A stretch of 64,000 nt of DNA from a virus. The translations under genes and the position numbers were made by a program. The stretch's first letter is position 1. Each line of letters starts with the position of its first letter. This document shows positions 1 to 64,000 of the stretch, piece by piece. The stretch lies in IMG/VR virus record IMGVR_UViG_3300048571_000088, positions 178,589 through 242,588 of that record; one strand, written 5' to 3'. The notes beneath the pieces were generated by a model. It did not search any database. It saw only the letters and a list, made by a program, of their open reading frames with translations, and had not been told where the DNA came from.

Positions 1-633
1 ATTTATCTTCCGTTGACTACTTTCACACTAACCACAAAAGAAGAAGTAATCGAGAGTTTTCTAGATTATAACTCCCTATCTGAAATTCCTTTCTCTGTGT
101 CTGATGAAGTAGAGAAGCAACCATACTCAGACTACTTAGATAGATACTCATATCAAATCTGTGAGAGTAATTTGAAATTCTCCACTATCAATACTGCAAC
201 GTACATGTATTTAACTTCTTCTGGATACTTACTTACACCTGTAAAGCAAGATTCACTAGATTGGATATGTACAATCACTAGAGCACCTAAAGTAACAGAA
301 AAGTATTTAAATCCTTATAAAGATAATATTAAAACTTCTCTTAATTTAAATAAGTATAATATCACTTCTAGTATTATATCATTCAATGAGACTCCGTATA
401 ACAAGTTAAACTACATGCTAAACGAATCTGATTTACTCTTAGGCAGAGTTCCTTATTTGAGTACAGAAACCTCTGTCACTTACATATCAAATAAGTTAAA
501 AGATTACGACACTATTCCTATTACCGCCAGCTTAAACTCTGATACACTTTCTTTAATTTCATACTTGAATATAGAGAAAACAACACCAAGAATCACAGAC
601 GAGTATTATAATTACGAAGAGGTGCCTACATGA
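1..633 (+). CDS. Virion/tail-associated protein, 5' end cut by window edge
   Basis: I do not recognise this protein (about 210 residues visible). The frame is open to base 1, and the first possible start, a TTG at 13, has no ribosome binding site, so the true start probably lies outside the window. It overlaps the next gene by ATGA. The polypeptide is Ser/Thr/Tyr/Asn-rich with no signal peptide or membrane segment, like its downstream neighbours. Position at the head of a compact + strand run that includes a tail-fibre gene suggests a structural (baseplate or tail) role; that is inference from context only. Confidence 0.6.
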   Translation: MYLPLTTFTLTTKEEVIESFLDYNSLSEIPFSVSDEVEKQPYSDYLDRYSYQICESNLKFSTINTATYMYLTSSGYLLTPVKQDSLDWICTITRAPKVTEKYLNPYKDNIKTSLNLNKYNITSSIISFNETPYNKLNYMLNESDLLLGRVPYLSTETSVTYISNKLKDYDTIPITASLNSDTLSLISYLNIEKTTPRITDEYYNYEEVPT

Positions 634-1841
634 GCGCTATTAAAGAGTATCTAAATCAGTTTCAAGATCTTCTAGTAGGAATTAATCTTAAAGAGGAAGA
701 TCTCCCGTTAAAATATATTAAAGAAGAATTGGACTTACTAGAGAAAATTGTAGATAATGTAGCTACTAAAATAAACACACAAGATAATACAGTAACAAAA
801 GCTACAGAAGAATTACATAGTTTGTACTTAACTACTCTGGAATCATTAAGTAATAAAGTCGAGTATATAAGAGACACAGCAGAAGCATTTTCTAAATTAA
901 ATATAACGTATGATAGGAATAGCTTACTAGATTACAAAGTATTTAATTTACTACAGTCAGACACATGTGTTTATGATTATGAAAGTCAAGGTTATACACT
1001 CAGAAAAAACCCTGTGACGAGTAAGGCAACACATGACTCTACAGCAGTAGATAGAGTGGTATACAATACTAACAGTAGTTTACACGATAGTATTCAACTT
1101 AAACTTCCTGAAGCATATATCTATAACTCTGTAAGTGTCTCTGTACTAGGTGTTGACGGAGTAGTAAGAAACTACTACAAAGATCTAAGTACAATACCTG
1201 ATAAAACTTCAATTACTTTTACTCATGACGAGATAATTTCATCTACTTCGTTAGTTGTTAGCTTAGGGCACATATCCCCTGATGACTATACAGAACAAGA
1301 AAAATTAAACATGAATAATCAAGTAACTGTAGAACTTTGCCTCAGTAACTATTTACAGCATGGAAAAATAGAAGTCGATCCTGTTGAGCTATTAAGTGCT
1401 AAGTACTTGTCTTTTAATCAAACACTTACGTTAGGTGCTAACACATATTTAAATTATAATTTAAATATTAATGGAATTTCTTTTACTATTCCGGTAGGTA
1501 GTTCATACGTATGTAAACGATTAGATATGGTAAATTTTAAAGAAGTTGATAAGATTGTTAAGTTATATATCGGAGATCAATACACAGAAGAAGACCTGAC
1601 AGAAACTTCCTTGAAAGAAGTCGAAGAGAAGAACAGTAAATATATAGTATATATACCTAAAATTAAACAGAATATCATACTAAATAAGATTTTAAAAACG
1701 CTAGGAGGGACATCGTTTGCTCTGGTAAATCATAATCTTTCAAAATATATTGAAATAGAATTAAATATAGAGATGTATTCATTTGATAAGAATAACACAC
1801 CACTTTTAAAAAATATTATAGGGTTTACAAAGAATGAATAA
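630..1841 (+). CDS. Putative tail/baseplate-associated structural protein
   Basis: A 403-residue protein of unknown family. The ATG overlaps the upstream stop (ATGA) and a GAGGTG element lies just upstream. Residues 1-95 are Leu/Glu/Lys-rich and probably coiled coil; the rest is rich in beta-forming, polar residues, as in virion appendage proteins. It overlaps the next gene by 8 bases, so the run is probably one operon. No enzymatic motif is visible. A structural role is inferred from the neighbouring fibre gene at 3959. Confidence 0.6.
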   Translation: MSAIKEYLNQFQDLLVGINLKEEDLPLKYIKEELDLLEKIVDNVATKINTQDNTVTKATEELHSLYLTTLESLSNKVEYIRDTAEAFSKLNITYDRNSLLDYKVFNLLQSDTCVYDYESQGYTLRKNPVTSKATHDSTAVDRVVYNTNSSLHDSIQLKLPEAYIYNSVSVSVLGVDGVVRNYYKDLSTIPDKTSITFTHDEIISSTSLVVSLGHISPDDYTEQEKLNMNNQVTVELCLSNYLQHGKIEVDPVELLSAKYLSFNQTLTLGANTYLNYNLNINGISFTIPVGSSYVCKRLDMVNFKEVDKIVKLYIGDQYTEEDLTETSLKEVEEKNSKYIVYIPKIKQNIILNKILKTLGGTSFALVNHNLSKYIEIELNIEMYSFDKNNTPLLKNIIGFTKNE

Positions 1842-3957
1842 GTACACTACGAGAGTAGTATCTGATGTTAAAGAAGAACTAGTAGCTACTGTTAATCAAG
1901 CAACGACTAAATCAAATGATACGAGTGTAAAACTATTTAATACGTTAAACACTGTAGAAGAGAAGACTAACACATTTTTGAAGAGACTGACTGTGGTGTC
2001 AGATATGTTGTTAGATTTAAAGACAATTACAGGTGATGTTAAGAATCAAATTAATATTATCAGTTCAGGAGCTGTTTTACAAAAAACAGATATAGAGGTT
2101 AGTAGTAATGCAATAGAGGTATCTAAGGACACTCAAACGGAAATTCCATTCAACCATGAAAAAAGTGTTATACGTTCCATTCTTCCATTCTATCTTAAAG
2201 ATCAATCAGGTGTCCAGATATCTCAACGAGAAGTTTTTAAGTTCAATAAAAACTTCTCGATATCCTTCTCAAGGGTAGGGTACTCATTTTCAGTGGTTTT
2301 GGTATACCCTTATAAGGTATTTCTGAATTCGCTACTTTTAGATTTTCTTAATACCTATGAAGGGAATTTACCTGTACTGTCCTCACTCAAGTATTTAAAC
2401 GAAGATGGAAAGGAAGTTCAAGTGTTAGTAAACAACTTAAAAAGTATTGATCTCAATGATAAGTTAAGATTAGATAATAACTATAACTTAACTTTTGAGA
2501 CAGTATACACTGATCAACTTACGATTGAATTTTCTAATAAATCTCATAATTCTTTAAGTATAACAAGTATTAAGAGCTATTTAAATACTTATAAATCTAA
2601 TGGAGAAATCATATACGGTCCATTCAGTACTAAAAGTAGTATACTCAAAGCTTCAATTAGCAGTTCAAGTATTAGTGATCAAACGGAAATAAGTGTAAGT
2701 CACGATATGTCTTCTTGGATTAAAATGGATACAACTACATCACTCAATCTTTCGCAAGATAAGACAAAGGTAGTTTCATTTAACACTATAAATGATCGCT
2801 CATTTAAAACAGAGGAAGACGTTAAAAAACTCTATGTAAAGATTTCAATCAATCCTTTACAAGATACATCACTAAATACTGCATACAAGACGGTCAAGGA
2901 ATCAAACCTAAGTCGTACTCCATCTACTCTACCTAAAGATAAATACACGATATACGAAAAAAGGGAAAGAAGTAGATCTTATGGTGTACAAACCAATCTA
3001 GTTGCGTCTCTAGACTTAGTACCAACAGAAAGTATAGACTCTTTAGGATATCGTAATCAACTATATTCAATAGGTTTCGTAGACACACCTTTTTCATGTT
3101 CAGTAGCTAATAAAGAACAACGAGCTTATAAGTATGTAAACAAACTACTTAAAGTAGATTCTGGTATTATTGATGCAACTTATATTGACCCTAAAGAATT
3201 CAATATCTACGATATGCAAATCTTAGAAGTTAAAGACACTTATAGAAATAACTCCAGTCAAAATCTATGTATTAAATCTAATGTGCCAGAAGGGATGTAT
3301 AAGATAGTAGTAGGTTCAAAGACACTGTCACTAGACTTAACATCAGGCTATATTAACAATAGTTTAAATCTTGTCGTTTCCGTCCCTTACTCAGATGTAA
3401 AAATACTGAACGAAATAAATGAAGTAGTGTTTAATATTCAAAAAGAATCACTTAACAAGTACACAGAGGACGAAGTAGACTACTACTATTTAGATTTGTC
3501 TAATTATCTATTTCATACAATAGTAATATCAGGAATGAAACATAGTGTCTTGTACCCTTCGCTCCCACTAAATACCGATGAGTTTTCCTTACTAAACGGT
3601 TCTTTAGTTTTCAGTGATAGTAATGAGTATGAAGTAGATATCTTCCAGTTAGCAAAAAAAGAAGTAGTCTATACAACACATCTTAGCTACTTAAATGGAA
3701 ATTACCTAAAAAGAGAAGAAGACGATAGTACTACTTATAATTTTACAGTAGTAAAAGATAGTAGGAGCATAATAAAACTAAATCATGTATTAATTAAAAA
3801 CGGATCAGTAGTAATTACAAACGTAGCAACAGAAGACACTGAGCAGTACACACCACAACTAACTCCAGCCGTATCTTATCTAAATCTAGGACAGGATCAA
3901 GAACTGGTATATTTAAGTACAGATACAGACAACCCTGAAATTTATTTAGAGATCTAA
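1834..3957 (+). CDS. Large putative tail/baseplate structural protein
   Basis: A 707-residue protein that I cannot assign to a family. Its N-terminal 75 residues look helical (repeated Val/Leu with Lys/Glu/Thr). The remainder is a long Ser/Thr/Asn/Tyr-rich region with many short predicted beta strands, the composition of phage fibre or baseplate wedge proteins. It starts inside the end of the preceding gene and stops two bases before the DPHGDR fibre gene. No CGG triplet occurs in its reading frame. Confidence 0.6.
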   Translation: MNKYTTRVVSDVKEELVATVNQATTKSNDTSVKLFNTLNTVEEKTNTFLKRLTVVSDMLLDLKTITGDVKNQINIISSGAVLQKTDIEVSSNAIEVSKDTQTEIPFNHEKSVIRSILPFYLKDQSGVQISQREVFKFNKNFSISFSRVGYSFSVVLVYPYKVFLNSLLLDFLNTYEGNLPVLSSLKYLNEDGKEVQVLVNNLKSIDLNDKLRLDNNYNLTFETVYTDQLTIEFSNKSHNSLSITSIKSYLNTYKSNGEIIYGPFSTKSSILKASISSSSISDQTEISVSHDMSSWIKMDTTTSLNLSQDKTKVVSFNTINDRSFKTEEDVKKLYVKISINPLQDTSLNTAYKTVKESNLSRTPSTLPKDKYTIYEKRERSRSYGVQTNLVASLDLVPTESIDSLGYRNQLYSIGFVDTPFSCSVANKEQRAYKYVNKLLKVDSGIIDATYIDPKEFNIYDMQILEVKDTYRNNSSQNLCIKSNVPEGMYKIVVGSKTLSLDLTSGYINNSLNLVVSVPYSDVKILNEINEVVFNIQKESLNKYTEDEVDYYYLDLSNYLFHTIVISGMKHSVLYPSLPLNTDEFSLLNGSLVFSDSNEYEVDIFQLAKKEVVYTTHLSYLNGNYLKREEDDSTTYNFTVVKDSRSIIKLNHVLIKNGSVVITNVATEDTEQYTPQLTPAVSYLNLGQDQELVYLSTDTDNPEIYLEI

Positions 3958-3958
3958 T

Positions 3959-5422
3959 ATGACAGAAATAACAAACTTACTAGGCAAGCAAATTAAAGAT
4001 TTGCAGCTTACTCCTTCTTTGACTTCAGCTACTGCAATACCAATTCAAAAAGGGTCGGTGACAACTGAAAAGACAACTATGCAAGGGATTGAAAACTATC
4101 TTTTAATTCCTGAAAAGATTGAAAATGCTGTAGAGTCACATACAAACAGTGTTGATCCGCATGGAGACAGAGTATACAGTACTACACAACTTAATAATCA
4201 CAAACTAGAAGTTGATCCTCACGGTCATAAAGCATATGCAGATAATAGTGTATTAGTACATAGTCAATCTACAGATCCTCATGGAGACAGATCGTATGTT
4301 AATTCAGCATTTAGTGCTCATAATTCACAAGCAGACCCACACAACCATAAGAACTACACAGAAGTATCTATAACAACACACAACCTAGATGAAGACTCCC
4401 ACAATATTGATCAAAGAATAGATACAAAAATAGAAGCAAAAGAAGGCGTAGAAAGAGGTTTTGCTCCTCTTGATAGCTCTTTACTTGTTCCTTCCATGTA
4501 TTTACCAACTCAAATAGATAAAGTTTCCTTTGTTTACTCTCTACCTATCCTAGGAAGCCCTAGTAAAATATATATAAACTATGCAGATGATAATATATAT
4601 TACTGGTCAGGTACTATGTATAAAAAACTAGCTAGTATCAATATAGGCGGAGTTACACTCACTACTGATCAAGTTACTGAATCTACAAGCAACTTAAATA
4701 AACGTTATTTCACGGAGTCTAGAGAAAATATTCTCACTAACTTAATAGGTACTAAAGTAACAAGTGGAATATCACTAGGAGGAGCAAATGCTGTTTTTAA
4801 AGATAAGACAGGAAGTACACTTAACTTTAAAACTATAGAGGCTGGAGATGGGATAGAAATAACAGCATCAACAAATAAACTAGTAATAAGTAAGATTGCA
4901 GATTCAGTAATAGAAGATGTTCCTATTGATTTTTCACTCCAAACTAGAACATACTCAGGAGAATTAACAAAACAATTAACTACTGATGGACTAGAATTAG
5001 ATACAGCTACATACTCTAATACTTTAAGTTACCCAACTAATGGACTAACACAATATTCTGGAAGACTAATAGTAACTAAGATTAAACAAGGAAGTGGAAC
5101 ATTAGAGCAAGTAGGAAAGTACAATAAGATAGAAGAGATTAAAACATGGAAGGTTGACTTATTAATTAAGTCAGTTACAGAATGGGCAGGAGTTGGATCT
5201 ACAACTGAAAGTGCAACTATTGAAGTTCAGAGTATGATAGATGATATGCCAGCAGGAGCAGGATCAAGTTACACTGTAAGTTATTCTTTAGATCAGACTT
5301 CAAAAGCACTAATCATAAATTGTACGACAGTTTCTGAATTAAACTACGTATACCTATGGAAGGCAACTTTTAAGAAAACTTATCTAGAATATCCAATCGA
5401 AGGAACAATTGTACATGTCTAA
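3959..5422 (+). CDS. Tail fibre protein with DPHG repeats
   Basis: A 487-residue fibre-like protein. Residues about 60-145 contain tandem copies of a short unit centred on DPHGDR or variants (DPHGHK, DPHNHK, DSHN), each preceded by a His and spaced roughly 20 residues, a repeat seen in tail or neck fibres of large phages where His residues may bind metal in a trimeric shaft. The N-terminus (LTPSL, IPI, TT, then a short helix ending in Tyr-Leu-Leu) resembles the N-terminus of the second fibre gene at 21619, suggesting both attach to the same tail element. The C-terminal 200 residues are probably the distal beta domain. Confidence 0.75.
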   Translation: MTEITNLLGKQIKDLQLTPSLTSATAIPIQKGSVTTEKTTMQGIENYLLIPEKIENAVESHTNSVDPHGDRVYSTTQLNNHKLEVDPHGHKAYADNSVLVHSQSTDPHGDRSYVNSAFSAHNSQADPHNHKNYTEVSITTHNLDEDSHNIDQRIDTKIEAKEGVERGFAPLDSSLLVPSMYLPTQIDKVSFVYSLPILGSPSKIYINYADDNIYYWSGTMYKKLASINIGGVTLTTDQVTESTSNLNKRYFTESRENILTNLIGTKVTSGISLGGANAVFKDKTGSTLNFKTIEAGDGIEITASTNKLVISKIADSVIEDVPIDFSLQTRTYSGELTKQLTTDGLELDTATYSNTLSYPTNGLTQYSGRLIVTKIKQGSGTLEQVGKYNKIEEIKTWKVDLLIKSVTEWAGVGSTTESATIEVQSMIDDMPAGAGSSYTVSYSLDQTSKALIINCTTVSELNYVYLWKATFKKTYLEYPIEGTIVHV

Positions 5423-6008
5423 CTATAAAGAAGTATTATTTATAGATGGAAATAAAGAATTTAATTTAAATGAGGTGGTGAGTGAATTACTACCTCAAAA
5501 TTCTTATATATTTCCCTTAAAAGAAAGACCAACAGAAGACACAATATTATTCTCAGGTAGTACCACACTCTTTAAAAAACAAGTATACAAAGAGGAAGAT
5601 CTAAGTACAGTAGGTAACTATCTAATAGAGAGAGTAGGATCAACTTGGAGAGTACGTGTTGATAGGGCTTATAAAACTTCTAGTACCACATTTACATACA
5701 TAACATATACAAGTAAATATGAGACTAAAGTAAATGGATTGTATTCCGTAGACTACAAGAAAGGAATCATGTATACATCTTCACCGATAAAGAATGTAAA
5801 AATAAGTTATAAACATTCTATACAATACTATGAAGGTAAAGGTATGTACCAGTTGTCTCCAAAATCGTACTCAGATACAGAAACTCCAGTAACAAACAAT
5901 GAACTTTTCCATGTGTATCAAACACAAGATGAAAGTATAAGTACAAGTACAAATGAACGAGTAGAAAATCCAATACTCAATTTAATTACACTAGAAGATA
6001 ATATATGA
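5415..6008 (+). CDS. Putative tail-fibre-associated structural protein
   Basis: A 197-residue protein of unknown family. I place the start at the ATG at 5415, which overlaps the fibre gene stop (ATGTCTAA) and has AAGGAAC upstream, rather than at the in-frame TTG at 5409. Tyr/Ser/Thr-rich with alternating hydrophobic residues, suggesting beta structure. Immediate linkage to the fibre gene and a 4-base overlap with the next gene suggest a fibre connector or baseplate component (inference). Confidence 0.6.
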   Translation: MSNYKEVLFIDGNKEFNLNEVVSELLPQNSYIFPLKERPTEDTILFSGSTTLFKKQVYKEEDLSTVGNYLIERVGSTWRVRVDRAYKTSSTTFTYITYTSKYETKVNGLYSVDYKKGIMYTSSPIKNVKISYKHSIQYYEGKGMYQLSPKSYSDTETPVTNNELFHVYQTQDESISTSTNERVENPILNLITLEDNI

Positions 6009-7525
6009 TATATAGAGATATATTTTTAAAAGGGTTATACGAAGAGAATCAGAATATCTATAGTAAATACTATTTAGAGAATTTATTAAATAATCAGTAT
6101 AATAAGATAGAAAAGAGTAGAGCAGATAATAGAGAAAATATAGAGAAATTAACTAATATATTAACTAATATAGATTATGATTTGTATAAACTTAACAATA
6201 AACTAAAAGATGCTTTAGATGTATTAAAAAAGAGTATAGTAGGAGAGAGGAATTTTATAGGTTATATATACAGTACAAATATACCTTTAAATAAAAGTTT
6301 TATAAGTGATGTTACTACAGCTACTGTACAGAGTAATATCGTATACGGAGCAACAATAGAAAAGGAAATTAAAGAACTCACATACTTAACATATAAAGAT
6401 ATAAGTAGTGAAACACTAAACATAGTTCCTAATACGCACAGTTTAGCTACTTTAAAAGATTTTAATATCTATAGTAAAGACAATAAACAGATACATGAAC
6501 TATCATTTAATGTAGAAAAGTTTCTTAAGACTTCATTTATACTTGAGTTCAAAGATCATCAACTAATTGAAATTCTTATTGATGATACATTAACAATAGA
6601 AAAAAGCTTAAGAAAAAGTATACTACTACCTATAAATAATAAGTCACTAATAGTCAGAATACATAGTATCAAATCGACTAATCAGACTGTACATATTAAA
6701 AAAATAGGAGTAAGTAATAAAGTATACGAGTCTACAACTGTATACGAAAGTTCACCTATACAGATAAACAAGGAACTGGAATACATCAATCTTGAGATAT
6801 GTGATAACACATCTAAGAATGTCGATATACAGTACGAAATAAAAATTAATAACGGAAATTATGAATTATTCGAGTCAAACAAAAATAATTTAAAAACATA
6901 TCAAAACGTAATTAAATTAAATAAAAGTTCAACACTAGAGACACTTGAAGTCGAGGGACTTAAAGAAAATGAAGACGCATATAAATTCTATATACCTGTA
7001 ACAGGAGAATCTAATTCATATACTGTAGATGTACGTTTAAAGAATAATCTAATAAAACGTAATAAAGAATTATTTATAGTTGCATTAGAAGATACAAACA
7101 TAGTTATAAATAATATAAAAGGGAATTCTATGAACAGAGTATTCATAGATAATAAAGAAATAACCACACAAACTGAAATAATCCCTAAAGGAATACGAAG
7201 TGTTGTAGTATTAGATGGAACAGGATCTAATGTAATTGAAATCACTGAAGATGCTTACACCTATTTAAATACAATCTTTAAAACAATCTATATTAGTAGT
7301 TTAAAGAAACAAGTATTTAAAGACTCCAAAGGAAGTTTTATAGTATTAACTAACACAGAGTTAAAAGAAAGTTTTAACTTACTAAGTAAAGATAAATTTT
7401 ATGCATACTTTAACAGTAATAAACACACATTAAGAGTACAAAATATTCAAGTAAAAGCTACTATGAAATCTTTAGATAAAAGTACTTGCCCATACATAAG
7501 CAAAATAATAGTAAAAGGAATGTAA
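6005..7525 (+). CDS. Putative structural protein with N-terminal coiled coil
   Basis: A 506-residue protein with no recognised family. Residues 1-80 are strongly helical (Asn/Lys/Glu/Leu pattern including NIEKLTNILTNI) and probably form a coiled-coil oligomerisation segment; the remainder is Ile/Asn/Ser/Thr-rich and probably beta-structured. Base composition is even more AT-rich than its neighbours. It overlaps the preceding gene by four bases and is followed after one base by the next. A virion role is inferred from the operon. Confidence 0.6.
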   Translation: MIYRDIFLKGLYEENQNIYSKYYLENLLNNQYNKIEKSRADNRENIEKLTNILTNIDYDLYKLNNKLKDALDVLKKSIVGERNFIGYIYSTNIPLNKSFISDVTTATVQSNIVYGATIEKEIKELTYLTYKDISSETLNIVPNTHSLATLKDFNIYSKDNKQIHELSFNVEKFLKTSFILEFKDHQLIEILIDDTLTIEKSLRKSILLPINNKSLIVRIHSIKSTNQTVHIKKIGVSNKVYESTTVYESSPIQINKELEYINLEICDNTSKNVDIQYEIKINNGNYELFESNKNNLKTYQNVIKLNKSSTLETLEVEGLKENEDAYKFYIPVTGESNSYTVDVRLKNNLIKRNKELFIVALEDTNIVINNIKGNSMNRVFIDNKEITTQTEIIPKGIRSVVVLDGTGSNVIEITEDAYTYLNTIFKTIYISSLKKQVFKDSKGSFIVLTNTELKESFNLLSKDKFYAYFNSNKHTLRVQNIQVKATMKSLDKSTCPYISKIIVKGM

Positions 7526-7526
7526 C

Positions 7527-7964
7527 ATGAATGATACAATTCAAGAACTGTACACTGTAGTTAATAACTCCGATACAATTGTAGAATTAACTAGTAACTA
7601 TGTAGTTGGTACTGTACAAGTAACTTATGAGTCTACAGGAGATCCATTAGATTTTAATGAACTAGGAAATAATTTCATTGAACTGATAGATGCTGTTTTT
7701 ATAGGTGACAAACTTATAATCAACTATAAAAGATTAATACCATACTCTGTAGATGGACTATTAAAAACTGTAGAACACCTAAGTGAAGAAGTAGCTACAC
7801 TAAAAGAAACTGTAGCTACTTTAACCTTATCGTTAGACAACAGAATAAACATAGAAACATTTACGGCTTGGAAAAAGATGGTAGAAAAAAAGCTTAATAT
7901 TAATTTAGACGAGGACGTTTTCTACAAAGATTATCAAATCAATCGTTCATTCAAGCTTAAATGA
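7527..7964 (+). CDS. Small structural protein with coiled coil
   Basis: A 145-residue protein that ends the + strand operon. Residues about 78-110 form a clear heptad-like segment (LSEEVATLKETVATL), consistent with a trimeric coiled coil as in short fibres. Its last 18 bases overlap the end of the convergent minus-strand gene at 7947, so there is no room for a separate bidirectional terminator between the two transcription units. Confidence 0.6.
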   Translation: MNDTIQELYTVVNNSDTIVELTSNYVVGTVQVTYESTGDPLDFNELGNNFIELIDAVFIGDKLIINYKRLIPYSVDGLLKTVEHLSEEVATLKETVATLTLSLDNRINIETFTAWKKMVEKKLNINLDEDVFYKDYQINRSFKLK

Positions 7965-8582
7965 TAGTGTATCCATATAATCAGAATAGATTTCATCTGA
8001 AACTTGGTCATATCTATAAAATTCTGTAGTTACAAAATTAACAGGTCGATCTTCAATAAGATGCTGATCTGCTCGCCCTAACGCATAATACAAATACTTT
8101 GAAAAATGCGTGTCAAAAAATGCTAAATAACTAGCACCATCAAAACAATATTCACTGTGAGCACCATTATAGTACCTTGAAATAGCTAAAGAAAAAGCTA
8201 AATTCCAGTTTCTTAATAATAAGTTCCAGTGATTATTGTTTCTCAATGCACCACAAGAACACATAAATCTTATAAACATAGGATCGTTCTTGTGGTTCAA
8301 TAGTCTCTCTAGATTTACATCTAAATCCCAATAAAAAGTAACTAAGAAAGTAAAAAATAAATCTATATCTTTTTTAGTAGATTGCCTCCAATAATTAGAT
8401 AATTTAGGAGAACGATCCAAAAAAGTCTTAGTATTACTTTTATCACCAATCAAAATTAAATCTTTAAAATCACTAAACTGATATTTACTATTGTACCTAT
8501 CTGAAGCCATATCAGTAATACAACCAGAAAGATCAGAAATAACTTTAAAATCTGGTTGAACAATATTAGCTTTTGTTACCAC
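7947..8582 (-). CDS. Hypothetical protein, 211 aa
   Basis: I do not recognise this protein. It is Tyr/Phe/Asp-rich and contains CSCGALRNNNHWN and GRADQHLIEDRPVNF segments, without a complete zinc-binding pattern. No signal peptide or membrane helix. It is the last gene of the minus-strand block and overlaps its upstream neighbour by 7 bases. Linkage to two further unknown genes and SbcC/SbcD hints at a DNA-metabolism operon but gives no function. Confidence 0.5.
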   Translation of the reverse strand: MVTKANIVQPDFKVISDLSGCITDMASDRYNSKYQFSDFKDLILIGDKSNTKTFLDRSPKLSNYWRQSTKKDIDLFFTFLVTFYWDLDVNLERLLNHKNDPMFIRFMCSCGALRNNNHWNLLLRNWNLAFSLAISRYYNGAHSEYCFDGASYLAFFDTHFSKYLYYALGRADQHLIEDRPVNFVTTEFYRYDQVSDEIYSDYMDTLSFKLE

Positions 8583-9328
8583 AAATAAACACCAACAGGT
8601 GTGTGAATAAAAACAGAAAAAGTATCTTTAATATTCAACTTAATAAGTCTCACTAATTCTTCTTTTGTAGTGGAGTCTGAAAGAACAGTAGAAGGATACC
8701 AACGCGCAGGAAGATACTTCATCAACTTTTTATTCTTGTGTAAAGATGATAACTTTACTTGATTAAATAGACTACCTAGTGAATAGATAATAGGTTTTCC
8801 TTTGTACAGAACAAACTTAAAAACAAAATCTACGTAACCTAATCTATATAAAATGTTACTTAGTTTTTGAGCTGCCGATTTAAATTTAAATCCTGAATAT
8901 TCTTTAACTGTTAAAGAATAAATCGAGTGTAAGGAGTATCTAGGTATTAAGTAAAAATCTGAGATAAAAACAGACAAAGAACTTGTATTAGGTAGAGAAT
9001 CCAACTTAATAACACTTTCCTTTTTTACATTAATTAAAGGTATATACGCTGTAAGATCTATTTTGTTTTTAATCAAGTAGTCAGCAGAACCTGATAAATC
9101 TTTAGTAAAATATAAAGAGTTATCTTTAAATAAAATAAAAGGATATGCCTCTAACAAAGGCATATAAATATCATCTGTACAATAAATAGAAGTATGAGAA
9201 GTCCTATTAAAAGTACTAATACCTAATTTATTAAAGATGTTAAAAAATGTTAAAAAAGAGTCTTCAAACAAAGAATTCTTTTTAAAACAAAGATGAAGCT
9301 TTTTATTATACAGTTCAAGAGTAATCAT
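8576..9328 (-). CDS. Hypothetical protein, 250 aa
   Basis: A 250-residue protein with no motif I can name. Hydrophobic and basic residues are evenly distributed, with no transmembrane segment. It overlaps both neighbours by 4-7 bases, so it is probably translationally coupled between the 86-residue protein and the 211-residue protein. The only CGG bases inside it are out of frame (TCG GCA, residue about 150). Confidence 0.5.
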   Translation of the reverse strand: MITLELYNKKLHLCFKKNSLFEDSFLTFFNIFNKLGISTFNRTSHTSIYCTDDIYMPLLEAYPFILFKDNSLYFTKDLSGSADYLIKNKIDLTAYIPLINVKKESVIKLDSLPNTSSLSVFISDFYLIPRYSLHSIYSLTVKEYSGFKFKSAAQKLSNILYRLGYVDFVFKFVLYKGKPIIYSLGSLFNQVKLSSLHKNKKLMKYLPARWYPSTVLSDSTTKEELVRLIKLNIKDTFSVFIHTPVGVYLW

Positions 9329-9585
9329 TTAATAACCTTAAGAGATAAGTTAGATGAATCAATAGTAAACGATTTATATTTACTATTGATCACAGTTTCT
9401 TCATTAATTGATACTGTACGTAGTTGATCAGTATTCATATTAGCTTGTAAAACAACACGGAAAGATAAATTTGAGAGTAGTTCAGTCAAATAGAATTTTT
9501 CAGTTAGTGTTAATCCTACTGTGTTCTCAATTGAGAACACGTCAGGAGTTAAAGTACAACTAAAAATTAAATCATCATCTATCAT
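9325..9585 (-). CDS. Hypothetical protein, 86 aa
   Basis: A small acidic protein starting MIDDDL, located between SbcC and the 250-residue protein with 4-base overlaps on both sides. No recognisable family. Conserved position in an operon with the SbcCD nuclease makes it a possible accessory factor of double-strand end processing, but this is context only. Confidence 0.45.
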   Translation of the reverse strand: MIDDDLIFSCTLTPDVFSIENTVGLTLTEKFYLTELLSNLSFRVVLQANMNTDQLRTVSINEETVINSKYKSFTIDSSNLSLKVIK

Positions 9586-11470
9586 ACTAGTACTTCCAAG
9601 TCAATAATATTACAATTTTCAAAGTTTGTAGTATCCTTATGAGTGATAAGAATAACTTGGTAGCCATTACTTGATAAGTTTTGAAGAACTTCAGTCATAA
9701 GTAATGAACGCTCAAGTCTACTAGCAGCGTCAATTTCATCACCTAAGAATAAAGGTAACATTCCTAAAATAATAGAGTGACCTAAAGATAAACGAAATGC
9801 TAAAGACGCTGTATCCATTTCAGAACCAGAACAGACATTGATAGATTTACCATCTACAACAATATCGTAAGTATCTGTAATTTCTATTTTAGACAAAACA
9901 CTATCTGTCATACTATTTAACAAAGTAGAAGCATGATAATTAATAAGAGGGATTGACTCTCTTTTTACTTTTTCAGATATTGTTTTTACTTCAGAAATAG
10001 TGTCCTGAATGACAGTTAATTCTTCTTTTAATTGAGAAATAAGAATCTCTGCTTTTGTATAGATTTCAGTAGCTTCTAGATACTGAGCAACACTAAATTG
10101 TTGAGACATTAATCTAGAAATATTTAAAGAACAGTCAGTGTTTAACTGCACAAAATCAATCGAACCTAAAAGTTTCTTTTCAACCTTTAATTGTTCTATT
10201 TTAATTTCTGTCTGTTCTATATTAGTAACAGAAGATTCAAAAATAGAATAATAAGAATTAAAAATATCAAGTGTATATTTAGATACAAATTCAGGATAAG
10301 CAAAAATAGCCTGACTAATAAGAGTACACTCAGCTATTAAAGTATCATATTCATGTTTATCAGTTGATAAGTACTCTATTGCAGCATCAACAGCCAAAAG
10401 TCTAACTAAACTGTCATCAAGAATTCTTGGAGTATCATCCAAGTTGTCATAATGTTGTAAAGTATCATGCATAAGATAAGAAGTAGTACTGCAAGTAGGG
10501 CAAGTAAAATCACCTTTAGACTGAAGCAACACTTTCTGCTTATATAGCTCATTATGACGTAAATCCTCTTTGTGTTTAGTAAGGGCAGGTAATTCCCAAT
10601 TAAAAGAATTAAGAGAAAAAGTATACTTATCAGATATAGAACGAATTCTTTTCTTGTATTCTTTTTCCTTCTCTAACAACTCATTAAACGACTTATAAGC
10701 AGTAATAGAATTATCATACTTACTAAAAAACTCTAGTAAGTCTTGAGGTACTTTTTTTAATTGACTTTTAAACTGAGTAAGAGAATCTTGTAGACGACTA
10801 ATACTTACATCTAATGTTGTCATTTGAATAGCACAATCAGCAATCTTTACTTTTTCTTCCTCTTCTTTCTGAATAAGAAAAGAATAGTCAAGATTAAGAA
10901 GTTCCTTATCTATAGAAGGAGGAACTACTAATTTAGAAGATAAATTAAGTTCAGCTTTAATTGCCTTTCTTCTGTCTTCAAGAAAAACTAATAACTCTTT
11001 AGCATCTTCTACTCCACTAACCTTATCAATAAAGGCTAGCTTTTTTGCTGGAGTCATCTTAGAAAAAGATCTCAATTCATTCTGTTGACAATAGTTACTA
11101 AGTAAGTAAATACTGTAATCATAGCCGGAATAAAGAGATAAGTCTAGAGTTGACAGGTGTTGTACCAACAACAGCTTTAACCCAAGAACCATCTGTCTCA
11201 ATGTATAGAACTGCATCAGAAGTTTTTCTAGTGAGTTTAAATCTTAAATTTAAGTAATTAAAAATAAGATTTACTTCTAGTTTTTTATAGAGAGTAGCTG
11301 AAGCACGAAGAGCACAATTACCAAAAAAAGCAAACGATATACACTCAAGTACTAAACTCTTTCCTGCACCGTTCATTCCCTACTAAATAATTCAATCCAT
11401 CTTTAAAATGAATTGTAGTATCCTTGTGAGTAAAACAATTTTTAATATTGATTGATTCAATTACTTTCAT
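9582..11470 (-). CDS. sbcC: SbcC/Rad50/gp46-like recombination ATPase, two CGG skip sites
   Basis: Large subunit of an SbcCD/gp46-47 type double-strand end nuclease (628 residues after two skips). The ATG at 11470 overlaps the SbcD stop. In the zero frame the protein breaks twice, each time at an in-frame CGG. Omitting the C at 11371 gives the Walker A motif GNEGAGKS (residues 31-38), and omitting the C at 11127 joins ISLF to GYDYSIY (Gly115). Long coiled-coil arms follow, with a CPTC zinc-hook motif in the middle (near 10500), then the signature region (CSGSEMDTASLAFRLSL) and the Walker B/D-loop region (FLGDEIDAAS). All functional motifs are present, so this is an intact gene if CGG is skipped. 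Confidence 0.85.
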
Positions 11471-12536
11471 GTGTATAATCCCAAGCTGTATAAGTCTTAT
11501 CAAGAAAGCAAGTAGAAATATATTTATAGATACTGTTTTCTTTTTCATTTATATATTGATAAAACAAAGCAGAAAAAGAGAGAGGAGAATTAGAAGAAAT
11601 TTGATCTACTTCAGTATCTGTTTCTATATCTTCGACTTGTGAATCCATTGTTTTATATTTAACAGAGAAACTCAGACAATCGAAACTAGGAGGAGCGTCT
11701 GAAGTTGTAAGTAAAACCCTAACATTAGAATTAGAGTAGTAATTAGAACTACTCTCTAAGTTTTTAAGTACATCTTGAATTTCATGAGTAACATATAAAG
11801 GCTCTGTGTCAAGTTGTTCTCCATGAGCATAAGGTTGCATAGACCCAGTTACATAAGTACTACCATTTTGCTTTGGTTTGTGCTCGTGACCTGTCACAAC
11901 TAGACACTTAGATTCTATTAAAAAATCAGGAATTAAATTAGAGTGGTAACTTGTAGTTCCAGATAACAAAGAAAAATCAGTTGTATCCCAATGCCCAAAG
12001 CAAATACAATCTTCTAGTAAAGTATTACCAAGGAGATTTAAAACAATATTTTTAGTTACTTGTTCATAAGGATTATAAGGAAAAAACAATAAGTTATTAA
12101 TGTTGTAAACTAAAGTTTTTTCGTCACTAAGAATGTAAAGATTTTTAAATTTATTCTTTAAGAATGTAGTTAGCACTTGAAAACTACTTACTAGTGTCTT
12201 ATCCTTACTGAGGTCATGATTGCCAGCTAAAATAATATATTTTACATCAGGGTTTAATTGCACAGCTTTAGTTATTGTTTCAATTGTATCTAATAGGACA
12301 GAGTGTTTGATAACACTCTTATCAAATAAGTCACCCATAACAACAAAATAGTCAGATGTTGTGTTAAACAATCTATTTCTAAATTCGTTAAAAACACTTT
12401 CTTCTCGTATACCTAATTTACTTTTAGGTACATTGTTTTTAAAAACACGCCCTAAATGAGGATCACCTAGTGTTTCAATAGAGAACCCTAAGCATTCAAA
12501 CTTAGGGTTTCTTTCGCCATAGATGGTATATTTCAA
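11457..12536 (-). CDS. sbcD: SbcD/Mre11/gp47-like nuclease
   Basis: Metallophosphoesterase subunit that pairs with the adjacent SbcC ATPase to trim DNA ends. Of 359 residues, the N-terminal half carries the phosphoesterase signatures: GDPHLG (about 25-30), GDLFDKS (about 68), AGNHD (about 103), GHWDTTD and GHEHKPK (about 180-217). These supply the two-metal ligands Asp/His/Asn. The C-terminus overlaps the SbcC start by 14 bases, typical of sbcDC pairs. It has no in-frame CGG, unlike its partner. Confidence 0.85.
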   Translation of the reverse strand: MKYTIYGERNPKFECLGFSIETLGDPHLGRVFKNNVPKSKLGIREESVFNEFRNRLFNTTSDYFVVMGDLFDKSVIKHSVLLDTIETITKAVQLNPDVKYIILAGNHDLSKDKTLVSSFQVLTTFLKNKFKNLYILSDEKTLVYNINNLLFFPYNPYEQVTKNIVLNLLGNTLLEDCICFGHWDTTDFSLLSGTTSYHSNLIPDFLIESKCLVVTGHEHKPKQNGSTYVTGSMQPYAHGEQLDTEPLYVTHEIQDVLKNLESSSNYYSNSNVRVLLTTSDAPPSFDCLSFSVKYKTMDSQVEDIETDTEVDQISSNSPLSFSALFYQYINEKENSIYKYISTCFLDKTYTAWDYTHESN

Positions 12537-12547
12537 ATAGACTTACC

Positions 12548-13192
12548 TTAAAATGGTAAGTCGTCGTCATCATCCTCTACAGGAGCAGAATGAGAAGAAG
12601 AAGCTACTTTTGTTTCACTTGTTGGAGTTTTTTCTGCTGTCGCAAAAGTAGTACCGGCAGCGGAAGCCCAGTCATCACCACTTTTAGACGTAAAAGGAAC
12701 TAGCGTTTTAAGTAGGATAGCATTAAGCTTAATTGAAATTCCATTCTCACCTTCGAGTTGACTATAACGTAAAGTTCCAAAACTTCCGTTACCAATTTCT
12801 GTACTAGTGATATCTTGAATCTGACTCATATCTCCACCAGGAGCAAAATATGCACGAGGACGTAAAAAGTCAGGATACAGTTCTTTTGTCTTAGAGCTAT
12901 GCGTGTCTTGAGCAATACTCAACACATACTGATCATCTTGATCTTGATAAGGAGCTTCAAATTTATACTGATCAAAAAACTGATCAGTTGGAACTTCTTT
13001 AAGAGTTTTATTAATTGCTTGACCTTCCACACGAATAGCTTTAAAAACTTTTCGTTGTTCTTTTGAAAGTACTACTGTAGTTTTATATTCAGTAGTTTCA
13101 GCTTTGTATTTTTTAGATGGTTTAGAAATGCAAGTATAAGCAAAATAAACATCATCAATTTTTTCTTTAGGTAGGTTCTTATAAGTAGCCAT
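12548..13192 (-). CDS. ssb: Single-stranded DNA-binding protein with acidic C-terminal tail
   Basis: A 214-residue protein ending in a run of Asp followed by LPF, the hallmark tip of SSB proteins that recruits polymerase, helicase and recombination partners. A Ser/Thr/Ala-rich linker (about 170-205) separates it from an N-terminal region rich in beta strands and aromatic residues, consistent with an OB-type core, although the core is divergent. A GGAGAG ribosome site precedes the ATG. It lies between SbcD and the polymerase block, where a phage replisome SSB is expected. The assignment rests mainly on tail and context. Confidence 0.7.
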   Translation of the reverse strand: MATYKNLPKEKIDDVYFAYTCISKPSKKYKAETTEYKTTVVLSKEQRKVFKAIRVEGQAINKTLKEVPTDQFFDQYKFEAPYQDQDDQYVLSIAQDTHSSKTKELYPDFLRPRAYFAPGGDMSQIQDITSTEIGNGSFGTLRYSQLEGENGISIKLNAILLKTLVPFTSKSGDDWASAAGTTFATAEKTPTSETKVASSSHSAPVEDDDDDLPF

Positions 13193-13260
13193 GATAGCTC
13201 TCCAATAATTTTAAGTATATCTTTCCGTACTTAATCGGTTTTTATATATATTAGTTTAAT

Positions 13261-14274
13261 TCAAGATGTTGCTAGTAAAACCATAGACTCATTAAACCTT
13301 CCATGCGGAACAGTTTTAACTGTAGTAGACTTATTAAAAAGATCACCTAGTAAAGTAAGACTATTGGTTAATACTTTTTCATCTTTAATTTTGACACAAA
13401 CACTTTTATCAGTAAAATCTTTCAGTGTTGTGCCGCTAAATGTAAAGCCAGTAGAACTAAAGAAACATAGTAAAAGTTTCTTAGACTGATCATAAACATA
13501 TAGTTTTTTCTTACCCACCACTGAAGAAGGAGTGAGTACTTTGCTAGCAGAACCTAAAGGAATTAAAGAACACTTAACGGATTTAACCATTGCATTCTTA
13601 TTAATTGCTCTAGTACTTTTACTAGCTTTTGAAGTTGTTTTAGATTTATTATACTGATCTTTTAAAGAGGTAAGAGAAGTAACTAAAACCTTATAAGCTG
13701 GCCTATCTAAACATTTATTTTTAAAATCATCTTCGATGTACGTTAATTGACTATCAATGTACTCAATACAAGATTTAACTTTTAGTGTTTGAGTTTCAAC
13801 TTCATAAGTAAAGTTTAATGGCTTACCATACAGTTTATAATCAATATACAAATCTATATTTGTTAAGTGTTCTGAACATTCTTTTTTTACAAGTTTTAAA
13901 ACAACAGGTTTAAAAGAATCTATTTTAACTGGATGTCTTGTAGATAAATATTCAAGCCTATTTTCAAACGATTGTAAAACATCAGAAGGAAGAATCCAAC
14001 CTAACGCCAATAAACGAGAAATTACAAGGACTGGCTCATAACAAGTGATACTAGAGATTGAAATATTAAACTTTCTAGAAGAAAAAGACTCAAGATAAGT
14101 TTGAAGATACTGTTTCATATCTAATAATGAAATGTCTTCATTATTAGCGTAATAATTTAATAATGAAATTAACGCATATTTGCTAATTTCTTCTAACTCA
14201 GGAACAGGCTCTTTAAATTTTATACTTTTACGATTAATGGCAATCTCCCCAAGTCTGTCCAGTATTCCAAGCAA
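13261..14274 (-). CDS. Hypothetical protein downstream of DNA polymerase
   Basis: A 337-residue, Lys/Ser/Thr-rich protein that I cannot classify. The annotated ATG overlaps the polymerase 3' end by 41 bases; a later start is possible because GGGGAG occurs about 25 bases inside. No catalytic motif or membrane helix is visible. Translational coupling to the polymerase suggests a replication accessory role (inference). The 68 bases between its stop and the SSB start hold no gene; that short AT-rich gap may contain a promoter, but I see no convincing one. Confidence 0.5.
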   Translation of the reverse strand: MLGILDRLGEIAINRKSIKFKEPVPELEEISKYALISLLNYYANNEDISLLDMKQYLQTYLESFSSRKFNISISSITCYEPVLVISRLLALGWILPSDVLQSFENRLEYLSTRHPVKIDSFKPVVLKLVKKECSEHLTNIDLYIDYKLYGKPLNFTYEVETQTLKVKSCIEYIDSQLTYIEDDFKNKCLDRPAYKVLVTSLTSLKDQYNKSKTTSKASKSTRAINKNAMVKSVKCSLIPLGSASKVLTPSSVVGKKKLYVYDQSKKLLLCFFSSTGFTFSGTTLKDFTDKSVCVKIKDEKVLTNSLTLLGDLFNKSTTVKTVPHGRFNESMVLLATS

Positions 14275-17200
14275 TACCTAAGTCGACTCTAAATTTTAAA
14301 TCTTCTTTAGCCTTTTTAAGGCCGTTTTCAAACGCAGTAATAATAGGATTGTTATCAGTCACATAATAATAATTATCTTTATGACCGATATCAGAAGTAC
14401 TACCTGATTCTTTTTTATACTTTTCTGCTTGAAGTAAACAAGGATGTTTTAAAGTTTTTATTAGTTTTAAATAAACTTCTTTAGAGTTTTCGTCGATAGT
14501 AACTAGTGGGTTTCCACTGTCTTCTCCGTTAACAATAGCTTCATACTCTTTAAGAGTCTCGTAGTACTCCTGAACAGAAGTTTCAGTTAAATCTTCAATA
14601 AATTTATGAACAGGTACTAAAGAAGGATGTGCAGCAGTTTGAAGTTCATCATGATAAAAAATCATTAAGAATGCTTTACAATCCTCATAAGAATTAACTA
14701 ATGGATCTCCAAGCATTCCTTTCTCTTCGAGTTCCTGACACATATTAAGAAGAGCATACTTACAAATAATTGCACCAGCAGACTGGAATAATAAATTAAT
14801 TAAACTGTGCTGAAAGCGAGAACGAAGTTTTCTTCCATCAATACCAAGAATAAATTCTTTATTACCAACTCTCTTCCAATAAGTTTCTAATTTATCTTTT
14901 AATTCTTTCAAAGCAGGAACAGATTCCCAAAATAAATCATACAACTCTTCTGCACGTTCTTTAGAAACACCTAGCATAGCTTGAAGCTTTGCAATTCCTG
15001 CACCATATAAAACAGCATAGTTAAAACTTTTTGCTGGATCTCTCTCAATACCTAGTTTCCTAGCAGTAATGCTATTACCTGTTATAAAAACTTTACCATG
15101 TCTTCTACATACTATATAAGTATCAGGAACAGATACACAGTATACAAATCCATTATATGGTACTTCAGTAATAGTTGTGTGCTTTAATGAAGATCCTTTC
15201 AAATTAAAAGGATTAAAAGGAATTAAAATTTGAAATTTATTATTTTTAGTTTGTATCAATGCTTGTCGATTAGTTGTTAAACAACCGATTTGAATAGAAG
15301 TAATAAAAGCATAGTCACTCGATGTAACAAGCAGGCCAGAATTTTTTACCATAGCAGTAAAAACAGAATTAAAATAATCAGTTTTTACTTTTTCTAAGAT
15401 ATCGTAAGCAGAAGAAAACTGATTATTTTCAAGAGATCCGTAAGCTGGAATAACTCCACTAGTCGTCAACTCTGATGCTAATACATCAATCGCAGAACTA
15501 TCTTCTGATAGTACAGCATTCCTATGCTCAGGTGTCATTAGAATAGAAAGTCTATCCCCTTGAACAGACACCATATTACCATTGTACTGACATTTAATAA
15601 ACTCAGTAGGCTTGGTAATTGATAACGCTCTAGTATCTTTATTCCATTGGACTACACTTTCGTTTTGGTTTAGATCAGAAAATAACTTAAAACCTTCTTC
15701 TGTAAGAATTTCTGTATCGTCTGAAAGACAATTTCCACTTACAAATATGTTAAGATCTTCTTTTACCATTATAAAAGAACTTGGTACTTGTACGCAACCT
15801 ACTTCCTCTTCACTTACATAAGTCGTAAGCTTTAAGGAAGAAAGAAGAACTACTTCAGAAGGTGAAATTACAATACCAAAGCTATCTTGATCTTCTACCT
15901 TATACATGTCTTCTGCAAGTAAAGTAATATAAGAATTTTCTGTAGTTAGGTCTTTAAGTAAGACTCTGTGTTTGTTTGTCATAGTCATTTTAAATCCGCT
16001 AGAATTTGAAAAGACATGCATAACATCAGATATCAAATTATTTCTACGGATAATTTTTAAAGGCTTAACAAAAGTTACTTCACCATAAGACCACTGAGCA
16101 ACAAAATCATCTACTGAAATATCAGATATTTTCTTCCAACCGAAAGGAGTTAGTAATTCATTTTTGACAGGAAAAGCATGGAGATCATTTGGTTTTTCAG
16201 CAATAAGGGCTTCTGCTAATTCGGGTCCATCTGTATAATTAAATACGTAATGACCTTCAGTCCTAGCTTCAAGGGAAGCTAAATCTAGTCCTACCTGAAC
16301 GTACCCTGCACCACACCCGAAAAGATTTCTCATACGGGCACCCTCAAGAGATGTAATTCTCGGGATGTTACAAATACCCTTATGCTTGTAGCGGAATGTC
16401 GATGCGCCGATTGTAGAAGCAGGTGTACTTATACGACCGTCTGCACGAACCATAGATTTAAAACCTTTTAAAGGCTCTCCATCTTCGTCTGTTGCAGTAC
16501 CTGAAATACTATTTCTACGGTGTTTATAAGTTAGATAGTTAGTGACATCTAAAGCAAAATCTGCTTGTTTACCAAGAAGTTTAAGGCCAGAGCATAACTT
16601 TTTCTCTGTTCCTACACGAAGAAGAGGACTAACAGGAACAATACATTTATTTGTCTTACAAGCTTTTAAAAGTTTATCTTTTAATTCTGATTCTGTTGTT
16701 TCTAGTAAAGAAAGACGGTGATCCCTAAAAGGACCGTTTAAAGTAGAATCAACGTAACGATCAACTGCTGCTAAAATCTTATCAGGGGGTTGAGCCTGTT
16801 TTTTTGAATCCTTCTTTAAGTCTCGATATTTCCATTCTTCTGGCACCCAACCTAAAGAAAGCAGATACCCTTTTAAATAGTCCAAATCATCAATAGTAGT
16901 AGGAACAGAAGTAACTAATGGCTCTCGATGAGGAAGAGAAAATACTTTATTATTATAGGTCATCGTAAGATTTTCATTATCTAAAGTAGCACCTAAACGT
17001 TCAGCAAAATTAATAAGATGAGCACCAAAAGATAAATCTTTTTTAACTTGAGAAGCAGGTGGTGTTACAGCTTTCTGCTCACCTTTATTTAAAGGACGTA
17101 AAGGAAGGCGAGGATTAACTCTTTCTGCATACTCTTTTAGTTTAGTATCAAAATGAATAAGATTATCCTCTGCTAAATCAGAATCAAAATGAAATCCAAA

Positions 17201-17800
17201 TAAACTTTGTTTTAAAGTTAAATCAACTAATTTTAGTTCTTGTTGATAAGCTTTTGTATAATCCCAAGAACCTTTTTCTATCATCAGATCTTTATATACT
17301 TCTATATTGGAACGACAATCTTGCTCCATATAGATTTCAAGTTCTTCAGACCACTGACTAAAATCTTCATGTCTTGATTTAGATTCAGAATTATTTTTTG
17401 ATAAATTAGAAAGACTGTGTCCGCCTACTCTATCTGGATTTAACAATTGAGACCAAATCAAAGTATCGGTTACTACGACAGGACGACCATTTAATGTACT
17501 TTCTTGACCTACGTATCCAATCTTATAATCTAGAAGATCAAATAACTTTAAAACAGGTAAATCATATCCTACGATATTATGGCCTGCAATTTCTACAACA
17601 TTACTAAATACCTCAGTAATCTTTTCTTTAGTCATTTGTTCAAGACGTAAAGTTATTTTTTCACTAGGGTTATGAAGATTAAAAAAAGAAATACACCATA
17701 ATCTAGCTTCTTCTGTTAGCTTATAAGGCATTGACCTAAAATCTAACATATCCTCTAACAAATTATTTGCTTCTGAGTCAAATAAAATATGTTTAAACAT
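14234..17800 (-). CDS. polA: Family A DNA polymerase with two abutting inteins
   Basis: Replicative DNA polymerase (1188 residues before splicing, about 820 after). Residues 1-190 form a 3'-5' exonuclease domain (FDSEANN, HNIVGYDLP and the final YMEQDC segment supply the acidic ligands). The polymerase domain has motif A VGLDLASLEAR (503-513), motif B RDPAKSFNYAVLYGAG (920-935) and motif C FYHDEL. Motif B is preceded by an insertion: NDLH is followed by residues 542-690 and 691-909, both with intein blocks, before SITARKLGI resumes. Without them the junction DLH-SITARK matches family A polymerases. All CGG bases here are out of frame (for example ATC GGC), so no frameshift is needed. Confidence 0.9.
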   Translation of the reverse strand: MFKHILFDSEANNLLEDMLDFRSMPYKLTEEARLWCISFFNLHNPSEKITLRLEQMTKEKITEVFSNVVEIAGHNIVGYDLPVLKLFDLLDYKIGYVGQESTLNGRPVVVTDTLIWSQLLNPDRVGGHSLSNLSKNNSESKSRHEDFSQWSEELEIYMEQDCRSNIEVYKDLMIEKGSWDYTKAYQQELKLVDLTLKQSLFGFHFDSDLAEDNLIHFDTKLKEYAERVNPRLPLRPLNKGEQKAVTPPASQVKKDLSFGAHLINFAERLGATLDNENLTMTYNNKVFSLPHREPLVTSVPTTIDDLDYLKGYLLSLGWVPEEWKYRDLKKDSKKQAQPPDKILAAVDRYVDSTLNGPFRDHRLSLLETTESELKDKLLKACKTNKCIVPVSPLLRVGTEKKLCSGLKLLGKQADFALDVTNYLTYKHRRNSISGTATDEDGEPLKGFKSMVRADGRISTPASTIGASTFRYKHKGICNIPRITSLEGARMRNLFGCGAGYVQVGLDLASLEARTEGHYVFNYTDGPELAEALIAEKPNDLHAFPVKNELLTPFGWKKISDISVDDFVAQWSYGEVTFVKPLKIIRRNNLISDVMHVFSNSSGFKMTMTNKHRVLLKDLTTENSYITLLAEDMYKVEDQDSFGIVISPSEVVLLSSLKLTTYVSEEEVGCVQVPSSFIMVKEDLNIFVSGNCLSDDTEILTEEGFKLFSDLNQNESVVQWNKDTRALSITKPTEFIKCQYNGNMVSVQGDRLSILMTPEHRNAVLSEDSSAIDVLASELTTSGVIPAYGSLENNQFSSAYDILEKVKTDYFNSVFTAMVKNSGLLVTSSDYAFITSIQIGCLTTNRQALIQTKNNKFQILIPFNPFNLKGSSLKHTTITEVPYNGFVYCVSVPDTYIVCRRHGKVFITGNSITARKLGIERDPAKSFNYAVLYGAGIAKLQAMLGVSKERAEELYDLFWESVPALKELKDKLETYWKRVGNKEFILGIDGRKLRSRFQHSLINLLFQSAGAIICKYALLNMCQELEEKGMLGDPLVNSYEDCKAFLMIFYHDELQTAAHPSLVPVHKFIEDLTETSVQEYYETLKEYEAIVNGEDSGNPLVTIDENSKEVYLKLIKTLKHPCLLQAEKYKKESGSTSDIGHKDNYYYVTDNNPIITAFENGLKKAKEDLKFRVDLGIAWNTGQTWGDCH
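15074..15730 (-). mobile_element. Mini-intein 2 in DNA polymerase (Cys1 type)
   Basis: Residues 691-909 of the polymerase. Block A CLSDDTEILTEEGFKLFSDL, block B GDRLSILMTPEHRN, block F/G VPDTYIVCRRHGKVFITGN, followed by Ser910 of the C-extein (SITARK). At 219 residues it may hold a degenerate linker but no visible LAGLIDADG or HNH motif. It directly abuts intein 1 with no extein residue between them. Confidence 0.8.
15731..16177 (-). mobile_element. Mini-intein 1 in DNA polymerase (Ala1 type)
   Basis: Residues 542-690 of the polymerase. Block A reads AFPVKNELLTPFGWKKISDI, block B MTNKHRVLL, and the C-terminal blocks run from about SLKLTTYVSEEEVG to NIFVSGN. It begins with Ala rather than Cys or Ser and ends in Asn, and the next residue is the Cys that starts intein 2. 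About 149 residues leave no room for a homing endonuclease domain. Boundaries are inferred from block positions. Confidence 0.75.
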
Positions 17801-17841
17801 TTACTTCCTTTGTATCATTAATTACATTTTAATTATTTTAA

Positions 17842-18531
17842 TTATTTTAATTGTATTACTGTTATACTATTGTAGTAATAAGAACCAGTATCTATATAGG
17901 AACAATTACCTAAATGTACTGGTTCGTCTACAATAGTATGACCTAAATATATTTTATCTATATCAGCTATTAAAGTATCATCGTTATTAGATATTTTAGT
18001 TCTTCCCCAAAGCAATTGACTTTGAAGGAAAGGCTTATGTAAATTATTCTTTGTTATATTAAAACTACAAGAAGGCAAGTCACCATGTACAAAACCTATT
18101 AGTTTGCCCTCTATTAAGGTTGTCAAAATATAAGGTAAATCACGAACAAGCTTATAACAATAAGCTTGCAGAACTTCGTCTAGAGCGTAGAACCAACTTC
18201 CACCGTTTAAAGTGTGCAGTCTAGCGTTACTTTCCTTTTTAAATACTCTGTCAGATTCATAGTACTCAATAATAAATTGTTCGTGATTTCCTCTTACAGA
18301 TTTAAACCACTTTTTATTAAGAAGTTCAAGACACCTTAAAGACTCTGGACCTCGGTCAACAAGATCTCCAACACCAATTAATAAATCAGTGTTGAAGTTG
18401 AAATTAACTTTATTTAATTCTTTCATTAGTAGTTCGTAGCATCCGTGGATGTCACCACAGACATAAATACTAGAATAAAGAGAAGAATCAATCTCCGAGA
18501 TCACACTCAACTCCTTTGAAGAAATCTTCAA
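17842..18531 (-). CDS. PP2A-like serine/threonine protein phosphatase
   Basis: A 229-residue metallophosphoesterase of the lambda/PP2A type. It has GDIHG (about 27), GDLVDRG (about 57) and RGNHE (about 82), the three canonical signatures that bind two metal ions, and HGD and GHT near residues 150 and 200. The family dephosphorylates proteins or nucleotides. The ATG overlaps the upstream 95-residue gene by 44 bases. The stop lies in three near-perfect direct repeats of ATTTTAATT (17826-17852). Confidence 0.75.
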   Translation of the reverse strand: MKISSKELSVISEIDSSLYSSIYVCGDIHGCYELLMKELNKVNFNFNTDLLIGVGDLVDRGPESLRCLELLNKKWFKSVRGNHEQFIIEYYESDRVFKKESNARLHTLNGGSWFYALDEVLQAYCYKLVRDLPYILTTLIEGKLIGFVHGDLPSCSFNITKNNLHKPFLQSQLLWGRTKISNNDDTLIADIDKIYLGHTIVDEPVHLGNCSYIDTGSYYYNSITVIQLK

Positions 18532-18775
18532 ATGTAACTAAATAAATATAAATTGCCTTTCGTATATCACTGCCAGATAAATCTAAGTGTTTAAGTGGTA
18601 TGTATACTAATCTAGAATCAATAGTACCATTGGTATTTAAATAATCTTTCTTATTTAAATAACAGTCAATAAAAACTCTAATAGAAACTAAACTTTCTTC
18701 TTGATAAGTACGTATACGCCAGTACTCTACTGAGCTTTCATAAAAAGCTCTTTTATTTTGTTTAATCATGCCCAT
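18488..18775 (-). CDS. Hypothetical protein, 95 aa
   Basis: A small protein directly after the long tail fibre (two bases between), which may be a fibre assembly factor or an independent early gene; I see no family signature. It has a mixed charged composition with short hydrophobic stretches but no membrane helix. Its last 44 bases overlap the phosphatase start. Two candidate starts (ATG at 18775 or 18769) cannot be distinguished. Confidence 0.5.
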   Translation of the reverse strand: MGMIKQNKRAFYESSVEYWRIRTYQEESLVSIRVFIDCYLNKKDYLNTNGTIDSRLVYIPLKHLDLSGSDIRKAIYIYLVTFEDFFKGVECDLGD

Positions 18776-18777
18776 AT

Positions 18778-21619
18778 TTATGCAAGTCCTAACTCGATTA
18801 TAGTTGTATAAGATTCAATGCTAGCAGCAATTCCGCCAACAATTGTATCAGTAACAGGGAAAGTTATTTTTACTTGAGGACGAATATAGCCACTTTCGTG
18901 AATTACTCTAATTTCAATTACTCCTGCTAGTGATTGCTCAACAACAGTAGTAGTTGAAAAACTTATAAGAGTTACACTACCTGTATATCCAGTAGTTTTA
19001 TAGATATTAAGACCGGAAGCACTTCCATTACTGATACGGACTTTTGTAATTATTTCAAAGTAATTACAAGCACTTGTTGCTAGACACATTTTATAAGTAG
19101 ACGTAGATAAAGATGTTTGATCCCCAGTTTCACTACTAGTTAGATATCGCCATGTACCTGTCTGAGCATATGTAAAATTACCTGTCTGGTACAATTTACA
19201 TATTGAATTCCCACCTTGTGATCCGTTATTTAAAGATTCTCTAAGGGATAGTTGATAGATACATCGCATGCCCCTGTCTATAGGGGTTGAGTAAGCAGAA
19301 GCTAAAATAAGATTTCCAGTACCTGAAATAATTGCAGCAGGAGCAGGCGATAAACACACATTTCCAGTACCTGAATATGTTCCACCTGAAACAATCAACG
19401 TATGTCCCATGCCAGAGTAAGATCCTCCAGTACCCCAGAGTGGAGTTCCTGTGCCACAACCGCCAATAATAAAACTACTCGATGCTGACATAGAAACAGC
19501 AGCTCCAGTTCCAGTAGTAACAGAGGCGGCAACTTGACCAACGTGACCAAAGTAGCTAGTATAACTACCACTTAAAGTTAATCTGCCTATACCTGACGTA
19601 ATTGCCAAAGAATTAGAACCAGTTACTGTATTATTCCAACCAATAGCACCAGAATGTGACCCACTTACTTTATTATAACCGCCTAAGGCAAATGTATAAT
19701 CACCTAACACATCTGTAACATCTGTTCTTCTTAGTATTTGAAAATCTATACTTCCATTACCAATAGTGTAACTAGCTTTTTGACTATGTACAGGATTAAA
19801 TAAACTAATAGAAGGAGATTGTACACTAGGATTTAAGACTGAAGTGTTTGTAAGGTGACGACCAGATATAAATAGTTTTGCGCCACGACTACCATTAGTA
19901 GGTAAATTACGTTGATAAAAATGAGCTTCAGATGTACTCTCACCTTCTTTAAATACTTTAAGAACATCTCCATTCGTGTCTAAAAGAATATGATCAGTAT
20001 TATCAACTACAGTAAGATTATTTGTAGTAGTATTTACTGCGAGTCTCTTAGTGTTCTGCGAAGTGCCAGACTTAGTATTTATAAGTGAACTACCAGTACT
20101 AGATGTACTTGTTAGATTTGTTAACTTATCATCTAAAGCTAGTTGAGTTGCAGTTGAAATAGGTTTATTAATATCGCTAGTATTATCAACATTAGTGAGA
20201 CCTACATCAGATTTACTCAAATTAAGATCAAGTTTATACTGTGATGGAGATTTAGATATCCATGCACCACTACTATATTGAAATACGTCTAAATGAGAAG
20301 GTGTTAAATTTCCTAACTGTATAATACTACTAGGGATGGAGTTAACAGCGGAGTAATTAAGCTCTACCATCTGCTTTAAACCATTATAGTATTGAGTAGA
20401 TGAACCAGCAGTGATAAAGTCTTGTTTATCACTAAACGTATTAAAATCTGAAGATAATAAATAGCCAGCTTGTGTAGAACTACTAGAACCTAATTTAAAC
20501 TTTATAGTCGCAGAGGTCTCGTCTCCAGTATTAACTCCTGAAGTATGACTTAAAATAAGTTTTTCAGCATCATTTACAAATCTTTTATCGGTTGAGTCTG
20601 TAATATTACTAGTGGTAGAAGTATCAAGATTAACTACTTGGCTCAAGCCAACATCAGTTTTTACTAATTGTAAATCCGGTTTAAGGCTTAAAACAGAACT
20701 TGCCTTCCAAGCATTATTTTTATACTGTAATACATCTGTTTCATTTGGTGTAGAACTAACAAACTGATTTAAAACTAAAGGTACATTATCAATAACAGAG
20801 TAATTAACTCGAACAAAAGATTTAGCACCGTTTAAAAAAGTATCTGAAGACGAAAAAGGAATATAGTCTTCCTTTGTATCTAACTCTATTTGAGTTGCTA
20901 TACTTACAGGCTTATTTAAATCACTTGTATTATCCACATTAGATAATGAAACAGTTGCTTTAGTTATTTGATGTGGGTTATTAAAATCTACAAGGTGCTC
21001 TTGTAGAGCTAAGTCTTTTGGCTCATAAATACTAGAGTGATCATGATCTCCAGAGGCAACAGTTCCTGATGAAGTACCAATATCTAATACAGCACTACTA
21101 CCTAAACCTAAATTTAAACGTGCTACAGAAGGAACAACATCACTTAGATTTGAATCTTTTTTAAGTTGTTGATCGTTTGTAACATTTGATAAGTTAATAT
21201 CGTCTTTTGATAGATTATGAGGATTGCCAGTTTCTTGACTGTGATCAAAAGCTGTCTTGCCTTGATCTCCTCTGAACGCTGTTGTTGAAGTTACTCCTAA
21301 CTCAAGAAGAGAAGGTTTGTTAAGTATCTCAGAATCGCCGGAAATAGAATTCCAGTCTGAATTAACATTAACTTCAGCACCATTTTGAATACTATTTAAT
21401 TTAATTTTCTCAGTAGGTGTATAGTCTTCAGTTGATAATTGCTTTCCAAGTACTTTATCAACTTTAGCGTTAAATAAAGAAGATAAGGAAGATACAATAT
21501 AATCTGAAAGTTGCTGGACACTGGTTGTAAACTTACCTCTACCACCGGTTGGGATTTTTTCAGTACCGGTTTAAACTAGGTATTAAAGGTACTGCACTAA
21601 TTTTTTCTTTTGTTGCCAC
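18778..21619 (-). CDS. Long tail fibre protein, one CGG skip site
   Basis: A 946-residue fibre after one skip. The GTG at 21619 overlaps the upstream stop (TAGTG). In the zero frame only 17 codons precede an in-frame CGG; omitting the C at 21568 gives SLNGTEKIPTGGRGKFTT and opens the whole gene. The shaft contains typical fibre units: EKIKLNSIQNGAEVNVNSDW, SNVDNTSDLNKPVSIATQ repeats twice, and GDQGKTAFDHSQ. The C-terminal half is Gly/Ser/Thr-rich with GTG and SGTGN repeats, suggesting a beta-helix receptor-binding domain. A conventional caller would start at 20937 and lose the attachment domain. Confidence 0.8.
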
Positions 21620-22050
21620 TAATTACTCTCTAAAGGCATATAACTATTATCATCCCAAAGAAGAAAAGATTGATCATCAAATTGCCATCCTATTCCTTGA
21701 GATATTGTTAAATCTAAGACATCAATATAAATAATATAAGGCAAACCAGACTTCAGATTAAAAATAGCTTTAAATACTTTAAGCTGTGCCGTATCATCAT
21801 TAGTAAAATAAATAGAGTAGTCTTGGGAGTTGTAGGTCAAATTTACAGGGTCTCCTACAACTTGAACCCAATTAACTTTTGTTACTAAAGGTTTAAAACG
21901 ATCAGGAATTATTGTATAAATATAATTTTCAACTTCTGTGTCAGTAGTATTCCACACTAAATTCAAAGACGCATAAAACGAATCTTCTTGATAAGGTCGG
22001 ATCTTTTCCAGAAAATTAAATTCTGACTTACTAGGTAGTCTTGTATTCAT
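21619..22050 (-). CDS. Putative tail-fibre-linked structural protein
   Basis: A 143-residue protein of unknown family just upstream of and overlapping the long fibre gene by one base. Composition (Tyr, Trp, Asn, Asp, many short beta segments) fits a small tail adaptor. The C-terminus FLLWDDNSYMPLESN is acidic. Translational coupling to the fibre suggests that it belongs to the adsorption apparatus (inference). Confidence 0.55.
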   Translation of the reverse strand: MNTRLPSKSEFNFLEKIRPYQEDSFYASLNLVWNTTDTEVENYIYTIIPDRFKPLVTKVNWVQVVGDPVNLTYNSQDYSIYFTNDDTAQLKVFKAIFNLKSGLPYIIYIDVLDLTISQGIGWQFDDQSFLLWDDNSYMPLESN

Positions 22051-22051
22051 T

Positions 22052-23594
22052 TTAACTTACTTCCGTTGTTGGTAGTTGTTGTAAACTGCAATTAAAATTG
22101 TACATGCTTTTTCCAGTATTAAACACAGATAAAAAATCTGAACCTTTATTGACAAGTACAGGCACAAAAGAATCTTCAATTAGTGTACTACCTTTTAAAC
22201 AGTACAAATCATTTAAAAATACGTACTTGTTGATGGTTTTTATATGTAATTTAATACTTTTAATAATATCTTCAGATGCGTATATAAGATGCCCAATCTC
22301 ACTATTATCCGAAGACAAACAAAAACAATTCACTAATTGATTCTTTTGGAAAATACCAAAAGATTTAAAACAAGTAAAATCTATATTTTTACTATACAAA
22401 TAATTCTCACTATAAAACTTTAAAGCGTTTTCAATCGTTATTTCTTGTATCTGTGTAAACATATGATTATTTTTATTTAAAATAAATTTAATTTGTTTGT
22501 AGTAAATATCTTTATAAGTGATCCATAAGTATTCGTAAATACTTATCAATTGAATATCATTGTCTTTACAAAGACTCCACTTATTAAAGTGATAATCTTT
22601 AGGTTTTACAAAACGATCTAAATATGCTGAAATACCTGATCGACTATTGTGGAAAATATTCCCGTTGTATTCAATTGCTAAGTTTAAAGAAGGAATAAAT
22701 AAATCAAGTTCTTTTCCTAGTAACCAAGAAGGTCGATAAGATTGAACAATTTGTACATTATCTTTAAAGATAGACTTAATAAAATCATACAACTCTATTT
22801 CAGGAGTAGAAACGATGTTAGTACAAAAACGACAACCTCTCTTACTAAGATGGTTATCTGGTGTCTGAGTAAAAACTCCGTGAACAGGACAAACAATACT
22901 GATAGGTTCTTTACAAGAAGTATAAGACACCTGACTGTAATTGTACTTTCCTTTGTGAATTTTATTAGCTTTTATTATAAATTCATCTTGGGTTGTTCTT
23001 GTATTTAAGTTTGTACAAGACGGGCATCCTAAAATAGAACGACTAAACTGATACAAACTTTTTGTAAATAAACCATGAAAAGAACACTTAAAAACAATCT
23101 GATCATATTTTGAAGAAATATCCTCAAGTACAGTATTAACCATTATATTAGAAAATCTTTGACTTTGTTCGTTATAAAACTTACTTAATCTTTCTTTATC
23201 TTGATTTTCTTTATAACAAAAAGAACAACCTGTAGACTTTTTAAAATCTTGAACATTTTTAATAAAATAGCCATGATAAACACATGTCACACCAATCAAA
23301 TTAGAAGAAATGTACGTATATTGTAGTGTATTTCCAAACAACTCATTAAGCTTATTTACTCGCTCACTAAAAGAAACCTTTATGGTACTTCCAGTTCTTT
23401 TTGTAAGTCCACACTTAAAACAACCAGATTCTTTTGAAATATGGTCATTAGGTGTTATTAAATAATCACCATGAGACTTACAAATAACTATTACTTTTGA
23501 TTTAGAATGTTTGTAAACAACTTTTGAATAGTCGTAGGTATCACCGATGAACAACTTTAGCTTTATTCAAAAAACTTTCAGTTTTAGAAATCAC
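22052..23594 (-). CDS. Free-standing homing endonuclease with zinc-finger array, one CGG skip site
   Basis: A 513-residue protein after one skip. I place the start at the GTG at 23594, overlapping the helicase stop. The reading continues VISKTESFLNKAKVVH, then an in-frame CGG; omitting the C at 23546 yields GDTYDYSKVVY, the usual motif of this family. Repeated units of the form C-x2-H-G ... C-x2-C (CKSHGDY, CVYHGYF, CSFHGLF, CPVHGVF) form DNA-binding zinc ribbons. The PD-(D/E)XK (EDxHD-like) nuclease follows, with PSWLLGKELDLFIPSLNLAIEYNG (split here as PSWLLGKELD and LAIEYNG). It is paralogous to the protein at 46851. Insertion beside the primase-helicase is typical of homing genes. Confidence 0.75.
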
Positions 23595-25331
23595 CTGCAA
23601 ATTTCTCAGGATAAAGTAAACGATATTCTTCTAAGTTATAATAAGTATGACTTTCATTATCGTAGTAAAGTTTACATGCTAACCCTGTAGTACCGCCGTC
23701 ACGATTTTTAGTAAGATGAACGTAAGTAGTATCTCGCTCCATCTCATCTTCAGCGGATTTATCACGTTCAAGAATAAGATTAATCGCTGATGACTTATAC
23801 TGAGATGATGATCCTGCCATATCTTCTTCACTCAAAGAACCACCTCGAGAAGCAGTCTGTTGTCCAGAAGCTGCTTTTCGGCTATGAATAACGTTAATAA
23901 GAATTAGCTTAGGATAAGCCTTAACCAATCCTTTTTCCCATTTCATAAACTTTTCTTGATAGTCTAATCCAGCACCAGCAAAAATATCACTTAGTACGTC
24001 AATAACAATAGTATCTACGCCGCAAGAAATAATTAACTCTTCAATTTTTCCTTCAACGGATGAAAAATCACCACGATCATCAATTAAATAAAAAGCTGGA
24101 GAACCATCTGGTTTTTTAAATAATTTAGTAGCGACGTCTAGAACTTCTTGACTAGTAACATAATCGTACTTAGCTTGCGGATCATTAAATAAGGAAAGCT
24201 TTCTTCCTAGTTTACGAGACAGTAAACTTTCACCATACACTCCAGCCGTAGCTTCTAAAGTTAAAACACCAACCATTCTGCTATCAAGTAAGTCTAAAAC
24301 AACTTCGTTAACCAGAGTAGATTTACCAGCACCACTACCAGCCATAATATTAACAATAGAACCTTCTTTGATACCTCCACCTAACATTTCATTAACACCA
24401 TCTAAAAACCTAGGTAGTGGAACTTTAGGAATAAGAGAGTTTTCAATAATTTGATCTAAAATAATGTCAGAACCAAGAATACCAGCAGGGCTATAATGAC
24501 GAGCTTTAAAGAATCTACTTATAAATTCTTGTTGCTTATCTTTTTCTAGCATTGCATTAGCATCTTTCAATGGTAATTCAATTACATATAATTTATCTCT
24601 AGGTAAGACAGTAGCTACTTTATGAAGAGCTTCAAGACCTCTCGAATCTTGATCTGGACAGATATAAATCTTATCAAATCGATTTAAAAAATCATAGTTA
24701 TTTTGATACTGTTTTAACGAGCTAGACTCACCACATATTGCACTAACAACAGGAGTATTTTCGTACTTCCCGTTATTATATTTTGCCATCATTTGGTAAG
24801 CAGATAATGCATCTAATTCCCCACTCGCAATAATAATACTATTAGACGGTGAAGTTTTAAAAATAGATTGACCAAATAATTCACAAGTAGAATCACTAGT
24901 ACCTCTACTTCTAAAATCTTTTGGCTCTAAGCGTATTTTAACTCCGGACGTGTTGTCCTTTCTTTGTGGTAGGATAGTATTGTTTAGTTAAAACACCATC
25001 CTCATTAAATTCTTGACGAACACCATAGACTTTAGTTGTACTTTCTTCTATTCCTCGGAAACCGTTAGTTCGAGTAGTTGAATTTTGTTTTATTGCTGAC
25101 CAAACGTCAGAATTAAACTCTCCGCTCATTTTTTATCTCTATCTCTTGTAAGCCATGCTCTCTAATATACGTAGAAGATAGTTTTAAAACCTTATTACAA
25201 CTGTAACAGAATTGTCCTCCGTCGGAGTAAATAATAAGGTTATTTTTAGACGTATCGTTCCCTTTAGCTGCACATCGTGGGCATTGTTGTTTAGACACTA
25301 CATAGCTAGTATTTGTATTTTTTAAAGACAT
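23584..25331 (-). CDS. T7 gp4/Twinkle-type primase-helicase, two CGG skip sites
   Basis: Bifunctional replisome motor, 581 residues after two skips. The N-terminal zinc ribbon (CPRC near 17, CYSC near 43) is joined to the next part by omitting the C at 25124 (NE-G-EFNSDVW, Gly70), and to the TOPRIM part by omitting the C at 24946 (HV-G-VKIRLEPKDFRSRG, Gly129). TOPRIM has IIIASGELDALSAYQ. The DnaB-like helicase has Walker A AGSGAGKST, Walker B TIVIDVLSDIF and the R-finger region near the end. In the zero frame it would appear as three separate ORFs plus an orphan stretch, yet all domains lie in the normal T7 gp4 order. Confidence 0.85.
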
Positions 25332-25369
25332 GCTTTATAACTTAATTTATATCTGGATGTTAAACTTAT

Positions 25370-26464
25370 TTAAACTGAAAGAATCTCAGTCGGATCTACT
25401 TCACACTGTAAGTGTATTTTTGTATAATTATTGTTATCAATTTCTTGATTAGCGTTTTGAACCTTATCAATATCAAGCCAATTACTCATATAGACTAAAG
25501 GACAATTGGGTCGAGTACCTTCAGCAAAACCTAAAGTATCACTAGCAAACCAATAATTAAATTCAGCCCAATGATTATTTAACTCAGCATTAAGTCCTAG
25601 TATTTTTCTCCCTTTAAAGATTTTCTTATTAAAGGTATACTCAACTTGTAAAAACTCATGTAAGAGTTTTTTAATCTCTTTTTCTTTTTTATCCATTGTT
25701 ACGGCAGCTCTAGGATCATTCTTGATTAAAAATCTAAGAACATAGTCACCAACTGCTGCATGTATATCCCACTCATCAATTAAGATTTTTTGTACTAAAA
25801 GACAAATACCACGGAAATAACCATTCTCTGCAGAGATAAAAGTAGAAGAGAAACTAGAGCAAAATTGTAAACGTTCAACTAAATAAATAGTTAAATAACC
25901 CATAAAGACAATATCAAATAATTCTTGATCAGTGTCTTTATATTGTCCTAATTTATATTTACAACCTGCAATATCTAATTCATTTAAATATTTGTAAGCT
26001 AATACTGATCTCTCTTTAATGAATTCGTTAGATGCCATAGATTTAAAAATCTGATTAGGATCTGGAATACATTGTCGATTAATTTCAGAATATGTTCTGG
26101 AATGGACAAGTTCCATTTCTTGATTTTTTAGGCAAGCAGCCCAAAATTCACTATTAGTGATAAAAGGAGACAGAAGGCAAGCAAATGCTCTACTAGCGAC
26201 AGAATCAATCTCCCATTGATAACTAAGGTTATCAATCATAAGACCTACTAAGTCTTTAGGAGCTTTTAACATATCTTGTCTACTAGTCTGCAAACTTACT
26301 TCATCATGTGACCAATCGATTTTTCTTTGATTGTCATAGAAAGCTAAGAGTTCAGGATGAGGAACATTGATTGAGTCGTGAAGACCCAATCGTTGCCCTA
26401 AGAATAAACTTGATTTCCCTGTTTTCCAGTCTGTGTTTTCACGATTAAAAATTAAATTTGTCAT
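25370..26464 (-). CDS. nrdB: Ribonucleotide reductase small subunit NrdB
   Basis: Class I ribonucleotide reductase beta subunit (364 residues), which houses the metal centre and generates the radical used by NrdA. Visible ligand motifs: ENQEMELVHSRTYS-like segment (KNQEMELVHSRTYS, about residue 113, with Glu, His and the radical Tyr), VERLQFCSSFS (Glu, about 205) and DEWDIHA (Glu-x2-His, about 238). The ATG overlaps the NrdA stop by 4 bases, so the pair is translationally coupled. Length is normal for phage NrdB. Confidence 0.9.
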   Translation of the reverse strand: MTNLIFNRENTDWKTGKSSLFLGQRLGLHDSINVPHPELLAFYDNQRKIDWSHDEVSLQTSRQDMLKAPKDLVGLMIDNLSYQWEIDSVASRAFACLLSPFITNSEFWAACLKNQEMELVHSRTYSEINRQCIPDPNQIFKSMASNEFIKERSVLAYKYLNELDIAGCKYKLGQYKDTDQELFDIVFMGYLTIYLVERLQFCSSFSSTFISAENGYFRGICLLVQKILIDEWDIHAAVGDYVLRFLIKNDPRAAVTMDKKEKEIKKLLHEFLQVEYTFNKKIFKGRKILGLNAELNNHWAEFNYWFASDTLGFAEGTRPNCPLVYMSNWLDIDKVQNANQEIDNNNYTKIHLQCEVDPTEILSV

Positions 26465-29279
26465 ACTTGACAGCCTCCTGAACCACAGGAAGAGTTTGGA
26501 GTCTCTGGTTCCTTGTTTACTCTAGTCTTTGAATTTGAATAATAAGTACCTTTGGTACCCATTTTTAGCTTGTATAGGATATTAGTAAATATTTCACGGT
26601 CTGTTAAAGCAGGGGAATCAGGATTTGAAAAATCACGATAATAATCTGCACTAATTCCACCGTCTATAAATGACTGAAGAATAGCATAGTGATCTATTAA
26701 ATCTTTTGTAGGGATGTCCCAAGCAATTTCATAATTATACTTGAGAGTATCATACTCAGGTACAATTGTAATATTTTTATCAGAGCCGTCACCTTTAATG
26801 ACAACTAACTGACGAGGCGGATATACAGAATTTACGTTATCTTGAACTTGGGCGGAAGATTCAGCAGGCATAATAGAACCATGACTACTAAATGCAAGAC
26901 CATGCGTCTTGATTTCTCTATCTAGTTCATCCCAATCATAATGAAATTTTAAATTAATTACATCTTTAATATTAGGATTGATTGTATGGATTGGCAACCA
27001 ACCATCAGAATAAGTTGTACGCTCATACCAATCAGGAACGCCATATTCTTTAGCTAGCCTAACAGAAGCTTTAAGAAGCATGTAACCATGTCTTTCAGCA
27101 ATAAACGCAGTATGTTCTTTGCCAGACTTAGAAGAATAAAATTTATTATTACGAGCTAACTCGTATGCTAAACCTATTAATCCTACTCCAGCGTTTCGTC
27201 GAGCTTTAGCAGTATACTCAAGATTTGGAAATGGATACTCACTGTTATTAATAACCCATAGAATTGTATACAAGGCATAATAACATGTCTCTTCGTATTC
27301 TTCGTCTGTATAGTCGCCAAATAAGTTTACAGCGGCAATGTTACACAAAGAAATTTCATTTTTACGCACTAAATCTATAACGGTATATTCTTTACTATTA
27401 TAGATAAATTTATCATTTTGTTTTAATTCTTTAGGTAATTTAAAATCGTCTAACTTAACATCAAAGATTTTTTTATCGTAGTCTTTAATGACAATTTGAT
27501 TTTCTTCTACGGTATTAACATAGATATATTCACTAGAATATGTTTCATATAATTCCCTAGCAGAATGAAAAGTTGCTGTAGGCTGTACTATTTCATTACA
27601 TTGTCCAGTTAAAATCCCATTAAAGACTGCCATGTGTCTTAAAGGTTCAGTAAGACAATATGTATCATTAGAACTTATTTTTTGTACACTAATTACAATA
27701 TCTTTTTGAAGTTCATTGTTCGGACTGTACCACTCTAACAAATGAGTATTTTCTGTTAAATCTGAAGTACGTACTTCAGAACCATCTTGTAAATACCACT
27801 TGTGTTCTGGAGTGCACTTAAGTGTCTTAATATTACCTCCATATTTATCTGCAGTTTTTACAAATAATAAAGGAACATTTATCCCAGTCTTTTTTACAAC
27901 AACCTTACTAAAAATCTCACCATTCCATACATTTACTTCTTGATCGACTAAGTCACTTATATGTTTTTGACCATTATCAGTCAAGATCAAAGTCTCAGGT
28001 GCAACACAGAGGTTTGAAGTTTCAATAGGTTCTTTATAAGAAGTATGCTGATTCGCACGTTCAATATTTAAATCATAAAGACGGCCAGTTTCAAATTGTT
28101 CACCACCATAGAGCTTTGCAATCTCTCTAGCTAGAAGACTACCCTTAATAAAAGAATGATTCTTACTATATTTTTCATACAGGCTGACAAATTCCTTAGA
28201 ATCTTTTGAATAAAAAGCTTTGTAAAGATCTGGAACATCTTTAATACTAAAAAGATTAACTGTTCCGTTAATTCTGATCAACTCACCAAAATAAGTATTA
28301 ATCATAATGGCATAATCAATCTCATCAACTTTCTTATCAGTTAAGGTTAATGGATTTCTTGCTTTAATAATATCTGTAATTTCAGGATCAAAGAAAGGTG
28401 TGTAACATGTTACTGCCCCACCTCGGTTTCCGCTGTTTATTACTTTTTGAAAGACTCTGGATAGCTTTTAAATAAGGGAGCTTACCAAGATGAGTAATTC
28501 TATTATTACGGACTCCGTCACCCAGGGAACGAATTTGCATGTTAGTACCTAATCCAGCACTAGCCATATTCATTATATCAGCAATGTGATTTCCCGCTGC
28601 AATACTTTGACCAGTATCTTCTGACGTAAAAAGACAGCAAGAAGTAGCCATTGATTTTTTAGTACCAATATACTCCCAATTTGGAGAGGGTAAAGAAAGT
28701 CGTTTAGCTAATAATTGCTTATTGATATAACGTTCAATATGATACAAACGATTAGGTTTTTCTTCAAATATTGTCATAGCAATTCGGGCAAAGAGAAACT
28801 GAGGGGTCTCGTAAACTTTACCTGAAACTGAATCTTTAAGAAGATATTTAGCTTCAAATTGTTTAATACGCGTATAAGTAAAGGTAAAGTCTTGATCATG
28901 TTGTAAAAAAGAATTAATCTTGTCTAGTTCTTCAGAACTGTAATTCCAGTCACGATAATAATTCAAATCTTGTAATTTTTTAATATGATCTTTTAGGTGG
29001 AGAGGTGTATCAGAATTAAAAACACGCTTATACAAGTCAGCCATGTAAAGCTTACCAGCTACTTGAAGATATTGTGACGTTTCTTGATCAAGGCACGCCA
29101 TAATCAAAGCTTTCATCAACTCATCAACTGTACATTCATCTGATAATTTTTTAATTCCGTTCTAAAACAATTACAGACCAATCACAATTATGACCTGCTG
29201 CCCAATCGGCTAACTTATTTAAACGTTCTGGTTGAAACTTAACTTTTCGGCCATTGCGTTTAATTAGATAATTGATCAT
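26461..29279 (-). CDS. nrdA: Ribonucleotide reductase large subunit NrdA with intein, two CGG skip sites
   Basis: Class I ribonucleotide reductase alpha subunit, 938 residues including a 136-residue intein. The ATP-cone starts MINYLIKRNGRKVKFQPERL. At 29159 the zero frame ends (GAA CGG AAT TAA); omitting the C gives LE-G-IKKLSDECTVDELMK (Gly41). At 28432 it fails again; omitting the C gives NKQ-G-NRGGAVTCYTPFFDPE (Gly283), matching the conserved QG.RGGA region. The catalytic Cys is in SNL-CNEI, interrupted by the intein. The C-terminus ends CGSGGCQV, the shuttle cysteines. All active-site elements are preserved. Confidence 0.88.
27601..28008 (-). mobile_element. Mini-intein in NrdA at the catalytic cysteine
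   Basis: About 136 residues between extein SNL and CNEIVQPT. Block A CVAPETLILTDNGQKHISDL, block B LKCTPEHKWYL, C-terminal blocks NDTYCLTEPLRHMAVFNGILTGQ. It starts with Cys and ends with Gln instead of Asn, a known variant at some RIR1 inteins. No endonuclease domain. The +1 residue is the reductase active-site Cys, so the enzyme is inactive until splicing. Confidence 0.8.
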
Positions 29280-29749
29280 GTATTTCCTTTTAATTTTTTT
29301 AAGTATTCTTTTCTTTGTGTAGATTGTTTTTTTAATTTAGTTTTCTTTTCTGTATTAGTGTCGTCTAAAATTTCAAAATCAGGTAAAGGATACTTTGTAG
29401 TTTCAATTAACTCTCTAAGTTCTTCAGCGCTTTGAATCATCTCTTTATGTGGGATACGAATTAATTTAATCCCTCTCTCACAAAGAAAATCAGATTTCTT
29501 TTTATCTTGATATTTTATGTTTTCTAATCCAGAAGGATCCTTATGAAAATGTTCGACAAATTCATAATGCTGAATTCCATCGTACTCAATTGCTAACCCT
29601 AAATAAGGAAGATATAAATCAATTCTATGATTTAACTCTCTAATAGGAAATTCATAATAAATTAACTGAGTAGGGTACAATTGCTTTAAATAACTATAAA
29701 GCAATTGCTGATCCTTACTACCTCTTAGATCTACTTCATTAGCAGCCAT
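29276..29749 (-). CDS. EDxHD/VSR-like putative homing nuclease
   Basis: A 157-residue protein with a compact PD-(D/E)XK-related core: RIDLYLPYLGLAIEYDGIQHYE followed by YQDKKKSDFLCERGIKLIRIPH (given here in overlapping words), the Glu/Asp/His pattern of EDxHD homing and VSR-type nucleases. I choose the ATG at 29749, which overlaps the upstream stop, over the longer frame to 29776. The C-terminus is Lys-rich. Its position directly upstream of and overlapping nrdA suggests a mobile nuclease associated with that gene. Confidence 0.65.
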   Translation of the reverse strand: MAANEVDLRGSKDQQLLYSYLKQLYPTQLIYYEFPIRELNHRIDLYLPYLGLAIEYDGIQHYEFVEHFHKDPSGLENIKYQDKKKSDFLCERGIKLIRIPHKEMIQSAEELRELIETTKYPLPDFEILDDTNTEKKTKLKKQSTQRKEYLKKLKGNT

Positions 29750-30083
29750 TATTTGGTAACCAAATCGGAGCAGCACCTTGATCTTTACCTAGAATTAACT
29801 CATCTTTATGTTTTCCAGAGTAATTATAAAACGAATCGATAAAGAATTCATACTTCTTAAACTGAGCATCATCATGTATTTGTACAAAATTAGATAAGCT
29901 ATACTTATCTTTACTCATGGGATTGATGATACGATTAATAAACGACTTAGAAAGATAGTCGTCACAGTAGTGTACAAATTCGCTACCATCATCTTGAAAA
30001 ACAACTAAAACACGAATAGTTCCATTAGCGTGATTAACATAAATTGGAGATTTACCATCTACATAAGTATATAGTACATTCAT
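29739..30083 (-). CDS. Hypothetical protein, 114 aa
   Basis: A small acidic and aromatic protein (HYCDDYLSKSF, FFIDSFYNYSGKH) with no family I recognise. It overlaps the nuclease downstream by 11 bases and is followed after one base by a 290-residue protein upstream. No membrane segments. Function unknown. Confidence 0.5.
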   Translation of the reverse strand: MNVLYTYVDGKSPIYVNHANGTIRVLVVFQDDGSEFVHYCDDYLSKSFINRIINPMSKDKYSLSNFVQIHDDAQFKKYEFFIDSFYNYSGKHKDELILGKDQGAAPIWLPNNGC

Positions 30084-30084
30084 T

Positions 30085-30957
30085 TTATTTTCCTTTAAAC
30101 GGCGTAAAACGTTTTCGATTTGTTTTACAAATATCTGGTTTATTGCTAATTAATTTCATTTGATCTGTACAGTTATTTTTAAAATAACAAGAGGAACAGT
30201 TGTAGATAGATGGTTTGTTAAAATTCATAACATATTTTGAATAGACATCAGAATATTCCTTTTTGTATGTAGTATGTTTAAATACCAGAGAAGGACTATC
30301 TAAGTCTAGATAAAAACCATAAATAGTTTTTAAAGTGTTTCCATAATAATAACAAACACTCATGTTATATAGATTATAATTTGTCGTATAAGTTGGTAGT
30401 AAATTTACTAAAGTTATTGTATCATCTATGTTAGTTACAGTGACTAAAGTCTGGACATAATAAGAGAAAGGATAAATTTCTGACTCTATGTGTTTAGCTG
30501 GGAGGTAAATCTGCTTATTAAATTCTACAGTCTTAACAGACGGTGCTGCTAATATGTCAATAAGTTTTAGTTGCAAGTTTAAGACTAATTTCCAATACTT
30601 AGCAATTAGTGTCGTATTGATATCAGACTGCATAAAATGTTTTTTATTAAACCCTACGACAGTATTAAAAAAGTAAGACTCGTAAGATGTTATCACATCT
30701 TTAGTTTCATAAGAATGCTTAAAAATCTTATAGACTAAATACATCATAAAATTTTCAATACTTAAACTATAAGTTTCTTCAGAGTCTTCAAACACAGAAA
30801 ATGTATTCATAGCTTCTTTAGGATAAATAGTAGCACGTATTTTAGGATTTAATAAGATAGGACAAAATAATCCAGTACTAAAATAATTTAAACTATGTAA
30901 ATTATTGAAATAATAAGCAGGATCCTTAGATTTTATTCCAGATTTAGGTATACTCAT
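30085..30957 (-). CDS. Hypothetical protein with C-terminal Cys cluster
   Basis: A 290-residue protein of unknown family. The final 45 residues contain YNCSSCYFKNNC and PDICK, a C-x2-C-x5-C plus distal Cys arrangement like the iron-sulphur or zinc clusters of Cas4/AddB-type nucleases. The adjacent upstream gene (overlap 14 bases) is Cas4-like with a similar cluster, so the two could form a complex or be diverged paralogues; I see no complete PD-(D/E)XK core here. Confidence 0.5.
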   Translation of the reverse strand: MSIPKSGIKSKDPAYYFNNLHSLNYFSTGLFCPILLNPKIRATIYPKEAMNTFSVFEDSEETYSLSIENFMMYLVYKIFKHSYETKDVITSYESYFFNTVVGFNKKHFMQSDINTTLIAKYWKLVLNLQLKLIDILAAPSVKTVEFNKQIYLPAKHIESEIYPFSYYVQTLVTVTNIDDTITLVNLLPTYTTNYNLYNMSVCYYYGNTLKTIYGFYLDLDSPSLVFKHTTYKKEYSDVYSKYVMNFNKPSIYNCSSCYFKNNCTDQMKLISNKPDICKTNRKRFTPFKGK

Positions 30958-31855
30958 GATTTAAGCACGTTGTTTTAAATTCACAATAATTACAAGGAAA
31001 GTCGCCTAAGCTAACTCCTTTTTCTTTGTATTTTAAATATGAAGTTTTAGAGATTAAGCCTAGATTATTTCTTGCTTCTATTTGTGGAGCAGAGTAGATA
31101 GGAATATACGTAGAGGGAGGTACAACACCTTCTCGCATATAACTAAGAAATTGTTTTTCTGCCTCTAGAAGTCCAACATCTGTTACAGACTTTTCAATAT
31201 AATTATGAAGCTTATCGTCTGTCCATTTAAACTGAATATTCGGATAGAACTTGGAGTCATGTTCAAACAAAGTAATTCTAAATTGTTTATTTTTAAACCA
31301 TCCACTACAGGATCGGTCAATATAAGCTAAATTAACTGCATCTACTTCTTCATTATGTACTAAGAGGTAACGAAACGCTTGCAGAAGATGTGACATCTGA
31401 GGAGTAGGGCGAATCTTTAAAGTACCATAAATAGATTGCTTATAGTACTCACTACCATTGAAAGTTTTAATTTCAGTTAATTCTAGTTTATTTGTTTGCG
31501 GATTCGTTGTTAACATATCTGCAAAACCTTTTACAAATGATTCTGGATGACTACAAGGAATCTGATTATCAACATAACAACCAGAAGTTTTAATATGATT
31601 AATAAACCAATTTTCCCAATAATCTCCTGCATCTGCAGCCATAACTACATGATTAACTTTTGGTTTAGGATCAGATTTTTGGTATTGATTTTTTTCATAC
31701 CATAACTGCCTACTACAAAATCCTATATCTTTTTTATTATCATCTATACACAACTGAGAAGATGGAGTTAAAAAAGAAAACTGATTTTTAGCGGTCTTTA
31801 AAGGAGATTTTTTATTTAAAGATTGATCGACGAGAGAAAATAAATCATGGAACAT
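30944..31855 (-). CDS. Cas4-like PD-(D/E)XK exonuclease
   Basis: A 303-residue RecB/Cas4-family nuclease. The first Cys is in DIGFCSRQLWY (about 47), and the nuclease core is FVKGFADML ... LELTEIKTF (about 108-130, supplying Asp, Glu and Lys). The C-terminal cluster FPCNYCEFKTTC completes a four-cysteine iron-sulphur site. Phage Cas4-like proteins act as 5'-3' exonucleases in replication or recombination. There is no CRISPR array in the window, so a replication or recombination role is more likely than spacer acquisition. Confidence 0.7.
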   Translation of the reverse strand: MFHDLFSLVDQSLNKKSPLKTAKNQFSFLTPSSQLCIDDNKKDIGFCSRQLWYEKNQYQKSDPKPKVNHVVMAADAGDYWENWFINHIKTSGCYVDNQIPCSHPESFVKGFADMLTTNPQTNKLELTEIKTFNGSEYYKQSIYGTLKIRPTPQMSHLLQAFRYLLVHNEEVDAVNLAYIDRSCSGWFKNKQFRITLFEHDSKFYPNIQFKWTDDKLHNYIEKSVTDVGLLEAEKQFLSYMREGVVPPSTYIPIYSAPQIEARNNLGLISKTSYLKYKEKGVSLGDFPCNYCEFKTTCLNHEYT

Positions 31856-32294
31856 AAACTAACAAAGACTCCTCATCATTTAACTCAAATACTTCTAAAC
31901 TAAATTGTTTTAAAAAAGGAGAACTATTACGAGAAACAGTAAGATAGTTCTTTACTTTAATAATTAAAGATGTATGTTCTAAATTACATACATCTTTTAA
32001 ATAACTAAAGCATAAATGAGTATTTTGAGTAGCATCTACATATACAAAATCTACCATAGCATTTAAAGATTCATCTAAATATGCTTGTTCTAGATCCGTG
32101 TGTAAATGTGTAATAGCGTGCCCGTGAATATTATATGGTTTTTCCAACCCATCGTACTCACCTATAATTAGTAGATTACCTATATTTTCATACTTACGTA
32201 AATAAGCATTCAAAACCTCAGAATCCTTGTCGTAGACAAAAAGAGCTTTATTACTTTTATTTAAAGCGTAAAAAATTGTACGTGTTAGTTCCAT
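31845..32294 (-). CDS. Hypothetical protein, 149 aa
   Basis: An unrecognised 149-residue protein with alternating hydrophobic strands (NLLIIGEYDGL, DFVYVDATQNT, SLIIKVK, SLLVYVP) suggestive of a small alpha/beta fold, possibly Rossmann-like, but without a clear nucleotide-binding motif. It overlaps genes on both sides (Cas4-like downstream, 151-residue protein upstream). Function unknown. Confidence 0.5.
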   Translation of the reverse strand: MELTRTIFYALNKSNKALFVYDKDSEVLNAYLRKYENIGNLLIIGEYDGLEKPYNIHGHAITHLHTDLEQAYLDESLNAMVDFVYVDATQNTHLCFSYLKDVCNLEHTSLIIKVKNYLTVSRNSSPFLKQFSLEVFELNDEESLLVYVP

Positions 32295-32737
32295 AATACC
32301 TGATCATATTTATTTTTTATTTGTTTTAGTTTATCTTCTTTTAAATCGACCACACAAAGAGAGTACTCATTTATATAGTTATTAAAATAAAAAGATATTT
32401 GTTTTTGAATTAAAGGGTCGCTACTTATAAAACTGAACTTACTTTTCTCTTCTTTGTTTACTAGGTAGAGAAAAGTAAGTTCAATAAGATTTATAATAGC
32501 TAGATTACAAGCAGAAGTAGATGGAAAAAAGTAATAGGCGTTACTGTACTTATTATAAGAAATAACACCTATCAAGTAAGATCGTTTAGATACCAACATA
32601 TAATCGTCGCCATGTATAATTGCATGACAATTTGTCTCAATAAATTTTTTATTTACAGTAGACAAAAAAGAAGAACCATACTCTACAGTGAATTCAGGAT
32701 CTTCTTCTTTAAAATTATTAATATACGATTTAAACAT
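32285..32737 (-). CDS. Hypothetical protein, possible GNAT-like fold
   Basis: About 150 residues from the ATG at 32737 (the frame extends to 32785 but the internal ATG before FKSYINNF is a better start). Segments LIGVISYNKYSNAYYFFPSTSACNLA and LIELTFLYLV (short words) are reminiscent of an acetyltransferase-like core, but no acetyl-CoA motif is convincing. It lies immediately downstream of the rIIB-like gene. Confidence 0.4.
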   Translation of the reverse strand: MFKSYINNFKEEDPEFTVEYGSSFLSTVNKKFIETNCHAIIHGDDYMLVSKRSYLIGVISYNKYSNAYYFFPSTSACNLAIINLIELTFLYLVNKEEKSKFSFISSDPLIQKQISFYFNNYINEYSLCVVDLKEDKLKQIKNKYDQVLWN

Positions 32738-32753
32738 ATAGGTATCCTTTTGA

Positions 32754-33641
32754 TTAAATTTTAGGGATTGTTTTTGAATCCACATCTACACCCCAAGTAC
32801 CTACTTGACGAACAGATTGTAATTTACATACACGAATTTTTTGTCCATCATAGTCTAATGGAATACTAATAATATCTTTTACTTCAATTTTAACTAATAA
32901 GACAGGATTCCCAGTACCAGCAAATGACTTTAAATAACCCCAAGAACAAACGTGCAGCCCGTATGAACAATAAGAAGAGTCGTTATCATCTACTTTTGAA
33001 CGAGGCATTTCAACTGTAAGTCCAGGTGTATAATCTACAGTATTAGAGTGAATATCATAGAAGTTCTCACGAACTACTTTCCAAGCATAGATACAACCAT
33101 CGTCAGAAATTGTTAAATCATTATGTTGTAAAAAGCTAAATAAACGATTAGCAACTTTGAATGAAGAGTTAGAGATGTTTTCAATAAACAAAGACCAACG
33201 ATTCATAAACGTATCAAAATCTACATTCTTTTTAAATTCTTGTAGAATAAAATGTTCTAATTTCTCATCAACTTGCTCTCCTTTGTAAGTAAGAGAATCA
33301 CCAACAATCTTTAAATCGCCTTTAGACCAGACGTTATTAAATTGTTTCTTCATGTTTACTAAGTTAGCAAGCACGTCAATTTCTTCGTCTGAGATTGCAG
33401 GATTAAGTAAAAGATTTTGTGCTTTTTCTAAAACAACAGGAAAAATATTATTATTAGGGTATACAGTAAAAGTTAAACTTTTAAAAGGAATATTAATAAT
33501 TACAACTGCCGGAGTAATAAGTACACATGCTTTGTGTAGTTCTACTTCTTCTGTGATAGCTCCGAGTGGTCGTGTCGTAGGCTTATAATTAAGAGATGTA
33601 TTTAAAAAATAATCATCTAAATAAGTGTCATCGTATTGCAT
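32754..33641 (-). CDS. rIIB: rIIB-like protein
   Basis: A 295-residue protein matching the rIIB family in length and in the C-terminal signature (DDGCIYAWKVVRENFYD, then YCSYGLHVCSWGYLKSF and the VEVKDIISIP-like region). It lies immediately downstream of the rIIA-like gene with 10 bases between them, the order seen in T4-like phages. In T4 rIIAB influences membrane integrity, lysis timing and superinfection exclusion; the mechanism remains unclear. The CGG bases within it are out of frame (CTC GGA, CCG GCA, TAC GGG). Confidence 0.75.
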   Translation of the reverse strand: MQYDDTYLDDYFLNTSLNYKPTTRPLGAITEEVELHKACVLITPAVVIINIPFKSLTFTVYPNNNIFPVVLEKAQNLLLNPAISDEEIDVLANLVNMKKQFNNVWSKGDLKIVGDSLTYKGEQVDEKLEHFILQEFKKNVDFDTFMNRWSLFIENISNSSFKVANRLFSFLQHNDLTISDDGCIYAWKVVRENFYDIHSNTVDYTPGLTVEMPRSKVDDNDSSYCSYGLHVCSWGYLKSFAGTGNPVLLVKIEVKDIISIPLDYDGQKIRVCKLQSVRQVGTWGVDVDSKTIPKI

Positions 33642-33651
33642 AATTTTGGTC

Positions 33652-36600
33652 TCAATTTTTAATGTTTAAAATGTTTAGAATGGTACTGAGTAATGAAGGA
33701 GAGTAGTACTCATATAAAGAAAACTTCTCTAAATAGTACTTAGAGTCAATAATCAAAGTATCAAAAGATGAGTACCAAGCTGGTGTAACTGTAAGTAATT
33801 CGGTTATTACGTATTGATCTTGAATATCAGAAAGAGAGGTAAAGTTACTTGTTTCTACACAATTAAAAAACTTATCTACATCTTGTCTAATAAACAGATC
33901 CGCTTCTTCAGAGATAATTAAAGAAGTTGGCAAAACTTTATAAAAGTGATTTAAAGCTGAACGAATAGCTGCGAATCTGTTGTAATACCCTAGTCCATCT
34001 AGATTTGAGTGCTGATTTGTTGAGCGGCATGCCTTAATAAACAATGTGTAATAATAGCTTTCATCTTTTACAACAGGAAATTCTTGGAGTAAAAGATCCT
34101 TCAATTTACTCTGTAATTCATCACTTGATGAAACAATAGTCACATTGGATCCTACCAAAGATTCTGTAACTTTTTGTAACTTTGCTTCGGAAGGAATAAT
34201 TAAAATACTACTCGTTAAGTTAGTATTTTTTAAGCTTGCTGACCAATACTCTTTTGCGCCTGAAAGAATAAAAATATTTTTATAATTTGAAAAATAATTA
34301 TTCACTGTCAAAGGTAAAACCTTGTCAGCAGAATCACGTTGCACAGAAATAAGATTACCATCAGAGTAATAACCGTATGTGTGAAGTGTTCTAACTCCAG
34401 GTATAAACGAGGCACTAGGACTTGTTGTACTAGACTTAGTTACTGAACTTACTTTTCTTTTTAGTTTTGGAAGAGAATTGTACTTAACAAATTCAATTGT
34501 ACGTCCTAAAACTTTAAAAGCAGAAACAAGATGTGTTTGCTCATCTGCAGTTATATTGCGGATAATATGTAAATCTGTTACTGAGCCATAAGTCTGCAGA
34601 ACTCTCGCCGGAGAATATTTTTCATTCTCGTCTAATAATAAAATAGTACTAACATATTTTGACACTAGTGAGTCATCAAGATTAAAATAGGAAAGAAAAA
34701 TACTGTCTTGCCATCTGATTGCTGATAAGCTTGTTAATTTACAAGAGTCATCAAGAGACCTAAAAGAAGAGTTTCTAAACGAAGAAATTTCTTCGTCGAT
34801 TAGACTTTTTAAATACTTGTAAACATCAGAATAGAGTGCTGGCAGTTTAACTATATTTGAAAGCCAGTGTAGTTGTGACTTATCAATTTGCTTATCTGTG
34901 CCGATATCTTTAATTATTTCTCGAAGACTAACAGAGCCGTCTAATTTAATTTTATTAGTTTCTTTGTAAATAGTCTTTAAGACATCTGAATACGACTGAT
35001 TAAACACACTTGCAATAGTATCTTCATTTTTGTCAGTATTTTCAATTCCTTCTCTATTCATAGGAATAGTTACAGAGCCAATTGGTACTTCTAAAACAAA
35101 ATAATTTGATGAGTCAGGAATACAAAACGTGTCAGTAAACTCAGAAAATAATCGACTCTGACGTGTATAAGGATAAACAACACCACCAACACTAATATAC
35201 ATTTTATTGTTATAGTACCTACCGTTAGGAGTAGAATAAACTTTTAATGTGTCAGATAGTGTTTTACTTAATTTAGGAAACTCAGGAAGGTCGTATTTTG
35301 TAGTTAGATCATCAATGTCTGAATAAAATTCAGGAAGAATATCAAAATTAAATAGTTGAGTAATACAAGCTTGTTGAAAAGATTCTAAGTTATTTGTCTC
35401 TTTACAAGGAATTATATACTTAAGGCCGTTAGGTTCTTTTGTTTCTTCTTCGTGAGTAATAATTAAAACAGGAGTTGCTTGATTCTCTAGGTACCAGAGA
35501 GCACTATATTTAGTTCCATTAAAATATGACTCAACATGGAAAGAATCCACTAGAGTAAAGGCACTTTTTGATCCTACGGGATCCCTTATAGCTTTCACTA
35601 TAAGCCGGACTATATCATCTTTGGTTATTTAACCAAAGGAGGACGCTTTTTCATAATAGTTTCAATATATGCTATTACTACTTCTTGTATTTAACCAGAC
35701 TTTACTGGTCAAGTAGTCTCTGAAGTTTCTACCTATGTATAGGTAACTTACCTGCGCATTATCCAATCTTTTAGGTTTTTACCATCCAACAAGCATTACC
35801 TTGTCTGCTACTACTTGTATCACTACAGTATGCGGTACTAAAAGCTTAAGGAACTTCACGCAATCCATCCTCTTTTATTCGGGCTAGAATCAATTGTTGA
35901 CAATGAAACTTACACTTGTTACATTTATATCTAACATACAGATTTGTACCTGTTTTTCTGGTACCATTTTTTAATAAATTAGATCCACAATGCTTGCATT
36001 TAGGATTTTTATCTGTTTTGTTGATAGGTATAAAAGTTGAAAACAAGTTATGTTTTCTTTTTAAACAGATGGTACAATCTTTATATAAATAATTTTTTAA
36101 ATCTAAAATATCAGATGTTTTTACCCATTCGATAACATATAAAATTTTATTCTTACCTAGTGTCTTATTCTTTTCTCTGAAGATAGGGACATTAATACTT
36201 GAATTTTTTAATTCAGCTATAATATCAGAAATCAAAGTAAAAGAAGTAGTACATATTTCAACCCTTCTTAAATTTGGCCTACTTGTCGAGAGGGAGATAC
36301 TACCATCACCGTCAAAGTATCCTCGTAAAAAGTGTGAAATAAATTCTTTTTTCATTTTAGGTATAAATAATTTTTCAGAGTTTTCTGCAGATTTTCTAGG
36401 AATTACTCCTGCATAATAAAAATCTAAGAATAATTGTTTATTCCTTTTAGATAAAGAATATTGTATTTTAGAATTTTTATTGTGTTTTGAAAAATCATAG
36501 CTAGATTTATTAAAAAATGGAAACAATACATGAAGATCATCTATTAACTGACTATCAATTAAAGAAATTCTTACTGTATTTGTATTTAAACGTTTTACAT

Positions 36601-37099
36601 CTGTATTAGAAACAAGACATCCGGTCTGCATAAAACAGACCAAGCAAATAAGCTTTTTCAGGAGTATCTATTGTTTTAAATTCATTATTATATTGTTGTT
36701 TCATAGGTTTTTAAACAAAGTGTTAGTATTGTATTTAATTTGATTTCAAGTCAACCCGAAGCCGCCTGGGTTTAAGTTATCTTTTGCTTTTGTAGTAGAA
36801 AATAACTTATTTAAATACGTATTTAAATCTTCACGACTTAGTCCTGGACCAAAATCTCTTATTTTAAAATTAGAATCAAAACGAGATGGGAGTTGAATAT
36901 GAAAAGAAGATAAATTACCTACTAATTTATGTGCTTCTAGCGCATTAGTAGAAAGTTCTCGGATTACTGAAAAAACTGGATTTGAATATAAGTTCTTTAA
37001 GATTAAAGAAAACATCCGGTCGTCAACAACTGCACCCATCTGCTGAGTTTTAAAATTATTAGTAGAAATAACTTCAATTGAATTTGTGTTTAATAACAA
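33652..37099 (-). CDS. rIIA: rIIA-like GHKL ATPase, interrupted by a group I intron
   Basis: Two exons, 36754-37099 and 33652-35576, join to a 756-residue rIIA-like protein. Exon 1 has the GHKL motif VIRELSTNALEAH and ends in NPGGFG; splicing adds a Leu codon (T + TA) and continues GSKSAFTLVDSF, rebuilding the conserved GGFGLGSKS ATP lid. Joined length is a multiple of three. Codon 28 is a CGG (37018-37016, GAC CGG ATG) that must be read as Arg without skipping, because the +1 frame stops within a few codons: one of three exceptions to the CGG rule. Start is a TTG at 37099. Confidence 0.78.
35577..36753 (-). mobile_element. Group I intron in rIIA
   Basis: 1177 bases between exon ends GGCTTCGGGT and TAGGATCAAAA. 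The 5' exon ends in T and the intron ends in G (35577), as group I introns require. Near the 3' end on the minus strand I see the R element as CTTCAGAGACTAC (about 35735-35720) and the S element as AAGATGATATAGTCC (about 35619-35605), and upstream the P/Q-like AATGCGCAGGTAA. A LAGLIDADG ORF fills the middle. The internal guide sequence was not resolved by eye. Confidence 0.85.
35846..36704 (-). CDS. LAGLIDADG homing endonuclease in the intron, one CGG skip site
   Basis: 285 residues after one skip. The ATG at 36704 opens MKQQ..., giving the first motif AYLLGLFYAD and then an in-frame CGG. Omitting the C at 36623 gives AYLLGLFYADGCLVSNT, a proper LAGLIDADG motif with its Gly at residue 28. The second motif is FLRGYFDGDGSI. 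The C-terminus carries a zinc-ribbon-like PKCKHCG ... YKCNKCKFHC. Without the skip the protein ends after 32 codons. It is the intron-mobility enzyme by location. Confidence 0.8.
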
Positions 37100-37112
37100 T
37101 GTGATTACCTAG

Positions 37113-38138
37113 TCAAGGAAAAATGATTTCAGTACTAACGTACTTAATATCAAGAATTTCTGAAAAATATGTGGATTCTGTATTTGTTTTTAAATAAGTA
37201 TACTTAGGATTTAAATACAGTAAAAAACCAGAAGATATATCTTCTTCGCACAATACAGAATCGTGCTTAAGAAAAGATGATTGTAAATTATATACAGCTT
37301 TAGATTGAGACGCCAGAAGATAAAAAAAAGATGACTTACTATTTTTTAAATACGACAGAAATAATTTAAATTTAGACACTGTCAAAGACGAAATAAATTC
37401 AAAATTATTAAATAAGGTAGAAAATAATTGAATAAATAATTTAGAGGTGATAATTACCGAAGAATCTTTTAAGTAGGAATTTTCTCTATAACTATTTACA
37501 TAGCCAAGTTTTTTAAAGTAATTAAAAATAAAATGTTTTTCTTCTGTTGTTAAGTCTACTATCTCTAAGTATTTGCCAGCAGTAAGAGTAAATTCAGATG
37601 CTAAACATTTATAAGCTAAGAAAAGAAACTCAGGAGAGATAAGTAAATTATTTTTTAATTTAATTGTCTTAGTGAGTTGAAGACCTCTATAAAGAACTTG
37701 AGGCGAAAGAGTACCATAAGCGGAAACCAATGATAATTTCTCAGGCGTTTCTAATTCGTACTCTTTAAAGACTTTACTAGCGTAAATTTTTAACTTAGGA
37801 TTATCAAGCGAGTAACACAAGTCGTACTGATTTATTAAGTATTTACTTATATCTATGTACTGACTAGTCACGCAAGGTTTAACAAAAGCAGTATTATCTA
37901 CTGAAATCCAATCTCCAACTTGAAGTTTAGAAATAAAGTGAAACTCTGTAGATAAATCTAGATTTAATTTACTTATCTTTTTTGCACTGACGTACGACCT
38001 TGGATTATTTGTAGGTACATAATAAAAGCCTTGCTCTGTTTTTATTAAGTAATAAGAAGAATAATAAGAATCTTTATCTAAGTATTCTTCTTTCTTTTGT
38101 TGCATATAGAACTCAGGTATATAAGGATAACTACGCAT
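37113..38138 (-). CDS. Hypothetical protein, possibly LAGLIDADG/Hint-related
   Basis: A 341-residue protein from the ATG at 38138, which overlaps the ligase stop (GATGCGTAG). A longer frame to 38156 is less likely. The segment ISKLQVGDWISVDN resembles a Hint/intein block, and ISPEFLFLAYKCLASEF plus ITSKLFIQLFSTLF resemble a degenerate dodecapeptide endonuclease, but no full LAGLIDADG motif is present. It sits between the rIIA exon 1 start and the ligase, a common insertion place for homing genes. Identity is uncertain. Confidence 0.45.
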   Translation of the reverse strand: MRSYPYIPEFYMQQKKEEYLDKDSYYSSYYLIKTEQGFYYVPTNNPRSYVSAKKISKLNLDLSTEFHFISKLQVGDWISVDNTAFVKPCVTSQYIDISKYLINQYDLCYSLDNPKLKIYASKVFKEYELETPEKLSLVSAYGTLSPQVLYRGLQLTKTIKLKNNLLISPEFLFLAYKCLASEFTLTAGKYLEIVDLTTEEKHFIFNYFKKLGYVNSYRENSYLKDSSVIITSKLFIQLFSTLFNNFEFISSLTVSKFKLFLSYLKNSKSSFFYLLASQSKAVYNLQSSFLKHDSVLCEEDISSGFLLYLNPKYTYLKTNTESTYFSEILDIKYVSTEIIFP

Positions 38139-39342
38139 CAGGAGTAAACACTCCATCTACAATAGACCCTACTCTTAAGTCAATACCCACAGGAAACAAA
38201 GGAACTTTATATTTTGACAAAACTTGGTAGTCAATAGTTAAATATTTTCCAACCAAAGAGTCTCGATTATCATAATACTTAATTAAATTATCTTGCTTAT
38301 TGCCTTTAACAGAACCAACATCAAAAGTATTGTAAGCTTCGTCTGCTAAATTAAAATGATTTTCACAAACAATTTGAACTTTTGTAGGATCATTTTCAGC
38401 TAAATAGATTTTAAGAATTTTAAACTCATCTTGCTCCATTACTTTATATTTAAGTAGGAAAGAAGATCTTTTATTAAATTCATAAGCTGAGTTACCATGC
38501 CTTAACATAAGACCTTCGTAACCTAAAACAATCCACTCTGTTGCAAGATTTTTAAGTTCCTCTTCATTTTTTACTTGAACATTACTTACAATATACAATA
38601 AAGAACTAGATGCACTTGCAATCAGTAGTCCTTTGTAGTCTATAAATCTATCAAAATAGTTATCAGCTAGGTGGCTATAATTAACATAATCATAAATATG
38701 ATACTGTACGTCTTCAGTTTTCCATGTGATTCCAGTATCAGGATCTAAAACTTCGCAATAACTATCATTATTGATAAGCGATGATAAGATTTCAAAAGGA
38801 ATATCTGGATGGAATAATTCTCCATCAAACATACATGAAAAAGAGTCAGAGTCAAGAAGTAAACGTATATCAGTTTCTAAGTGTGTTAAGTACTTAAATC
38901 CTTTATATTCACGAGAAGTAAATTTCAGTTTTCCTGACTCACAATGGACATTACATCTGATTCCATTTAATTTTTTAGATGCCCAATTATTATTTGAGTT
39001 CCAATCTATTAAATGTTTTTTATCTTTGTACTTTTGCGCTAACATTGCTTTTGAAGATTTAGTGTAAGTATCTTTACTAGGAGAGTAATCATCATCAAAT
39101 TGTTTTTGATACAATTGTCCAAGTTTTAAATCTACTTGTTGAGTAATTGAAGTCTCATTAGATTTACCCTTATTTTTACCTTCCTTTACATAAACAACTT
39201 TTTCTTGTTGTTTACCATCTTCATAGCCCCATTGAATAACAATAGAGATTCCTTTTCCTTCTAGTACTTTATAATCAGTACTAGCTTTCCAAATTTTCCA
39301 TTTATCTTTTGAAGACTTAGCAAAAAGAGTTTGGTTATTCAT
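38131..39342 (-). CDS. ATP-dependent DNA ligase with N-terminal WGR-like domain
   Basis: A 403-residue ligase that seals nicks during replication and repair. Residues 1-70 look like a WGR-type domain (IVIQWGYEDGKQ). The nucleotidyltransferase core follows with motif I ASKKLNGIR (Lys is the adenylation site, about 122), motif III FDGELFH, motif IV GYEGLMLR and motif V FLLKYK. The C-terminal OB-fold region ends PVGIDLRVGSIVDG. The start overlaps the upstream gene by 8 bases. No in-frame CGG. Confidence 0.85.
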   Translation of the reverse strand: MNNQTLFAKSSKDKWKIWKASTDYKVLEGKGISIVIQWGYEDGKQQEKVVYVKEGKNKGKSNETSITQQVDLKLGQLYQKQFDDDYSPSKDTYTKSSKAMLAQKYKDKKHLIDWNSNNNWASKKLNGIRCNVHCESGKLKFTSREYKGFKYLTHLETDIRLLLDSDSFSCMFDGELFHPDIPFEILSSLINNDSYCEVLDPDTGITWKTEDVQYHIYDYVNYSHLADNYFDRFIDYKGLLIASASSSLLYIVSNVQVKNEEELKNLATEWIVLGYEGLMLRHGNSAYEFNKRSSFLLKYKVMEQDEFKILKIYLAENDPTKVQIVCENHFNLADEAYNTFDVGSVKGNKQDNLIKYYDNRDSLVGKYLTIDYQVLSKYKVPLFPVGIDLRVGSIVDGVFTPDA

Positions 39343-40016
39343 GTATTCCTTTATTATAATAAGTATATAGTTTTTTATATTTTCGATTCTGAAGGTCTTT
39401 AAACACAGGGGTAGAAAGATGAGAACACTTCTCTAGTAAGATATTTAAAATTTTATAAATATCTTCTCTTGTATAAGTACAAGACTTTTTAGATAGTGTA
39501 TAAGTATTTATTACTAACGTTTCATCGTCATAACAGCAAGTGTAACGATCTTCAATATAAATAATAGGTCTAAGATATAAAAGTAAATCTTTATATAAAT
39601 CTATTTCTTCTTTAGAAACTAAGATGTCATACTTATTTCCTTGTCCTAGTAAATAATCACAGACAATTAAATCTTGTTTGGGTATATTTAATGACTTGTA
39701 AGTATCAAGAAAAGACCTATAATTTAGGTAAGATATATTTAAATCAGATTTTAAATAATCATCATGACTTATATGTTTAAATACAAGCGCATAAAATACA
39801 CCGAAGAGGATTCTTAAAGTTATTATGAACACTCAGAAAATTTAAAATTAAATTATTTAAGTATAACCAATTAGTCCATACTTTATTTTTTGTTTTTAAT
39901 GAGTCTTTGTATATGGTTTCAAGAGTTAGTAGATTTTCTTTTATATTAGGATCATACTTCTCTAGATACCACTCTAAGGCTCTTTTATAGTAAATATCAT
40001 TTATCTGAGTAGACAT
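39335..40016 (-). CDS. Hypothetical protein rebuilt by one CGG skip
   Basis: 226 residues after one skip, no known family. The zero frame from 40016 ends shortly after CTT CGG TGT; omitting the C at 39803 gives FKNPL-G-VFYALVFKHISHDDY and reads on to a stop coupled to the ligase start. Before correction it appears as two overlapping ORFs. Tyr/Leu/Lys/Asp-rich, no membrane helix. It overlaps the ligase gene by 8 bases, hinting at co-expression with ligase. Confidence 0.6.
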
Positions 40017-40035
40017 AATTATGATTACCAGTAAG

Positions 40036-40748
40036 TTAAGAATATACTACAAAACCAGACTTATCAGTTTTAGCGTCACCTTTTGCAACTAAGCCTACAA
40101 CCACTCTTTTTGGATCTTTTGCTCGTAAATCATTTAAATCTCCGTTAATAACAGGAATATCATAAGTAGATATTCTGTAAGTCTCGGGAAGACTCTTATT
40201 AAATACGACTGCAACATTCATACCATTATCTAAAGCTTTAGTTAAGTCTTTATCTGTACTTTCTTCTGAACGTGAATAAGTAAGATGATAGTTAGTTAAA
40301 TTAGTTATTTTTCTATTATGTACTTTAGTATAATCGTAGAATTGAATATCAAGATGAGAGGTAAAGATTGAATACTTTTCCCAAGATATGTCTGAAGTTC
40401 CGTTTAAACGGACAAAAGGCTTAAGATTTGCTTCGCCGCAATATTTTTTAAATAAGATCAAATCTTGATTTAGTTGACTTAAAAATAAATCTCTATCTTC
40501 AAAAAATAACTTAGTTTTTCTTAATCTTGCATTTTTGACGTTTGAAAACTTACCCCTTCCTGCGGTATAAAGACAAGAAGCTTTACATCCGTGCAGACGC
40601 TTTAGGACAGGTATTGTATCCGACTTTCGTCAGACGGTGAAAGATACAGAATAGCTGTAAGTTGATCATCTACATCGCCTTTTACAGTTTTTGTATTTGT
40701 TCCTACAGATAGTAAATGTAGTTTAGAATTTAAAGTAGAGAGTTTCAT
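40036..40748 (-). CDS. GP88-family protein, two CGG skip sites
   Basis: 236 residues after two skips. Start ATG at 40748. The zero frame stops soon after AGT CGG ATA; omitting the C at 40622 and the C at 40591 gives S-G-YNTCPKASA-G-CKASCLYTAGRGKFSNVKNARLRKT (split by the two restored glycines), the Cys-rich signature of phage gene-88-like proteins (NTCP ... GC ... CL ... GRG). Both restored glycines are at family-conserved positions and lie only 10 residues apart. Molecular function of the family is unknown; it is found in many lytic phages. Confidence 0.75.
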
Positions 40749-40802
40749 TAGTGATTTCTTGTAGTATATCTTTTGTTTCTTTTATCTATTTGGTTGATTG
40801 TT

Positions 40803-41288
40803 TTAAACTAAACAATCTGTCAGTACAGGAGGTTTGTATCCTGGTGGTTTAACAACTTTACCACTTTCATTTTTAGTGCACATTCCAGTTTCTGGATCAA
40901 CTTTTGTCATGTTGTTATCATGAACAATATTAAAAGCTTTATCAAGGTCAACCCCAAAAGCTATTGCAGAGCCAGTGTTGATGTACTTAATGTCTGTAAG
41001 ACTATCAACAATTTCTTGCATATTAAGTTGCAAATCATCTACTATGAGCAAGTCAAGAAGTTTTTGAAGTACAGAAAAGTGGATTTGAAAAATGTTATCT
41101 ACGCGAGGAGTTAAACAACTTGCAAAATGTTCAGACAACTCTTCTAAAGCTAGTTTTAATCGTAGCTTTACAGTTTGTACTTCAGCAGCAGAAAGGTTTG
41201 GTAAATTCTTAAATTGAGGTGCTGCAGGATCATATTGACCTGCAGCAATCATAAAAGTTTTTACCTTCTCTAGAGAAGATATAGTCAA
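40803..41288 (-). CDS. MazG-like all-alpha NTP pyrophosphohydrolase
   Basis: A 161-residue protein with the alpha-helical NTP-PPase pattern: KTFMIAAGQ near the start, LKLALEELSEH (acidic metal ligands, about 45), VDSLTDIKYINTG (Asp, about 90) and NIVHDNNMTKVD (about 118), then a KPPGYKPP tail. Such enzymes hydrolyse NTPs or dNTPs to monophosphates and balance nucleotide pools or alarmones during infection. Three bases separate its stop region from the HU gene upstream. Confidence 0.65.
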   Translation of the reverse strand: MTISSLEKVKTFMIAAGQYDPAAPQFKNLPNLSAAEVQTVKLRLKLALEELSEHFASCLTPRVDNIFQIHFSVLQKLLDLLIVDDLQLNMQEIVDSLTDIKYINTGSAIAFGVDLDKAFNIVHDNNMTKVDPETGMCTKNESGKVVKPPGYKPPVLTDCLV

Positions 41289-41291
41289 AAA

Positions 41292-41570
41292 TTACTCGCC
41301 TTTTACAAGAGCTTTAAAAGCTGCTGGAATACGGACACGAACTTTAGAACTTGATGGAATAGTCAAAGCGGCACCAGTTTGTGGATTGCGGCCTTGTTTT
41401 TCAGCTACAGCTACTTTTTCTAGAGTAAGAAATCCAGCAAGAGATACTTTATCGCCTGCAGCAACAGCAGTCATAACGGTTTCAAAAATGTTGGCAACAA
41501 TTTCACCAGCAACTTTTTTAGTTAGGCTGTGATCGGTTGCTACTTTAGTAATTAGGTCTTGTTTATTCAT
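41292..41570 (-). CDS. HU-family DNA-binding protein
   Basis: 92 residues covering the complete HU/IHF fold: two N-terminal helices (DLITKVATDHSLTKKVAGEIV) in short form, and the beta arm GRNPQTGAALTIPSSSKVRV with the conserved GRNP and intercalating Pro. Ends AFKALVKGE. Likely homodimeric, bending DNA in replication or packaging. It overlaps the upstream P-loop gene by 8 bases. Confidence 0.9.
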   Translation of the reverse strand: MNKQDLITKVATDHSLTKKVAGEIVANIFETVMTAVAAGDKVSLAGFLTLEKVAVAEKQGRNPQTGAALTIPSSSKVRVRIPAAFKALVKGE

Positions 41571-42099
41571 GGTGTATTACCTTTTTAGTTAATTTATTAA
41601 TAATTTGACTTACTAGTGAATTATTAGATTCACATGATTCGAATGGTATACGTAAGTCAAGTAACATCTGATACAGATCTGTTGAGTCTTTATCAGATTC
41701 TTTTTCAGTTTGAATCCTACCAAAAGGATCAAATGAGTTCATTCTGTGTAAAAAGAAATTAATATTATTGTACGTATTAAAGTCTCTTTGAACATTCTCT
41801 TGGAGATTAGTGGAAAGAGTTTGATATTTTCTTCCATAAAAACAAGACAAGAGAATGGGTGAATCAGTAATTATAAAATCAAGATTTGAATTTAAAATGC
41901 AATCTATTTTTTCTTTTTGCATATAATATACATGTAACTGATCTTGAAATATATGTGTTTTATTTAGAAAAACTAATTCTTTTGCATATTCAGATACGTA
42001 CTCACATTTAAATCCTAAAAGTTTTAAATGGTATGTTAATCCTAATGCAGTTGTAGTTTTTCCAGCTCCGCTACTTCCAAATAAATTAATTATCTTCAT
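41563..42099 (-). CDS. NadR/AAA_28-like P-loop ATPase
   Basis: 178 residues. N-terminal Walker A FGSSGAGKTTTA (about 6-17), EYAKEL (about 36) and Walker B-like FIITDSPI (about 75), a layout shared by NadR-like nucleotide kinases and the AAA_28 family. Possible substrates are nicotinamide riboside or a nucleotide; I cannot decide. The gene overlaps HU downstream and the AP2/HNH-like gene upstream by a few bases. Confidence 0.6.
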   Translation of the reverse strand: MKIINLFGSSGAGKTTTALGLTYHLKLLGFKCEYVSEYAKELVFLNKTHIFQDQLHVYYMQKEKIDCILNSNLDFIITDSPILLSCFYGRKYQTLSTNLQENVQRDFNTYNNINFFLHRMNSFDPFGRIQTEKESDKDSTDLYQMLLDLRIPFESCESNNSLVSQIINKLTKKVIHHE

Positions 42100-42599
42100 A
42101 TAGTTTTTAAATAATTTTTAATTAGTGTGTACACTACAGGGTCTAAAATAGGCTTATAGTGTTTAAGTTCTTTATTTATTTTTGTTTTTGTAAAATTAAG
42201 ACGTGTTGTACCAGTATCAGACAAGTAACGATTTAAATTCTTAGGTAATAAAACACAAGTCTCTTTTGAGTATATTTTATCACCTACGCTTAAAACATCC
42301 TTATCAAGATCAAATCCACTTTTTTCAATGTTTGAAAATACAGAAACATCTAATAAAAAGTTAGAAAAAGTTTTCCAAGGATCAGAAACTAAAATAGTTC
42401 CTTTACTATTGATGACTCTTGTTTTCATATCTTTCCATTTTCTGTAATACCACAAATAATTGTTTGTTTGATTCCAATTACGTGTAGCTGAACCTTTTAA
42501 GTCATTTACAAAACCATATTTACAAGGCTGTGCAAAAGAATTAAAAGGTAAGAAAATATCATGAACAACTAAGCCATATTTATTGATTACAGTTATCAC
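42096..42599 (-). CDS. Putative HNH/AP2-like homing endonuclease
   Basis: About 167 residues from a GTG at 42599 that overlaps the RecQ C-terminus (the frame extends upstream but would read far into RecQ). The pattern YLWYYRKWKDMKTR ... ILVSDPWKTFSNFL ... LDKDVLSVGDKIYSKETCVLLP (short segments) matches phage HNH-type proteins in which WxxM, WxxF, LDKD and the Tyr-Ser-x-Glu-Thr-Cys stretch are conserved. A selfish DNA role beside recQ is likely. Confidence 0.6.
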   Translation of the reverse strand: MITVINKYGLVVHDIFLPFNSFAQPCKYGFVNDLKGSATRNWNQTNNYLWYYRKWKDMKTRVINSKGTILVSDPWKTFSNFLLDVSVFSNIEKSGFDLDKDVLSVGDKIYSKETCVLLPKNLNRYLSDTGTTRLNFTKTKINKELKHYKPILDPVVYTLIKNYLKTI

Positions 42600-44029
42600 A
42601 AGACCCACAATATGTTGGAGGTGATTCTCCAAAGTAAGTTAAAATTTTTGAGCGACGACAAAGACTAGTTTCACAGTAATTACGTACTTTCAATAGTTTT
42701 TCAGAATTTATTGAAATTCTAGCAGGATCATTAAGAGTTTTTCTTAGTAACCACTGATTAAGTTGATAATCTTTAAAACTATATAGCACATAAGAGTTAG
42801 CTGGTTTTCCATCTCGGGAAGCCCTGCCAGACATCTGACTTAATTCTTCCATTGAGTTTGGCATATCAACATTAATAACATATCTGACATCAGATCTGTC
42901 AATACCCATACCAAAAGCAACAGTAGCTATAATTAAATTTAAAGTCTTATTAATGTACTTTTCTTGTATTGCTTCTTTATCTTTGACTCTCATACCAGCG
43001 TGAAAAAATGAACAATTAATTCCTTTACTTAAAAGAAACTTTTCCATATCTTCACACTTATTTCTTGTTCCACAATATATAATTCCACAAGTAGTTAACC
43101 CTTCGTGTTTAATTATATCTAAAGTCTGTCGATACTCTTCAGATTTAGGAAATACAGAATAAGAAATATTAGGTCTGTCTAATTTATGAGTATAAAGTTT
43201 ATACGACCCTTCAGTAAAAGACAATGTTTCTCTCATATCTGATAAAGTTACAGGGTCTGCAGTTGCAGTCAAAGCTATAATTGGAACTGGTTTTAATAGT
43301 TCTCGTATCTTAGAAATCTGTCGATACTTAGGACGGAACGAAGTACCCCAAGAAGAAATACAATGTCCGCTCATCAATTGCAATAAAAGACAAATTAACG
43401 TGATTATTTATTAGTTCTATAACACTATTATTTAACAGTGTTTCAGGAGCTAAATATAACATCTTTATTGGTAATACTCTTTTTTGTATCTCAATAACAT
43501 ATTCTAAAAAATCAGGATAGTCTTGATAGTAAAGTAAAGAGGTATCAACTTTAAGTAATATATCTTTAATTATAGGGACAGAAGTAGAATCAAGTTGTTT
43601 AAATCTTGACTTAAACTCAACCATATTTTCTACTTCAGGAATTTTAAATAATTTATAAGTTCTTTTAGTCATTAGTTTCGATATCTTTACAATCTCACTA
43701 ACCCCTCCAAGACCTTTTAAATCCTCTAAGATCTTTGTTTGCTCTTTGATTCCTTGAGTGCTATTAATAGTTTCAGCCCTAACTCCTTTACTTCGTAATG
43801 CCTGGATTTGATCGCCGCATTAAACTGAGTAAAGGAGTAATAACGATAGAAGTACCTTCAAACATAAGAGAAGGTACTTGATACACTACAGATTTACCCA
43901 TTCCGCGTAGGAGCTAGAAACAGAACATCATTCCCGCTTTAGCAAGGACTCTACAGCTTCCTTTTGTTTTCCGTCGGAATCCGGTCATGACCGCCAATAC
44001 TGTTTTAATATTTGTTCTGATGTGGTCAT
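42580..44029 (-). CDS. recQ: RecQ-family DNA helicase with seven CGG skip sites
   Basis: 3'-5' helicase of 480 residues after seven skips (C at 43993, 43983, 43973, 43936, 43905, 43817, 43369). The start ATG overlaps the upstream stop. Skipping yields QYWGHDGFRGKQKEAVE, LLKGNDVLFLAPTGMGKS (Walker A 40-45), LLSLMGDQIQALRSKGVRAE, then motif II IDEGHCISSWGTSFRP (217-220). Helicase motifs IV-VI follow (IYCGTRNKCE, ATVAFGMGID, QMSGRASRDG) and a zinc-binding C ... CGSCDNC end. In the zero frame the N-terminal 115 codons are unreadable and no ORF caller would find them. Gly41 is the Walker A glycine. Position 219 is normally Ala (DEAH). Confidence 0.88.
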
Positions 44030-44988
44030 AAATACCTTTTTACATACTCAGATTTATTTATTTTATATATAATAGAACCTGCATTTTCAACAGCAACTAT
44101 TTCACCTTTGGACATTCTTTCCATGATTTTAGAATGGTTTGTTGGATCTCTTGATTTTACTAGTCCAGTAGTTGTTTCGTAATTCATAAAACCAGCACCT
44201 TCCCAAGAAACATACTCGAATCCTAGTTGAGATAAAGAATTACCAGAGTTGTGACAAGCGTCAACAATAAAGACAATCTTTTCAGGAATTACGTTTTTAC
44301 TTCCTATTTCTACTGCATCATAATTCATTAAAAAATGTTTTAAGCATTTAGAAGCTGCACCAATAATATTATAATTAGCTAGTGTACCTACACGTATAAT
44401 TTCTATATCATATAAAGTCTTAGAAAAGAAAGGATGTCCAAAAGTATACAAAAATACAATAGTACCTTTTGATAATCCTGCTTTATCTTTTTTAAGTTTT
44501 AAAGCTAAATTAACACTAGAGGAACGATAACCATAGAAACAATTAGTCTCTAAAAAAGGTCTAGCTTCTTTGTTACTAATTTCTACGACTTCACAGTCTC
44601 TGGCATAAATTGTATTACTTTTTAAAAGAGTATTAGTAGCATATCTAATGTAAGATTTTAAAACAGTTTGTTTTCTAAAGTATCCATTATCAGAAGAACC
44701 CCATTCAAAATCTTTTATCCATATTGTACGAATACCTTCAGACAAATTCAATTGACTTAATTTAATAAAGTAACCAGATTTTATTCCAGAAATACCAAAC
44801 CTTTTGGTATAGTCTTTCTTATACAACCAACTATCAACATATCTTAACTCAAGATTAAAAAAAGGAATTTCAAATACAGATAATTCATTAAATAAAGTCG
44901 ATTTTGAACTTATTGTATATACAATATTAAGATCAGTTAAGAAATCAGATATCTCTTGTATTTGTTTTTTATGATCATAAAAATTCAT
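44026..44988 (-). CDS. Homing-endonuclease-associated protein, GNAT-like C-terminal domain
   Basis: A 320-residue protein resembling the C-terminal domain often fused to phage homing endonucleases: EISNKEARPFLETNCFYGYR, then IVFLYTFGHPFF, YDIEIIRVGTL and IIGAASKCLKHFL, with the conserved E-x2-N-H/C-x-G and gGasKl pattern. The nuclease part may be supplied by the adjacent GIY-YIG gene, whose end it overlaps by 14 bases. Function of this domain is not established. Confidence 0.55.
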   Translation of the reverse strand: MNFYDHKKQIQEISDFLTDLNIVYTISSKSTLFNELSVFEIPFFNLELRYVDSWLYKKDYTKRFGISGIKSGYFIKLSQLNLSEGIRTIWIKDFEWGSSDNGYFRKQTVLKSYIRYATNTLLKSNTIYARDCEVVEISNKEARPFLETNCFYGYRSSSVNLALKLKKDKAGLSKGTIVFLYTFGHPFFSKTLYDIEIIRVGTLANYNIIGAASKCLKHFLMNYDAVEIGSKNVIPEKIVFIVDACHNSGNSLSQLGFEYVSWEGAGFMNYETTTGLVKSRDPTNHSKIMERMSKGEIVAVENAGSIIYKINKSEYVKRYL

Positions 44989-45731
44989 CTATTATTTCCA
45001 TGTTAAAACACTCATACATACCTCCAAAAGAAATTAAAGGAATATATTTATAACTTTTATATTTATTATGTAAATTTAATTCTTGTTGCCAGCACTTTTC
45101 TGCGCTTAAGTAAGTATATTCTTTAAGTATAGTATACTTGTAGGGAAATCGAGTATTACCACCAAAAAGACCAAATCTATTTTGTACTTTAAGAAAAGTC
45201 CTTCCAATTTTAATAAACTTTTCATCGGTATCTTCAGAAAAACATTTAATAATGTAAACTTTAAAACTATCAAAATCCTTAGAAGTAGATGCTAATCGAG
45301 TCCAAGAAGTTTTATTAAACCCAGAAGAATCTATAGCACATTGCTTACAACCTCTTCCTGTTAAATGATTAGCAGGCGATTGTTTAAATTGTCCGATGAA
45401 CTCTACAAACAATCTCAATAGGTTTGTGAGCAGATACATAAAGACCTGTATATAAGTAATTAGTACCCCAAAGAGAAGTAGCTTCTTTAATCCAAGTATC
45501 TTGAGACTTTGCTCTGATATCTTTGTAACAAAGTAAACAACCTTTACCTCCAGCCATATGGTATTTAGGCTTACAAGTAAATATCCCATGAACAGGACAG
45601 ATAACTTTAATATCTGTCATTGTATGTATAATTTCTTCTGGGTATTGATACTTATAATTATGTGCTTTATTAGATCTTTCTAAAAATACTTTGTGAGTTA
45701 CTTTTGCCAAAATTGTCTCATAAAAGTTCAT
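44975..45731 (-). CDS. GIY-YIG homing endonuclease with zinc ribbons, one CGG skip site
   Basis: 251 residues after one skip. N-terminal zinc-ribbon repeats (CPVHGIF ... GCLLC; CRVH-G-QFKQSPANHL ... GCKQC) are followed by a T5orf172/GIY-YIG-like nuclease (FKVYIIKCF ... FIKIGRT ... PYKYTILKEY ... WQQELNLH). In the zero frame it breaks at CAT CGG ACA; omitting the C at 45395 restores the second C-x2-H-G ribbon, in which the Gly matches that of the first ribbon. The ATG overlaps the exonuclease stop by 14 bases, the classic placement of a free-standing homing gene. Confidence 0.75.
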
Positions 45732-46715
45732 ATTTTATTAGAACATTTTTAGCATCAATTCTATCTAGATCCCATCTTCTCATGTGAACTACATCTACAT
45801 AAGTTTGAAGAATATCTACCCACGTACCTTTATGAGTAATGCCTTGCCAATCCGTCCACTCTGAAATAGAGTCATAATGAATTTTATATTCAGCAGCTAA
45901 TACTGTCCAAGCTTCTTTGTCGTCTTTACAATCTTTAAGTAAATTATATACTTTATAATCAGTATAGACTTTAGGAAAAGGATGGTAGCTGTCGATTTTG
46001 TCGCCTAAGACACATTGGCTATAGAACCAAAGTCTTCCGTGCCCTTCTAGTTTATAAGATTTTTTACCTGAAGTAGAGATTTTTGTAATCAATTCAATAT
46101 GACCGAGGCCATTACAATCTGTAAGAGTTTCCTTTCGTGGGTTATATAACCAACCTGGAGTTTGTTTAGCATCCTTATCTTCCGTTACAACTATAACGGA
46201 CTGATCCTTTCTCCCTTCGTATTGATATTTACTAATTAGGTCATCAGCTTCTTCATACTCAGAATATTCAGTTGTATACATACTTCCGTAATAAGTTTCT
46301 AACTTCTTTTAAGCAGTTTGGTCTAAAAGCACCAGAACGATCCTTATATTTAGAAAACAAAGGAAGGTCGTTTCTGAAATTAGTCGCACCGCCCATTACA
46401 ATCACTACATCAGTGGTGCCAGTAGCTCGTTTAAACTTATTAACTTTTCCATTAATAATAGCTCTTGCAGAAGAAAGATACTTATCATTTTTATTTCTTT
46501 GGCAGTCTTCTATAGTATAACCTTCTTTACTTATTAAGTATTCAGGATAATATTTTTTAAAGTCTGTGATATTATCATATTCAGCTATATTTCCGTTGAG
46601 GATCAGCAGCAGTGATATATCGTTGTGTTACTGCAGAGCTAGCTAAAAAAGCTAAAAAATCTCCGTCAATAACGAGTAATTTTCTATTACTATTGTTAAT
46701 GTTGCATTTCCTCAA
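45718..46715 (-). CDS. FEN/PIN-type 5'-3' exonuclease, two CGG skip sites
   Basis: 331 residues after two skips. The best start is a TTG at 46715 (LRKCNINNSN-RKLLVIDGDF); no ATG is in frame, so this is uncertain. Omitting the C at 46595 gives DPQ-G-NIAEYDN and omitting the C at 46288 gives RNLL-G-SMYTTEYSE, joining the acidic cluster EYEEADDL. Other motifs: VVTEDKD and CVLGDKIDSY, typical of T7 gp6/T5 D15 flap exonucleases that remove RNA primers and 5' flaps. The zero frame would leave only the C-terminal 187 residues as an ORF, lacking the first Asp (IDGD). Confidence 0.8.
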
Positions 46716-46784
46716 TAAGAGATTGATAGCATTCAGACATACTGCCAAGTATTATTTTTGGTGTATATCTTAGCTGTTTATATT

Positions 46785-46814
46785 ACTTGAGCAATTTATC
46801 TTTGCGTCTCAAGT
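46785..46814. other. Inverted repeat in the gap upstream of the exonuclease
   Basis: ACTTGAG at 46785-46791 and CTCAAGT at 46808-46814 form a 7-bp stem with a 16-base loop inside the 135-base gap 46716-46850. On the + strand it is followed by TTTTT, on the minus strand by AATATAAA. It could be a terminator for antisense transcription, an operator or an mRNA leader hairpin. No further feature is visible in this gap. Confidence 0.3.
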
Positions 46815-46850
46815 TTTTAAATACTTAGATTCTATTTTTATACTTCATTA

Positions 46851-48596
46851 CTACAAAATTCTAGCATATCCATTACCATACACGCGCAAACAACCGTCTT
46901 TTTCTATTTGTGAAGTTTTGGTTACACTCATAAAAGAAGGAAAGAGATACATTGACGATTCAGTTACAAAATGACTCTGTAAATCTAGATTAACAATTAA
47001 ATCAGTAATACCTAATTGCGCACATGTTTGTACTAAATCACTAACGGAGAGTAATACAGAATAAGAAAACACATGATACTTATTAACCTTAAACACAGAG
47101 CACACTAATTGAGAGTCTTTATAAAATTGATAGCTTCTTGTAGAATCACAAAGACTAACAAAAAGCTTTGTATTGTTTTCCTCGTGAAACTTTGATAACT
47201 CACTAAAAGTTAAATTATCAACTAATAAAGTACAATCACTTAAATGTACTGGAGTATTATTTTCTACGTTCAATAGTAGTTTAATATGTTGTTTATACAC
47301 ATTTTGTTTATTCTTATCCAGCCAGTAAAAATCGTATATACTAATTAGTATTACACCATTGTCTTTACATACTTTCCATTTCTCAAAATGATATGTCTTA
47401 TCTTTAAGTGTACTATCAAGAAAAGAAGAAACACCATAACTACTATGATGAAAAATACTTCCATTGTACTCTATAGCTAAATTAAGCGAAGGTAAATACA
47501 AATCTAATTCCTTCCCTAATAACCAAGAAGGTCTGTAAGAAGGAATTATTAAAGTTTTAGAGTCTAATGTAGTGATATAAGAAGCCAACTCTAGCTCAGG
47601 TTTAGATACACTAAAAGAACACTTAGGACAAGGATTGATAGATTGAAGTACTCGATAAGCAGGTTTTGTAAATTCGCCATGTTTATTACAAGACAAAGTA
47701 ACTAAAGAGTGTGAACCTTTGTAAACTAAGTTTGTTAAGTCGTACTTAGACTTATCATGTACTTTTTCAAACTTATCTAAAAATAAAGAAGTTTGAAAAT
47801 ACTTATCATCTAACTGGCAACGATTGCATCCTAGTCTATAAAAAGAAAATGCAGTTTTAGTTATGTCACCATGTACCACACAAGTGATTGTTGCAGGATT
47901 AATTGAGCCTGTATAAACAGTCTTATCAAAAGTAAATTTACAAGGATATTTTGCCTCTATCTTTTTAATAAAAGATTCTGTTGTAATTTTTAAACTCCTT
48001 TTTTCTTGGCTGCATTTATTACAACCAATTCCTCTTAATAAGGTACTAACTACTTTACTAAAATGACCATGAGTTTTACAAATAATATCTACTTTTGAAC
48101 TAGAACTGGTATAATTAAAAACAGAGTAATCATACTTATCAGGATATAATCCCTCAAGTTTTAAAATCATCTGTGAAGTTTTATCTAAAGATTTTACATT
48201 GTTTTCTTTCTTACAAGCTAAACAACCATATTTTAAAAAACTTTTAGGTGTGTTTGATAGTCTGCCGTGTACACTACAATTTATAATTAATTTTGTTTCA
48301 GAGTTAATAAATAAAGATTCACTAGGAATAGAAAGAGAAGGCCAACGAGAAATTAATTTCTCTTTAAACTGAATAAGTTTGCTAATTTTATTAGTTTGTA
48401 TAAGTTTATTTTTAATACAGTATTTACAACCTCTGGTACGAATAATAGTTCTACCGACTTTAGTAAATGTGTGAGAATGTACTAAACAAGTTATTGTTGT
48501 TGGCTCTCTATCATTAGTATAAAATATATTATCAAAATCAAATGAGTTGCATCCATATAACTCAGTTAATTTCTCAATATATTTTTCTTTAATCAT
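46851..48596 (-). CDS. Free-standing homing endonuclease with multiple zinc ribbons
   Basis: 581 residues from the ATG at 48596, which overlaps the recA stop; the open frame to 48629 would run through CTA CGG inside recA and is not used. At least five zinc-ribbon units (CLVHSHT ... CKYC; CSVHGRL ... CLAC; CKTHGHF ... CNKC; CVVHGDI ... CNRC; CNKHGEF ... CPKC) precede an EDxHD-like nuclease (RPSWLLGKELDLYLPSLN; LAIEYNGSIFHHS) and a C-terminal accessory domain. It is a paralogue of the protein at 22052. Unlike that gene it needs no CGG skip. Confidence 0.75.
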   Translation of the reverse strand: MIKEKYIEKLTELYGCNSFDFDNIFYTNDREPTTITCLVHSHTFTKVGRTIIRTRGCKYCIKNKLIQTNKISKLIQFKEKLISRWPSLSIPSESLFINSETKLIINCSVHGRLSNTPKSFLKYGCLACKKENNVKSLDKTSQMILKLEGLYPDKYDYSVFNYTSSSSKVDIICKTHGHFSKVVSTLLRGIGCNKCSQEKRSLKITTESFIKKIEAKYPCKFTFDKTVYTGSINPATITCVVHGDITKTAFSFYRLGCNRCQLDDKYFQTSLFLDKFEKVHDKSKYDLTNLVYKGSHSLVTLSCNKHGEFTKPAYRVLQSINPCPKCSFSVSKPELELASYITTLDSKTLIIPSYRPSWLLGKELDLYLPSLNLAIEYNGSIFHHSSYGVSSFLDSTLKDKTYHFEKWKVCKDNGVILISIYDFYWLDKNKQNVYKQHIKLLLNVENNTPVHLSDCTLLVDNLTFSELSKFHEENNTKLFVSLCDSTRSYQFYKDSQLVCSVFKVNKYHVFSYSVLLSVSDLVQTCAQLGITDLIVNLDLQSHFVTESSMYLFPSFMSVTKTSQIEKDGCLRVYGNGYARIL

Positions 48597-49643
48597 CCGT
48601 AGGCTCAGAAGCTTCTTCAGGTGTTTCAATTACATTACTAGGTTTTTCAAATAGTTTAGACTTCAAATAAGCTAACTCATTTGAATTTTCTCTATAGTAA
48701 TCATAGACACTACTTCGTCCTTGAAACTTTTCTGCTTCTCCAGACATAGTGGTTATATTAAACCAAGCACCACCTTGTCTGATCACACCTTTATCGACTC
48801 CGACATCTACAGCTTCGACAACTTGGTCAATACCTTCACCAAAGATGAGAGAGATTTCTGTCACCTTATAAGGATTATTTAACCTATTCTTAATTGTCTT
48901 TGCACGAATAATTTGTCCAATAGGTTCATCACCTTTCTTAATCCAATCTTTTCTTGAAACAGAAATGCGCAATGAAGGGAAGAATTTTACTGATTCGCCT
49001 CCAGGACTTACAGAAGGCGCTCCGATATTGACCTAGGTTCCTTCTAATTTGATTGACAAATAAGATAGCGGTATTAGTTTTCTTTGAAGAAGACGTAAGA
49101 TTTTTCATAGGTGCAGCTAACAAACGAGCTAGAACAGCCATATGTTGGTCTCCTACATCTCCATTAACTTCTTGCTCAGTACGTAAAGAGGCAATTGAAT
49201 CTAGTATAATAACTGAACAAATACCAGCCTCACAGAATTCCTCCATAACTGTCAGAGCTTGTACTCCGGAATCAGGCTGAATCAATAGAAAACGATCTTC
49301 TGAAGTATCTAAACCAAGTTTACGTGAATATTCCAGGTCAAAACATTGTTCACAATCGACGTAAACTACTAATTCATCGGGGTACTGTCGTTGGGCATTA
49401 GCAGCAATTAAAGAACAAAGAGTACTTTTTCCAGCACCAGAATCACCCCCCAACTCTATAAGTCGACCACGGGGGATTCCAGGAACACCAATAATAGCAT
49501 CCAATTTTAAACTTCCAGTTGATATAGCATCAATAGGAGGAATATTTTTAGGATCTACAATAAATTCAGAACCGATATTTTTTCTTTAACTTGTTAACAA
49601 CTCCACTAACAATCTTTTTACGATCACTAATTGATAATGTCAT
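48589..49643 (-). CDS. recA: RecA/UvsX-like recombinase, two CGG skip sites
   Basis: Strand-exchange recombinase, 350 residues after two skips. ATG at 49643. Omitting the C at 49574 gives KKKY-G-SEFIVDPKNIPP and leads into ISTGSLKLDAIIGVPGIPRG (two words); omitting the C at 49024 gives NLGQY-G-APSVSPGGESVKFF, the loop L2 region in which RecA has the same Gly and Gly-Gly. Walker A is GGDSGAGKST (65-74), Walker B VIILDSIAS, and the NQIR motif precedes L2. The acidic C-terminus ends EPTDD. The zero frame shows only the central third. Confidence 0.9.
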
Positions 49644-49648
49644 GTATA

Positions 49649-64000: not shown

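Follow-up and report, generated by a model that had tools for sequence, protein, structure and literature searches.

Two inteins of separate ancestry stand end to end in a viral family A DNA polymerase gene

The family A DNA polymerase (PolA) gene of the virus studied here is interrupted at a single site by two complete inteins of separate ancestry, which abut with exact boundaries and whose joint removal restores the site. Taken singly, each intein belongs to a known kind; the end-to-end arrangement is one that we have not found described. We consider it probable that two intein lineages stand in tandem at this PolA site, that both inteins are excised, and that intein 1 leaves first, in a reaction started by its own Cys669, followed by intein 2. 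The window, that is, the whole stretch of 64,000 nucleotides that was analysed, is the final 64 kb of a virus record of 242,588 bp, and the features concerned are as follows.

14234..17800, minus strand: precursor gene P0001 of the family A DNA polymerase, 1188 aa (single ORF; PF00476 DNA_pol_A, 1.1e-14)
16178..17800, minus strand: N-extein, residues 1-541, ending ...EKPNDLH (alignment with intein-free homologues)
15731..16177, minus strand: intein 1, residues 542-690, a 149-aa mini-intein without endonuclease domain (profile, alignment, AF2 model)
16175..16177, minus strand: Ala542, residue 1 of intein 1 (Cys in all other aligned family members)
15794..15796, minus strand: Cys669, block F position 4 (F:4) of intein 1, the proposed first nucleophile in a class 3 step (invariant in the aligned family)
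15728..15733, minus strand: Asn690-Cys691 shared junction, codons AAT TGT, the scissile bond both at the C-terminus of intein 1 and at the N-terminus of intein 2
15074..15730, minus strand: intein 2, residues 691-909, 219 aa (PF14890, 1.8e-5; TIGR01445 beginning exactly at 691; full-length orthologues)
14234..15073, minus strand: C-extein and stop, residues 910-1188, starting SITARKLG (alignment with intein-free homologues)

Two complete inteins at one polymerase site

The exteins of P0001 form a family A DNA polymerase, both by their match to PF00476 and by the homology of the spliced sequence to PolA throughout; identity reaches at most 43% with phage homologues and 62% with the polymerase of contig L017. 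His541 is the last residue before intein 1, and Ser910 is the first residue of the C-extein and thus the +1 residue of intein 2. At the junction, PolA homologues that lack an intein have the sequence KPND[IL]H^[ST]..A.K[LM]G or a near variant of it (a caret marks a junction or break here and below), for example EKPNDIH-TLTGKRLG and KKPNDIH-SINAEKLG, and there is no insert at the site in an Edwardsiella phage, Acinetobacter phage Phab24, Cellulophaga phage phi17:2, Aeromonas phage PAc and many contigs. With both inserts removed, the window PolA aligns to these intein-free homologues without a gap and the family sequence is restored. No extein separates the two inteins. GC content and third-position GC are similar across all four segments, that is, the two exteins and the two inteins.

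A profile HMM made from 17 related inteins of phages and bacteria, with the two window inteins excluded, recognised both inserts. Intein 1 scored 84.5 bits (E 1e-24) and intein 2 scored 160.4 bits (E 8e-48), against best scores of 7.5 and 8.8 bits, respectively, among 2000 shuffles of each. The two halves of the profile matched in order and to the last residue in each case, at residues 4-97 and 118-149 of intein 1 and at residues 1-103 and 127-219 of intein 2, in keeping with the blocks A, B, F and G that a preliminary description had assigned to both. Each intein has these four blocks in order, a terminal Asn and a +1 residue of the required kind (Cys, Ser or Thr), namely Asn690 followed by Cys691 and Asn909 followed by Ser910. 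The boundaries proposed in that description, residues 542-690 and 691-909, proved exact in both coordinates and residue numbers, and Cys691 indeed serves a double role, as +1 of intein 1 and as the first residue of intein 2.

The catalytic positions of intein 1 are Ala542 (A:1), Thr608 (B:7), His611 (B:10), Cys669 (F:4) and Ser688-Gly689-Asn690, and those of intein 2 are Cys691 (A:1), Thr756, His759, Cys888 (F:4) and Thr907-Gly908-Asn909. In intein 1 and intein 2 alike the penultimate residue is Gly and not the usual His. Both also have a cysteine at F:4, a feature that the preliminary description did not mention and that bears on the mechanism; this cysteine is invariant among all aligned family members. 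The middle part of intein 2 appears to be the remnant of an endonuclease; in the relatives of intein 2, this part seems to us to look like one half of an endonuclease domain.

Three other accounts of the insert were considered and rejected. A single composite intein of 368 aa does not fit, as all four blocks are present in each of the two parts and the relatives bear one type alone. A recent tandem duplication was rejected on the tree and the identities given below. An assembly chimera formed through shared DNA was rejected on the finding that the longest stretch common to the two inteins is no more than 13 bases.

Relatives, ancestry and the search for further tandems

The closest polymerase found, that of L017, has one intein at exactly the same site, which matches intein 2 along the whole length at 47% identity, and the PolA of Acinetobacter phage vB_AbaM_ME3 likewise has one intein there, 31% identical to intein 2. 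Only the intein 2 type occupies the site in these two polymerases. They resemble the window in the site itself (DIH^S), in carrying a full-length homologue of intein 2 and in having both Cys1 and Cys F:4, and differ from it in that the intein is single, with nothing at its N-terminal junction. The first cysteine of intein 2 (Cys691) is conserved in L017, ME3 and a third locus, L025. In the last of these (6687-7355) an intein of the intein 2 type ends in Gln and is placed upstream of the usual site by two codons (KPND^C...ASQ^CHTINA); its insertion site has apparently shifted.

In contigs L032 and L156 the same site is occupied by an intein of another type, about 315 aa long and with an endonuclease-type middle. 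The C-terminal 24 residues of the L156 intein are 71% identical to those of intein 1, its blocks F and G are nearly those of intein 1 (VGCVTVPSSFVVVKRSDKIFVSGN^C) and its +1 residue is Cys; the +1 residue of the L032 intein is Thr. The L156 and L032 inteins thus share with intein 1 the insertion site and nearly the same blocks F and G, and differ from it in having Cys1, in their endonuclease-type middle and in being single.

In a tree of a smaller set of sequences, intein 2 groups with L017, ME3 and L025 (support 92/93), and in a fuller tree that includes L156 the same four appear as two pairs. Intein 1 falls with L156 and L032 in the fuller tree, weakly (57/79). A clade uniting intein 1 and intein 2 was rejected in the fuller set (p 0.02) and gave p 0.13 in the smaller set, before L156 was added. 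The two inteins are not each other's closest relatives, as tandem duplicates would be, since the nearest relative of intein 2 is that of L017 (47%). A relationship of intein 1 to the endonuclease-bearing type of L156 and L032 is probable, and two intein lineages, each of which occupies this PolA site elsewhere, probably stand in tandem here.

On the simplest history, intein 2 would have been the resident, to which an intein of the other lineage known from this site was then added. We propose that a resident of the ME3/L017 type would have received an intein of the L156/L032 lineage exactly at its N-terminal junction, an invasion that would be workable if the newcomer could use the first cysteine of intein 2 as its own +1 residue, and that loss of the endonucleases and of Cys1 of intein 1 would have followed. 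If this is correct, a site already occupied by an intein may be open to reinvasion whenever the first cysteine of the resident can serve as +1 nucleophile.

The author of the earlier description was aware of no published example, and our searches for a second tandem found none in the open-access literature or by sequence patterns. Two inteins at the site were seen in none of about 77 PolA loci retrieved by homology, not all of which span it. The pattern GN^C...[D/G/E]T..[I/V]LT..G matched one viral contig, where a single intein follows an extein Gly-Asn, and gave no abutting pair; the HN^C variant of this pattern matched no viral contig, and its two genome matches are not tandem. A regular-expression scan of all retrieved loci returned only the window's own sequence, besides one of the two HN^C genome matches. 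A tblastn search with the junction peptide gave ordinary single inteins only, among the matches examined, and a single-protein search for the closest relatives gave none. Nothing relevant on tandem or nested inteins was found in the open-access literature. A comparison can be made with the neighbouring MCM-a and MCM-d inteins of haloarchaea (PMC10643990), which also lie close together in one replication gene; these, however, occupy separate sites, have extein between them and share no junction residues.

Splicing class of intein 1 and order of splicing

With Cys691 at position 1, intein 2 fits class 1, although either Cys691 or Cys888 may start its reaction. Ala542 at position 1 excludes intein 1 from that class. 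The preliminary description held that an N-terminal Ala forces a direct attack by Cys691, which is class 2 chemistry. This is not supported. According to a review (PMC4031507), every class 2 intein described there is an orthologue of Mja KlbA, in which Ser occupies G:6 and Asp occupies F:4; intein 1 has Gly689 and Cys669 at these positions. Intein 1 has two marks of class 3, the lack of a nucleophile at position 1 (Ala542) and a cysteine at F:4 (Cys669), by which class 3 inteins begin to splice, but not the Trp at B:12 or the Thr at G:5, which are replaced by Val613 and Ser688. Because these two residues are absent, intein 1 would best be called class 3-like only and not a standard member of the class. 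Deviations from the Trp/Thr motif are known, occurring in 4.6-6.1% of class 3 inteins, and the AceL NrdHF intein has Met at B:12 (PMC7891396).

AceL NrdHF is a proven class 3 intein that has Ala1 and Ser+1 and lacks both the motif Trp and His at G:6; it splices within minutes, and replacement of its G:5 Thr by Ala slowed the reaction only tenfold (PMC7891396). Among PDB entries, AceL NrdHF gave the top match to the intein family profile, and in the fold search with the AF2 model of intein 1 it again came first (E 9.7e-7), followed by Hedgehog and MchDnaB-1. Lower ranks held other class 3 and class 1 inteins, some of the class 3 inteins being outranked by Hedgehog domains, and the class 2 intein KlbA came at rank 35. 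The model has a mean pLDDT of 75, with both ends well predicted and an uncertain middle, and it superposes only loosely on AceL NrdHF (rmsd 7 Å) because of that uncertain middle. AceL NrdHF (PDB 6zgq; PMC7891396) resembles intein 1 in its Ala1, its SxxH/TxxH motif, its Cys F:4, its lack of the motif Trp and of His at G:6, and its phage-like source, whereas it is naturally split, resides in an RNR gene, has Thr at G:5 and is followed by Ser+1 in a normal extein with no adjoining intein. For intein 1, a reaction initiated by Cys669 is most likely, class 2 chemistry is unlikely and loss of function is possible. Many phage inteins across the family have Cys1 and Cys F:4 together without the class 3 Trp. 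Intein 1 would be a further natural intein with Ala1, Cys F:4 and no Trp alongside AceL NrdHF, and it bears on the origin of class 3 chemistry from phage inteins with Cys1.

Splicing of both inteins, the step at Cys669 and the order of events are what we infer from these comparisons, and we propose the following model. First, Cys669 in block F of intein 1 would attack the bond between His541 and Ala542. The N-extein would then be handed from block F of intein 1 to Cys691, and cyclisation of Asn690 would join His541 to Cys691, creating the His-Cys junction that L017 and ME3 show. Finally, intein 2 would splice in the usual way, by means of Cys691 (or Cys888), Ser910 and Asn909. With both inteins excised, the product would read NDLH-SITARK.

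Several observations argue for this model. A profile built without either intein recognises both, intein-free and single-intein homologues have exactly this insertion site, the trees place intein 2 with L017, ME3 and L025 and, weakly, intein 1 with L156 and L032, Cys F:4 is invariant in the family, the AF2 model of intein 1 is best matched by AceL NrdHF, and AceL NrdHF works with Ala1 and without the motif Trp. Against it stand the missing class 3 Trp (Val613) and the Ser in place of Thr at G:5 of intein 1, the presence of Cys1 in all its aligned relatives, so that its loss could equally reflect decay, the failure to find a close relative with Ala1, and the occurrence of the tandem in a single metagenomic contig only. 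An AF2 model of the whole tandem was poor (mean pLDDT 54).

Judged by sequence, the two active sites have one scissile bond and one cysteine in common. The thioester that intein 1 would form at Cys691 is the same as that of intein 2 itself, and we therefore regard a direct hand-over as chemically possible. We nevertheless doubt that the sharing of Cys691 is obligate, with the thioester being the first intermediate of intein 2 and the activated N-extein being passed on. If it were true, intein 2 would need no first step of its own, and the tandem would be a coupled splicing relay of two inteins and a natural case in which one peptide bond is the substrate of both.

That intein 1 goes first is likeliest, because intein 2 thereby gets its native His-Cys junction, and the sequence does not make this order obligatory. 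The earlier description had rightly placed Ser910 at +1 of intein 1 should intein 2 leave first, and had concluded that intein 1 must precede; class 3 inteins accept Ser+1, however, and Ser910 could serve, so this conclusion does not follow. As there is no extein between the inteins, the polymerase is the same whichever route is taken, even if both are removed jointly. A free order, in which both inteins are functional and intein 2 leaves first by way of the Asn690-Cys691 junction, with Ser910 then serving intein 1, or in which the N-terminal junction of intein 1 is linked straight to Ser910 and both leave as one piece of 368 residues, seems to us unlikely. Inteins reportedly promote alternative splicing in Haloquadratum walsbyi, to go by the title of a 2022 report by Yalala that is cited in PMC10643990, and we counted this in favour of a free order. 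The same can be said of the +1 residues, which are mostly Ser or Thr in class 3 inteins (PMC5222942), Ser in AceL NrdHF and Thr in L032 at this very site. On the other hand, intein 2 would then be preceded by Asn at -1, where ME3, L017 and the extein have His, and would have to splice beside a folded intein 1.

We give still less credence to intein 1 having been dead for splicing since the loss of Cys1, so that it would at most cleave and polymerase would be made poorly or never. Cys1 is present in every aligned relative, Trp B:12 and Thr G:5 are missing, and the endonuclease is gone from intein 1, leaving no selection for mobility. However, the reading frame is intact, every other catalytic position is retained, and AceL NrdHF, with Ala1 and without the Trp, still splices fast (PMC7891396). 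In addition, the phage polymerase would presumably be inactivated by a 149-aa insert left immediately ahead of motif B.

Least credible is a class 2 reaction in which Cys691 attacks the His541-Ala542 bond directly and intein 1 must precede intein 2: Ala1 and Cys+1 match the class 2 pattern superficially, but the residues at G:6 and F:4 are not those of the KlbA orthologues (PMC4031507), KlbA ranked below class 3 and class 1 inteins in the fold search, and in the class 3 intein Bvi IcmO the F:4 cysteine cannot be replaced by Cys+1 (PMC5222942). The tandem offers a ready system for measuring which of two splicing reactions that act at one common bond comes first.

Other inteins and polymerase irregularities

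Further inteins occur in the same genome. On the minus strand of the window (26461-28305), a ribonucleotide reductase large subunit contains a mini-intein (NL^CVAPETLIL...LTGQ^CNEIVQPT) that has Cys1 and the full Trp-Cys-Thr motif and ends in Gln. A metallophosphoesterase (L002 679-2355; G000:C1 near 0.8-2.4 kb) carries a 310-aa intein of the family with Cys1 and Cys F:4. An unnamed protein (L096 1162-2430; G000:C1 near 123 kb) has an intein of ordinary class 1 appearance that ends VHN^C; added to the others, it brings the genome to at least five inteins.

The PolA gene of the window is unbroken at motif C. At that point (YH^DE) the PolA frame is interrupted in ME3, L017 and L156, with the rest in a separate downstream frame; the broken sites (L003 5784-6078, L017/L061 and L156) lie after the YH of motif C. 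The break in ME3, L017 and L156 is perhaps an intron, and an Rfam search for one in ME3 and L061 gave no match. Lastly, the annotated PolA intein of Escherichia phage PaulScherrer (L005 3714-4448) is apparently off by one codon; with its start at the preceding Cys and its end at Asn, it would have Cys1 and the full WCT motif.
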